Source: Streptomyces pseudogriseolus
Lineage (GTDB): Bacteria > Actinomycetota > Actinomycetes > Streptomycetales > Streptomycetaceae
Reading direction: 5' to 3'
DNA: 45,865 nt
Assembly: GCA_002154585.1 (NCBI GenBank)
Contig: MUNG01000033.1
Coordinates: 1-45,865 of the forward strand
Positions 1 through 45,865 of the stretch are shown here, piece after piece. Within the stretch, counting starts at the first letter, position 1, and each line of letters begins with the position of its first letter. Position numbers and translations under genes: made by a program. The notes below the pieces were generated by a model. That model was not told where the DNA came from. It saw only the letters and a list, made by a program, of their open reading frames with translations, and did no database searches.

Positions 1-19
1 AGATTGGTATAAGAGACAG
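1..19 (+). other. Residual sequencing adapter (Tn5 mosaic-end-like)
   Basis: Bases 1-19 match the 19-base Tn5/Nextera mosaic end at 17 of 19 positions; only bases 5 and 6 are exchanged. The sequence is also AT-richer than anything around it. This is known library adapter sequence, so it is inferred to be untrimmed read end and not genome. Real sequence begins at about base 20. Confidence 0.85.
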
Positions 20-892
20 GCGAGGGGGTGCGTGGTCGACCTCCTCGGCGCTGCGGCCGATCATCGTCCGCCGCGCGTGCGCGGCCTCGGCGAGGGAGTC
101 GTCACCGTCGTCACCGTCGTCGCCGGGAAGGGGCCGGCCGTCGATGCCGGCGGGAACACCCGCGTCCAGCGGCTCGGGCGCCGCGTGCGGGGGTTCCGGG
201 GCGGATTGGTCGGGCGCCGCGTCCGGGGGCTCCGGGGCGGGTTGGTCGGGCGCCGCGTCCGAGGGCTCGGAGGCTGGTTCGTCGCGCGCCGTGTCCTCAG
301 CCGGCGTCGGCTCGTCCTCGCCGGAGGCGGCCGCGCTCGCCCGTTCCGGTGGCGGGGCCGGGTCCTCCGCGTCCGGGGTGGTCTCGAAGTCCGTCGTGAC
401 GCCGGGCTCGAAGTCGCCGGCTCCGAGGTGTTCCGGGGACTCCGGGGGCGCGGGCGTCTCCGGAGTCTCCTCCGCCGCCGCCCCCAGGTTCTCCGCGAAG
501 CGGCTCAGCAGGCGGGTGACCGCCGAGGTCACCGCGTCCCGCGGGAGTTCCGTGACGCGGCCGTCCGCCGTGGCGGTCCCCGTGACGACGAGCGCCGTCC
601 CGGCGTCCTCGGCGCGCGGGGTCAGCCGCAGGGACAGCCGCACCGTGCCGTTCCCGCGGGCCTCGGCCGCCTCGCCCTCGACGGCGTAGGAGCCGTCGTC
701 CCGCGCGGACACCCGGACCGTGCCGCGGTAGGTGATGGAGGAGCCGCCGATCCGCACCTTCAGCCGCCCGGTGACCGGCTCCGCACCGGCGTCGTGCTGG
801 AGCCCGGGCACCGCCCGGGCGACCCGCGCGGGGTCGTCCAGCACCTCCCTGAGCCGCTCCGCCTCGACCGGAACGAACACCTCGTGCTCCAT
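1..892 (-). CDS. SRPBCC/CoxG-like protein, 3' end cut by contig edge
   Basis: An open frame runs leftward from ATG at 892 and never meets a stop, passing through the adapter, so the C-terminus is missing. Residues 1-150 read as an SRPBCC fold of the CoxG (carbon monoxide dehydrogenase subunit G) type, beginning MEHEVFVPVEAERLREVLDD and including a GRLKVRIGGSSITYRGTVRV-like strand pair. After that comes a long acidic, proline-rich low-complexity linker with repeated D-A-A-P-D-Q-x-A-P-E-P-P units (about 195-260). CoxG-like proteins bind hydrophobic ligands or assist membrane-linked oxidoreductases, but the substrate here is unknown. The repeat linker is typical of Streptomyces homologues, which often end in a transmembrane tail; that tail would lie beyond the edge. 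Confidence 0.75.
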   Translation of the reverse strand, partial: MEHEVFVPVEAERLREVLDDPARVARAVPGLQHDAGAEPVTGRLKVRIGGSSITYRGTVRVSARDDGSYAVEGEAAEARGNGTVRLSLRLTPRAEDAGTALVVTGTATADGRVTELPRDAVTSAVTRLLSRFAENLGAAAEETPETPAPPESPEHLGAGDFEPGVTTDFETTPDAEDPAPPPERASAAASGEDEPTPAEDTARDEPASEPSDAAPDQPAPEPPDAAPDQSAPEPPHAAPEPLDAGVPAGIDGRPLPGDDGDDGDDSLAEAAHARRTMIGRSAEEVDHAPPRLSLIPI

Positions 893-978
893 GAGTGCGG
901 AGCCTACCCACGCGACGCCGTACCGCACCCCCGTCCGCGAGAAGTCGCGGCGCGTCGGTGCGGTGCGCGGTAAGGCCC

Positions 979-2685
979 TCAGTCGCCGTACCGGGGGTGG
1001 ACCAGCGTGGACGGCGGGAGTCCGGGGACGCGGGTGCGTTCCGCCGCTCGGACGTCCGCTGCGAGGGCGGAGTCGGTGAGCGTACGGGGCCGGGGGCCGG
1101 CCGGGTCGAGGCGGGGCCGCGGGGTGTGCCGGTCGGCGGCCAGCACGAACCCCCAGTCGCGATGGTCGCCGGCGGTGCCCGCGGGCCCCCGGTCGGGTCC
1201 GTGGGCGAACCCGGTCTGCCGGCCGCGCACCCGGTACGCGGTGGTGCGCAGCCCGGCCGCGCGCAGGGTGGCGTCGACGGTCCAGAAGTCGCGCGGCCGG
1301 GACCGCACCGCCCCGCCGTGCACCACGAGCCGCCCGCCCGGGGCGAGCGCCCGCCGGGCCAGCCCGTAGAACTCCTGTGCGTACAGCTTGGTGCTGGCGG
1401 TGATCCCGGGGTGCGGCAGGTCCGCCACGACGACGTCGTACGCGGCGGTGGGCGCCGTCCGCAGCCAGTCGAAGGCGTCGGCGGTGATGACGCGGACGCG
1501 CGGGTCGTCGAGGGAGTGCGCGTTGAGCCGGGACAGCGCGGGGTCGGTGCGGGCCAGCCGCACCAGCCCTGCGTCGAGCGCGACGACGTCCGCCCGTCGT
1601 ACGCCGGGATGGCGCAGCACCTCACGGACGGCGAGTCCGTCACCGCCGCCGAGGACCAGGACGCGCGCGTGGCGTCCGGTCATCGCGGGGTGCACGAGGG
1701 CTTCGTGGTAGCGGAGTTCGTCGCGTCCGTCGACCCGCAGCCGCCCGTCGAGGAACAGGTTGAGCGGCCGCCCGTCCCGTCCGCCGGTGAGCAGCACCTC
1801 CTGCACGTCCGTGTGCACGGCGACCCGTACGTCCGGCCCGTACAGCGCCTGCCGGGCGGCCCGTTCGAAGTCGTCGACGAGGACGGCCGCCGAGGCGAGC
1901 AGCGCGAGCACGCACACGTTGGCGGTGAGCAGCAGGCGGCGGGCGCGCGGGGTGAGGTCGCGCCGGAACAGACCGAGGACCAGCGCGCCGCCGACGACCG
2001 CGTTGACCGCGCCGGTGATGAGCGCGCCGGTCAACTGGCCGAGCAGGGGGAGGAGAAGGAAGGGGAAGGCGAGTCCGCCGACCAGCGCGCCCACGTAGTC
2101 CGCCGCGGACAGGTCGGCGACCGCGCCGCCCGCGTCCTGCCGGCGGATCCGCTGGATCAGCTCCATCAGCAGCGGCACCTCGGCGCCGATGAGCAGCCCG
2201 GTGGCGAGGGAGAACGCGACGAGCAGGCAGCGCGGGCCGCCGGCCCACACCCCGCCCCAGTCGCCGGTCCACGCGAACACCGCGTAGAGCGCCATCGCGC
2301 TGCCTCCGCCGACCAGCGCGAGCGCCGCCTCGACCGCGCCGAACCCGGCCGCCGCGTGCCGCCGCAGCCGCTTGGCGGCGAGCGAGCCGATGCCCATCGC
2401 GAAGACCATGACGGACAGCACGACGGAGGTCTGGGCGACCGAGTCGCCCATCAAGTACGCAGCCAGAGCGACGAGTTCCAGCTCGTACACCAGTCCGCAC
2501 GCCGCGCAGACGAACACCCCGGCGAGGACCAGCCACCGCCCGGTGCCCTGCCGCACGGGCAGCGGCACCGCGCTCGCCGGCCCGCCCGCGCTCGCCGCGT
2601 CACCGGCATCGTCCCGCCGGGGGCCGTCCGGCCCGTCCCAGGGCTGCGGGGAGCCTGGCGGGGCGGAGGCCTGCGGATCGATCAC
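979..2685 (-). CDS. Membrane-anchored spermidine synthase-like protein
   Basis: The 568-residue protein has a Pro/Asp-rich cytoplasmic start, about seven hydrophobic segments between residues 50 and 270, and a C-terminal polyamine aminopropyltransferase-like domain (about 290-520). The domain shows the cofactor loop V-L-G-G-G-D-G (346-350) and a D-E-L-R-Y-H-E substrate element. The catalytic region reads D422-L-P-H-P, where the family usually has D-x-x-D-P, so the second acidic residue is lost. Such membrane-fused SpeE-like proteins are common in actinobacteria but their product is not established, so true spermidine synthesis is doubtful. The start is GTG at 2685 with only a weak GAGG in front. 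The neighbouring genes on both sides lie on the same strand. Confidence 0.8.
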
Positions 2686-2744
2686 CTCAGGGACGTTACG
2701 TCACGCACTCATCGCACAACGTCACCCACACGCGTGATTTTTGT

Positions 2745-3278
2745 TTACGCCCGCACCGCACCGGCGTGCGCGGCGACGCGCGCTCCGACCCGGGTCCGGG
2801 TGGCCACGAGCTGGCCGTCCTGCGGGTAGGCGTGCCAGGTGCGCCAGTGGAACTGGCCCTCGTGACAGCGGGCGAGCATCGCCGTGAACGCGTGCGGGCT
2901 GCCGGGGAAGACCCCGGCCAGCCCCTGGGGATGGTCGGAGACCAGGGCGAGCAGCTCCTGCGCCCGGCCGGCGAAGGCCCCCGGAGGGAGCACCTCCACC
3001 CGGGCGGCGAACTCGTACTCCCAGTCGTCCACCCGCTTGGCCACGCCCAGCGGGAGCGGCGTACTGCTGCCCGGGATGCACGCCACCGTCTCCGAGCACA
3101 GGCCCCGCTCCTCCTGGAGCAGCACCTGGTGGGAGGCGCCGAGCAGCCGCAACTGGAGCTGCGCGCCTTGGAGTTCCAGGTCGAGGGTGGCCAGCGCCGG
3201 AAGCGGCTCGCGACCCAGAGCCCAGGCGAGATCGGCCGCGCGCGTATCGGAGTAGGCGGTGTTCAGGGTCGTGAGCAT
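2745..3278 (-). CDS. DUF2617 family protein
   Basis: A 177-residue cytosolic protein of the DUF2617 family, found in Streptomyces and relatives and of unknown function. It starts MLTTLNTAYSDTRAADLAW and has a central D-D-W-E-Y-E-F segment and a C-terminal F-H-W-R-T-W-H-A-Y-P motif typical of the family. The ATG at 3278 is chosen because GGAG lies seven bases upstream; an upstream in-frame ATG at 3299 has no such site. It reads leftward toward the spermidine-synthase-like gene 59 bases away, so the two may share a transcript. Confidence 0.75.
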   Translation of the reverse strand: MLTTLNTAYSDTRAADLAWALGREPLPALATLDLELQGAQLQLRLLGASHQVLLQEERGLCSETVACIPGSSTPLPLGVAKRVDDWEYEFAARVEVLPPGAFAGRAQELLALVSDHPQGLAGVFPGSPHAFTAMLARCHEGQFHWRTWHAYPQDGQLVATRTRVGARVAAHAGAVRA

Positions 3279-3559
3279 GGATCGGCTCCGCAAGCACACA
3301 GGAGAGAGATACGGGTCCGCGCACCCCGGGACCGGGGACTCGGCCCGTCAGCCCGGTCGCCCGGCCGGAAAGAAGTCCGCGGGGAGATCCGATGGCTGCG
3401 CTGGTGATTTATAGGGAATCATGAACTGTGCCGCCACCACAGCGTTTTTACCCAACTTCGTGGGCTTTCCATCCCTTGGGGGCTCCCCAGCTCACGTGTT
3501 CAACTCCGGCGTGCGCCTCAGGTTTCGGCGCAGTCCGGCGTACAACGCGGTATCCGGAA

Positions 3560-3581
3560 CCGGAGGGTTCACCACCTCCGG
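3560..3581. repeat. Inverted repeat, 7-bp arms
   Basis: CCGGAGG and CCTCCGG are separated by eight bases. It may be a second hairpin of the terminator next to it or an operator for the DUF2617 gene. The sequence alone does not decide. Confidence 0.4.
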
Positions 3582-3589
3582 AGACACCA

Positions 3590-3622
3590 CAGCGGGGCCC
3601 GCCCCAGGTGCGGACCCCGCTG
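3590..3622 (-). terminator. Putative terminator of the 83-residue gene
   Basis: The arms CAGCGGGG and CCCCGCTG pair perfectly and continue inward, after a 1x1 mismatch, with CCGC/GCGG around a 7-base loop. It lies 43 bases past the stop at 3665. There is no U tract, which is common in Streptomyces terminators. Confidence 0.6.
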
Positions 3623-3664
3623 CCGCGGATGCGTTCTCCCGAAGTGGAGCCGTGCTGCCCCGTG

Positions 3665-3916
3665 TCAGCCGCCTCCACCGCCGCATCCGCCCCCTCCGCA
3701 GGACGACCCGCCTCCGCAGGACGAGCCTCCGTCGGAGGACGATCCACAGCTGCTCCCGCCGTCGCCGGCCCACCAGCCGCCGCCGGAGTCCCCGCCGGTG
3801 TGCCCGCCGGAGGAGCTGCTTCTGCCCCTCGGCCCCGCGCCGGCGCGCCGGGACGCCCGCGAGGCGACCATCACGACCAGGACGAACCCGCCGACCAGGA
3901 TGATGCCGACGATCAT
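3665..3916 (-). CDS. Small membrane protein with Gly/Ser/Cys-rich tail
   Basis: The 83-residue product has one N-terminal membrane segment (about residues 2-18), a basic stretch R-A-S-R-R-A, and then an extraordinary tail of almost only Gly, Ser and Cys. The tail contains G-G-W-W-A-G-D and repeated S-S-C-G-G-G blocks and ends in poly-Gly. GGAGGG seven bases before ATG 3916 supports the start. Short proteins with this layout are seen in Streptomyces, but the function is unknown. The five cysteines could bind metal or form disulfides; this is inference. The gene is divergent from the aminotransferase gene. Confidence 0.65.
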   Translation of the reverse strand: MIVGIILVGGFVLVVMVASRASRRAGAGPRGRSSSSGGHTGGDSGGGWWAGDGGSSCGSSSDGGSSCGGGSSCGGGGCGGGGG

Positions 3917-4025
3917 GGCGCCGCCCTCCTTCCCGTTCCCCCCGTGATCCCCCGTGGCATCCCCCCGTGGGTGCCTGGCTCACGGTGTGACCGGGAGATG
4001 CCCTCCCCGCTCACCGGCCAAAGCA

Positions 4026-4039
4026 GAGTTGAGCAACTC
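4026..4039. promoter_or_regulatory. Palindrome in the divergent promoter region
   Basis: GAGTTG and CAACTC are separated by two bases, in the 194-base gap between the small membrane protein gene and the aminotransferase gene. The position suits an operator, but the regulator is unknown. Confidence 0.3.
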
Positions 4040-4110
4040 CAGAGGTTCCGACCCGGCGGGTCCGTGAGGGTGAGTTGAGGACGTGCCCGATGAGGCGGAG
4101 GATGGCCGGC

Positions 4111-5292
4111 ATGACCTCCAGTGCGCGTCCTCTTCTCAATCGCCGGCTCGCGGAGTTCGGGACGACGATCTTCGCCGAGATGTCGGCCCTGGCCGTGCGC
4201 ACCGGGGCCATCAACCTCGGGCAGGGATTCCCCGACACCGACGGCCCCAAGGAGGTCAGGGAGGCCGCCGTGCGGGCGCTGCGCGACGGGCGCGGCAACC
4301 AGTACCCGCCGGGGCCCGGCATCCCCGAGCTGCGCACCGCGATCGCCGCGCACCAGCAGCGCCGGTACGGTCTGTCCGTCGACCCCGACACGGAGGTGCT
4401 GGTCACCGCCGGCGCCACGGAGGCGATCGCGGCCGCCCTGCTCGCGCTGGTGGAACCCGGCGACGAGGTGATCGCCCTGGAGCCGTACTACGACTCCTAC
4501 GCCGCCTGCATCGCCATGGCGGGCGGCGCCCGCGTCCCCGTCACGCTCCGGCCGGACGGGAGCCGCTTCCGCCTCGACCTGGACGAGCTGCGCGACGCGG
4601 TCACCGGCCGCACCCGGCTGCTGCTGATCAACACCCCGCACAACCCGACCGGCACCGTCCTCACCCGCGAGGAGCTGGCGTCGATCGCCGAGCTGGCCGT
4701 CGAGCGGGACCTTCTGGTCGTCACCGACGAGGTCTACGAGCACCTCGTGTTCGACGACGCCGAGCACATCCCCCTGGCGTCCTTCCCCGGCATGCGGGAC
4801 CGCACGGTCACCATCTCGAGTGCCGGCAAGACGTTCTCCTTCACCGGCTGGAAGGTCGGCTGGATCACCGCCTCACCCGAGCTGGTCACGGCCGTCCGCT
4901 CGGCCAAGCAGTTCCTCACCTACGTCTCCGCGGGACCCTTCCAGTACGCGGTCGCGGAGGCGCTCGCGCTGCCGGAGTCGTACTTCACCGGCTTCCGCGC
5001 GGACATGCTCGCCAAGCGGGACGTCCTGGCGGCGGGCCTGGAGGAGGCCGGCCTGACGGTGTACCGCCCGTCCGGCACCTACTTCATCACCGCAGACATC
5101 CGCCCCCTGGGCGAGTCCGACGGCATCGCCTTCTGCCGCGCCCTCCCGGACCGCGCGGGCGTCGTCGCCATCCCCACGGCCGTCTTCTACGACCACCGCG
5201 ACATGGGCGCCCCCTTCGTCCGCTTCGCCTTCTGCAAGCAGCGGCACGTCCTGGAGGAGGCGGCGGCCCGGCTCAAGAGCGCGGGGCGCTGA
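4111..5292 (+). CDS. Pyridoxal-phosphate aminotransferase, fold type I
   Basis: A 393-residue class I/II aminotransferase. Motifs in order: G-Q-G-F-P-D (37-42), Y-P-P-G-P-G-I-P-E-L-R (65-75), N-T-P-H-N-P-T-G (174-181), D206-E-V-Y, the PLP-binding lysine K240 in S-S-A-G-K-T-F-S-F-T-G-W-K-V-G-W, and the C-terminal V-R-F-A-F arginine. This pattern is closest to the kynurenine/glutamine transaminase and N-succinyldiaminopimelate aminotransferase group; the exact substrate cannot be read from sequence. ATG 4111 is chosen because GGAGG ends nine bases upstream, whereas ATG 4102 directly abuts that site. It is cytosolic and likely monocistronic, with a terminator at 5324. Confidence 0.88.
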   Translation: MTSSARPLLNRRLAEFGTTIFAEMSALAVRTGAINLGQGFPDTDGPKEVREAAVRALRDGRGNQYPPGPGIPELRTAIAAHQQRRYGLSVDPDTEVLVTAGATEAIAAALLALVEPGDEVIALEPYYDSYAACIAMAGGARVPVTLRPDGSRFRLDLDELRDAVTGRTRLLLINTPHNPTGTVLTREELASIAELAVERDLLVVTDEVYEHLVFDDAEHIPLASFPGMRDRTVTISSAGKTFSFTGWKVGWITASPELVTAVRSAKQFLTYVSAGPFQYAVAEALALPESYFTGFRADMLAKRDVLAAGLEEAGLTVYRPSGTYFITADIRPLGESDGIAFCRALPDRAGVVAIPTAVFYDHRDMGAPFVRFAFCKQRHVLEEAAARLKSAGR

Positions 5293-5323
5293 ACACCGGC
5301 GCTGTCCTGAACGGTCGCCCGAC

Positions 5324-5344
5324 GGGGCGGTCCCTGACCGTCCC
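5324..5344. terminator. Bidirectional hairpin between convergent genes
   Basis: GGGGCGGTC and GACCGTCCC pair over nine bases with one G-U wobble around the loop CCT. It sits between the stops at 5292 (+) and 5350 (-), a good place to end both transcripts. Confidence 0.6.
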
Positions 5345-5349
5345 GCTCG

Positions 5350-5736
5350 TCAGGGCCAGGTGCGCTCGACACGGTCGCGCCGCACGGCGTAGGCCGCGGG
5401 ACCGCCCCTGGCGACGGCCCGGTGGATCGCCTCGCGGTGCGCATCGAACCGTCCGACCATGTCCGCACTCGTCAGCTGCTGATTGTCCAGATAGAAGAGC
5501 ACCGCTTCCCGCTCCAGTACCGGCTGGATCTCCAGATCCCTGCTCTTGATGCGGCCGTCCTTCGAGATGGGCACCCACAGCTGGTCCAGGCCATGAGCGA
5601 TCCAGTCCTCGTCGGCGATGTCCTGCGCATCGTCAGGGAAGACGTCCCCGATGCGGTGCACGGTCCAGCCGCATGCCTTCAGCCCTTCCGCGACGCGACG
5701 TCCGAGATTGCGGTCCAGGAAGAACTCAGGCGGCAA
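5350..5736 (-). CDS. PIN-like toxin, VapC45 type
   Basis: The 128-residue protein begins P-P-E-F-F-L-D-R-N-L-G with an acidic residue at position 8, followed by an I-G-D-V-F-P-D-D stretch, W-I-A-H-G and S-K-D-G. This is the layout of the PIN-like family that includes Mycobacterium VapC45 (Rv2019). PIN toxins are Mg-dependent RNases, but RNase activity here is inferred. TTG 5736 is the only reasonable start; it lies inside the last codons of the upstream gene (11-base overlap), implying translational coupling. Expression is probably autoregulated by its partner. Confidence 0.65.
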   Translation of the reverse strand: MPPEFFLDRNLGRRVAEGLKACGWTVHRIGDVFPDDAQDIADEDWIAHGLDQLWVPISKDGRIKSRDLEIQPVLEREAVLFYLDNQQLTSADMVGRFDAHREAIHRAVARGGPAAYAVRRDRVERTWP

Positions 5737-6382
5737 GGCGCACCACTGCCTTGCACACCGCGTCGACCTGTTCCGGTGTCATGTCGAAGTCGTACGCGAT
5801 GTCCTGAACGCTCTCCCCCGCCTCCCACAGGTCGGTGATGGCTTTCACCGCGACACGGTTGGCGGCCACGACAGGCCTGCCCTGCCCGAACCTCGGGTCG
5901 ATCACGACGGGGACGGACTCCGGGTACTGCCGGAGCCGCAGACTGGTGGGGAAGTCGTCGTCGGGCTCCCAGTTCAGATAGCGAAGGTAGTCGGCCACCA
6001 CTTCGTGAATGGGAGCCTGACCGTCCCGGGCCCTTCGCAGGTCACCCAGGCCATGCTCGACGAAGATGTCGACGCCGTCCGTCGCGATGCGCTTGGAAAC
6101 GAGCCCGTAGGGGGTGTGGAACGCGTCCCGTACGGCAGCAGCCGCTTCCCTGATCTCACTCATCCGCAACCCCAGGTCGCGCAAGGACCGCAGGACGTGC
6201 GCCTCGGCCACCGCGATGAACGGCACCGAGGGCTGCCCGTTCCGCAGCGGTTCGACCTGATGGACGAGAGGCGCCCCGGCAGCGCTGCTCTTCAGCCACG
6301 AGTGCAGCGTGGACTGCGGAATCTGCAGGTGAGAGGCCGTTTCCGTGGGAGTCAGCAGTCCATCGTTGAATCGGTCGACCAT
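5726..6382 (-). CDS. DUF433/HTH antitoxin, VapB45 type
   Basis: A 218-residue protein with an N-terminal helix-turn-helix (about residues 8-45, T-P-T-E-T-A-S-H-L-Q-I-P-Q-S-T-L-H-S-W) and a C-terminal DUF433-like domain (about 150-218) containing P-V-V-A-A-N-R-V-A-V and I-A-Y-D-F-D-M-T-P-E-Q-V. This matches the two-domain layout of VapB45 (Rv2018), whose gene also precedes and overlaps a PIN-like toxin gene. GGAGGAGG a few bases before ATG 6382 fixes the start. The inferred role is neutralising the toxin and repressing its own promoter. Confidence 0.68.
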   Translation of the reverse strand: MVDRFNDGLLTPTETASHLQIPQSTLHSWLKSSAAGAPLVHQVEPLRNGQPSVPFIAVAEAHVLRSLRDLGLRMSEIREAAAAVRDAFHTPYGLVSKRIATDGVDIFVEHGLGDLRRARDGQAPIHEVVADYLRYLNWEPDDDFPTSLRLRQYPESVPVVIDPRFGQGRPVVAANRVAVKAITDLWEAGESVQDIAYDFDMTPEQVDAVCKAVVRLAA

Positions 6383-6755
6383 GCCCCACCTCCTCCGTCT
6401 GTCGCGTCCGCCGGCGAATCTCGCATCGTCGCACATCAAGTTTCCCGTCCGGAGAGTGATCGCACACCCGACTCGCTGCGCAGCAGGCCGCACGGAGCGA
6501 ATCCGCGTCCTGATGCACGCGGCGGTCCCGGCGCCGGCCGGGTTGCGGGGCGCAAGCGCGGTCGCAGCAGTCACCGGTGACGAGGGCGGGGCCGCAGCCG
6601 GACACGTTGGAAAAGCAGGTCTGGGCACGGAGCTGCCCCGACGGCTTGCGGTCGCGGCGAACGTAACGGCAGGTGTCCCGCGCCTGCAAGCCGGTCACCC
6701 GCACGAGTGAAGCGCGCCGTCCGGCGTGGTCTTTTTCCTCGGTTCCTCGGGCAGG
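6383..6755. other. Non-coding interval upstream of the TA pair
   Basis: No gene is supported in these 373 bases. Frames on both strands lack ribosome sites, Streptomyces codon bias and recognisable motifs. The right part runs into the strong hairpin at 6758-6801. The promoter of the toxin-antitoxin operon should lie near 6400-6450, but I could not pick a convincing -35/-10 pair. Confidence 0.45.
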
Positions 6756-7190
6756 TCAGCGGCCCACGGGCCCCTCGTGAGCGAGGGGCCCGTGGGCCGC
6801 TCCGGTCAGGGGCGGCGGGACTTCAGGTCGCCTATACTCCTCCGTCTGCAACAAGCCAGGGACGACGTGCGCCGCGTATTCGCGGACCGCCACCGCCCGC
6901 TCCGAGTACTCCATGAACTTCCGTGACCAGTCCGGGAACGCCTCCCGGTACACGTACGGCCACAGCTCGACCAGCAGGTCGTCCGCACCCAGCGCCGCGT
7001 CCAGTGCCCGCGCCAGCTCCAGCGTCGGTTTCGCTCCCGAGGCACGCTCGATCTGGGTGATCCGCGTACTCACCACGTGGGTCAGCGCGCCGAGTTCGGC
7101 CTGGGTGAGCCCGGCCGCCGTGCGCAGTCTGCGGACCCGCGCGCCGAACAGCGCGGCCATCGACGTACTGGGGTCAATTCCGTTGGCCAA
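6756..7190 (-). pseudogene. Truncated XRE-family regulator (DUF5753 domain cut short)
   Basis: Residues 11-75 form a Cro/C1 helix-turn-helix (F-G-A-R-V-R-R-L-R-T-A-A-G-L-T-Q-A-E-L-G). This is followed by the beginning of the DUF5753 region (W-S-R-K-F-M-E-Y-S-E, then V-V-P-G-L-L-Q-T-E-E-Y). Intact Streptomyces members are about 280 residues; this one stops at 144, and its last 20 or so residues are encoded by the arms of an inverted repeat. The start is TTG 7190 with GGAAG nearby. Such genes usually pair with a DUF397 gene and an ATPase gene; the ATPase is present divergently, the DUF397 gene is absent. Probably a decayed gene, though a short DNA-binding product is possible. Confidence 0.65.
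6758..6801. repeat. Perfect 19-bp inverted repeat, terminator-like
   Basis: Arms 6758-6776 and 6783-6801 are perfectly complementary with a 6-base loop (GTGAGC). The core CCCACGGGCCCCTC recurs in the terminator behind hspR (18514-18527). It overlaps the last codons of the truncated regulator and would form a very stable RNA hairpin in either direction; no U tract follows. Confidence 0.7.
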
Positions 7191-7337
7191 AGCGTCACTT
7201 CCGTTCCTTATGGGCTGAAAGGTAAGCCGGCGCCCCCTTTTGAGAGTAGGGCGCGCCGACGACCCTTGACCACGGAAAGCGACGACTCGTGCACGCTACG
7301 AGTCCAACCGGCTCGACGGAGAAGGACGGACCACGCC

Positions 7338-7832
7338 GTGCTCACTGGAACCATCGCACCGGACCGGGAACTGCCGACGGCCGCCGCGCAGTTCCCCTCC
7401 TCGCCGCACGGCGCGCGGCTCGCCCGGCGCTTCGCCGTGAAGTGCCTGGAGGGTTGGGGTCACCCGCCGGCGTCGGACGCGTCGTGCACGATCGCCCTCG
7501 TCGTCGGGGAGCTGGCCGCCAAAGCCGTACGGCACGGTCGGGTGCCGGGCCGGGACTTCGGTCTGCGGCTCGTGCTGGACGAGGCGGCGGGTCTGGTACG
7601 GGTGGAGGTGGCGGACGCGGCCGGCGGGAAGAAACCGGCCGCGGCCACGCCCCTGGTGCCGCCCGAGGGTGAGTCCGGCCGGGGGCTGTTCCTGGTGGAC
7701 GTTCTGGCCGAGCGCTGGGGCTGGGAGCCGCGCGAGCCCGTGGGCAAGACGGTGTGGGCGGAGTGCGCGCTGGACGGCCGGGGCCGGCCGGATGAGTGCC
7801 GTCGCGCCGGCGGTGAGTACCGGTACTCATGA
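7338..7832 (+). CDS. ATP-binding protein, anti-sigma-factor-kinase-like
   Basis: A 164-residue protein of the HATPase_c family that in Streptomyces is usually called an ATP-binding or anti-sigma factor RsbW-like protein. The G-box is intact (E-S-G-R-G-L-F-L-V-D-V-L-A-E-R-W-G-W). The N-box reads E-L-A-A-K-A-V-R-H-G, so the usual Asn is Lys, which could weaken Mg-ATP binding. GTG 7338 has an AAGGA site upstream. It is transcribed away from the truncated XRE gene, a pairing typical of the abundant Streptomyces XRE/DUF397/ATPase clusters. The partner is unknown. Confidence 0.75.
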   Translation: MLTGTIAPDRELPTAAAQFPSSPHGARLARRFAVKCLEGWGHPPASDASCTIALVVGELAAKAVRHGRVPGRDFGLRLVLDEAAGLVRVEVADAAGGKKPAAATPLVPPEGESGRGLFLVDVLAERWGWEPREPVGKTVWAECALDGRGRPDECRRAGGEYRYS

Positions 7833-7900
7833 CGAGGTACGGCCCCGCCGGTCACCGTGGTGATCACCAACCCGTACCGGTTCCAGGAAGGGCCTCCCTC

Positions 7901-8551
7901 ATGCCGACCTCTCCCCGCCGCCGTGCGCGGCACTTCCTCGCACTCGCCACGGACAGCCTGCCCGCCCGCGCCTACCTGGGCCTCGTCGCCCTCGGCGTCG
8001 CGGTGCTGCTCATCGCCCCGGACAGCCCGTACGCCATGGCGCCGGCGCTGCTCACCGCGCCGCTGTCGTTCCTGCCGGTGATGCTGCCCTTCGGGGCCGG
8101 CGGCGCGGGAGGCGGGGCGGCCGGGGTGACGGCGGCCGTGCTGTACGGGTGCTGGCTGCTGTTGTGCGCCCTGGTGAACGCCGCCGCGTTCGGCGCGCTC
8201 GCCCGCAGACCGGGACCCGCGCCGTCGGCGCGCCCGGTCCTGCGGACGCTGCTCGCGGCCGCCGTGGACAACTGGCCCGCACGGGCCTACGTCGCCGTGG
8301 TCGCCGCGGCCCTGGGCACCTTCCTGTACGCCGTGCTGCTGTCGCCCGACCCCGGGTTCGCGGGCATCTGGCCCGTCCTCGCGGCGGCGCCGCTCAGCTT
8401 CGTCGCCCTGGCGGTGTCGGCGCCCGCCGAGTACTCGCTCCCCTGGCTGGGCACGCTCGTCTTCACCGCCGGCGTGGTCCTGGCGGGCCTGGTCAACGCC
8501 GTCCTGATCGGGCGCCTCGCCCACAGGGTGGGTAATCCGCTGAGCCGCTAG
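7901..8551 (+). CDS. Multi-pass membrane protein with internal duplication
   Basis: The 216-residue protein contains two similar halves, each starting with an aromatic or basic helix plus P-A-R-A-Y (at about 23 and 126) and followed by three hydrophobic segments, giving about six membrane helices. It resembles the SCO4225-like membrane protein family of Streptomyces; function unknown. ATG 7901 is preceded by AGGAAGGG. Its stop codon lies in the palindrome GCTAGC, which also supplies the stop of the convergent Uma2-like gene. A regulatory link with the upstream ATPase is possible but not shown. Confidence 0.65.
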   Translation: MPTSPRRRARHFLALATDSLPARAYLGLVALGVAVLLIAPDSPYAMAPALLTAPLSFLPVMLPFGAGGAGGGAAGVTAAVLYGCWLLLCALVNAAAFGALARRPGPAPSARPVLRTLLAAAVDNWPARAYVAVVAAALGTFLYAVLLSPDPGFAGIWPVLAAAPLSFVALAVSAPAEYSLPWLGTLVFTAGVVLAGLVNAVLIGRLAHRVGNPLSR

Positions 8552-9105
8552 CCGCAGGCGTCCGCCTCGGACTCGGGGCGCGGGAGCTCATCGAGGTCGA
8601 GGGTGAAGGTGCGGCCGTCGGCCAGAAGGACGGGAAGCTTGCCCGTGCCGTACTTGTGCGTGTGCGCCGCGATGTAGCCGGTGGCGGTCGGCTGGGTGTG
8701 AAGGACGACTTCCTGGGCGTAGGGGTCCACGATCAGGTAGACCGGGATGCCGTAGCGGCCGTACTTCGCGGTGCAGTCGTCGTAGTCCTTGCGTGCGGAA
8801 GAGGTCGAGACGACCTCGGAGATCAGCAGGACGTCTACGAAGCTGTAGCGCTTGCCTTCCTTGCGCGCGTCCTCACGCAGGATCGCGAAGTCGGGGGCGG
8901 AGTTCTCGTCGGCGGGGAAGTCGATGCAGACGTCGGAGGTGACCTTCGCGTGACGCCCGAGAGTGAGAGCGGAGTCGATCTGCATCGACCTGATGGTGCT
9001 GGAGTGCTCCTCGCTCTGCGGGGTCATGATCACCTTTCCGTCAGCCCCGAACAGGACCGTGTATCCCCGGGGGAACTCGGTGTGCACGATCGCGTCGACG
9101 CTCAT
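8548..9105 (-). CDS. Uma2-family nuclease-like protein (DUF820)
   Basis: A 185-residue protein of the Uma2/DUF820 family, which has a PD-(D/E)xK nuclease fold. Visible elements are S-P-D72-F-A-I, the strand L-L-I-S-E97-V-V-S, and D-Y-x-x-C-x-x-K-Y-G-x-x-G-I-P-V-Y-L-I-V-D-P, the family's most conserved block. ATG 9105 has AAGGAG six bases upstream; a longer frame to 9177 lacks a site. The family is numerous in Streptomyces and cyanobacteria, but its biological substrate is unknown. It ends in a 4-base overlap with the convergent membrane protein gene. Confidence 0.78.
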   Translation of the reverse strand: MSVDAIVHTEFPRGYTVLFGADGKVIMTPQSEEHSSTIRSMQIDSALTLGRHAKVTSDVCIDFPADENSAPDFAILREDARKEGKRYSFVDVLLISEVVSTSSARKDYDDCTAKYGRYGIPVYLIVDPYAQEVVLHTQPTATGYIAAHTHKYGTGKLPVLLADGRTFTLDLDELPRPESEADACG

Positions 9106-9229
9106 GGACGGCTCCTTCCCGTGTGTGGTCAGGATACGACGGGCAGTGCCACGACGATGTATGAGAGAGCCCGGCACCGCGACCGGCCGCGTGGGCCGGC
9201 CTCCGGGCCGGGCTGGGCTCCCTCACGGC

Positions 9230-9248
9230 CGGCACCCGGCAGGTGCCG
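9230..9248 (-). terminator. Hairpin downstream of the YbjN gene
   Basis: CGGCACC and GGTGCCG pair around CGGCA, 31 bases past the stop at 9279. No U tract follows. Confidence 0.5.
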
Positions 9249-9278
9249 CCGCTCGCGCGAACGCGCTGACGTACCCGC

Positions 9279-9809
9279 TTACGCGTCGTCGTCGGGCTTG
9301 TCCGCCTCGTTGATCTCCTGCTCCAGGCCGAGCTGCTCGACGAGCCACTTGTCGAACTCGATCGCGGCCCGCACCCAGCTGACCGTCGAGGAGACGAAGT
9401 GCTCGAGGCTGACGCCCATGCCGATCAGCATCTGCGCCTCACCGATGAGACGGACCGTGCCGTCGTCATGGGTGTGCGTGTACACCTTGGGCCACAGCGT
9501 GCGGCGGTTCCAGTCGTCGACGGACTCGAGCAGCTGGGGCTTCTCGTCGATCTGGTGCGGCCGGTCGTAGAACGTCCGGACGGAGAAGATCTGCTGGTCG
9601 CCTTCCCCACGGAACATGAAGTACGTGCGGAACTGCTCCCACGGCGCCGCGAGGTCACCCTCGTCGTCGACGACGTACTTGAGCTCCATCTGGTCGAGGA
9701 GCTGCTTCACCAGGTCCTGATCCGGGACGACGGGGCCCGCCGGTCCTTGGGGCTGCGGCTCCGGCTGCTGGCCCCCGAAATTCGGAATCGAGGACGGGTC
9801 GATGGTCAC
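9279..9809 (-). CDS. YbjN domain protein
   Basis: A 176-residue cytosolic protein. It opens with a flexible P/Q-rich stretch (P-N-F-G-G-Q-Q-P-E-P-Q-P-Q) and then has a YbjN-like domain (about 35-165) with L-K-Y-V-V-D-D-E-G-D and W-N-R-R-T-L-W-P-K-V-Y. YbjN resembles type III secretion chaperones in fold, and some members affect protein folding or toxicity, but no reaction is known. GTG 9809 is chosen for AAGGGA eight bases upstream. It is the gene directly downstream of clpB on the same strand, 219 bases away. Two hairpins lie between, so co-transcription is uncertain. Confidence 0.75.
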   Translation of the reverse strand: MTIDPSSIPNFGGQQPEPQPQGPAGPVVPDQDLVKQLLDQMELKYVVDDEGDLAAPWEQFRTYFMFRGEGDQQIFSVRTFYDRPHQIDEKPQLLESVDDWNRRTLWPKVYTHTHDDGTVRLIGEAQMLIGMGVSLEHFVSSTVSWVRAAIEFDKWLVEQLGLEQEINEADKPDDDA

Positions 9810-9840
9810 CGTGAATTTCCCTTCGTACGGATCCCGCCAT

Positions 9841-9900
9841 CCTCCCCCATGCGGGGAGGGGGGTGGCAAGCCCCGACGGGCCTGTCAGCCGAGGGCTGAC
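9841..9900 (-). terminator. Two tandem hairpins between clpB and the YbjN gene
   Basis: CCTCCCC/GGGGAGG (9841-9859, 5-base loop) and GTCAGCC/GGCTGAC (9884-9900, 3-base loop) follow the clpB stop at 10029. Either could end or attenuate the clpB transcript. Confidence 0.5.
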
Positions 9901-10028
9901 TCGATCCGGTCAGGTGCGGGGTACCCGGAAAGGCTCCGGGCCCAACGTCCGTACGGACAATCCGCCAATCCGCACGTCACATCGGGCCCGGGAACCGGAA
10001 TCGCGAGTCCAGCGGCTCCCCGAGCGGC

Positions 10029-12626
<2,598 letters not shown>

Positions 12627-12700
12627 GTGTCCGTTCTCCTCCTTGGTGCCCTTCGGTGACCCTGTGCGTGCGTGTGGCTGACTCTGCCAACGTCCACAAA

Positions 12701-12721
12701 CTTGAGTCTATTCCACTCAAG
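12701..12721. promoter_or_regulatory. HAIR operator for HspR, clpB promoter
   Basis: A perfect CTTGAGT-N7-ACTCAAG match to the known HspR-associated inverted repeat. It lies 74 bases before the clpB start and 38 before the divergent oxidase gene, so it may affect both. HspR bound with DnaK is known to repress such promoters. Confidence 0.95.
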
Positions 12722-12759
12722 GTGATACCCGCGAGGGCCTGAGGGCTAAGTTCCGGTTC

Positions 12760-13176
12760 ATGACCCTCACGTATTCGGTGGATCCGGGCGATCCGGACGC
12801 TTCGTACCTCAGCTTCTGGCGCGAGCGGCACCTGTGCACGCTGACCACGCTCCGTCCGGACGGCACCCCGCATCTGGTACCCGTCGGCGTCACGTACGAC
12901 CCCGAGCAGCGGCTCGCCCGGGTGATCACCAACCGGACCAGCGCGAAGGTCCGCCATGTGCGGGCGGCGGGGGACGAGGGCGCGCCCGTCGCGGTGTGCC
13001 AGGTGGACGGCAGGCGGTGGGCGACGCTGGAGGGACGCGCGCGGGTGCGCACGGAGGCGGAGCGCGTCGAGGACGCGGTGCGGCGGTACGCGGAGCGGTA
13101 CGGGCGGACGCCGGGCCCCAACCCGGACCGGGTCGTCATCGAGATCGCGCTCACGCGGGCGATGGGGCGCGGCTGA
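12760..13176 (+). CDS. Pyridoxamine 5'-phosphate oxidase-like flavin/F420 protein
   Basis: A 138-residue split-barrel protein of the actinobacterial PPOX/F420-dependent group. Visible features are a short N-terminal strand-helix with L-S-F-W-R-E-R-H-L-C-T-L-T-T-L-R-P-D-G-T-P-H-L-V-P-V, then V-I-T-N-R-T-S-A-K-V-R-H-V (cofactor phosphate-binding region), and W-A-T-L-E-G-R-A-R-V. It probably binds F420 or FMN and reduces a small substrate, which is unknown. It is divergent from clpB across the HAIR operator, so heat control is possible. A strong hairpin follows at 13297. Confidence 0.8.
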   Translation: MTLTYSVDPGDPDASYLSFWRERHLCTLTTLRPDGTPHLVPVGVTYDPEQRLARVITNRTSAKVRHVRAAGDEGAPVAVCQVDGRRWATLEGRARVRTEAERVEDAVRRYAERYGRTPGPNPDRVVIEIALTRAMGRG

Positions 13177-13296
13177 GAAGGACTCCCCCGAAGCGCGGCC
13201 CCGGGGCGCGCCGGAGGACGCCTCGATTCGCACAGGAAGCGATGGCTTCCGGCCATCACCCGATCCGGCCGATACCCGGAAATGTCCCCACAAACT

Positions 13297-13337
13297 GCAG
13301 CGGCGTCACCGTGTTCAGGTCACGGTGACGCCGCTGC
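13297..13337. terminator. Perfect 17-bp terminator hairpin
   Basis: Arms 13297-13313 and 13321-13337 pair perfectly with a 7-base loop. It separates the convergent oxidase gene and the Rieske-like gene and can terminate both. Confidence 0.8.
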
Positions 13338-13380
13338 GGGGGGAAGCACCTGCGCGATCTTTTACGACGGGGGAATCGCG

Positions 13381-13716
13381 TCAGGCACTGCGGGGGGTGG
13401 CCGAGATGGTCCGCGGGGCCGGGGAGTCGGACTCCACCTGCCGGTGGTCCCGCTGGTCCAGGTTCACAAAGATCATGCCGTACCGGATGGCGCACCGGAC
13501 GGGCTTCGGCGCCCCCCTGGGCCGGCGCAGGCACCGGTACGCCCGTACGTCGCCGTCCTCCTCGCGGGTGACGACCACGGGCTCACCGAAGACGGTCACC
13601 ATCAACGAGTCACCGCTGTGGGGGATGGCGGTGACCAGGTCGATGAAGTGCCATCCCGACCGGTAGGCGGTCGCCATCTCGCGCCGGAAGGAACGGTCGT
13701 CAGGTGGGGTGGTCAC
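13381..13716 (-). CDS. Shrunken Rieske-like protein without Fe-S ligands
   Basis: The 111-residue product reads like the N-terminal Rieske domain of ring-hydroxylating oxygenases: G-W-H-F-I-D-L (21-27), V-F-G-E-P-V-V-V-T-R-E-E-D-G-D-V-R-A-Y (42-60), then R-Y-G-M-I-F-V-N-L-D (78-87), the usual end of that domain. The ligand motifs C-x-H and C-x-x-H are missing. The first reads R-R-P-R-G-A and the second loop is deleted, so no 2Fe-2S cluster is expected. GTG 13716 has GGAG five bases upstream and starts one base after the stop of the secreted-peptide gene, so the two are one operon. The function is unknown; a binding or scaffold role for the peptide is speculative. Confidence 0.6.
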   Translation of the reverse strand: MTTPPDDRSFRREMATAYRSGWHFIDLVTAIPHSGDSLMVTVFGEPVVVTREEDGDVRAYRCLRRPRGAPKPVRCAIRYGMIFVNLDQRDHRQVESDSPAPRTISATPRSA

Positions 13717-13717
13717 G

Positions 13718-13951
13718 TCAGCTCCAGATGGTGTCTGCCGGGAGGTAGACCACGCCCTCGCCGTCACCCGTGCCCACGGCTCCACTCGACCAGACGGTGT
13801 CGCCGGCCTTGCCCGACCAGACGGTGTCCCCGTCCTCACCGTTCTGCGCGTCGGAGGTGCCACTCAGCGCACCGAAGGCCACAACGGCGGAGAAGGCGGC
13901 GACAAGCACCGAGCGAAGCATTCTCTTACGCATAGTCGGCTTCGTCCTCAC
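13718..13951 (-). CDS. Short secreted peptide with three D-T-V/I-W-S motifs
   Basis: A 77-residue precursor. A basic start (M-R-K-R-M-L-R-S) and a hydrophobic core (about 14-30) form a Sec signal peptide with likely cleavage near S-D-A (35). The mature part, about 42 residues, is acidic and Gly-rich and carries D-T-V-W-S at 42-46 and 51-55 and D-T-I-W-S at the very C-terminus (73-77). GTG 13951 follows AAGGGGA. It is cotranscribed with the Rieske-like gene and divergent from a LuxR-type regulator gene. I do not recognise a characterised homologue. The repeats suggest a signalling peptide or a modified (RiPP-like) precursor; this is inference. Confidence 0.6.
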   Translation of the reverse strand: MRTKPTMRKRMLRSVLVAAFSAVVAFGALSGTSDAQNGEDGDTVWSGKAGDTVWSSGAVGTGDGEGVVYLPADTIWS

Positions 13952-14026
13952 TCGAAGGTCCCCTTTTCCCCCGTCAAGTAAGACGATGGCTCATTCGGGC
14001 ACGTCATGGCCACACGATCGGTGCAT

Positions 14027-14043
14027 CATGTTCCTGCATGTTC
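14027..14043. promoter_or_regulatory. Direct repeat CATGTTC x2, one helical turn apart
   Basis: CATGTTC at 14027-14033 and again at 14037-14043, a 10-base period, lies just before the first LuxR-type gene in the divergent promoter region. It could be a regulator half-site pair. No data tie it to a protein. Confidence 0.3.
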
Positions 14044-14064
14044 AGGAGCCTGGGGGGTGGAGAT

Positions 14065-15048
14065 TTGTCAACGAATCGGACCAAAGCGGTGCATCCCCAT
14101 CCCATGGCGGAGCTGTGCGCGGAAGGAAGTCGTCTGTACGCGAACGCTCTGCGCACGGGACGTATCACCCGGGCCGAGGCCGAAGCAGCCCCCTGCCTGC
14201 TCGACTTCTCCCTGCTCCATCCCGACCCGGACGACCCCGACTGGCTGCGTCCCGTCCCGCCGTCCGTGGTCCTGGCCCAGCGGCTGGACCCGATCGAGCG
14301 CGAGATCACCGAACGCAGACGGCTGACCATGGAGTTGGCGGAGACGTTCGAGCCGTTCATCGGGCTCGGCGCACCCCTGACGGAACCGGTCCACTCCGTC
14401 ACCGTGCTCGAAGGGCTCGACCGCATCAACGAGGCGCTCGACCTGGCGACCTCCCAGTGCCGGCACGAGGTGCTCACCGTCCAGCCGAAGAACCGGCACC
14501 CGCAGCAGCGCCTGATCGAGGCGCTGGAGCGCGACCGGCCCCTGATCGAACGCGGGGTGCGGATCAGGACGCTGTACCAGCACACCGCGCGGTACAACCC
14601 CGAACGCATCGCCTGGACCGAGCAGTTCGCCGACGGCAAGGTGGAGTACCGCACCATCGACGAGCTGGTGGAGCGGCTCATCATCTGCGACGACACCGTC
14701 GCCTTCATCCCCGTGCGGGACGACCGGCAGGTCGCCCTGGAACTGCGCCACCCCGGCCTGGTCCGCTACCTCATCAAGGTGTTCGAGTTCATGTGGGGCC
14801 GGGCGGTCCCGCTCACCGCCGGCACCCCCTACGAGACCGCCGCGGACGGTCTCACCGACATCCAGCACTCGATAGCCAAACTGCTCGTCGAGGGACACGT
14901 CGACGAGGCCATCGCGCGCCGCCTCGGCATGAACGTCCGCACCTGCCGGGCGCACATAGCGAAGCTGGCCACCGCGCTCGGCAGCGGCAGCCGTGCCCAA
15001 CTGGGGTACCTCATCGCGCAGTCGGGAATTCTCGAGCAGGACCACTGA
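14065..15048 (+). CDS. LuxR-type regulator with TrmB/PLD-like sensor (paralogue 1)
   Basis: A regulator of about 327 residues. An N-terminal helical winged-helix-like segment carries A-P-C-L-L-D-F-S-L-L-H-P-D-P-D-D. The middle region is PLD/TrmB-sensor-like (E-V-L-T-V-Q-P, then G-V-R-I-R-T-L-Y-Q-H-T, then V-A-F-I-P-V). The C-terminal LuxR helix-turn-helix contains A-K-L-L-V-E-G-H-V-D-E-A-I-A-R-R-L-G and V-R-T-C-R-A-H-I-A-K-L. No H-x-K catalytic motif is seen, so the PLD-like part is likely a ligand sensor. The start is uncertain: TTG 14065 has a G-rich site seven bases upstream, while ATG 14038 has none. It is divergent from the secreted-peptide gene and 18 bases upstream of its paralogue. 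Confidence 0.72.
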   Translation: MSTNRTKAVHPHPMAELCAEGSRLYANALRTGRITRAEAEAAPCLLDFSLLHPDPDDPDWLRPVPPSVVLAQRLDPIEREITERRRLTMELAETFEPFIGLGAPLTEPVHSVTVLEGLDRINEALDLATSQCRHEVLTVQPKNRHPQQRLIEALERDRPLIERGVRIRTLYQHTARYNPERIAWTEQFADGKVEYRTIDELVERLIICDDTVAFIPVRDDRQVALELRHPGLVRYLIKVFEFMWGRAVPLTAGTPYETAADGLTDIQHSIAKLLVEGHVDEAIARRLGMNVRTCRAHIAKLATALGSGSRAQLGYLIAQSGILEQDH

Positions 15049-15066
15049 TCCGGGAGAGCGACCAGC

Positions 15067-16041
15067 ATGAGCGGCGACGCGCCACACGAGGGGACGGACA
15101 CGCTGCGGGCGGAGGCGCTGGACCTGTACGCCCGCGCCCTGGCGCAGGGCCACCTGCCCGCCTCCGCGGACGAGGAGACCCCCCTCCTGCTCCGCCTCGG
15201 CCTCCTCCGTCCCGCCGACGACGACTCCGCGCGGCTGGAGCCGGTCGCACCGCACCTCGCCCTGCACCGGCTGCTGCGCGCCTCCGAGGACCGCGTCGCC
15301 GAGGAGCGGCGGCGCCAGGAACGGCTCGCGGAGACCCTGGCCCCGCTGCTGCGCGCCCCTGAACCGGCCGAGCGGGACTGCCCCTGCGTCGTCCGGCACG
15401 CCGGTACGGAGCACATCGGGAGGGCCATCAGCGAGGCGATGGACGACGCCACCGAACTCCTCGCCGTGCAGCCGTACCGCAGCTACATCAGATTCGACCC
15501 GGCCGTCCACGAGCCCGCCATCCGGCGCGACCAGGCCCTGCTGGACCGCGGCGGACGCATCCGCGCCCTCTACCAGCACACCCTGCGCCACGCGCCCACG
15601 CTGGCCGCGCGCTACGAACGCCTCACCGGTGACGTCGAGGCGCGCTCCCTGGACGAGATCACCGACCGCCTGGTGATCGTCGACCGCACGGTCGCCTTCA
15701 TCCCGGCCGGCCCGGAACGCTCCACGGCCCTGGAGGTGCGCCACCCCGCGATCGTGACGTTCCTGGGCACCACCTTCGACCGGCTGTGGCGCCTCGCCAC
15801 CCCCATGTACCCGGAGGCGGACCGCCAGCCCACCCTCAACGGCATCACCCCGCGCCAGCACGCCATCGCCGCCCTGCTCGTCGAGGGGCACACGGACGCC
15901 GTCATCGCCGACCGGCTCGGCATGAACATCCGCACCGCGCGCGAGCACATCGCCAAGCTCGCCGCCGTGCTGGGCAGCAGCAGCCGCGCGCAGCTCGGCT
16001 ACCTCATCGCGCGGTCGGGGATCCTCGACCAGGAGGGATGA
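15067..16041 (+). CDS. LuxR-type regulator with TrmB/PLD-like sensor (paralogue 2)
   Basis: A 324-residue paralogue of the preceding gene with the same layout: a weaker N-terminal helical segment, a central sensor (E-L-L-A-V-Q-P-Y, then G-G-R-I-R-A-L-Y-Q-H-T-L-R-H) and a C-terminal LuxR helix-turn-helix (A-A-L-L-V-E-G-H-T-D-A-V-I-A-D-R-L-G-M-N-I-R-T-A-R-E-H). The last 60 residues are nearly the same as in paralogue 1, so they may bind related DNA sites. GGAG precedes ATG 15067 by ten bases. It forms an operon with paralogue 1, and its 3' end overlaps the convergent third paralogue by 38 bases. Confidence 0.75.
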   Translation: MSGDAPHEGTDTLRAEALDLYARALAQGHLPASADEETPLLLRLGLLRPADDDSARLEPVAPHLALHRLLRASEDRVAEERRRQERLAETLAPLLRAPEPAERDCPCVVRHAGTEHIGRAISEAMDDATELLAVQPYRSYIRFDPAVHEPAIRRDQALLDRGGRIRALYQHTLRHAPTLAARYERLTGDVEARSLDEITDRLVIVDRTVAFIPAGPERSTALEVRHPAIVTFLGTTFDRLWRLATPMYPEADRQPTLNGITPRQHAIAALLVEGHTDAVIADRLGMNIRTAREHIAKLAAVLGSSSRAQLGYLIARSGILDQEG

Positions 16042-17035
16042 CCACCGGCGGCCGCGCGCCGTCCAGCCCCGCCTGCGCGATCCGCACCCCCAACTGCGTC
16101 CTGCTCACCGCCCCCAGCGTCTCGGAGAGGCGGGCGATGTGCGCCCGGCAGGTGCGGACGCTGATGCCGAGGCGTTCCGCGATCACCGCGTCCTGGTGGC
16201 CCTCCGCGAGAAGCGCGGCGATGGACTGCTCGCGGTGCGAGATGCCCTCGATGCCGGTGTCCGGGAGCGGGGCGGTCAGCGGGATCGCGAGCCGCCACAG
16301 CCGCTCGAAGACCGTGCCCAGGTACTCCACCAGCGCCGGGTGGCGCAGCTCCAGCGCCATCGTGCGCTCGGCGTTGGCGGGGATGAAGGCGACCGTGCGG
16401 TCGAAGAGGATGAGCCGCTCCACGACCTCGTCCAGCGTGCGCGCCTCCACCGCGTCGCCCATCAGCTCCAGATAGCTGAGCAGCCCGTGCCCGTGCCGGG
16501 CGACATGAGTGTAGAGGTCCCGCATCCGCACGCCCCGCCCGCGCAGCGCCATCGCCCGGTGCAGGCCCTCGGACAGTTCGGCCTCACGCCGGATGCCGCC
16601 GGGCTGCACGGTGAGCACCTCACTCGTGCACGCCTGCGTCGCCTCGTCCATCGCGGCCTGAATCCGGGCCAGTCCGTCCAGCACGCGGATCGCGGGGCCC
16701 TCCGCCGACGCGCCCGCGGACGGCACCTGGCGGCCGAGACCGGCGTACCACTCGAAGGCGGCGACCGCCGAGCCGACCCGGCGCTGACTGGCCCTCACCT
16801 CGTCGTACATGCCGCGCAGCAGCCGGGTCATGACCTCCTGCGGGGAGGTGGGGACCAGATAGTCCATGTCGTCCGGGTCGGGGTGCAGCAGGGCCAGCTC
16901 CAGCAGGCAGGGGACCCGCTCGGCCTCCCGGCGCGGCAGCCGTCCGCGCCGTACGGCCCGGGAGTACACGCGGTCCCCGGCCTCGCACAGTCGGTCAGCA
17001 CCGTGCGGATGCTCGTCCGCCCCGTGCCCGGCCAT
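16004..17035 (-). CDS. LuxR-type regulator with TrmB/PLD-like sensor (paralogue 3)
   Basis: A 343-residue regulator, convergent with the other two and sharing their plan. The N-terminal segment (V-P-C-L-L-E-L-A-L-L-H-P-D-P-D-D) is very close to paralogue 1. The middle has E-V-L-T-V-Q-P-G and G-V-R-M-R-D-L-Y-T-H-V-A-R-H, and the helix-turn-helix contains A-A-L-L-A-E-G-H-Q-D-A-V-I-A-E-R-L-G-I-S-V-R-T-C-R-A-H-I. ATG 17035 is preferred over the upstream ATG 17077 because the homology begins nearby; the ribosome site is only G-rich. The tail-to-tail overlap with paralogue 2 means strong transcription of either would read antisense into the other. Confidence 0.72.
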   Translation of the reverse strand: MAGHGADEHPHGADRLCEAGDRVYSRAVRRGRLPRREAERVPCLLELALLHPDPDDMDYLVPTSPQEVMTRLLRGMYDEVRASQRRVGSAVAAFEWYAGLGRQVPSAGASAEGPAIRVLDGLARIQAAMDEATQACTSEVLTVQPGGIRREAELSEGLHRAMALRGRGVRMRDLYTHVARHGHGLLSYLELMGDAVEARTLDEVVERLILFDRTVAFIPANAERTMALELRHPALVEYLGTVFERLWRLAIPLTAPLPDTGIEGISHREQSIAALLAEGHQDAVIAERLGISVRTCRAHIARLSETLGAVSRTQLGVRIAQAGLDGARPPVVIPPGRGSPTAR

Positions 17036-17164
17036 CGCCCATCCCACCCCCGGTTCAGCGTCCTTCCGCAGCCGCAACTATGCGCGGCCGGAACCTGCTG
17101 TGCAACACGGGGCGGACCACCGCGCCGGCCTCCAGGACCGGCCGGTGGCCGAATTCGTACGGGC

Positions 17165-18271
17165 CTACTTGAGGTTGATCTCCGCGCACGCGTCCTTGAA
17201 CTCGGCGGTGCAGATGTCGGACACCTGGAAGAAGCCGTCGGCGATGACGGTGTCCTCGAGGTTGTCCTGGGTGATCGCGACCACCGGCACCAGCTGCGCC
17301 GGAATGTCCTGGTCGGTGGGGCTGTCGACGCGGTCGCGGGTGAGCGCGTCGAACTGGATGTCCCGGCCCTGGACCCGCGCCACGGCCATCTCGGCGGCGT
17401 TCTCGGCCTCTTCCGGGTAGGACTTGTAGACGCTCATGTACTGCTCGCCGGTCACGATCCGCTGCACCGCGGAGAGTTCGGCGTCCTGGCCGGTGATGGG
17501 CGGCAGCTTGGTGACGCCGGCGGCGCGCAGCGCCTTGACGATGCCGCCCGCCATGCCGTCGTTGGCGGAGTAGACGGCCTCGATGTTCTCCAGGCCGATC
17601 TCGTCGATCGCCTCGGCCATGTTCTTCTCGGCGTTCTTCGGGTCCCAGTCCTTGGTGTCGAAGGACTTGGCGATGGTGACCTTGCCCTTGAGCTCGGACA
17701 GCGCGCCGGCCTTGAACTGCTTGGCGTTGGGGTCGGTGGACGAGCCGTTCATCATCACGATCTTGTCGGTGACGCTCAGGTCGCCGCCGAGCGCCTCCAG
17801 GAGGGAGCGCCCCTGCACCTCGCCCACGAGGGAGTTGTCGAAGGAGATGTACGCGTCGATCGGTCCCTCGGCGAGCCGGTCGTAGGCGATGACCGGGATG
17901 CCGGCGTCCTTGGCCTTGCTGACGCTCTCCGCGATGCCGTGCGCGTCCACCGCGTCCAGCACGATGACGTCGACCTTGCTGTCGATCATGCGCTGCATCT
18001 GGTCGGTCTGCTTGTCCGCGTCCGCCTCGGCGTTGGCGTACTCGACCTTCCCCTTGTTGTCGGTGAGCGACTCCACCTTCTTCTTGAACATGGGGTAGTC
18101 GAACTGCTCGTAGCGCGTGTTGGCCTTCTCCGGGAGGAGCAGGCCCACCGTGATGTCGTCCCCCTTGGCGGGGCTCGCGTCGTCGCTGCTGCCCGTCGCG
18201 TCGAGCATGCCGCAGCCGGCGAGCGTGACGGACATGGAGACGGCGGCCACGGATATGGCGATACGACGCAT
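17165..18271 (-). CDS. Sugar ABC transporter solute-binding lipoprotein (orphan)
   Basis: A 368-residue periplasmic-binding-protein type 1 family member of the xylose/ribose group. Signal peptide with lipobox L-A-G-C (Cys20), then D-D-I-T-V-G-L-L-L-P-E, a two-lobe fold with D-V-I-V-L-D-A-V-D (ligand-site edge), I-P-V-I-A-Y-D-R-L and A-V-Y-S-A-N-D-G-M-A-G-G-I. The protein is tethered outside the membrane and should deliver a sugar, possibly xylose or a related pentose, to an ABC permease. No permease or ATPase gene is next to it, so it must use one encoded elsewhere or act as a sensor. ATG 18271 is chosen at the signal peptide; no good ribosome site is visible. Confidence 0.82.
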   Translation of the reverse strand: MRRIAISVAAVSMSVTLAGCGMLDATGSSDDASPAKGDDITVGLLLPEKANTRYEQFDYPMFKKKVESLTDNKGKVEYANAEADADKQTDQMQRMIDSKVDVIVLDAVDAHGIAESVSKAKDAGIPVIAYDRLAEGPIDAYISFDNSLVGEVQGRSLLEALGGDLSVTDKIVMMNGSSTDPNAKQFKAGALSELKGKVTIAKSFDTKDWDPKNAEKNMAEAIDEIGLENIEAVYSANDGMAGGIVKALRAAGVTKLPPITGQDAELSAVQRIVTGEQYMSVYKSYPEEAENAAEMAVARVQGRDIQFDALTRDRVDSPTDQDIPAQLVPVVAITQDNLEDTVIADGFFQVSDICTAEFKDACAEINLK

Positions 18272-18491
18272 GCGAGGGCTCACTTCAGGTGCGTTTTGGA
18301 CGTGGGCACAGCTTTGCGGCCCATGTGACTGAAAAGACAACGCTTCGGCGCCCATCGAGTCAAGAGGCAGCCACTTAACGAGATGAACACGACACGGTGC
18401 GCTGAACTCGTGAAAGTCTCGCGGACACACCGCGGGGATCACCTGGACACGCAGGCATACCATAGCCACAGGTGTGGTCGTACATGAGCCA

Positions 18492-18526
18492 AGGGGCCCG
18501 TGGATTCTGCGAACCCACGGGCCCCT
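18492..18526 (-). terminator. Terminator of the dnaK operon
   Basis: A perfect 12-bp stem (18492-18503 with 18515-18526) with an 11-base loop lies 17 bases past the hspR stop. Its right arm plus flanks shares CCCACGGGCCCCTC with the hairpin at 6758-6801. Confidence 0.75.
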
Positions 18527-18543
18527 CTCGGCGTCGCGCGCGG

Positions 18544-18996
18544 TCAGTCCGACTGCTGCTGGCGCTTGGGACGCCAGACCACCAGCGCGCTTGTCTGCTG
18601 CACCTCCTGGTAAGGCACCAGGTCACGGCGGTACGAGGCGTGCACGGCGGCCTCGCGCTGGCGCATGGCCGCCGCCGCGCCGTCGAGCGCGTCCTCCAGT
18701 TCGGCCACGCGGGCCTGGAGGGCGGCGACCTGGTTCTCCAGTTCGATGATGCGCTTGATTCCGGCCAGGTTGATGCCCTCGTCCTGCGACAACTGCTGCA
18801 CCTGGCGGAGCAGTTCGATGTCACGGGCCGAGTAGCGCCGGCCCCGGCCCGCCGTACGGTCCGGCGACACGAGTCCCAGACGGTCGTACTGACGCAGCGT
18901 CTGCGGGTGCAGGCCGGAGAGCTGGGCCGCCACCGAGATGACGTAGACCGGGGTGTCCTGGGTCAGTTCGTACGGGTTGCGTCGACGGCCGTCCAT
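18544..18996 (-). CDS. hspR: Heat-shock repressor HspR
   Basis: A 150-residue MerR-family repressor, the usual length. The winged helix-turn-helix (about 13-85) includes V-Y-V-I-S-V-A-A-Q-L-S-G-L-H-P-Q-T-L-R-Q-Y-D-R-L-G-L-V and G-R-G-R-R-Y-S. It is followed by a coiled-coil (about 90-125), and the tail ends with a hydrophobic S-A-L-V-V-W then basic residues. HspR binds HAIR sites, with DnaK as co-repressor, and loses repression on heat shock. ATG 18996 lies four bases after the dnaJ stop with GGAG upstream, so it is the last gene of dnaK-grpE-dnaJ-hspR. Targets in this window are the sites at 12701, 22741 and 22793. Confidence 0.96.
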   Translation of the reverse strand: MDGRRRNPYELTQDTPVYVISVAAQLSGLHPQTLRQYDRLGLVSPDRTAGRGRRYSARDIELLRQVQQLSQDEGINLAGIKRIIELENQVAALQARVAELEDALDGAAAAMRQREAAVHASYRRDLVPYQEVQQTSALVVWRPKRQQQSD

Positions 18997-19000
18997 CGCA

Positions 19001-20173
19001 TCAAGCTCCCTTCGCGGCCTGGAACAGCTCCGCCCGCGGATCCTGGTCCGCGGTCGCCTCGCGATACGCCTCCAGGGCGTCACGAGCCTTCCCCGTCAGG
19101 TCCTTCGGAACACTCACCTCGACGGTGACCAGCAGATCGCCGCGGGTGCCGTCCTTGCGGACCGCCCCCTTGCCGCGCGCCCGCAGGGTGCGCCCGTTGG
19201 GTGTGCCCGGCGGCAGCTTCAGCGTCACCGGCGGACCGCCCAGCGTCGGGACCCGGATCTCGCCCCCGAGGGCCGCCTCGGGATACGTCACCGGCACCGT
19301 GACCGTCAGGTTGTCGTCCTTGCGCCCGAACACCGGGTGGGCGCCGACGTGCACGACGACGTACAGGTCGCCCGCCGGGCCGCCCCGCTCGCCCGGCGCG
19401 CCCTTGCCGCGCAGCCGGATCCGCTGGCCGTCGCTGACCCCCGCGGGGATGCGCACCTGCATCGTCCGCGAGGACTTGGCCCGGCCGCTGCCCTTGCAGA
19501 CCTCGCAGGGCTCCTCCGCGATCAGGCCGCGGCCCTTGCAGTCCGGGCAGGGGTCGGTCAGCGAGAAGCCGCCGCCGGAGCCCCGCGCCACCTGGCCGGT
19601 GCCGACGCAGGTCGGGCACACGCGCGGTGTGCCGTTCTTGTCGCCGGTGCCCGAACAGGCCTTGCAGGGCGACTGCGACGACATCCGCAGCGGGACCGTC
19701 GCGCCCTCGATCGCCTCGGTGAAGCTGAGCGTCACCTCGGACTCGATGTCCTGGCCCCGGCGCGGCTGGGTGCGCGTGCCGGCACCCGGCCCGCCCCGGT
19801 TGAACAGGCCCCCGAAGACGTCACCGAGCCCGCCGCCGAAGCCGCCCTGGCCGCCGGCCTGACCCCCGAAGAGGTCGCCCAGGTCGAAGTTGAACGAGCC
19901 GCCGCCCGCGCCCGGCCCCGGACGGAAACCGCCGTTGCCGAACAGCGCGCGCGCCTCGTCGTACTCCTTGCGCTTCTTGGGGTCGCCGAGGACGTCGTTC
20001 GCCTCGGAGATCTCCTTGAACCGCTCCTCCGCCTTGGCGTTCCCCTTGTTGGCGTCCGGGTGGAACTCGCGGGCGAGCTTCCGGTACGCCTTCTTGATCT
20101 CGGCCTCGGTGGCGTCCTTGGGGACGCCGAGGACCTTGTAGTAGTCCTTCTCGATGAAGTCCTTGGTGCTCAT
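19001..20173 (-). CDS. dnaJ: Chaperone DnaJ
   Basis: A 390-residue Hsp40 co-chaperone that stimulates DnaK ATPase. J-domain (about 8-75) with the H-P-D tripeptide in R-E-F-H-P-D-A-N, a Gly/Phe-rich region (about 78-130), four zinc-binding repeats C-K-A-C-S-G-T-G, C-P-T-C-V-G-T-G, C-P-D-C-K-G-R-G and C-E-V-C-K-G-S-G, and the C-terminal substrate-binding beta domains. It therefore belongs to type I DnaJ. It is third in the operon, 36 bases after grpE and four bases before hspR. Confidence 0.97.
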   Translation of the reverse strand: MSTKDFIEKDYYKVLGVPKDATEAEIKKAYRKLAREFHPDANKGNAKAEERFKEISEANDVLGDPKKRKEYDEARALFGNGGFRPGPGAGGGSFNFDLGDLFGGQAGGQGGFGGGLGDVFGGLFNRGGPGAGTRTQPRRGQDIESEVTLSFTEAIEGATVPLRMSSQSPCKACSGTGDKNGTPRVCPTCVGTGQVARGSGGGFSLTDPCPDCKGRGLIAEEPCEVCKGSGRAKSSRTMQVRIPAGVSDGQRIRLRGKGAPGERGGPAGDLYVVVHVGAHPVFGRKDDNLTVTVPVTYPEAALGGEIRVPTLGGPPVTLKLPPGTPNGRTLRARGKGAVRKDGTRGDLLVTVEVSVPKDLTGKARDALEAYREATADQDPRAELFQAAKGA

Positions 20174-20209
20174 CCCCGACGTCCCTCCTTCCCTGCGTCA
20201 GCTCTTACG

Positions 20210-22815
<2,606 letters not shown>

Positions 22816-23853
22816 TTATCCGCTCCTTACACGCAACCGTTCGCTGACCTGCGTCGACGCACTGGCGACACGTTGACGCGGACGGAAAACGGGGGTGACG
22901 GGACGCCGCACCAGCGCCAGGACGAGCACCGCGGAGGCCGCCGCGACCCACCCCACCGCGCCCGGGGCCAGCCTGCCGGTGTGCACGCACACCGCGACCA
23001 GCGCCGCTCCCGCGGACCCGGCGCCCAGCAGCACCGGCACCGCGCGGGGCGCGAGGCCCAGCCGCCGCAGCCGGTGCCCGAGGTGGTCCGGCCGCCCGCG
23101 GGTCACCGCACGGCGGTCGAGCAGCCGCCCGAGTACCACCAGGGCGGCGTCCGCACACCCGAGTGCCGTCACCCCGTACAGCACGGCGGCTCCGGCGCCG
23201 ATTCCCTGCCCCGCCCGCACGAACACCGCCGAGGCGGCCAGCACGAACCCGGTGAACAGCGCGCCGGAGGCCCCGATGCCCGCCCGCGCGGGGAACCAGT
23301 TGTGCAGCAGGAACCCGGCGAGCGCGGCGGCCAGCACGCCCAGCAGCGCGGCCGGTCCGTCCATCAGCTCGGCCGTGGCGCACGCGGCGAGCCCGAACGC
23401 GCCCACCGCGCCGGCCGTCCCGGCCAGCCCGTCGGCGTGGTCCAGCTTCCGGAAGGCGACGGTCGCGACCACGATCGCCCCGACCGCCGCGACCCCGGCG
23501 GCCACGCCGGTCTCCTCGTACGGCACGACGAAGCACGCGGCGACCGCCGTGCCGGCCGGGGTGACCCACCACCGCAGCCGCCGGAGGTCGGCGGCCAGGC
23601 CGAGCAGGGCGACGCAGCCGGCCGCCGTCACCAATCGGCCGACCCCGGCGCCGAGGGGCACCAGGCCGGTGGCGTCGGCCGCCGTCGCGACCAGGACGGT
23701 GGCCGGCGCGACCGCCGTTCCCCCGGACAGCGGCAGGGGCCGGCGCCGCCTGCGGTCGGTGATCCCGAGACGCAGGGCGGGGACCCGCAGCACTCCGGTG
23801 AGGAAGGCGGAGAGCAGCAGTGCGGTGGCGGCGGCGGCGATCCCGTAGAGCAC
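22816..23853 (-). CDS. MraY/WecA-like membrane protein with altered active site
   Basis: A 345-residue protein with about ten hydrophobic segments, recognisable as a polyprenyl-phosphate glycosylphosphotransferase relative by L-D-H-A-D-G-L-A-G-T, F-L-L-H-N-W-F-P-A-R-A and R-G-R-P-D-H-L-G-H-R-L. In active enzymes the first acidic motif is D-D and the later one G-D-x-G; here they read A-A-D-L and I-G-A-S-G-A, so two catalytic-region aspartates are gone. It may be an inactive paralogue. GTG 23853 has no clear ribosome site. Its stop lies just upstream of the dnaK promoter region, on the same strand, so read-through into dnaK is possible. Confidence 0.72.
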   Translation of the reverse strand: MLYGIAAAATALLLSAFLTGVLRVPALRLGITDRRRRRPLPLSGGTAVAPATVLVATAADATGLVPLGAGVGRLVTAAGCVALLGLAADLRRLRWWVTPAGTAVAACFVVPYEETGVAAGVAAVGAIVVATVAFRKLDHADGLAGTAGAVGAFGLAACATAELMDGPAALLGVLAAALAGFLLHNWFPARAGIGASGALFTGFVLAASAVFVRAGQGIGAGAAVLYGVTALGCADAALVVLGRLLDRRAVTRGRPDHLGHRLRRLGLAPRAVPVLLGAGSAGAALVAVCVHTGRLAPGAVGWVAAASAVLVLALVRRPVTPVFRPRQRVASASTQVSERLRVRSG

Positions 23854-23905
23854 GGATATAAGTTAGGGGCGTATGGCACGATTTGGCGTGAATAACACGA
23901 TCGGA

Positions 23906-23924
23906 TCCCGGACGCCATCCGGGA
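23906..23924. repeat. Inverted repeat with C-C-G-G-G-rich repeats behind it
   Basis: TCCCGGA and TCCGGGA flank CGCCA, and two more TCCGGG(A) copies follow within 30 bases. It lies in the divergent region between the MraY-like gene and the Fe-S oxidoreductase gene. The role is unknown. Confidence 0.35.
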
Positions 23925-24029
23925 CTCGGTCCGGGACACCGTCCGGGCGCCCCTCGAGGTCGCCTTCATAGGCAACCCTCAGCGATTCAGATCACCCCGC
24001 GCCCGGCTACAGTGCGGCCTGAGATGGGG

Positions 24030-24067
24030 GTAGTCTCAGACGGACTACATAAGTTACCGCTTAGTAA
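24030..24067. promoter_or_regulatory. Two candidate operators before the Fe-S oxidoreductase gene
   Basis: GTAGTC-N7-GACTAC (24030-24048) and TTAC-N6-GTAA (24054-24067) are dyad repeats typical of TetR- or MarR-like operators, about 80-118 bases before the ATG. The regulator is not identifiable here. Confidence 0.4.
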
Positions 24068-24147
24068 TCTCGGGGAAGCCGTGGTGGAGCCCCCGGCGAA
24101 GTCCCCCACATCCCTCCTGAAACCCCTCGCAGGCCCGAGGAGCCCCC

Positions 24148-26430
24148 ATGCAACTCGCCGCGATCATCGTGTCGCTGGTCCTGACCGTGGTCGGCGTTGC
24201 GCTGCTCGCACGCGCGATCGGCCAGTTCGTCAGGTACTTCAAGCTGGGCCAGCCCGTCCCGGCCGGCACCCGGACCGACAACCCCTACCAGCGCAGTGTG
24301 ACCCTGGTGCGGGAGTTCCTCGGCCACACCCGCATGAACAGGTGGGGCGTCGTCGGCATCGCCCACTGGTTCGTCGCCGTCGGCTTCCTGACCCTGCCGC
24401 CGACCCTCGCCCAGGCCTTCGGCCAGCTCTTCCAGGCCGACTGGGTGCTGCCGGTCATCGGCGACTTCCTGCCGTTCGAGATGTACACCGAGTTCATCGG
24501 TGTCATGACGGTCCTGGGCATCGCGGTGCTGATCGTCATCCGCCTGCTCAGCCTGCCGAGCCGGCCCGGCCGCAAGTCCCGCTTCACCGGCTCCAAGGCC
24601 GGCCAGGCGTACTTCGTCGAGTACGTGATCCTCACCATCGGCCTCGCCATCTACGTGCTGCGCGGCCTCGAGGGCGCCCTGCACCACGTCGACAGCTACG
24701 ACGCGTCGTACTTCGCCTCGTACCCGCTGGTCCAGGCCTTCGACGGGCTGTCCGTCGGGACGCTGCAGAACCTGGTCTACCTGACCGCCATGATCAAGAT
24801 CGGGACGTCCTTCATCTGGATGATCGTCGTCTCGCTCAACACCAACATGGGTGTGGCCTGGCACCGCTTCCTCGCCTTCCCCAACATCTGGTTCAAGCGC
24901 GAGGCCACCGGCGGGACCGCCCTGGGCGCCCTCCAGCCGATGACCTCCGGCGGCAGGCCGATCGACTTCACCGACCCCGGTGACGACGACGTCTTCGGCG
25001 TCTCCCAGGTCGAGCAGTTCTCCTGGAAGGGCCTGCTGGACTTCTCCACCTGCACCGAGTGCGGCCGCTGCCAGTCGCAGTGCCCCGCCTGGAACACCGG
25101 CAAGCCGCTCTCCCCCAAGCTCCTGATCATGTCCCTGCGCGACCACGCGCACGCCAAGGCCCCCTACCTGCTGGCCGGCGGCGGCAAGACCATGGAGGGC
25201 GAGGAGAAGGCGTCCGAGGAGCAGCTGGCCGGCGTGCCCGCCGCCGCCCTCGCCGAGGCCGAGCGTCCGCTGATCGGCACCGCCGAGGAGAACGGCGTCA
25301 TCGACCCGGACGTCCTGTGGTCCTGCACCACCTGCGGCGCCTGCGTCGAGCAGTGCCCCGTCGACATCGAGCATGTCGACCACATCGTCGACATGCGCCG
25401 CTACCAGGTGATGATCGAGTCCGCGTTCCCGTCCGAGGCGGGCACGATGCTCAAGAACCTGGAGAAGAAGGGCAACCCCTGGGGCCTGGCCAAGAAGCAG
25501 CGCCTCGAATGGCTCAAGGAGGTCGACTTCGAGGTCCCGGTCGTCGGCAAGGACATCGAGGACCTGACCGAGGTCGAGTACCTGTACTGGGTCGGCTGCG
25601 CCGGCGCCCTGGAGGACCGCGCCAAGAAGACCACCAAGGCCTTCGCGGAGCTGCTGCACATCGCGGGCGTCAAGTTCGCGATCATGGGCGGCGACGAGAA
25701 GTGCACCGGTGACTCCGCCCGCCGCCTCGGCAACGAGCCCCTGTTCCAGGAGCTCGGCATGGAGAACGTCATGGCGCTGAACATGGCGTTCGGCGAGGAG
25801 ATGGACGACGACGGCAAGGTGACGCCCGAGTCCGCGAAGCCCCGGTCGGCGAAGAAGATCGTCGCCACCTGCCCGCACTGCCTCAACACGATCGGCAACG
25901 AGTACCCGCAGCTCGGCGGCGACTACGAGGTCATCCACCACACCCAGCTGCTCCAGCACCTGGTGGACGAGGGCAAGCTGATCCCGGTCACCCCGGTCGA
26001 GGGCCTCATCACCTACCACGACCCGTGCTACCTGGGCCGCCACAACAAGATCTACACGCCCCCGCGCGAGATCATCGGCAAGGTCCCGGGCCTGCGCAAC
26101 GAGGAGATGCACCGCCACAAGGAGCGCGGCTTCTGCTGCGGCGCCGGCGGCGCCCGGATGTGGATGGAGGAGCGGATCGGCAAGCGCATCAACAACGAGC
26201 GCGTCGACGAGGCCCTCTCCCTCGACCCGGACATCATCTCCACCGCCTGCCCGTTCTGCCTGGTCATGCTGACCGACTCGGTCAACGGCAAGAAGAACGA
26301 GGGCAAGGCCAAGGAGTCGACCCAGGTCGTCGACGTCGCCCAGCTCCTGCTGGAGTCGGTCAAGACCCCGATCGACCCGGCGGGCGAGGAGGAGTCGGAG
26401 CCGGCTCCCGAGCCGGAGCCGGTGAAGTAG
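24148..26430 (+). CDS. Membrane-bound Fe-S oxidoreductase (heterodisulfide-reductase-like)
   Basis: A 760-residue protein. Residues 1-260 hold five to six membrane helices of the nitrate-reductase-gamma type with haem-candidate histidines (A-H-W, L-H-H-V). Two 4Fe-4S ferredoxin motifs follow, C-T-E-C-G-R-C-Q-S-Q-C-P (about 301) and C-T-T-C-G-A-C-V-E-Q-C-P (about 392). Then come two CCG-type domains with H-D-P-C-Y-L-G-R (about 622) and G-F-C-C-G-A-G-G-A (about 661). The C-terminus is acidic. Such proteins pass electrons between cytosolic flavoproteins (often electron transfer flavoprotein and acyl-CoA oxidation) and the quinone pool; that role is inferred. A good terminator follows. Confidence 0.85.
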   Translation: MQLAAIIVSLVLTVVGVALLARAIGQFVRYFKLGQPVPAGTRTDNPYQRSVTLVREFLGHTRMNRWGVVGIAHWFVAVGFLTLPPTLAQAFGQLFQADWVLPVIGDFLPFEMYTEFIGVMTVLGIAVLIVIRLLSLPSRPGRKSRFTGSKAGQAYFVEYVILTIGLAIYVLRGLEGALHHVDSYDASYFASYPLVQAFDGLSVGTLQNLVYLTAMIKIGTSFIWMIVVSLNTNMGVAWHRFLAFPNIWFKREATGGTALGALQPMTSGGRPIDFTDPGDDDVFGVSQVEQFSWKGLLDFSTCTECGRCQSQCPAWNTGKPLSPKLLIMSLRDHAHAKAPYLLAGGGKTMEGEEKASEEQLAGVPAAALAEAERPLIGTAEENGVIDPDVLWSCTTCGACVEQCPVDIEHVDHIVDMRRYQVMIESAFPSEAGTMLKNLEKKGNPWGLAKKQRLEWLKEVDFEVPVVGKDIEDLTEVEYLYWVGCAGALEDRAKKTTKAFAELLHIAGVKFAIMGGDEKCTGDSARRLGNEPLFQELGMENVMALNMAFGEEMDDDGKVTPESAKPRSAKKIVATCPHCLNTIGNEYPQLGGDYEVIHHTQLLQHLVDEGKLIPVTPVEGLITYHDPCYLGRHNKIYTPPREIIGKVPGLRNEEMHRHKERGFCCGAGGARMWMEERIGKRINNERVDEALSLDPDIISTACPFCLVMLTDSVNGKKNEGKAKESTQVVDVAQLLLESVKTPIDPAGEEESEPAPEPEPVK

Positions 26431-26441
26431 CACGCAGTCCG

Positions 26442-26473
26442 CGAAGGGGCCGTCCTGAGGGGCGGCCCCTTCG
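26442..26473 (+). terminator. Terminator of the Fe-S oxidoreductase gene
   Basis: An 11-bp perfect stem CGAAGGGGCCG/CGGCCCCTTCG with a 10-base loop starts 12 bases past the stop; a TTT follows shortly after. Confidence 0.8.
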
Positions 26474-26621
26474 GCGTTTCCCGACGCTTCAGCACGCGAG
26501 GAGCCGCCCCGAGTACGGATCGGGGTACTCCCCTTAGGGGATGTCACAGCTCGGCAGCAATGCCCTGCCGCGTGGCCGGGCCCCGGCACACGGCCGTCCG
26601 GGACCAGGTACTTTCAGGGAC

Positions 26622-27536
26622 GTGGCTGGATTCAGGATCGGACGCGGACGGAACAACGACGGCGCCCCCCAGGGGCGACCGCCCCACCCCCCGCACGGGC
26701 GGCAGGCACCGCCGTCGTACGGCTACCCGCCGGCGCCGCAGCCGCCGACCTACGGACAGGGCACGGGCGGCGGAAGCCCCTGGCCGCAGCCGCACGCCGG
26801 TCACGGCGGCCCGGGCGGCTACGGCGGGCACGGCGAGCCGGAGTACTTCGGCGACGGCGGCTACCCCGCCGCACCGCACGGCGCCCCGCACGACCCGTAC
26901 GCGGCCAACAACCCCGGTCACACGCAGGCCTTCTCCATCGACGACCCGTACCACCAGGACGACGCCTACCAGGCGCCGCCGCCCGGCCCGGTCGGCCCCC
27001 GGCTGCACTGGAAGGACCTGCTGAAGGGCGTCGTCCTGTCGCCGCAGCAGACATTCCTGCGGATGCGCGACTACACGATGTGGGGCCCCGCCCTCATCGT
27101 CACCTTCCTCTACGGCCTGCTCGCCGTCTTCGGCTTCGACGGCGCCCGCGAGGACGCCATCAACGCGACGCTGTCCAACGCCATCCCGATCGTGCTGACG
27201 ACGGCCGTGGCGATGGTGATCAGCGCGTTCGTCCTGGGCGTGGTCACCCACACGCTGGCCCGCCAGCTCGGCGGCAACGGCGCCTGGCAGCCCACGGTCG
27301 GCCTGTCCATGCTGATCATGTCCATCAGCGACGCCCCGCGCCTGGTCTTCGCCATGTTCGCGGGCGGCGACGCGATGTTCGTGCAGCTGCTCGGCTGGGC
27401 CACCTGGGTGGCGGGCGGCGCGCTCCTCACCCTGATGGTGAGCCGCTCGCACGACCTGCCCTGGCCGAAGGCGCTGGGCGCGTCGTCCATCCAGCTGATC
27501 GCGCTGCTGTCGATCGTGAAGCTCGGCACCTTCTAG
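26622..27536 (+). CDS. Yip1-family membrane protein
   Basis: A 304-residue protein. The first 125 residues are disordered and rich in Pro, Gly, Tyr and His (Y-G-Y-P-P-A-P-Q-P-P-T-Y-G-Q type). A Yip1-like domain follows: W-K-D-L-L-K-G-V-V-L-S-P-Q-Q-T-F and five membrane helices (about residues 165-300). The role of bacterial Yip1 proteins is unknown. The start is taken as GTG 26622 (V-A-G-F-R-I-G-R-G) because the sequence upstream to 26541 looks unlike the family; AGGG lies very close, so the start is not firm. It is probably its own transcript, ending at the hairpin at 27608. Confidence 0.75.
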   Translation: MAGFRIGRGRNNDGAPQGRPPHPPHGRQAPPSYGYPPAPQPPTYGQGTGGGSPWPQPHAGHGGPGGYGGHGEPEYFGDGGYPAAPHGAPHDPYAANNPGHTQAFSIDDPYHQDDAYQAPPPGPVGPRLHWKDLLKGVVLSPQQTFLRMRDYTMWGPALIVTFLYGLLAVFGFDGAREDAINATLSNAIPIVLTTAVAMVISAFVLGVVTHTLARQLGGNGAWQPTVGLSMLIMSISDAPRLVFAMFAGGDAMFVQLLGWATWVAGGALLTLMVSRSHDLPWPKALGASSIQLIALLSIVKLGTF

Positions 27537-27607
27537 ACCCGCCGGCCCCCGAACCCTCCCGGTCCGGCCCGGTCCGTCCCCCGTCCTGCCCTTGGACCTG
27601 CCCGATC

Positions 27608-27640
27608 AGGCCCCCGGTGTGCATGTCACGCCGGGGGCCT
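27608..27640 (+). terminator. Terminator of the Yip1 gene
   Basis: AGGCCCCCGG and CCGGGGGCCT form a perfect 10-bp stem with a 13-base loop, 71 bases past the stop. Confidence 0.65.
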
Positions 27641-27751
27641 GCCCCTGCCGCGCCGTGATCACCTCCTGCTACTGTCGCCCTGCTCGCGCAGGACGAGCGG
27701 CGACATCGTGAAACGCCCCCCTGCGCAGCGCCCTGGGGAGGGACCTCACAC

Positions 27752-30700
27752 GTGAATCGTCCGCTGGACAAGCGGGCCGTGCGCCGTCGGCGTGCGCTCG
27801 GCCGTATCGCTCTCACCGTCACGCTCGCCGTGACCGCCGGCATCGGCGCCGCCACGGGAACGGCCACCGCCGCCGGCACCACCACGGCGTCCGCCGAACC
27901 CGTCGTCGTCAGCCCCGGCGCCCGCTTCGTGCCCCGCGCCACCGTCGTCCTCAACACCGGCGAGACCGGCTTCCTGACCGCGCAGGAGGGCGACGACCGC
28001 CTCCGCTGGATCGACTACGCCACCGGCGCGACGACCGTCCTCGACCACCGGCTGCCGAAGCCCTTCACCTACGACGTGGACGACCTCCGCATCTCCGGCC
28101 ACCCCGGGGAGTTCGGCCACGGCTCCGACACCGTCGCCCTCTACGCGGCGTCCCCCACCCCGCACGTGACGCTCCAGCAGCGGGCGGGCGACGGACCCAC
28201 GGTCACCGTCCCGATCCCGGAGGGCCAGTCGTACGTCGCGACGTACGGCGACACCGTCGTCACCCGCACCGGCCCCGAGAACGCGGAAACGAATCTGCAC
28301 CTGCTGCGCCTGGAGAACGGCGAGGTGCGGGACCAGAAGCTGGAGGGCCTGCCGGAAGGCTGGAACCTCACCGTCGGCACCGGCGACTCCCGGTCCGTGG
28401 CCGTCCGCGCCATCAAGTGGGAGGACACCCGGATGTCGCAGGGGTGGTGGGTCGTCGACCTCGCCACCGGCACGGTGAAGACCCTCTCCCCGCACGGCGA
28501 GAGCGTGAGCTTCGACCAGGACACGATCTTCCACCTCGGCGCCCCGGAGTCCTACGCCGCCCAGGTGTACCGCCGCGACGACCTGGACGCGGAACCGACC
28601 ACGCTCGACCTGCGGGACGTCGGCGCGTACGGCGACACGATCCTGCCCTTCGCCGGCGGCTTCGCCACCGTGACCCCGCCCAACCCCGGCGACAACGAGT
28701 ACCGCGGCAACCACCTCGCCCTGGAGGACACCGAGGGCCACTGGCAGTCCCTGCTGACCGTCGCCTCCCCCTCGCTGCACCGCACGCCCGACGGCTCCCT
28801 GCTGGTGACCGGCGCCGAGAACGACACCGACGACGGCCCGCTCGACTGGGGGTACTACCTCGTCACGCCCACCGCCGACGGCACCGTCACCCGCAGGCGC
28901 GTCGCCGACATCGAGGACCGTGAGGCCCAGCCGTACGGCATCTCGCTGGGCAGCGGCATCCTCACCACCGCCGACGACTCCAAGCTCTACATGCCGGGCA
29001 CCTACGTCGGCGCCTACCGCAGCACCTGGCTGAAGACCTCCGGCCGCCCCGAGGAGCTGAACTCGACCGTCGACGGCCTCGTCAGCGGCCGCGACAGCGA
29101 CTGCGGCGACAGCGAGAACGGCTACTGCGTGACCATGTTCGCCTCCGGCGACGGGTACCACGGCCGTGAGGCCGCCACCGAGCAGGGCGTCACCATGCTC
29201 CACCGCAACGGCGACCCCGCCTGGGGCCCGCGGGTGACCTCCGGACTCGGCAGCCCCGAACTCGTCGACCTGTCCGGCCGGTACGGCGTGGTGAATCAGG
29301 CCTGGGGCGGCTCGCAGGCCGTCCTGCGCTTCGGGGACGGCGACACCGGCGGCGTCCTCGAGAAGCGGGACATCGTCGCGTCGGCCGTCTGGGGCAACAC
29401 CCTGTGGAGCGCCACCGGCAGCTGGGACGACCCCGGCCGTGACCTCCCGACCACGGTGACGGCGAAGAACCTGTCGACGGGCGCCGCCGGCGAGACCTTC
29501 GACGCCGGCTGCGTCCCCCGCGAACTCCAGGCCGTGGGGCGCTGGGTGTACTGGCAGTGCGACGACTCCTGGCCCAACTACCGGGGCGGCGGCGTCTACG
29601 ACCGGCAGGCCAAGCGCTCCCTGAAGCTCGGCACCGACAAGGCGCTCCTCGGCGACGGCTACCTGGTCCGCCAGTCGGACACGACCGGCCTGACCCTCCT
29701 CGACCTGCACGGCGGCCTCCAGGCCGGCGCCACCGAGGCGGACCTGCCCCGGCGCGTGATCGTCACCGCCGCGGAGCTGGGCAACCGGACCGTGCCCCGG
29801 GCCGGCTGGACCGTGGACCGCTTCGGCGGCCACGTCGCCTACGTCGGCGCCGACCGCCGGGTGCGGATCGTCCCGTCGGGCGTCCCGGCCTCCGCGATCG
29901 CCGTCATCGACGCGGAGACGTCGTCCACCCTGGCCGTCAAGGCCGGGCAGACCTGGACGTCACGCTGGTGGCTGTCGAAGCCCGCCGCCTCCTGGACGCT
30001 GACCCTGAGGAACAAGGCGAGCGGCACGACCGTGCGCACCCTGTCCGGCGGCGAGGTGCGCGGCTTCCTGTCGGCCTCCTGGGACGGCAAGGACGCGGCC
30101 GGGCGGTACGTCCCGAACGGCCGCTACACCTGGACCCTGACCGCGCAGCCCGCCGACGGCGCCGGCGCGGCCCTGTCCGTCTCCGGGACCGTGCCGGTCA
30201 CCGGCGGCGCCGCCGTGTGGCGGGACCTGGCGGGCGACGACGGCTTCGGCGACCTGCTGGCGACGGACTCCGCCGGGGTCGTGTGGATGTACCGGGGCAA
30301 CGGCACCGGCGGGGTGACCTCCCGCACCGCCGGGACCGCCGGGGCGTTCCCCGCCGGCACGGTGCTCGTGCCCGTCGGCGACGTGGACGGCGACCGCTGC
30401 GCCGACGTACTGGTCCGGGTGGGCAACGAGCTGCGCGCCTACCGCCCCGGCTGCGGCAAGGTCGTCGGCGCCACCTCGCCGTACACGGTGATCGGCCAGG
30501 GCTGGGGCCAGTACGACCAGCTGACGTCGCCGGGCGACCTGAACGGCGACGGTCACGTCGACCTGATCGCCCGCCAGACCACGACCGGGGACATCTACTT
30601 CTACGCGGGCACGGCGGACCACCACCTCAAGGCCCGGGTGAAGATCCAGACGAACTGGAAGCTGTACAAGTGGATCGTCGGCGCAGGTGACCTGAACGGC

Positions 30701-30985
30701 GACGGCCGCGGCGACCTGCTCGGCCAGGACTCCGCCGGCGTCCTGTGGCGGTACTACGGCACCGCCGCCGGCAGCGTGACCAGGCGGGAGCGGGTCGGCG
30801 GCGGCTGGAACGCCTACTCGGCCCTCGTCGGCACCGGCGACCTCTCCGGCGACGGCCGCACCGACCTGCTGGCCCGCGACACCACCGGGAAGCTGTGGCG
30901 GTACGCGTCCACCGGCGCCGGCTCGTACAGCAGCCGGGTGCTGGTCGGCTCGGGCGGCTGGAACACGTTCAAGGGCCTGCACTGA
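27752..30985 (+). CDS. Large secreted FG-GAP/VCBS repeat protein
   Basis: The 1077-residue product starts at GTG 27752 behind GGGGAGGGA. A twin-basic, Ala-rich signal peptide (about 1-42, R-R-R-R-A-L-G-R-I-A-L-T-V) is followed by a large region (about 45-740) resembling a WD40-like beta-propeller of short strands. An Ig-like FlgD-type domain comes next (about 745-815, S-W-D-G-K-D-A-A-G-R-Y-V-P-N-G-R-Y-T-W). Five FG-GAP units (about 820-1077) with calcium-binding-like cores D-V-D-G-D, D-L-N-G-D-G and D-L-S-G-D-G end the protein. It is likely extracellular, perhaps carbohydrate- or surface-binding. No catalytic motif is seen. A very strong terminator follows. Confidence 0.82.
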   Translation: MNRPLDKRAVRRRRALGRIALTVTLAVTAGIGAATGTATAAGTTTASAEPVVVSPGARFVPRATVVLNTGETGFLTAQEGDDRLRWIDYATGATTVLDHRLPKPFTYDVDDLRISGHPGEFGHGSDTVALYAASPTPHVTLQQRAGDGPTVTVPIPEGQSYVATYGDTVVTRTGPENAETNLHLLRLENGEVRDQKLEGLPEGWNLTVGTGDSRSVAVRAIKWEDTRMSQGWWVVDLATGTVKTLSPHGESVSFDQDTIFHLGAPESYAAQVYRRDDLDAEPTTLDLRDVGAYGDTILPFAGGFATVTPPNPGDNEYRGNHLALEDTEGHWQSLLTVASPSLHRTPDGSLLVTGAENDTDDGPLDWGYYLVTPTADGTVTRRRVADIEDREAQPYGISLGSGILTTADDSKLYMPGTYVGAYRSTWLKTSGRPEELNSTVDGLVSGRDSDCGDSENGYCVTMFASGDGYHGREAATEQGVTMLHRNGDPAWGPRVTSGLGSPELVDLSGRYGVVNQAWGGSQAVLRFGDGDTGGVLEKRDIVASAVWGNTLWSATGSWDDPGRDLPTTVTAKNLSTGAAGETFDAGCVPRELQAVGRWVYWQCDDSWPNYRGGGVYDRQAKRSLKLGTDKALLGDGYLVRQSDTTGLTLLDLHGGLQAGATEADLPRRVIVTAAELGNRTVPRAGWTVDRFGGHVAYVGADRRVRIVPSGVPASAIAVIDAETSSTLAVKAGQTWTSRWWLSKPAASWTLTLRNKASGTTVRTLSGGEVRGFLSASWDGKDAAGRYVPNGRYTWTLTAQPADGAGAALSVSGTVPVTGGAAVWRDLAGDDGFGDLLATDSAGVVWMYRGNGTGGVTSRTAGTAGAFPAGTVLVPVGDVDGDRCADVLVRVGNELRAYRPGCGKVVGATSPYTVIGQGWGQYDQLTSPGDLNGDGHVDLIARQTTTGDIYFYAGTADHHLKARVKIQTNWKLYKWIVGAGDLNGDGRGDLLGQDSAGVLWRYYGTAAGSVTRRERVGGGWNAYSALVGTGDLSGDGRTDLLARDTTGKLWRYASTGAGSYSSRVLVGSGGWNTFKGLH

Positions 30986-31009
30986 CGCGGGCGCGGTCGG
31001 ACGGGTGAG

Positions 31010-31064
31010 ACGGGGGCGGCCCCCGGCGCGGAGTTCCGAAACTCCCGCCGGGGGCCGCCCCCGT
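31010..31064 (+). terminator. Long hairpin behind the FG-GAP gene
   Basis: A perfect 19-bp stem (31010-31028 with 31046-31064) is extended by an inner GGAGTT/AACTCC stem with a 4-base loop, giving about 25 pairs. TTCTGCTTCC follows on the plus strand. Confidence 0.85.
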
Positions 31065-31115
31065 TCTGCTTCCGGCTGCTGCTTCCTGCCGCCTCACGTC
31101 AGGCGTCGAGCACCT

Positions 31116-31138
31116 GCCCGTCCCGGCGTACGACGGGC
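31116..31138 (-). terminator. Hairpin for the leftward hypothetical genes
   Basis: GCCCGTC and GACGGGC pair around nine bases, 35 bases past the stop at 31174. It would end the leftward transcript. Confidence 0.5.
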
Positions 31139-31173
31139 GGCTGGACGCTCCAAAGAGGGTTGCGAGGCGTCCA

Positions 31174-31746
31174 CTAGGTAGTCGGGTAGGCGGGCTCTTC
31201 CATAGGCAGGGTCGCTGGGCCGTCGAGATCATCCGTGACTCTACGCGAACGGGGCTGCGGGAGAGTGATGGATCCGTACGGCAGGGGACCTAGCCGCTCG
31301 GCGAGTATCTGATTGACCACTGCCAGAGCCAACGACTTCGCACGTTGAACCTCCCAAGGCTCCCCCTGGAGCCCTTTGAGGATGTCCAAGACTTCGTCCA
31401 TGCGGGCCTGCAGCGCTTCGAGGTTCTCCTGAGTCAGGGCCTGCACCGCTACTTCCGCGTCATCCGGGTGCTGGGCCAGGTGAGTTGCCCAAGACCTTGC
31501 GCCTGCCCGTTCTAGGTGCCATCGGTAGAAGGTCGCCTTTTGCTCGTCGATGGATGAGCTCATCTTCTGGGCATGCTCGGCCCCGGTTGGTTCTCTGCTT
31601 GGGTCGCAAGCTCTGTCCTGATCACGCAGGGTCTTCGGACCCAAGCCGATCACATGGGGCCTCCTTCCCGACGAGCGCAAGCCGGGGGACCGGCGGGAGA
31701 AAACAGCAAGAACACGGCCAGCGAACGACTCAGCTGTCAGCGTCAT
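31174..31746 (-). CDS. Hypothetical protein, coupled to the upstream membrane protein gene
   Basis: I do not recognise this gene. The frame from ATG 31746 gives 190 residues, and this ATG overlaps the upstream stop in an ATGA quadruplet, a sign of coupling. An internal ATG at 31563 would give a 129-residue protein with better codon bias, starting M-S-S-S-I-D-E-Q-K-A-T-F-Y-R-W-H. That part is helical and contains R-M-D-E-V-L-D-I-L-K-G and a proline-rich end. No signal peptide or membrane segment is seen. GC is lower than in neighbouring genes. Confidence 0.45.
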   Translation of the reverse strand: MTLTAESFAGRVLAVFSRRSPGLRSSGRRPHVIGLGPKTLRDQDRACDPSREPTGAEHAQKMSSSIDEQKATFYRWHLERAGARSWATHLAQHPDDAEVAVQALTQENLEALQARMDEVLDILKGLQGEPWEVQRAKSLALAVVNQILAERLGPLPYGSITLPQPRSRRVTDDLDGPATLPMEEPAYPTT

Positions 31747-32285
31747 GCCACACCACCGGTTCCTGTCGCATTCGGTTGTGCAGCCAACGTTGGATCGGGA
31801 GGTGGAACATCGACCGATGGGCTACTTGTCTGCTGACCTGGGAGATGACCCTGTAGAGGCGCAGCCGCAGGCTGCTGCGGTTGCTGGACCGACTCCAAGG
31901 CGGCAGCCCCACCCTCTTTGGCAAGAGCTGTGACCAGGATTGGGGCGAACTTCGTCAACCTCTCGATGGTGGACAGCGCGCCCAAGCCGACGAGGTACAT
32001 AACCAGCGGCACTGCCGTCGGCGGATAGGTAGCCGCCACGACTCCGGACACGGCCCCGCTGACAAGCAGGCGAAGCGCCGCCGCGACACCATAAGCAAGC
32101 CGTCCCGGTGCCGGCAGGTTCTCCTCGCCGGGCCTGACGTCAACACTTCGCTGCGGAGGATCGATCGTGTCCGACTGCACATTCCAAGGCATCTGTCGGT
32201 GCCATCGCACTGATCTGATGATGTCGAGGGCTTCCATTGAGGCGCCGCCGAGCACGCCCACCCATGCAGCACTTAACCAGTCCAT
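31743..32285 (-). CDS. Hypothetical membrane protein
   Basis: A 180-residue protein with one hydrophobic N-terminal stretch (about 3-18), a second strong membrane region (about 66-110, A-L-R-L-L-V-S-G-A-V-S-G-V-V-A-A and V-P-L-V-M-Y-L-V-G-L-G-A) and a C-terminal Gln/Pro-rich tail that is probably disordered. Not recognised. It forms a pair with the downstream gene through the ATGA overlap. No clear ribosome site is seen at ATG 32285. Codon use is poorer in G/C at third positions than around it, suggesting recent arrival. Confidence 0.5.
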   Translation of the reverse strand: MDWLSAAWVGVLGGASMEALDIIRSVRWHRQMPWNVQSDTIDPPQRSVDVRPGEENLPAPGRLAYGVAAALRLLVSGAVSGVVAATYPPTAVPLVMYLVGLGALSTIERLTKFAPILVTALAKEGGAAALESVQQPQQPAAAPLQGHLPGQQTSSPSVDVPPPDPTLAAQPNATGTGGVA

Positions 32286-32484
32286 GGTCTGAGGCTAGGT
32301 GGCCACCGGCCTGAGAACTAGAGCACTGCTGATGCCAACGAAGGCACGATCAGGGCAGAACCGTGCCCCATCCGTGCCCGATCGAGCGGGAAACCACGGG
32401 GAACAACGGGCCGCGACGGTCACCGGACACGAGAGCGGCAAAACCTGTAGAAGGATCTGGCCCAGTGGGCTCAAGCCCACCAGG

Positions 32485-32976
32485 TCAGGACCGACGAGTC
32501 GCTGGTGAACGCAGATCGTCCCGCATCAGTCGTTGTAGGTCTTCCAAGGCAGCGAAGAACGGTCTTATCAGCTGCTGATACTCGCTCGATTCGGTTCCGG
32601 CTGGATGCACAGCCAGCACATCGCGGGCCGCTCGAAGCTGCTCATATGTTGACATCGCCGCCCGGTATACGCGATCAGGGGCAGCTATCGCCAGCTCGCG
32701 GAGAACCGACTTGGCGTCACTATGTTGCGGATCACTTAAAAAAGCGTCATGGACCGCTTGCTGTCGACCGAGCCCGGGTTGTTCACGCCATGCAGCCACT
32801 GTCATACGACTGTGCGCCTGCGCCAGAGCAGCCAGGAAACGCACATAAACGGCCCGCTTCGCCTCCACCCACTGCTGTTCCTGCTCCCGCCTGGAACGAA
32901 GTCCATCGGTGACCAAGGTGGCACCAACACCAAGGACCGCCCCAAGTCCGACAACCGCCAGAGTCCCCCACTCCAT
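32485..32976 (-). CDS. Hypothetical single-pass membrane protein
   Basis: A 163-residue protein. One membrane helix (about 4-24, L-A-V-V-G-L-G-A-V-L-G-V-G-A-T-L-V) precedes a charged helical domain rich in Arg, Gln and Glu (R-S-R-R-E-Q-E-Q-Q-W-V-E-A-K-R) that looks coiled-coil. Proteins of this shape are seen scattered in Streptomyces; no function is known. There is no good ribosome site. It lies with the two previous genes in a stretch of markedly lower GC (near 55% by eye in parts). Confidence 0.5.
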   Translation of the reverse strand: MEWGTLAVVGLGAVLGVGATLVTDGLRSRREQEQQWVEAKRAVYVRFLAALAQAHSRMTVAAWREQPGLGRQQAVHDAFLSDPQHSDAKSVLRELAIAAPDRVYRAAMSTYEQLRAARDVLAVHPAGTESSEYQQLIRPFFAALEDLQRLMRDDLRSPATRRS

Positions 32977-33046
32977 GACCGGAGAGTACGCAACCAGTCA
33001 TTTTCGGTCCAGATGGGCTCTGGTATCCGCGATGGACTCTCGGAGG

Positions 33047-33556
33047 TCAGAGCGCTTCCTTGTTCTCCGTCGGCGCCTCGCCCGACTTACGTACCGGAGG
33101 CAAGACGCTCCACGGGAAGTTGATCCACTCGTCGGTCCGCTTCCACACGTACTCGCACTTCACCAGCGACTGCGTCTTCTCGTAGATGACGGCGCTGCGC
33201 ACCTCGGCGACGGCGTCGAGGCAGAAGTCGCGGACCAGCTTGAGGGTCTTGCCGGTGTCGGCGACGTCGTCGGCGATCAGCACCTTCTTGTCGGTGAAGT
33301 CGATCGCGTTGGGGACGGGCGCGAGCATGACCGGCATCTCGAGGGTGGTCCCGACGCCGGTGTAGAACTCGACGTTGACCAGGTGGATGTTCTTGCAGTC
33401 GAGCGCGTAGGCGAGTCCGCCGGCGACGAAGACGCCGCCGCGGGCGATGCTGAGCACCACGTCAGGCTGATACCCGTCGTCGGCGATGGTCTGGGCGAGC
33501 TCGCGCACGGCCACGCCGAACTGCTCGTAGCTGAGGTTCTCGCGCATGCCGCTCAC
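33047..33556 (-). CDS. Phosphoribosyltransferase
   Basis: A 169-residue type I phosphoribosyltransferase with the PRPP loop [14 protein letters not shown] (about 92-105), an N-terminal [12 protein letters not shown] and a late W-I-N-F-P-W motif common to the xanthine/hypoxanthine-like group. It probably salvages a purine base with PRPP; the base cannot be assigned. GTG 33556 overlaps the dcd stop as GTGA, while ATG 33547 is an alternative. Overlap with dcd suggests joint nucleotide metabolism. Confidence 0.82.
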
Positions 33557-34128
33557 ACCTGCGTCCGGTGGAAGTTGAGGTAGGACCGCGAGGCCGTGGG
33601 CCCGCGCTGCCCCTGGTAGCGGGAGCCGTAGCGCTCACTGCCGTACGGGTGCTCGGCCGGCGAGGTGAGCCGGAACATGCAGAGCTGCCCGATCTTCATA
33701 CCGGGCCACAGCTTGATGGGGAGCGTGGCGAGGTTGCTCAGCTCCAGCGTCACGTGCCCGGAGAACCCGGGGTCGATGAACCCGGCGGTGGAGTGCGTCA
33801 CCAGCCCGAGCCGTCCCAGCGAGCTCTTGCCCTCCAGCCGCGAGGCGAGGTCGTCGGGCAGCGTGATGACCTCGTACGTACTGGCCAGCACGAACTCGCC
33901 CGGGTGCAGGATGAAAGGCTCGTCCCCCTCCGGCTCCACGAGCCGGGTGAGGTCCGCCTGCTCCACGGAGGGGTCGATGTGGGGGTAGCGGTGGTTCTCG
34001 AACACCCGGAAGTAGCGGTCGAGACGTACGTCGATGCTGGACGGCTGCACCATGGATGCGTCGTAGGGATCGATCCGCACCCGCCCGGCGTCGATCTCGG
34101 CCCGGATGTCCTTGTCTGAGAGAAGCAC
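33553..34128 (-). CDS. dcd: dCTP deaminase
   Basis: A 191-residue enzyme, exactly the usual length, converting dCTP to dUTP for dTMP supply. Seen are L-S-D-K-D-I at the start, [19 protein letters not shown], and the dUTPase-fold catalytic block [16 protein letters not shown] with the catalytic Glu. GTG 34128 is chosen from the family start; the open frame extends further but without homology. Cytosolic homotrimer by family. It is the first gene of a two-gene unit with the phosphoribosyltransferase gene. Confidence 0.95.
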
Positions 34129-34145
34129 GCCCCGAGAATACGCAA

Positions 34146-34183
34146 GGCGCGCGCGGCGACCGAATCCGGCCGCCGCGCGCGCC
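34146..34183 (-). terminator. 12-bp GC hairpin between the 52-residue gene and dcd
   Basis: GGCGCGCGCGGC and GCCGCGCGCGCC pair perfectly around 14 bases. It lies 89 bases past the stop of the small gene and 18 upstream of dcd, so it ends the former or structures the dcd leader. Confidence 0.6.
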
Positions 34184-34271
34184 TGTGCCCTCTGTCTGCG
34201 GTTTCCCGCCGCCTTCTTGCCGCTGCCGTGCGGCTGCCTCGCCGCGTGCCTGCCGGCGTGTGTGCTTTCCG

Positions 34272-34430
34272 TTACCGCTTCTGCAAGGTCACCGGCACGA
34301 CGCTGCGAAGCCGCGCACAGCGCGGACACCGCAGCAGCCGGCCGGGGCCGAGGCGCTCGGCCTGCTGCATCGGGAACGAGGCGGCGGTGAATACGTGCCC
34401 ATCGGCACAGCGGACGACGGTGCGCTCCAT
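34272..34430 (-). CDS. Small conserved zinc-ribbon-like protein
   Basis: A 52-residue protein starting [14 protein letters not shown] and ending with [13 protein letters not shown]. Cys8, His12 and the C-P-R-C pair could bind one zinc ion. A protein of this size and pattern is widespread in Streptomyces; its function is unknown. ATG 34430 is preferred over longer frames because homology-like sequence begins there and GGA(C) lies upstream. Confidence 0.65.
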
Positions 34431-34647
34431 CAAGTCCAAGAGTCCCTTCCCCAAGAGCCGCGTCTGGCTTGCTGCCCTGACGACAAAAGCCACGTTACGG
34501 GATGAAAGGAACGGCCCTCCAGGCGGCACCCCGGACGCCCGCCGACGGCCACACGGTACGCCCCGCCGTATGCCCGCCGCAGCCGCTTCCACACCCTGAA
34601 ACACCGTCAGGCCCCCAGGTCTTGGACACCGGGTGCCTGCGATGAGG

Positions 34648-34653
34648 TAGAGT
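34648..34653 (+). promoter_or_regulatory. Likely -10 box of the tRNA promoter
   Basis: TAGAGT, typical of Streptomyces tRNA promoters, lies 46 bases before the tRNA. The best -35 (TTGGAC at 34622-34627) is 20 bases away, longer than usual. Confidence 0.5.
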
Positions 34654-34699
34654 GAGCGAGCGTCCGGATCACTCCCGGTGGGGAGGGTCTGGATCTTGC

Positions 34700-34773
34700 G
34701 CGGGTGTAGTTTAATGGTAGAACATCAGCTTCCCAAGCTGAGAGCGCGAGTTCGATTCTCGTCACCCGCTCCA
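34700..34773 (+). tRNA. tRNA-Gly (anticodon CCC)
   Basis: A 74-base cloverleaf including CCA: acceptor stem GCGGGTG/CACCCGC, anticodon stem TCAGC/GCTGA with loop TTCCCAA (anticodon CCC), T-arm containing GTTCGATTC and discriminator T followed by encoded CCA. It reads GGG codons. The integrase gene of the mobile element begins its territory immediately behind the CCA, so the tRNA 3' end is the inferred attachment site and the gene is kept intact. Confidence 0.95.
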
Positions 34774-34778
34774 CGAAG

Positions 34779-34805
34779 AAGGCCCAGGTCAGAGACCCGG
34801 GCCTT
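34779..34805 (+). terminator. Terminator directly behind the tRNA-Gly
   Basis: AAGGCCCAGGTC and GACCCGGGCCTT pair at 11 of 12 positions around AGA, followed by TCTGC. It lies inside the element, just past the inferred crossover. Confidence 0.7.
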
Positions 34806-34822
34806 TCTGCTGTTCATGGTGA

Positions 34823-35992
34823 TCACTCGTCGCGTGCCAGATCCGTGCCAGAACGCTTCTCGTCGGCCTCCCGGGCAGCGGCGGCCCGAGCCTTCCGGAC
34901 GGTCGCGTCGAGGCCGGCGGCGACCTCCTCCTGACGCTCCTCGTCGGAGTGCTGGTAGATCAGCGCGGCCTTCTCGGACGACTGCCCGGCGCGGACCATC
35001 GTGTCCTTGAGGGTGGCCCCGGACCGGGTGGAGAGTGTGTGCCCGGTGTGCCTGAGGTCGTAGAACCGGAAGCCCTCGGGCATGCCGACGACCTCCCGCG
35101 CCCGCCGCCACTTCCGCCCGAAGGTGCTGCGCCGGAAGGGCGCCCCCTTCTCGCCGACGAAGACCAACCCATCCGGTCCCGGCTCGGCGTACGACTCCAG
35201 GTGCCACCGGAGCTCCCGGCGGAGGAACGCGGGAAGGATCACAGTCCGGGTCCCCGCCTCCGACTTGGTCTCGCCCTGGACCCGTCGGCCGTTCATCCGC
35301 TCCGGCTCGGCGAGACGGACCCGGACGCGGAGGGTGTCGACGTCGACGTCCCGGCGACGGAGGCCGGCCAGCTCCTCCGGCCTCATCGGACCGTAGGCGC
35401 CGAGGTACACCATCAGCCGCCACCGCATCCCCACCGCGTTGGCGAGGGCATCGACCTGGGCCACGGTGGCGATGCGCCGCTCGACCGCCTTCTCCTTACC
35501 GGCGCCCTTGATCCGGCACGGGTTGCGCTGGATCAGCTCGTCGTCGACGGCCGTCTCCATGATGGCCTTCAGGAGCCGGTACGCCTTCGCGGTGATCGTC
35601 TTGGCGCCCGTGATCCGCAGCCGTTCGGCCCGCCACTCACGGACACGGGGCGCGGTGATCTCGTCCAGGTCCAGGTCCGCGAAGGCGGTCAGGTGCTTGT
35701 CGAGGAGGTAGCGGTAGAGATCCCGGGTCAGCGGAGCCAACTCGCGTTCCTCCACCCACTTGTCGGCGTAGGCCCGGAAGCCCACCGCGCCGGCCTCCGG
35801 GTCCCTCCATTCGCCGCGGCGGATCTCCGTCTGCTTCTCGGCGAGCCAGTCGTCCGCGTCGGCCGTCGTCTCGAAGGTGAAGGGAGCCGGACGCATCACG
35901 CCGTCCGGTCCGGGATAGCGCGCCTGGTACCGACCGGAAGGCAGCCGTCTGATCGCTCCGAAGCGGCGGCGCCTGCCCCTGCTGTTGGCCAT
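34823..35992 (-). CDS. int: Tyrosine-recombinase integrase of the AICE
   Basis: A 389-residue phage-type integrase. It has an N-terminal AP2-like/arm-binding domain (about 10-60), a SAM-like core-binding domain (about 70-160) and a catalytic domain with Arg204 (G-P-M-R-P-E-E-L), Arg314 (F-Y-D-L-R-H-T-G-H-T-L) and nucleophile Tyr346 (A-A-L-I-Y-Q-H-S). The two common histidines of the site are replaced: Tyr311 instead of His in H-x-x-R, and Gln337 (A-G-Q-S-S) instead of G-H. This variant is familiar from Streptomyces element integrases. It acts at the tRNA-Gly 3' end. The ATG shares one base with the xis stop (TGATG). Confidence 0.93.
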   Translation of the reverse strand: MANSRGRRRRFGAIRRLPSGRYQARYPGPDGVMRPAPFTFETTADADDWLAEKQTEIRRGEWRDPEAGAVGFRAYADKWVEERELAPLTRDLYRYLLDKHLTAFADLDLDEITAPRVREWRAERLRITGAKTITAKAYRLLKAIMETAVDDELIQRNPCRIKGAGKEKAVERRIATVAQVDALANAVGMRWRLMVYLGAYGPMRPEELAGLRRRDVDVDTLRVRVRLAEPERMNGRRVQGETKSEAGTRTVILPAFLRRELRWHLESYAEPGPDGLVFVGEKGAPFRRSTFGRKWRRAREVVGMPEGFRFYDLRHTGHTLSTRSGATLKDTMVRAGQSSEKAALIYQHSDEERQEEVAAGLDATVRKARAAAAREADEKRSGTDLARDE

Positions 35993-36204
35993 CAGGCAGC
36001 CCTCCCGTACCGAGCACGGGGCCGCCGGCGTGGCTCCACCGTGTGGGACGTGATGAACTCCTCCACCGCGCTCGCCGGGATACGGACGTGTCGGCCGACC
36101 TTCACGTACCGGATGCGCCGCTCCTCGATGAGCCGCCGCGGAAAGCGGGCGGTCGTCCCCAGCAGCTCGGCGACCTGGTCCACGGACAGGTAGCGGTCGT
36201 TCAT
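35992..36204 (-). CDS. xis: Excisionase
   Basis: A 70-residue MerR/excisionase-type DNA-binding protein: a winged helix with S-V-D-Q-V-A-E-L-L-G-T-T (8-19), R-R-L-I-E-E-R-R-I-R-Y-V-K-V-G-R-H-V-R-I-P and V-E-E-F-I, then a basic tail. It would direct the integrase toward excision. The ATG overlaps the rep stop (ATGA) and its stop overlaps the int start, so rep-xis-int is one translationally coupled unit, as in pSAM2. Confidence 0.88.
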   Translation of the reverse strand: MNDRYLSVDQVAELLGTTARFPRRLIEERRIRYVKVGRHVRIPASAVEEFITSHTVEPRRRPRARYGRAA

Positions 36205-37502
36205 GCGGTCGGCTCTCCTTCCGTTCCGGGAGCGGGTTCGAGGGTGGCGGCGAGCCAGCTCTCAGCGCCGGAGAGGCCGGTCCCGGCGAAGACCCAGTGC
36301 GCGAGGACGAGAGTCGTTTCCTGGCCGGTGTCGACGACCGGAACGGCTTGGGCGCGGCGCCATTCGGCGCGGGCGTCGCGGAGGGCGCCGAGGGTGGTGG
36401 AGTAGCGGCGGGACTTGGTGGAGAAGTGGCCGCGGAAACCGAGCATGTGGGCCCAGGCCCGCAGACGGAGGTCTGCCAGCTCGGGGCGTGCGCCCAGGGT
36501 CCAGGCGGTGCGGATCATGCGCCGGGCGTGGTCGGTGATCCGTGCTTGGGCCAGCTCGGCGAGGAAGCGGATCGGCCGGTCGAGGGTGCCCGTCGCCGTC
36601 TCGGCGCCTTTGGTGGCGTACTTGGCGACGTACGCCGCTACGGCCCGTTCGGTCAGGTCCTGGCCGTCGTTGAAGTCGGTGGATCGGATCGTACGGACGT
36701 CGAGCTGTCGGCCGAAGACGAAGGTGTGCGGCCGGCCGTCGACCTCTGGGCCGTCGACGCGAGCGGCAGCGGCGGCAGCGCGGATGGCGTCGGTCAGCAG
36801 CTCGGCCGTCGCCCAGGCCGGGGGTGCGGTTTCGCCGCCCTCGGGGCCGTCGAGACGGATGACCGCGTGGAAGTGGACGGCGCCCCGCTTCTGGTACTCG
36901 GCCACCTTGGCGAAGGAGACCCGGGCATGGTCGCGGAAGGCCCGTTGGGTGAGGCCGGCTCGCTTGGCGACCTCCCGGCGGAGGTAGATCGAGAAGCGTT
37001 GCCAGAGGGCCCCGGCGTGCGCGTTCCACAGCACGGCCGCTTCATAGTCGTACGTGTCCGGGTCGAGGGGTGTGCCCAGGGCGGGGTCCTGGTCGTCGTG
37101 GCGAAGGCCGCAGCGGCAGGGGCGCCCACCGGAGGGGCGGTTGTGGACCGGGCCGAAGCCGGGGGCGGTGAAGGTGGCGAAGACGCGCGGGTGGGTGGCG
37201 ACCCGTTCGGGGGTGCCCTTGCCGCCGCGGAGTCCGGCGGTGATCAGGTGGTAGGTGTCGCGGCGGTAGGTCTCGGCACAGGCTGCGCACCGGGTGGCGC
37301 GGCGGTTGTTGCAGCGGACGAGGAGCTGACCGGCCGGGAGGGTCGATGAGTCCAGGTGGTGCAGGACGCGGCCGATCTCGCCGGTCGTCCGGTCCACCGC
37401 GTACTCGGTGCGGTGGCCGTCAAGGCGTACCGGGCGAGTGCAGCCACCCAGGCCGGACAGTTGGCGGGCCAGCTCGGGCAGGGTGCCGAGGGAGGCCAGC
37501 AT
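36201..37502 (-). CDS. rep: AICE replication initiator, RepSA-like
   Basis: A 433-residue protein of the RepSA type, which nicks the element origin for rolling-circle replication. Features: an N-terminal zinc-like C-A-A-C (72-75) and R-C-N-N-R-R, the central Y-Q-K-R-G-A-V-H-F-H-A-V-I-R motif that carries the metal-binding H-x-H, and the late Y-V-A-K-Y-A-T-K-G motif with the candidate nicking tyrosine. ATG 37502 gives a short N-terminus and lacks a ribosome site. Fourteen codons further up, two ATC codons (37544, 37541) follow a good AAAGGAA; ATC is a permitted rare start, so the real protein may be longer. The element origin was not identified. Confidence 0.85.
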   Translation of the reverse strand: MLASLGTLPELARQLSGLGGCTRPVRLDGHRTEYAVDRTTGEIGRVLHHLDSSTLPAGQLLVRCNNRRATRCAACAETYRRDTYHLITAGLRGGKGTPERVATHPRVFATFTAPGFGPVHNRPSGGRPCRCGLRHDDQDPALGTPLDPDTYDYEAAVLWNAHAGALWQRFSIYLRREVAKRAGLTQRAFRDHARVSFAKVAEYQKRGAVHFHAVIRLDGPEGGETAPPAWATAELLTDAIRAAAAAARVDGPEVDGRPHTFVFGRQLDVRTIRSTDFNDGQDLTERAVAAYVAKYATKGAETATGTLDRPIRFLAELAQARITDHARRMIRTAWTLGARPELADLRLRAWAHMLGFRGHFSTKSRRYSTTLGALRDARAEWRRAQAVPVVDTGQETTLVLAHWVFAGTGLSGAESWLAATLEPAPGTEGEPTA

Positions 37503-37633
37503 GGAGAGTTCCGCCAGTGGAGGCGGAGTCTGCCGGGTGATGATGGGAGTTCCTTTCGGCTGTCGTGACGGTTCGGAAGGGACGGCCCCGGGGCGGCGGG
37601 ATGCTTGGCGGCGTTTGCCGCCCCGGCGGCCGG

Positions 37634-37891
37634 TCAGCGCTTGTGCGCGCTGCTGACGAGGGAGCGCAGGACCACGGCGGCGATGGCCACGGACACGGCC
37701 GAGACGGCGACCGCCGCCAGGAGCGCGGTGAGCACGATCCCGACGACGACCACGGCGGCGACCGCGCCGGCACCGATGCCCACGTACGGGGCGACCGGAC
37801 GACCGGCCGAAGAAGCCGGAGGCTGCGTCTGCTGAGGCGTGACGGGCAGTGCCGGCGGAGTCGGGACGTCGGGCAGCTTGGGACGGAACAC
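37634..37891 (-). CDS. Small spread protein, SpdD-like
   Basis: An 85-residue protein with a proline-rich N-terminus (P-K-L-P-D-V-P-T-P-P-A-L-P-V-T-P) and one or two C-terminal membrane helices (about 35-80), the layout of SpdD proteins that help plasmid spread within mycelium. GTG 37891 is chosen because AAGGAG sits six bases upstream; the frame extends further without one. Its ribosome site overlaps the stop of the next gene upstream. Confidence 0.75.
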   Translation of the reverse strand: MFRPKLPDVPTPPALPVTPQQTQPPASSAGRPVAPYVGIGAGAVAAVVVVGIVLTALLAAVAVSAVSVAIAAVVLRSLVSSAHKR

Positions 37892-37905
37892 GGCGGATCT
37901 CCTTG

Positions 37906-38100
37906 TCACTCGTGGGTGCCGTTGACGACGTCGACCCCGGAGCGGGTGCCGGACTCGATGGCGGGGGCGAGGAAGGTGTGCGAGAGCCAGAAGCCGAAGA
38001 GCGCGATCACGACGGCGACCCAGAGCCGGACGCCGAGGAACTTGATCGCGGCCCAGGCGATGATGCCGAGGACGAAGACGAGCGGCAGCGAGACGGTCAC
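37906..38100 (-). CDS. Small membrane protein of the transfer region
   Basis: A 64-residue protein with two predicted membrane helices (about 3-20 and 23-45; L-P-L-V-F-V-L-G-I-I-A-W-A-A and L-W-V-A-V-V-I-A-L-F-G-F-W-L-S) and a short polar tail. GTG 38100 follows AAGGAG by five bases. Small membrane proteins at this site are usual in AICEs and Streptomyces plasmids and are thought to aid intramycelial spread; this one is not assigned to a named Spd family. Confidence 0.7.
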   Translation of the reverse strand: MTVSLPLVFVLGIIAWAAIKFLGVRLWVAVVIALFGFWLSHTFLAPAIESGTRSGVDVVNGTHE

Positions 38101-38110
38101 GGAAGCTCCT

Positions 38111-38302
38111 TCAGCGGACGGCGCAGCGGTGGGTACGGGCGGCCAGCTCGGCGGCGGCGCGGCTGTCGTAGTCCGTGGCGAAGCCGCAGCGCGGGGCCGT
38201 GCAGGCGGCGGTGTGCTTCTCGCGGCCCCGGCCGTCGTAGTAGGTGGCGACCTGCACAGGGCCGATGCGGACGACGCGGCGGAAGCGGCGGTTGGCGGTC
38301 AT
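38111..38302 (-). CDS. Mobile element transfer protein (SpdA-like)
   Basis: A 63-residue protein that starts M-T-A-N-R-R-F-R-R-V-V-R-I-G-P-V-Q-V-A-T and contains Y-Y-D-G-R-G-R-E-K-H-T-A-A-C and C-G-F-A-T-D-Y-D-S-R-A-A-A-E-L-A-A-R-T-H. The two Cys and late His-Cys suggest zinc binding. This is a very typical small AICE protein usually labelled mobile element transfer protein. ATG 38302 has AAGGAG eight bases upstream and overlaps the preceding stop by one base (TGATG). Confidence 0.8.
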   Translation of the reverse strand: MTANRRFRRVVRIGPVQVATYYDGRGREKHTAACTAPRCGFATDYDSRAAAELAARTHRCAVR

Positions 38303-38493
38303 CAGGGGATCTCCTTCGGGTCTTCGCCGGTGAAGTCGGTGACGTGCTCGGCCAGCCATCGCAAGATCTCGTCGCCCTCGTACGCGTCGGCGGCGAGGAT
38401 CACGGGCTCGGCGATGAGCACGGCTTCGGTGAGGCGGTTCTGTCGGGTCAGCTCGGCGGCGCGCTTCAGCGCGCGGAGCGTGGACGGTCGCAC
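38302..38493 (-). CDS. Hypothetical AICE protein
   Basis: A 63-residue, mostly helical and slightly acidic protein (M-R-P-S-T-L-R-A-L-K-R-A-A-E-L-T-R, then V-L-I-A-E-P-V-I-L-A-A-D-A-Y and F-T-G-E-D-P). Its place between the SpdA-like gene and the DUF2637 gene is conserved in many elements, but no function is known. GTG 38493 follows GGAGGAC; the stop overlaps the next start. Confidence 0.65.
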   Translation of the reverse strand: MRPSTLRALKRAAELTRQNRLTEAVLIAEPVILAADAYEGDEILRWLAEHVTDFTGEDPKEIP

Positions 38494-38511
38494 GGGGGAA
38501 AGTCCTCCGGG

Positions 38512-39141
38512 TCAGGTCAGGTGGGTGGAGAGGGATTCGGCCAGCGGCAGCGGGACACCGAGCCGGGCGCGAAGGGTCGAGGTGTCGATGGGGGTGCCGG
38601 TCCGGGCGCGGTGCTCGTCGGCGACCTTGCGCGCGAGCGTGACGAGCGCCGGCGGGACCGGGGGCGTGGAGGGCGGAGCCGGTTCCGGCTCCGCAGCGGG
38701 CAACTCGGGTGCGGGGGCAGGTGCTTCGGGCGCGGTGGGCCTCGGGGCTGACTCACGTTCCCCCGTCGAGGTGTCCGCGGTTGCTCCGTGGGCGAGCAGC
38801 GTCCCGCCGAGGAAGGCGATCGCAGGCCATCCGGCGACGAGGATGCGCAGCCAGTCCGGCACGTCGTTCAGGTCGAGCAGCCCGGCCGTGGCGACGTTGG
38901 CGCCGAGCGAGGCGGTCAGGGCGACGAGGAACCAGCACCACCCGGCCGCTTTCGCCTCACCGGAGCGCAGCCGCCGCCAGGCCGCCACCAACAGCAGGTC
39001 GACGGAGACCGGATAGGCCCACGCCTTCCAGCCGTCCTGCCCGGCGGCCAGCGCCAGATCGTGCAGATGGGCGAAGGACAGCGCGGCGGCGATCAGCGCT
39101 TGGACGAGTACGGCGTCGATGCGGACGGGCAGGGCACGCAC
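38512..39141 (-). CDS. DUF2637/SpdB-like membrane protein
   Basis: A 209-residue protein. Four membrane helices occupy residues 5-120 (A-V-L-V-Q-A-L-I-A-A-A-L-S-F-A-H, V-S-V-D-L-L-L-V-A-A-W, C-W-F-L-V-A-L-T-A-S-L, I-L-V-A-G-W-P-A-I-A-F-L). A disordered Ala/Pro/Glu-rich segment and a helix-turn-helix-like tail (T-L-R-A-R-L-G-V-P-L-P-L-A-E-S-L) follow. This is the DUF2637 family, equivalent to SpdB, and is thought to form part of the intramycelial spread machinery with the small Spd proteins. GTG 39141 follows AAGGAG by seven bases. Confidence 0.82.
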   Translation of the reverse strand: MRALPVRIDAVLVQALIAAALSFAHLHDLALAAGQDGWKAWAYPVSVDLLLVAAWRRLRSGEAKAAGWCWFLVALTASLGANVATAGLLDLNDVPDWLRILVAGWPAIAFLGGTLLAHGATADTSTGERESAPRPTAPEAPAPAPELPAAEPEPAPPSTPPVPPALVTLARKVADEHRARTGTPIDTSTLRARLGVPLPLAESLSTHLT

Positions 39142-39223
39142 GGCGCAGCTCCTTCCGGTTCCAGGCATGGAGGGGGTAGGGACGTGGCACGGGACGGCCG
39201 TGCCGGCCGTGGGCGGGGTGCGC

Positions 39224-40600
39224 TTACTCGGTGACCGGACGGCCCGTAACCACGGACCCGGACGGCGCCTCTACCGGCATCGGCGGAACGTACGGCCGGA
39301 AGGGATCGAGCGCCGGTACGTCGGGGGCGAGGTGAGCCGTCGCGCGGCAGATGGCCGCGGCGTCGGCGAGGGAGAGGTAAGGGGTACGGATGCGGGACCA
39401 GCCGCCGGAGGTGTCGCCGACGACGGCCAGGCCGGGCAGCTCGGCGGCGATGGCACAGGCCGCGAAGACGGCCTCAGGGGCGATGTCGCCGAGCGCCATC
39501 TTCGCCGAGGCTTCGTCGTTCACACGGTGACAGACGCGGCCGGTGAGCTGAGCGCGGAGCATGGTCGCGCCCTTGCCCAGCTCGGCGCCGAAGCGCTGTC
39601 CACAGACTTCGAGGTAGATCCCGGCGGCCCGGCCGAGTTGGGCGAGCCGGATGAGCTGGGTGACCATCTCCTCCCGCCGCTCCTCCTCCTTCCGCGTGGC
39701 GACGAGGAAGAGTTCGGCCACCTCGTCGATGAAGAGCACAATCGGGGCCGGGCGTTCGTCCTTCGGCAGTCCCCAGACGTCCGAGGTGATCAGCTCTTCC
39801 GGGGTGCCGGGCGCGATGCCCTGCCGGGCCTTGATCAGGTCGTATCGGTCCTCCATTTCCTTCACGAGCGCGGGAAGCAACTCGGCCGCTTGGTCCGGGT
39901 CGGTCGCCAGGGCGGAGAGCCGCGGTGCGAAGGGCGCCAGCTCGACCCCGCGCTTGCAGTCGATCCCGACCAGAGCCACCGGCTGAGCAGCCAGCCCGGT
40001 CAGCAGGTTCCGCAGGTACATGGACTTGCCCGAGAGCGTGGCGCCGAGCACCAGCTCATGCGGCACGGCCCGGTAGTCCCGCACGAGCGCGGTCGCGTCC
40101 TCCCGTAACGCCACCGGGATCCGAAGCGGACCACCGTCCAGCCGACGGGGCATCCGCACCTTCCGCAGCACGTCGAAGCCGACGAGCCGCAGTTCGACGA
40201 CGCCCGGCTTGACGTCCCGCACGTGGACGGCGTGGACACCCCAGGCGTGCCGGAGGCGTTCGGCGGAGGCCGCCACGTCCGCCGGCTCCTGTCCCGGAGC
40301 CAGCCGCAACCGCATGCGCAGGCCGGTCGCGGTCGAGCGGATGACGCCCCGGCGAGGAGGAACCGGCCGGACCTCACGGCGGGTGGTCGCCTGGACGGCC
40401 AGCGCCCGCCACCGGGGCGGTTCGACGGTCAGGCCGCAGGCGTCCATGGTCGAGGAGTACGAGGCCAGCAGCCGGACCACCGAGAGCGGCAACCCGACCG
40501 TGGACCAGTACACCGCCGGGTAGGCGTGCCGGGCGTAGGAGGCCCCGCCTATCGCAGCGAGCGAACCGCCCAGCTCGGCCCACGTCACCAGATCCGTCAC
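39224..40600 (-). CDS. tra: FtsK/SpoIIIE-type conjugative DNA translocase (Tra)
   Basis: A 458-residue translocase: one or two N-terminal hydrophobic segments (about 10-50), then an FtsK ATPase domain with Walker A G-A-T-L-S-G-K-S (about 186-193) and Walker B I-V-L-F-I-D-E-V-A-E (about 287-296), then a C-terminal region with G-R-V-C-H-R-V-N-D-E-A-S. In AICEs a single such hexamer pumps double-stranded DNA into the recipient. GTG 40600 begins six bases behind the SCO3933-like stop, with a weak ribosome site, so it is probably coupled. It is under the repeated-operator promoter at 41020-41048. Confidence 0.92.
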   Translation of the reverse strand: MTDLVTWAELGGSLAAIGGASYARHAYPAVYWSTVGLPLSVVRLLASYSSTMDACGLTVEPPRWRALAVQATTRREVRPVPPRRGVIRSTATGLRMRLRLAPGQEPADVAASAERLRHAWGVHAVHVRDVKPGVVELRLVGFDVLRKVRMPRRLDGGPLRIPVALREDATALVRDYRAVPHELVLGATLSGKSMYLRNLLTGLAAQPVALVGIDCKRGVELAPFAPRLSALATDPDQAAELLPALVKEMEDRYDLIKARQGIAPGTPEELITSDVWGLPKDERPAPIVLFIDEVAELFLVATRKEEERREEMVTQLIRLAQLGRAAGIYLEVCGQRFGAELGKGATMLRAQLTGRVCHRVNDEASAKMALGDIAPEAVFAACAIAAELPGLAVVGDTSGGWSRIRTPYLSLADAAAICRATAHLAPDVPALDPFRPYVPPMPVEAPSGSVVTGRPVTE

Positions 40601-40605
40601 GGCGA

Positions 40606-40956
40606 TCAGCCCGCCTGAGCCATCGGGAAGGCGCCCGGAGCGACGGCGGTCGCCCGGTAGGCGATGCCGTGCCGCTCCTTGCCGTTGAAGACGCTCTGCC
40701 ACGGCCGCGCCACCAGACCCGGAAGCGAGACCGGGGCACCGACCGTCAGGCCCTCGGTCACGCCGCTTTCCGGGACGGTGACCTGGATCAGCGACGACTC
40801 ACCCTCGTCGATGTAGACGACGCCGACGGTCATCAGCGCCTCACCGGTCCCCGCATCCTTGGCGATCTCACCGGTCTGCCGGTCGCGCACCTTCGGTGCC
40901 GGAGCCTCGGTGAGCAGGATCGTGGCGGTCGAGGCGTCAACGCGAATCACACGCAC
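40606..40956 (-). CDS. SCO3933-like regulatory protein
   Basis: A 116-residue beta-rich protein: M-R-V-I-R-V-D-A-S-T-A-T-I-L-L-T-E-A-P, then V-R-D-R-Q-T-G-E-I-A, L-M-T-V-G-V-V-Y-I and L-V-A-R-P-W-Q-S-V-F-N-G-K-E-R-H-G-I-A-Y-R-A. It matches the small protein that precedes the FtsK-type tra gene in many Streptomyces elements and is named after SCO3933. Its mechanism is unknown; some annotate it as regulatory. GTG 40956 follows AAGGAG. It is the first gene of the tra operon, 60 bases behind the operator-flanked promoter. Confidence 0.78.
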   Translation of the reverse strand: MRVIRVDASTATILLTEAPAPKVRDRQTGEIAKDAGTGEALMTVGVVYIDEGESSLIQVTVPESGVTEGLTVGAPVSLPGLVARPWQSVFNGKERHGIAYRATAVAPGAFPMAQAG

Positions 40957-40995
40957 AGGGATTGCTCCTTCTGAGAGTCGACCAACCCGCCAACC

Positions 40996-41009
40996 TGACA
41001 GGTTGACTT
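40996..41009. promoter_or_regulatory. Operator copy 1, TGACAGGTTGACTT
   Basis: The first of two identical 14-base direct repeats, 34 bases apart start to start. It also contributes to a near-perfect dyad AACCTG-A-CAGGTT (40992-41004). Located just past the predicted transcription start of the tra operon. Confidence 0.75.
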
Positions 41010-41019
41010 AGCAAGTTCG

Positions 41020-41048
41020 AAGCTAGAGATGACAGGTTGACTTGTCAA
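41020..41048 (-). promoter_or_regulatory. Promoter of the tra operon
   Basis: Reading leftward, TTGACA (41048-41043) and TAGCTT (41025-41020) are spaced exactly 17 bases, a strong vegetative promoter. The second operator copy fills the spacer, so a bound repressor would block RNA polymerase. Confidence 0.8.
41030..41043. promoter_or_regulatory. Operator copy 2, TGACAGGTTGACTT
   Basis: Identical in all 14 bases to copy 1 and lying inside the -35/-10 spacer. It runs on into TTGAC-TT-GTCAA, a further dyad. Confidence 0.78.
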
Positions 41049-41082
41049 GCTGCTATCGCGGAAGTCTTGACCCAGGCGGGGG

Positions 41083-41811
41083 TCAGTTCAGACGGTAGGT
41101 GTCTTCGAGTTCCTGCCGGTCGGCAGGCAGTAGGGCGTCAGCAACCTGCAAGGCTCGACCGGAGGCGTCGCACGCGATGACCAGGACACTCAGCACGGGG
41201 ACGCCGTCCGGCAGATCCAGCAGCTCGGCTTCACGAGCTTCGGGCAGCCGAGCGGAGACCCGCTCGGTCACGTGATCGAAGCGGACCTTCTTCCGCGCTT
41301 CGAGGTGTTCACGGGGACTGCCGCTCAAGGGCTCCCCGGACTCCAGCTCAGTGCCTTCCACCAGGCCGGCGGGGAAGTACGACGAGACCAACTCGACAGC
41401 TTCGCCGTCCTCCTCGACCAGGAAGCGGCGCATGAGGACTTCGGCCCTCTTCGGCAGACCGAGCGCCGAGGCGACCCGAGTCGGGACAGGCACGTGCCCG
41501 ACCTCGATCAGGCGGCCTGCGCCCTGCGACTCGTCGCGCTCCAGCGCCTCACGCCCTCGCCGGTCCTTCTGCTCGACGACTTCCGGGCGACCCCGGACGA
41601 TCGTGCCGTACCCCTGCCGGGACTCGAGCCAGCCGTCCCGCTTCAGCAGCTCCAGAGCCCGGACGACGGTCGGGCGGGACATCCCGAATGCCTGCACCAA
41701 CTGGTTCTCGCTCGGTACGCGGGTGCCAGGCGCGTACGTGCCGTCCTCGATGCGCCGCTGAAGCGTCTGCGCGAGGCGCACGTACTTCGGTGGCTCCACT
41801 TCATACGCCAT
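41083..41811 (-). CDS. GntR-family repressor with UTRA domain (KorSA-like)
   Basis: A 242-residue regulator. GntR winged helix (about 8-75: Y-V-R-L-A-Q-T-L-Q-R-R-I, then R-V-P-S-E-N-Q-L-V-Q-A-F-G-M-S-R-P-T-V-V-R-A-L and G-Y-G-T) and a UTRA ligand-binding domain (about 95-235). In pSAM2 the equivalent KorSA represses transfer. The 14-base repeat at the tra promoter recurs in inverted orientation (41835-41848) just upstream of this gene, so it probably controls both tra and itself. The ribosome site is weak. Confidence 0.85.
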   Translation of the reverse strand: MAYEVEPPKYVRLAQTLQRRIEDGTYAPGTRVPSENQLVQAFGMSRPTVVRALELLKRDGWLESRQGYGTIVRGRPEVVEQKDRRGREALERDESQGAGRLIEVGHVPVPTRVASALGLPKRAEVLMRRFLVEEDGEAVELVSSYFPAGLVEGTELESGEPLSGSPREHLEARKKVRFDHVTERVSARLPEAREAELLDLPDGVPVLSVLVIACDASGRALQVADALLPADRQELEDTYRLN

Positions 41812-41834
41812 GAACGCCGCCCGTCAAGATTGGC

Positions 41835-41848
41835 CAAGTCAACTGGTC
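41835..41848. promoter_or_regulatory. Operator copy 3, inverted, at the gntR1 promoter
   Basis: AAGTCAACTGGTCA matches the reverse complement of the tra operator at 12 of 14 positions. It lies 23 bases before the first GntR gene, which fits autoregulation. Confidence 0.7.
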
Positions 41849-41900
41849 AACCAGCCTAGCGACAGATTCAAGGTGGCAGTAGAAGAGGTGGGTTATCCCA

Positions 41901-42341
41901 TCACGCCGGCCAGGCATCGGCGACCACGAAGGAGACGACCGTTCCACCGAAGCAGCTGGGCCCGGAGCGCCAGGAATCAGCGATGGAGTCGACCAGGAGC
42001 AGCCCCCGCCCGTGAGCGTCGTCCGCCTCCGGGTGCCGCAGCCGCACACTCGCCGGGAAGCCCGGGTTGTGCACGTCGACGCGGAGCGCGGTTCCCTCGC
42101 GGTACCACTCGACCCGCACCACCCACGAGTCGTCCGACCTCCCGTAGCGGATGGCGTTGGTCACCAGCTCTGAGATCATCAGCGTGCAGTCGTCGATCGA
42201 GCAGGCCGGGTTGTAGGGAGCGATGAACTTCCGGAACCAGCGCCGGGCGCGGGACACGGATTCGGGCTCCGGATGCAAGGTCATCGCTCCGAGCCGCGGT
42301 GAGTCCTCACAGGGGTGGCGGTCGATCGTGTAGTAGGCCAT
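41901..42341 (-). CDS. ATP-binding protein (anti-sigma-kinase-like) of the element
   Basis: A 146-residue HATPase_c protein. The N-box is intact (M-I-S-E-L-V-T-N-A-I-R-Y-G) and the G-box reads H-G-R-G-L-L-L-V-D-S-I-A-D-S-W, unlike the chromosomal relative at 7338 where the Asn is Lys. ATG 42341 uses a ribosome site (AAGGAG) formed by the last two codons of the upstream zinc-finger gene, so the pair is coupled. Its target in the element, perhaps a host sigma or anti-sigma factor, is unknown. Confidence 0.82.
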   Translation of the reverse strand: MAYYTIDRHPCEDSPRLGAMTLHPEPESVSRARRWFRKFIAPYNPACSIDDCTLMISELVTNAIRYGRSDDSWVVRVEWYREGTALRVDVHNPGFPASVRLRHPEADDAHGRGLLLVDSIADSWRSGPSCFGGTVVSFVVADAWPA

Positions 42342-42347
42342 GCGTGC

Positions 42348-42521
42348 TCACTCCTTGCCGCTGCCGTCGCAGTCGAGGCAGCGCCGCTTCGACGTGGCAC
42401 GGCTGCGGTCGTTGGCCACGGAGAGCGCCAGCGCCGTTCGGGAGCCGACGCGCTTCCATCCACGCCCCCGACACCCCCGGCAAACTAACCGCGCGCCCTG
42501 CACCGGCCGCCGACTCGTCAC
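42348..42521 (-). CDS. DnaJ-type zinc-finger-like small protein
   Basis: A 57-residue protein with two C-x-x-C-x-G-x-G motifs: C-R-G-C-R-G-R-G near the N-terminus and C-L-D-C-D-G-S-G at the end. These are the repeat unit of the DnaJ cysteine-rich domain, so one zinc site is likely. The linker is basic. GTG 42521 follows AAGGGGG. It lies first in an operon with the ATPase gene, behind a promoter holding two copies of the AGTGGC-N4-GCCACT operator. The function is unknown. Confidence 0.65.
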   Translation of the reverse strand: MTSRRPVQGARLVCRGCRGRGWKRVGSRTALALSVANDRSRATSKRRCLDCDGSGKE

Positions 42522-42542
42522 GTCGTGCCCCCTTCTCCTCCG

Positions 42543-42558
42543 AGTGGCCTTAGCCACT
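42543..42558. promoter_or_regulatory. Palindromic operator, copy B
   Basis: AGTGGCCTTAGCCACT, a 16-base dyad (AGTGGC-N4-GCCACT) between the promoter and the zinc-finger gene. It sits 24 bases start to start from copy A. Confidence 0.78.
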
Positions 42559-42564
42559 TTCTGG

Positions 42565-42594
42565 ATAGTGGCATTAGCCACTTCGGAGACGCAA
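42565..42594 (-). promoter_or_regulatory. Promoter of the zinc-finger/ATPase operon
   Basis: Reading leftward, TTGCGT (42594-42589) and CACTAT (42570-42565) are 18 bases apart. The upstream palindrome lies in the spacer and -10, the other just downstream. Confidence 0.55.
42567..42582. promoter_or_regulatory. Palindromic operator, copy A
   Basis: AGTGGCATTAGCCACT, the same dyad as copy B with a different four-base centre. It overlaps the -10 and spacer of the predicted promoter. Confidence 0.78.
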
Positions 42595-42622
42595 GCGGTT
42601 CGCCGGAACTGGCGAGTCAGTG

Positions 42623-43363
42623 TCAGGTGAGCGGGTAGCCCTGCTCGAACGCCCAGCGATGCGGCGGGTAGGTGGCTTCGGCGAACTCCAGAGGGCGGTC
42701 CTGGAGGTCGAAGACGACGTGATGGACGATGAGGACCGCGGACCCCGGCTCCAACCCCAGGTCGGCTGCTTCCTCGTCCGTGGCGGACCGAGCACACATA
42801 CGGTCCTCGGCATAGCTGCCTTGACGCCCGGTCATCCGCTCGACGTACATGAGCGTTCCCTCCTGGATCCGCCCGGGATCCGTGAGCTTGGGCGCCCGCT
42901 GGCCGACGTCCGCAGCAAACCACGAAGTGGACAAGTTGATCGGACCGTCCTGGTTGTTCGTCACCCGCCGGCGGTGCACGGCTCGGCGATCCTTCACCAG
43001 CCCCAGCGCCTCGGCGACGTAGTCCGGAGCCTCCAACCAACCGGCCGAAGTGATCACCGCGTACTCACCAGGCGTGTAGATCTTCCCGGTCTGCCGGGCG
43101 CGCCCGTACAACTCCCGTGCACGTCGGTTCACTTCGAGGCTACGCACGTACGTCCCCGAGCCCTGGCGCTTCTCGACCAAGCCCTGATGGCTCAGCGCCT
43201 CCAGCGAGCGCGCGGCCGTGGGCCGGGACACCTTCCAGTCCGCAGCGAGCTGCCGTTCCGAGGGGACCTCGTCCCCCGGCCGCAGGTCACCCCGAAGGAT
43301 CTGGTCACGGATGTAGTGGGCGATCTGGAGATACTTCGGTTGAGCCTCTTCGATCTGCGGCAT
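42623..43363 (-). CDS. Second GntR-family regulator with UTRA domain
   Basis: A 246-residue regulator with a GntR winged helix (about 8-75: Y-L-Q-I-A-H-Y-I-R-D-Q-I, then V-P-S-E-R-Q-L-A-A-D-W-K-V-S-R-P-T-A-A-R-S-L and G-S-G-T-Y-V) and a UTRA domain (about 95-240). Only modestly like the first GntR. AGTGGC half-sites stand in its own upstream region and palindromes in front of the zinc-finger operon, suggesting it is their repressor. Reading leftward, TATAGT near 43407 is a candidate -10. It is divergent from the DUF1152 gene, which it may also control. Confidence 0.83.
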   Translation of the reverse strand: MPQIEEAQPKYLQIAHYIRDQILRGDLRPGDEVPSERQLAADWKVSRPTAARSLEALSHQGLVEKRQGSGTYVRSLEVNRRARELYGRARQTGKIYTPGEYAVITSAGWLEAPDYVAEALGLVKDRRAVHRRRVTNNQDGPINLSTSWFAADVGQRAPKLTDPGRIQEGTLMYVERMTGRQGSYAEDRMCARSATDEEAADLGLEPGSAVLIVHHVVFDLQDRPLEFAEATYPPHRWAFEQGYPLT

Positions 43364-43384
43364 CTCCCCTCCCTTCCTCGTCCA

Positions 43385-43421
43385 AGTGGCTATGGCCTTT
43401 GGCCACTATAGGGTGAGTGGC
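43385..43421. promoter_or_regulatory. AGTGGC half-sites in the gntR2/DUF1152 intergenic region
   Basis: AGTGGC (43385-43390), GCCACT (43402-43407) and AGTGGC (43416-43421) repeat the half-site of the operators at 42543 and 42567, though with an 11-base gap rather than four. This suits autoregulation and control of the divergent gene. Confidence 0.6.
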
Positions 43422-43448
43422 CAACCCGTGAACCCGTACTCTGAGCGC

Positions 43449-44537
43449 ATGACGCGGTTGATCGTCGCAGCAGGAGGAGGAGGCGACGCAGTTGCCGCCG
43501 CCATGCTTCACGCCGCCCTCTACGGCGACGAGGACCAGGCGGTGATCCTCACGTACGCATGGGACCGCCTCCTGATCGACCCACTCCCGGGACCACGAGG
43601 AGCCGACAGCTTCACGGGACTCGAACCCGTCACTCAGTCCGTCTGGTCGGTGCCGACCGAGGCCCAGCCGATCGCCCCGGCGGGCTCCACACTCCCCCGA
43701 CTCGCGGCAGAGCTCCCGCACACGCTGGCCCTGCTCGACCCGCACCACGGCGCCGAGGGCATCACCCGCCAACTCGAAGAGTTGGTGTCCCACCTGGCAC
43801 CGGCATCGATCGATCTGCTCGACGTCGGCGGCGACATCCTCGCCCAGGGCGACGAACCCACCCTCAAGAGCCCACTCGCCGACGCCCTCACCCTCGCCGC
43901 CTGCTGCCAGGTCAACGCCCCGATCCGCCTCCTGGTCGCAGGCCCCGGACTGGACGGCGAGATCTCCCCCGACGACCTGCGTCCCCTGCTCGGCAACCTC
44001 GTCCACACCTTCACCGCCGAGGACGTGGAGACGATCGGCAGCATCCTGGAATGGCACCCCTCAGAGACCACCGCCATGCTCGCCGCAACAGCCCAAGGAG
44101 CCCGCGGCATCTGCGAGGTGCGCGACGCCGGCCTCCCCGTCCCCCTCACCGACGAGGGACCCACGGTCCACGAAGTCGACCTGGATGACGCGGTCAGCCG
44201 CAACAACCTGGCCCGCGCCATCATGACGACCGCCGCCCTGGACGAGGCCGAGGCCCACAGCCGCGAGATCTGCGGCTTCTCCGAGATCGACTACGAACGC
44301 AACAAGGCAGCCTGGTTGAAGGACCAGCCATCGGTGCCCCTTACCCCCGAGGACGTCTTCTCCCAGCTCGACCGGTTCCAGGCAGATGCCCGCGCCCGCA
44401 GCATCACCCACACCACGTTCCGCCACCTCACCGAGGCACTGAGCCTCAACGGCTCCCAGCGCGATGAGCTACGTCGGCTCCTCATCAACAGCCGACCGGA
44501 CCAGTACGACGCTCCGCTGTGGAACATCGGAGCATGA
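43449..44537 (+). CDS. DUF1152 family protein, probable cargo
   Basis: A 362-residue protein that begins M-T-R-L-I-V-A-A-G-G-G-G-D-A-V-A-A-A-M-L, a glycine loop as in nucleotide-binding folds. It contains I-D-L-L-D-V-G-G-D-I-L and L-V-A-G-P-G-L-D-G-E, the conserved elements of DUF1152. The C-terminal helical part starts at about 290. No membrane segment. The family has no proven function. ATG 43449 has no strong ribosome site. It is divergent from gntR2 and coupled to the next small gene by ATGA, so the two form a cargo module regulated with the element. Confidence 0.72.
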   Translation: MTRLIVAAGGGGDAVAAAMLHAALYGDEDQAVILTYAWDRLLIDPLPGPRGADSFTGLEPVTQSVWSVPTEAQPIAPAGSTLPRLAAELPHTLALLDPHHGAEGITRQLEELVSHLAPASIDLLDVGGDILAQGDEPTLKSPLADALTLAACCQVNAPIRLLVAGPGLDGEISPDDLRPLLGNLVHTFTAEDVETIGSILEWHPSETTAMLAATAQGARGICEVRDAGLPVPLTDEGPTVHEVDLDDAVSRNNLARAIMTTAALDEAEAHSREICGFSEIDYERNKAAWLKDQPSVPLTPEDVFSQLDRFQADARARSITHTTFRHLTEALSLNGSQRDELRRLLINSRPDQYDAPLWNIGA

Positions 44538-44776
44538 GCGCGTTCGCAAGCGACCCAGGCCTAGACGACATCCGGGACGCAGCAGGCCACGGCACAGAAG
44601 TCGACGTAGCCGTACACCTTCAGGACGGCACCGTCAGGCTCTCGCTCCTCTGGACACAAGAGATCCTGCTGAACGCCGACGACGCCGACCAGGTGGCCCA
44701 GGCACTTCAACGTGCCGCGGAACAGGCGCGCAAGATCACAGCAGCCAGACGATCAGATAGGCCAACCGAAGCCTGA
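44534..44776 (+). CDS. Small hypothetical protein coupled to the DUF1152 gene
   Basis: An 80-residue acidic protein (starts M-S-A-F-A-S-D-P-G-L-D-D-I), with a short beta-rich middle (V-D-V-A-V-H-L-Q-D-G-T-V-R-L-S-L-L-W) and a C-terminal helix (A-D-D-A-D-Q-V-A-Q-A-L-Q-R-A-A-E). Not recognised. The ATG overlaps the DUF1152 stop (ATGA), so it is made together with it, possibly as partner or inhibitor. Confidence 0.6.
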   Translation: MSAFASDPGLDDIRDAAGHGTEVDVAVHLQDGTVRLSLLWTQEILLNADDADQVAQALQRAAEQARKITAARRSDRPTEA

Positions 44777-45305
44777 ATCCTACTGAGTTACAACCTTCTC
44801 TACGGGTTCAAGGCGGCTCGCTCCGCTCGCCGCTCGCGGCCCGCCCGCCGGCCGGGCCTGCGCTCCTAATGGTGCGGTAAGACGCTAGGCGGTTTTCCGT
44901 CCGGGGTCTTTGGGCGGGTCGGCATGTGGTGATCCGTAGCCGCTCCTGAGGCCTGACCTCTCAAGACAGAGCCGGCCTCACATGCCTGCCCACCCAGTGA
45001 AGCAGCGCCGGGGGTGGCGGGGCCGGCCCGCGCTCATGCCTTCGTCCCGCGCGGACCGGCCCCACCACCCCCGCTCGCACACAATCAGCGGCATCGTTAC
45101 CTCTCGTGGTCCAAGCCGCCGCCAGGGAACACCTCTCACCGCTCGGCGAACGCACCAGTTCCGCAGCTGACCGAGACCCCTGGCGACCGCTGGGATTGCG
45201 AACGGCTAATCGGATGACGGGCCCCGAGCCCTGCCATTAGGGAGACGCGCAACCCCGCCACGGCGACGTCCACCACATCACCGCCACCCACTCAGGGACA
45301 CCACC
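44777..45305. other. 529-base non-coding region, IS110 left flank
   Basis: No gene is supported. A 62-residue frame at 44982-45170 runs through the arms of the strong stem-loop and is rejected. Near 44812-44845 lies a GCGGCTCGCTCCGCTCGCCGC-like GC-skewed palindromic run common in Streptomyces plasmids. The left end of the IS110 element and the border of the AICE must lie in or near here but are not marked by inverted repeats or a tRNA copy. Confidence 0.5.
45009..45073 (+). ncRNA. Strong stem-loop, candidate part of an IS110 guide RNA
   Basis: Arms 45009-45026 and 45056-45073 pair at 17 of 18 positions around a 29-base loop that itself contains a CGCG/CGCG stem. It lies about 233 bases before the IS110 transposase ATG, in the non-coding left flank where IS110-group elements encode their bridge/seek RNA. 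Whether this stem is part of such an RNA or a terminator of an upstream transcript cannot be settled by sequence. Confidence 0.35.
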
Positions 45306-45865
45306 ATGACCAGCGTGTTCTGCGGCATCGACTGGGCCACCGACCACCACGACATCGCACTGCTCGACGAAGCCGGCACCCTCCTGGACAAGCTCCGCAT
45401 CCACGACACCCCAGAAGGCCTCAGCCAGCTCCTGAACCTGCTAGCCCAGCACGGCGACAGCCAAGACGACCCGATCCCGGTCGCCATCGAGACCTCTCAC
45501 GGACTCCTGGTCGCCTGCTTACGCGCCACCGGCAGACCCATCTACGTGATCAACCCGCTCACCGCGGCCCGCTACCGCGACCGCTACGCCCTCAGCCGCA
45601 AGAAGTCCGACCACCTCGACGCCAAGGTCCTGGCCCACATCCTGCGCACCGACCCCGCCGAACACCGGCCCCTGCCCGCGGACAGCCACCTCGCCCAGGC
45701 CATCACCGTTCTGGCCCGAGCCCACCAGGACGCCGTCTGGGACCGCGTCCAAACCGGTAACCGGCTGCGCTCCCACCTGCGCGAGTACTTCCCCGGCTTC
45801 CTGACCGTCTTCAAGCACTCCCGCGAAGGCCTCGCCTCCCCCGTCACCCGCACCCTGCTCGCCGC
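45306..45865 (+). CDS. IS110-family transposase, 3' cut by window end
   Basis: The first 186 residues of a DEDD transposase. The RuvC-like domain has the first catalytic Asp in C-G-I-D-W-A-T-D-H-H-D-I-A-L, the Glu in V-A-I-E-T-S-H-G, and S-D-H-L-D-A-K-V-L-A with the third and fourth acidic residues. The C-terminal Tnp_2 (serine) domain lies beyond the window. ATG 45306 follows AGGGA. It is oriented away from the AICE cargo. IS110 enzymes use a guide RNA from the adjacent non-coding end, so the flank at 44777-45305 matters. Confidence 0.92.
   Translation, partial: MTSVFCGIDWATDHHDIALLDEAGTLLDKLRIHDTPEGLSQLLNLLAQHGDSQDDPIPVAIETSHGLLVACLRATGRPIYVINPLTAARYRDRYALSRKKSDHLDAKVLAHILRTDPAEHRPLPADSHLAQAITVLARAHQDAVWDRVQTGNRLRSHLREYFPGFLTVFKHSREGLASPVTRTLLA

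Follow-up and report, generated by a model that had tools for sequence, protein, structure and literature searches.

Covariation between a D-x-x-W repeat peptide and a divergent TrmB/LuxR-type regulator suggests a peptide-pheromone system in Streptomyces

Results

Organization and conservation of the locus

The window analyzed here is a stretch of 45,865 nucleotides of Streptomyces pseudogriseolus (contig MUNG01000033.1), in which a gene for a small peptide precursor and a Rieske-like gene lie beside three regulator genes, R3, R4 and R5 (Table 1). The original prediction of three paralogous regulators, one of them divergent from the peptide gene, was borne out, as was the coupling of the Rieske-like gene to the peptide gene: its start lies one base past the peptide stop codon in the window, and across all 101 loci compared (the window and 100 relatives) the first base of the stop codon falls within a range from 8 bases ahead of the inferred Rieske-like start to 4 bases behind it. 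For R3, the internal TTG codon is a more likely start than the first codon of the open frame. By script, a start codon 4–14 bases behind a GGAG-like site was assigned in 74 of the 101 R3 loci, with no assignment in the other 27.

Table 1. Positions of genes, codons and candidate operator in the window
Feature	Position	Strand	Remarks
Rieske-like gene	13381..13716	(-)	Ligand-less; coupled to peptide gene
Peptide precursor gene	13718..13951	(-)	77 aa, GTG start; adjacent homologue in 101/101 loci
Palindrome TCCTGAACATGCAGGA	14032..14047		Candidate operator; in the best-conserved segment between R3 and the peptide gene
R3	14065..15048	(+)	Divergent TrmB/LuxR-type regulator; open frame from 14038, TTG 14065 start inferred
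R3 codon, alignment column 123	14470..14472	(+)	Val145 in the 336-aa frame; covariation with position 2 of the peptide
R3 codon, alignment column 208	14725..14727	(+)	Gln accompanies Pro at peptide position 5 (26/26)
R4	15067..16041	(+)	R3 paralogue; without comparable peptide covariation
R5	about 16004..17035	(-)	R3 paralogue; convergent; without comparable peptide covariation

Strong R3 matches were found in 161 of 199 genus genomes, all 161 of which also carry the Rieske-like gene, and neither gene was matched strongly in 36 of the 199. The 100 relative loci were hand-picked down a ranked list of 168 genus genomes, with some rows skipped, and represent its more similar part rather than a random draw; in these and in the window, R3, a small signal-bearing protein and the Rieske-like protein occur together (101/101), so that the predicted association of these genes is indeed conserved. 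The clpB gene lies near the trio within the fetched stretch at every locus. Peptides were located by a script for which a hydrophobic stretch and a Trp were obligatory and the motif was not; the peptide of one locus (L105) was chosen by hand, the script having first taken a spurious frame. A search of the window's own genome outside the window returned no further regulator of this family at E values up to 1e-5.

The palindrome between R3 and the peptide gene, TCCTG-N6-CAGGA, is present in 85 of the 101 loci. Within its own genome it has one exact match, at the locus itself, none with one mismatch and four with two (control: three). A wide regulon sought in this genome via the palindrome was not seen; the candidate operator is nearly unique there, and a wide direct regulon is thus not evident.

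The precursor carries matched copies of a variable D-x-x-W unit

In the window, the precursor consists of a basic N-terminus and a hydrophobic stretch, which by composition resemble a Sec-type signal as had been proposed, followed by DTVWS, DTVWS and DTIWS. The anticipated 77-residue protein with three D-T-V/I-W-S copies, the last forming the exact C-terminus, is therefore present. Across the 101 precursors, 262 of the 266 Trp residues of the mature parts fall within [D/N/E]-x-x-W. The motif is better written as this tetrapeptide plus one residue, DTVWS being the version of the window's species.

Copies within a precursor are identical in 69 of 73 multi-copy precursors, compared with a mean of 2.7 and a maximum of 9 in 2,000 shuffles, and they agree in 52 of 57 multi-copy precursors of a second set of 80 loci (11 of them duplicates, and one, L228, without a script-found peptide). 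The window's own precursor is among those with non-identical copies (4/73, and 5/57 in the second set). Between genomes, 35 different tetrapeptides occur. Synonymous codon differences separate 221 of 370 identical copy pairs, indicating that the agreement is not merely a product of recent duplication. The length of the mature peptide is uncertain, given that the residue after the Trp differs among copies of one precursor in several cases and that the last copy, wherever it has Pro at position 5 (26 cases), sits well inside the precursor.

The Rieske-like partner hardly varies with the peptide

Residues 7–70 of the 112-residue Rieske-like protein align to the N-terminal Rieske region of ring-hydroxylating oxygenase alpha subunits, and its model resembles a Rieske domain weakly (best Foldseek E 6.9e-3). 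Unlike these oxygenases, it has neither a catalytic domain nor the Cys-x-His and Cys-x2-His ligands. Alignment to nitrotoluene and naphthalene dioxygenases (5xbp, 4hjl) places Arg-x-Pro at the position of Cys-x-His, and neither ligand motif occurs in any of the 101 homologues, in agreement with the predicted loss of both. A loss by two His-to-Arg replacements with both Cys retained was rejected on the strength of this alignment, in which Arg and Pro occupy the first ligand pair. Two other Cys residues are conserved, in 100 and 101 of the 101 homologues.

The protein is nearly invariant across loci whose peptides vary. Together with the lost ligands, this led us to reject a peptide-modifying enzyme as the leading idea, and the suggestion of a peptide modification system is left unsupported; the comparison points to a constant partner that is not a Rieske enzyme. 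The same observations bear on whether the repeats are the cores of a RiPP-like product or antimicrobial, modified with the help of the Rieske-like protein, released and sensed by R3. Identical repeated cores beside a coupled partner gene would suit such a product, which we nonetheless regard as improbable: none of the three genes common to the 101 loci looks like a modifying enzyme, and the Rieske-like protein is ligand-less and hardly varies with the peptide.

R3 is predicted to combine a TrmB-like sensor with a LuxR-type HTH

The AlphaFold2 model of R3 (pLDDT 78.9, pTM 0.49) contains a winged HTH and a PLD-like sensor domain, and Foldseek matches it to TrmBL2, TrmB and PLD-family proteins. 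The best match, TrmBL2 (5bpd), has a Foldseek E of 4.5e-14 with a TM-score of just 0.34–0.40 over all domains; by sequence the two match at E 1.5e-4. As modeled, R3 has the N-terminal winged HTH, long helix and PLD-like sensor domain in common with archaeal TrmB and TrmBL2. In contrast to these proteins, it adds a C-terminal LuxR/GerE-type HTH, its proposed ligand is a peptide, and it evolves in step with the adjoining peptide gene. A Pfam scan of R3, R4 and R5 at E up to 1 returned GerE/HTH, exceeding the Pfam cut-off in R5 and falling below it in R3 and R4, and a weak DUF7436, with neither a TPR nor an autoinducer-binding domain. The regulators thus have the C-terminal GerE-type HTH in common with the LuxR receptors of acyl-homoserine lactones and differ from them in lacking the autoinducer-binding domain.

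One position of R3 switches together with the peptide

Position 2 of the peptide is matched by a single column of R3, column 123, where Ser pairs with Met (48/48), Thr with Val (23/23) and Pro with Leu (7/7), and where Ile, Val or Leu in the peptide is accompanied by Val or Ile (22/22). The partial r of this column is 0.744, against a permuted 95% point of the maximum of 0.165 (60 permutations). The best position-2 columns of ClpB (0.19) and the Rieske-like protein (0.29) also exceed the label-permutation threshold, which is therefore too lax when taken alone. One locus (L078), whose R3 sequence consists partly of N, was left out of the covariation analysis; it has Val in column 123 and DTGW in the peptide, in line with the rule.

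The Ser-Met/Thr-Val co-switch is inferred to have occurred 18 times independently on the R3 tree and 21 times on the clpB tree. Nine contrasts between tetrapeptides that differ only by Ser/Thr switch Met/Val in R3; in one, DSHW/DTHW, the two R3 proteins are identical at 290 of 314 residues. Among non-duplicate further loci, the Ser-Met/Thr-Val rule was obeyed in 68 of 68 and the pairing of Pro at position 5 with Gln in 13 of 13. Farther afield, a small DxxW frame lies opposite distant R3 relatives in 9 of 22 cases. The Ser-Met rule is not universal, as it holds in one of five distant paralogues, and the Pro-Leu pairing seen in three of three cases (two divergent clpB loci and one paralogue) is no test, because Leu is the usual residue there and also pairs with Ser.

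Testing for co-change along individual branches of the clpB tree weakly backs the R3-peptide link, the pairwise and tabular tests being far clearer. On branches where the peptide changed, changes in R3 were 1.8-fold more frequent, compared with about 1.25-fold for both ClpB and the Rieske-like protein, and no single column was prominent in this test (best p 0.0016, uncorrected).

R4 and R5 served as controls. Their best r for position 2 was 0.24 and 0.13, respectively, whereas R3 reached 0.71 and 1.0 in the same loci; the contrast was modest for position 1 (0.37–0.57 for R3 versus 0.31–0.34) and position 3 (0.14–0.17 versus 0.07–0.12). Since no column of R4 or R5 tracks position 2 or 5 as those of R3 do, we rejected them as receptors of the locus peptide, and they may sense something else. 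The idea that all three regulators are peptide sensors accordingly narrows to the divergent R3, which alone shows clear peptide specificity.

The freely varying stretches between the DxxW units would be expected if these were linker repeats or wall-binding motifs, alike by chance or for structural reasons and unrelated to R3. We consider this highly improbable, in view of the residue-level match to R3 over about 18 independent switches, which no column of R4, R5 or ClpB approaches.

Discussion

Given the many joint changes of the signal and a single site in R3, the trio appears to encode a peptide signal and its recognizer. Comparative evidence (locus conservation, copy agreement within species alongside diversity between them, and R3 covariation) strongly supports the peptide signaling originally suggested. 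The locus is very probably a peptide-pheromone system of the quorum-sensing type, with R3 as the receptor of a species-specific peptide. The small precursor, with its signal-like sequence, would be secreted and then cleaved outside the cell to give a pentapeptide or a product of similar length, [D/N/E]-[S/T/I/V/L/P]-x-W-[S/P/D/G...], as the repeats and C-terminal copies suggest. As R3 resembles a cytosolic regulator, re-uptake would proceed through an oligopeptide permease. The covariation argues strongly that the TrmB/PLD-like middle domain of R3 binds the peptide, and R3, bound or free, would act through its DNA-binding domains on the control region shared by R3 and the peptide gene, probably at the palindrome. 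Matched changes in pentapeptide and pocket would then give rise to private dialects between species.

Receptor-ligand covariation would also fit if the peptide reported on secretion or on proteolysis outside the cell to the very hypha that makes it, which would read it back through R3, with peptide diversification reflecting drift or coevolution without cell-cell signaling, and the constant proximity of clpB would suit a stress role. We consider such self-monitoring unlikely, as 35 tetrapeptides and repeated matched switches look like selection for private specificity, and several copies per precursor would increase the dose of released signal.

The closest parallel to the proposed pheromone system is the RRNPP group of Firmicutes (Rap, Rgg, NprR, PlcR, PrgX), whose receptor family is defined by TPR repeats. 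Excerpts of the literature describe a secreted peptide that re-enters the cell and is sensed there by a cytosolic receptor (PMC13220807) and a receptor gene adjoining a small propeptide gene (PMC10075063). The Streptomyces locus, actinobacterial and with export predicted from sequence, likewise sets a small propeptide gene beside a receptor gene and may work in a similar way with another receptor family: TrmB/PLD-like with a LuxR-type HTH and no TPR match. Many of its precursors, unlike those of RRNPP systems, hold several identical cores, and the Rieske-like partner is an addition. An excerpt of PMC13220807 also ties gamma-butyrolactone signaling to secondary metabolism in Streptomyces, a connection proposed here as well, with a peptide in place of a small lactone and a different receptor family.

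A literature search, with bioRxiv and most subscription journals outside its reach, found no published account of this peptide/R3 system. On the Streptomyces side, BldK is reported in an excerpt of PMC9640686 to import a 655-Da peptide, and the background literature cited, in the excerpts available, does not describe a linear pheromone peptide that is sensed in the cytosol. It has long been asked which peptides Streptomyces takes up as signals, and the DxxW peptides offer a candidate class. It is likely, if somewhat less so than the pheromone reading itself, that the locus represents an undescribed class of actinobacterial peptide pheromone signaling. Its LuxR-HTH receptor, TrmB-like and of PLD fold, would decode a D-x-x-W pentapeptide through a simple residue code. 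The system would be present in most of the Streptomyces genomes sampled, paralogous receptor-peptide pairs would lie next to biosynthetic genes, and antibiotic control would be tied to it. If so, this would be a new chemical language among the main antibiotic producers and would show that a PLD/TrmB-type domain can serve as a peptide receptor whose code is readable. With a receptor and specificity residues proposed, such a widespread peptide dialect lends itself to direct testing.

R3 may also influence antibiotic production, at least indirectly. SCO3664 is likely the S. coelicolor orthologue of R3, an assignment made by gene order and not from its sequence, and its phenotype would make the R3 system a handle on antibiotic control: an excerpt of PMC6585502 reports that SCO3664 strongly lowers actinorhodin and that its insertional disruption in S. 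coelicolor raised actinorhodin more than 50-fold.

Organization and conservation of the peptide-regulator locus

The original prediction described a repeat peptide with a terminal motif, an adjoining Rieske-like gene and three paralogous regulators, and all of these genes can be read in the window, confirming that observation. The last repeat, DTIWS, forms the exact C-terminus of the precursor. R3, the TrmB/LuxR-type regulator proposed as the peptide receptor, is followed by its paralogues R4 and R5, and the opposite flank of the locus carries a small gene, which we take to be pyridoxamine-oxidase-like, and a gene that, from its sequence, is presumably clpB.

Features of the locus in the window
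Feature	Position	Strand	Description
Peptide precursor, 77 residues	13718-13951	minus	basic start, hydrophobic stretch, then DTVWS, DTVWS, DTIWS
Rieske-like protein, about 112 residues	13381-13716	minus	begins one base past peptide stop
ATPRSA tail	13384-13401		end of Rieske-like protein
R3	frame 14038-15048, probable TTG start 14065		divergent from peptide gene
R3 alignment column 123	14470-14472
R3 alignment column 208	14725-14727
R4, then R5	15067-17035		paralogues beyond R3

In a draw of 199 Streptomyces genomes, 168 had a match to the Rieske-like protein, although for five of these E exceeded 1e-5 and the hits may be ordinary Rieske proteins; the R3 model was likewise matched in 168, at E below 1e-60. 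Combining the two tables, strong R3 matches (E below 1e-130) occurred in 161 genomes, and in each of these the Rieske-like gene was present too, at E below 1e-10. A further two genomes, G048 and G063, had the Rieske-like gene with only weak R3 matches, R3 of G063 reading N in part, and the remaining 36 matched neither strongly. A family-wide draw of 150 genomes gave 30 matches, all from Streptomyces and none from the other 16 genera, with at least eight genomes lacking a match within the genus.

Stretches of 11 kb were retrieved from 100 of the 168 genomes, which were hand-picked in rank order with some rows passed over. Across all 101 loci, window included, R3 runs divergently from a small signal-bearing frame, and the stop codon of that frame starts anywhere from 8 bases ahead of to 4 bases past the inferred start of the Rieske-like gene. 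R3, a small peptide precursor and the Rieske-like protein form a conserved triad, and each stretch holds one to five R3-family regulators, counting frames of at least 250 residues (window and L066-L165). A further 80 named loci come from Streptomyces except for two (Kitasatospora aureofaciens and an Actinobacteria bacterium), the nearest relative among them being S. cellulosae.

A repeated, diversifying peptide

The signal part of the precursors is alike across species, and the remainder is hypervariable apart from short units of the form [D/N/E]-x-x-W plus one residue (positions 1-5); 262 of the 266 Trp residues in the mature parts of the 101 precursors lie in such a motif. The dominant tetrapeptide takes 35 forms, such as DTVW, DSHW, DITW, EPSW, and NTSW. 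Within a precursor the copies agree: all carry the same tetrapeptide in 69 of the 73 multi-copy precursors of this first set, compared to a mean of 2.7 and a maximum of 9 when copies were shuffled among precursors (2,000 trials), the exceptions being the window (DTVW, DTVW, DTIW), L140, L143, and L149. In a second set, 52 of the 57 precursors with several copies show such agreement. Since synonymous codon differences separate 221 of 370 identical copy pairs and the flanking residues are only 25-58% identical, copy identity is kept at the protein level. A copy stops within one residue of the C-terminus in 30 of the 101 precursors, and those copies that have Pro at position 5 are located well within the precursor. 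In one genome (G418; L305 and L324), the R3 match is split into two separate parts next to a DVSW repeat precursor that looks intact.

R3 coevolves with the peptide at the residue level

Using 100 R3 sequences (L078 was left out for a stretch of N), we compared column matches in R3 with peptide-position matches between genomes, with the overall similarity of R3 and of clpB factored out. Column 123 tracks peptide position 2 with a partial r of 0.744, far above the best ClpB (0.19) and Rieske-like (0.29) control columns and above the 95% point of the maximum under label permutation (0.165; 60 permutations), a threshold that ignores relatedness. Peptide Ser is paired with Met at column 123 in 48/48 cases, Thr with Val in 23/23, Pro with Leu in 7/7, and Ile, Val or Leu with Val or Ile in 22/22. 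Gln occupies column 208 in each of the 26 genomes whose peptide has Pro at position 5, and in two with Gly there; position 5 additionally tracks columns 136, 175, 135, and 133, and position 3 tracks columns 132 and 168 more weakly. For positions 2, 3, and 5, the two best-tracking columns of each lie between columns 123 and 208, inside the predicted alpha/beta sensor domain of the R3 model; the columns for position 1 are spread more widely. The comparisons show that R3 and the peptide coevolve residue by residue, most clearly at positions 2 and 5.

When the specificity columns are left out of the R3 tree, parsimony infers 18 Ser-Met/Thr-Val switches on it, and 21 on the clpB tree, with no mixed state in any genome of the set. 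Nine tetrapeptide pairs differ only by Ser/Thr, and each switches Met/Val; in the closest, R3 is identical at 292/314 (DSRW/DTRW) and 290/314 positions (DSHW/DTHW). The paralogues R5 (70 loci) and R4 (72 loci), which share domain family and loci with R3, do not track the peptide in the way that R3 does. On the same loci, the best r for position 2 was 0.13 for R5 versus 1.0 for R3, and 0.24 for R4 versus 0.71; for position 5, it was 0.18 versus 0.61 and 0.09 versus 0.39. The contrast was modest for position 3 (0.07 versus 0.14; 0.12 versus 0.17) and position 1 (0.34 versus 0.57; 0.31 versus 0.37). With the rule fixed in advance, 79 of the 80 named loci had a peptide and 11 of these had an R3 of the first set; all 68 new loci fit (Ser-Met 42, Thr-Val 26). 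Only the Ser and Thr classes are represented in this set, and many of its species are related, so independent events number fewer than 68. Pro at position 5 was paired with Gln at column 208 in 13/13.

R3 as a putative cytosolic peptide receptor

In the R3 model (pLDDT 78.9, pTM 0.49), a winged HTH at the N-terminus is followed by a long helix, a PLD-like alpha/beta domain and, at the C-terminus, an HTH of the GerE/LuxR type; this last HTH scores under the Pfam cut-off in R3 and R4 and over it in R5. Foldseek matched the model to TrmBL2 (E 4.5e-14, with a low TM-score across all domains), TrmB, and PLD-family proteins; by sequence, R3 matches TrmBL2 at E 1.5e-4. A palindrome, TCCTG-N6-CAGGA, lies within a well conserved R3-peptide intergenic block in 85 of 101 loci. 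The 16-mer has one exact occurrence in the window's own genome and four with two mismatches, versus three for a reversed control; we regard it as a candidate operator of the R3-peptide locus alone.

The locus most probably works through a peptide pheromone, which would be read by R3 as a cytosolic TrmB/LuxR-type receptor; we infer secretion, cutting, import, the operator, and a physiological output. The mode of action would be like that of the RRNPP systems of Firmicutes, but the R3-peptide system does not belong to that family. Our literature search found no report of an R3-peptide-Rieske-like system.

We take clpB of S. coelicolor to be SCO3661; given this and the order SCO3664-SCO3666, which matches R3, R4, R5, SCO3664 would correspond to R3. 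In a transposon screen of S. coelicolor, insertion in SCO3664 ("regulator") raised actinorhodin more than 50-fold, and a complementation plasmid is listed (PMC6585502). SCO3665 and SCO3666 appear elsewhere as LuxR-type proteins of 327 and 394 residues (PMC3282765). As signals, gamma-butyrolactones are named for Streptomyces (PMC13220807) and, together with cyclic or modified peptides, for Actinobacteria (PMC4748050). A 655-Da peptide signal is described as imported by BldK (PMC9640686; see also PMC5650626), whose poorly conserved substrate-binding protein led to the suggestion of different peptides in different strains (PMC9640686); one may speculate that BldK uptake is linked to the R3-peptide locus.

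A Rieske-like partner without ligand motifs

Over residues 7-70, the Rieske-like protein can be aligned with the N-terminal Rieske part of aromatic dioxygenases, with the first Cys and His ligands replaced by Arg and Pro. Neither Cys-x-His nor Cys-x2-His occurs in any of the 101 homologues, in agreement with the predicted loss of both ligand motifs. The predicted structure (pLDDT 72) consists of a small beta domain, whose structural matches are weak and, among the best 50 listed, mostly Rieske oxygenases. The protein is near-invariant (89% mean column identity, 41 sequences), and we regard it as a putative binding or scaffold protein. Following a variable linker, it ends in ATPRSA, invariant in 41/41 aligned homologues and possibly a short binding motif.

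Distant regulator-peptide pairs

Small frames with D-x-x-W-G or a similar motif also lie opposite R3-family regulators at other sites, including some from another family of the order. A survey of 14 genomes (51 matches, 30 with loci) yielded 22 distinct regulators away from the clpB locus, 9 of which face a D-x-x-W-type frame by manual count with spurious frames excluded. In divergent species, the peptides at three clpB-type loci are DPAWD, DPTWG, and a DVSW pair. In distant pairs, Ser is paired with Met in only one of five and with Leu in the others, indicating a change in the putative pocket. Two distant regulators with DxxWG peptides adjoin an aminotransferase I/II-type enzyme, TauD, and KAS III (L331, G354) or a carbamoyltransferase, ATP-grasp, and TauD (L332, G405), which suggests cluster-specific peptide control of small biosynthetic gene sets. 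R3-like regulators from another family of the order have divergent small frames that contain DTGWG or end in DQGWN (L322, G343; L323, G340; L313, G351).
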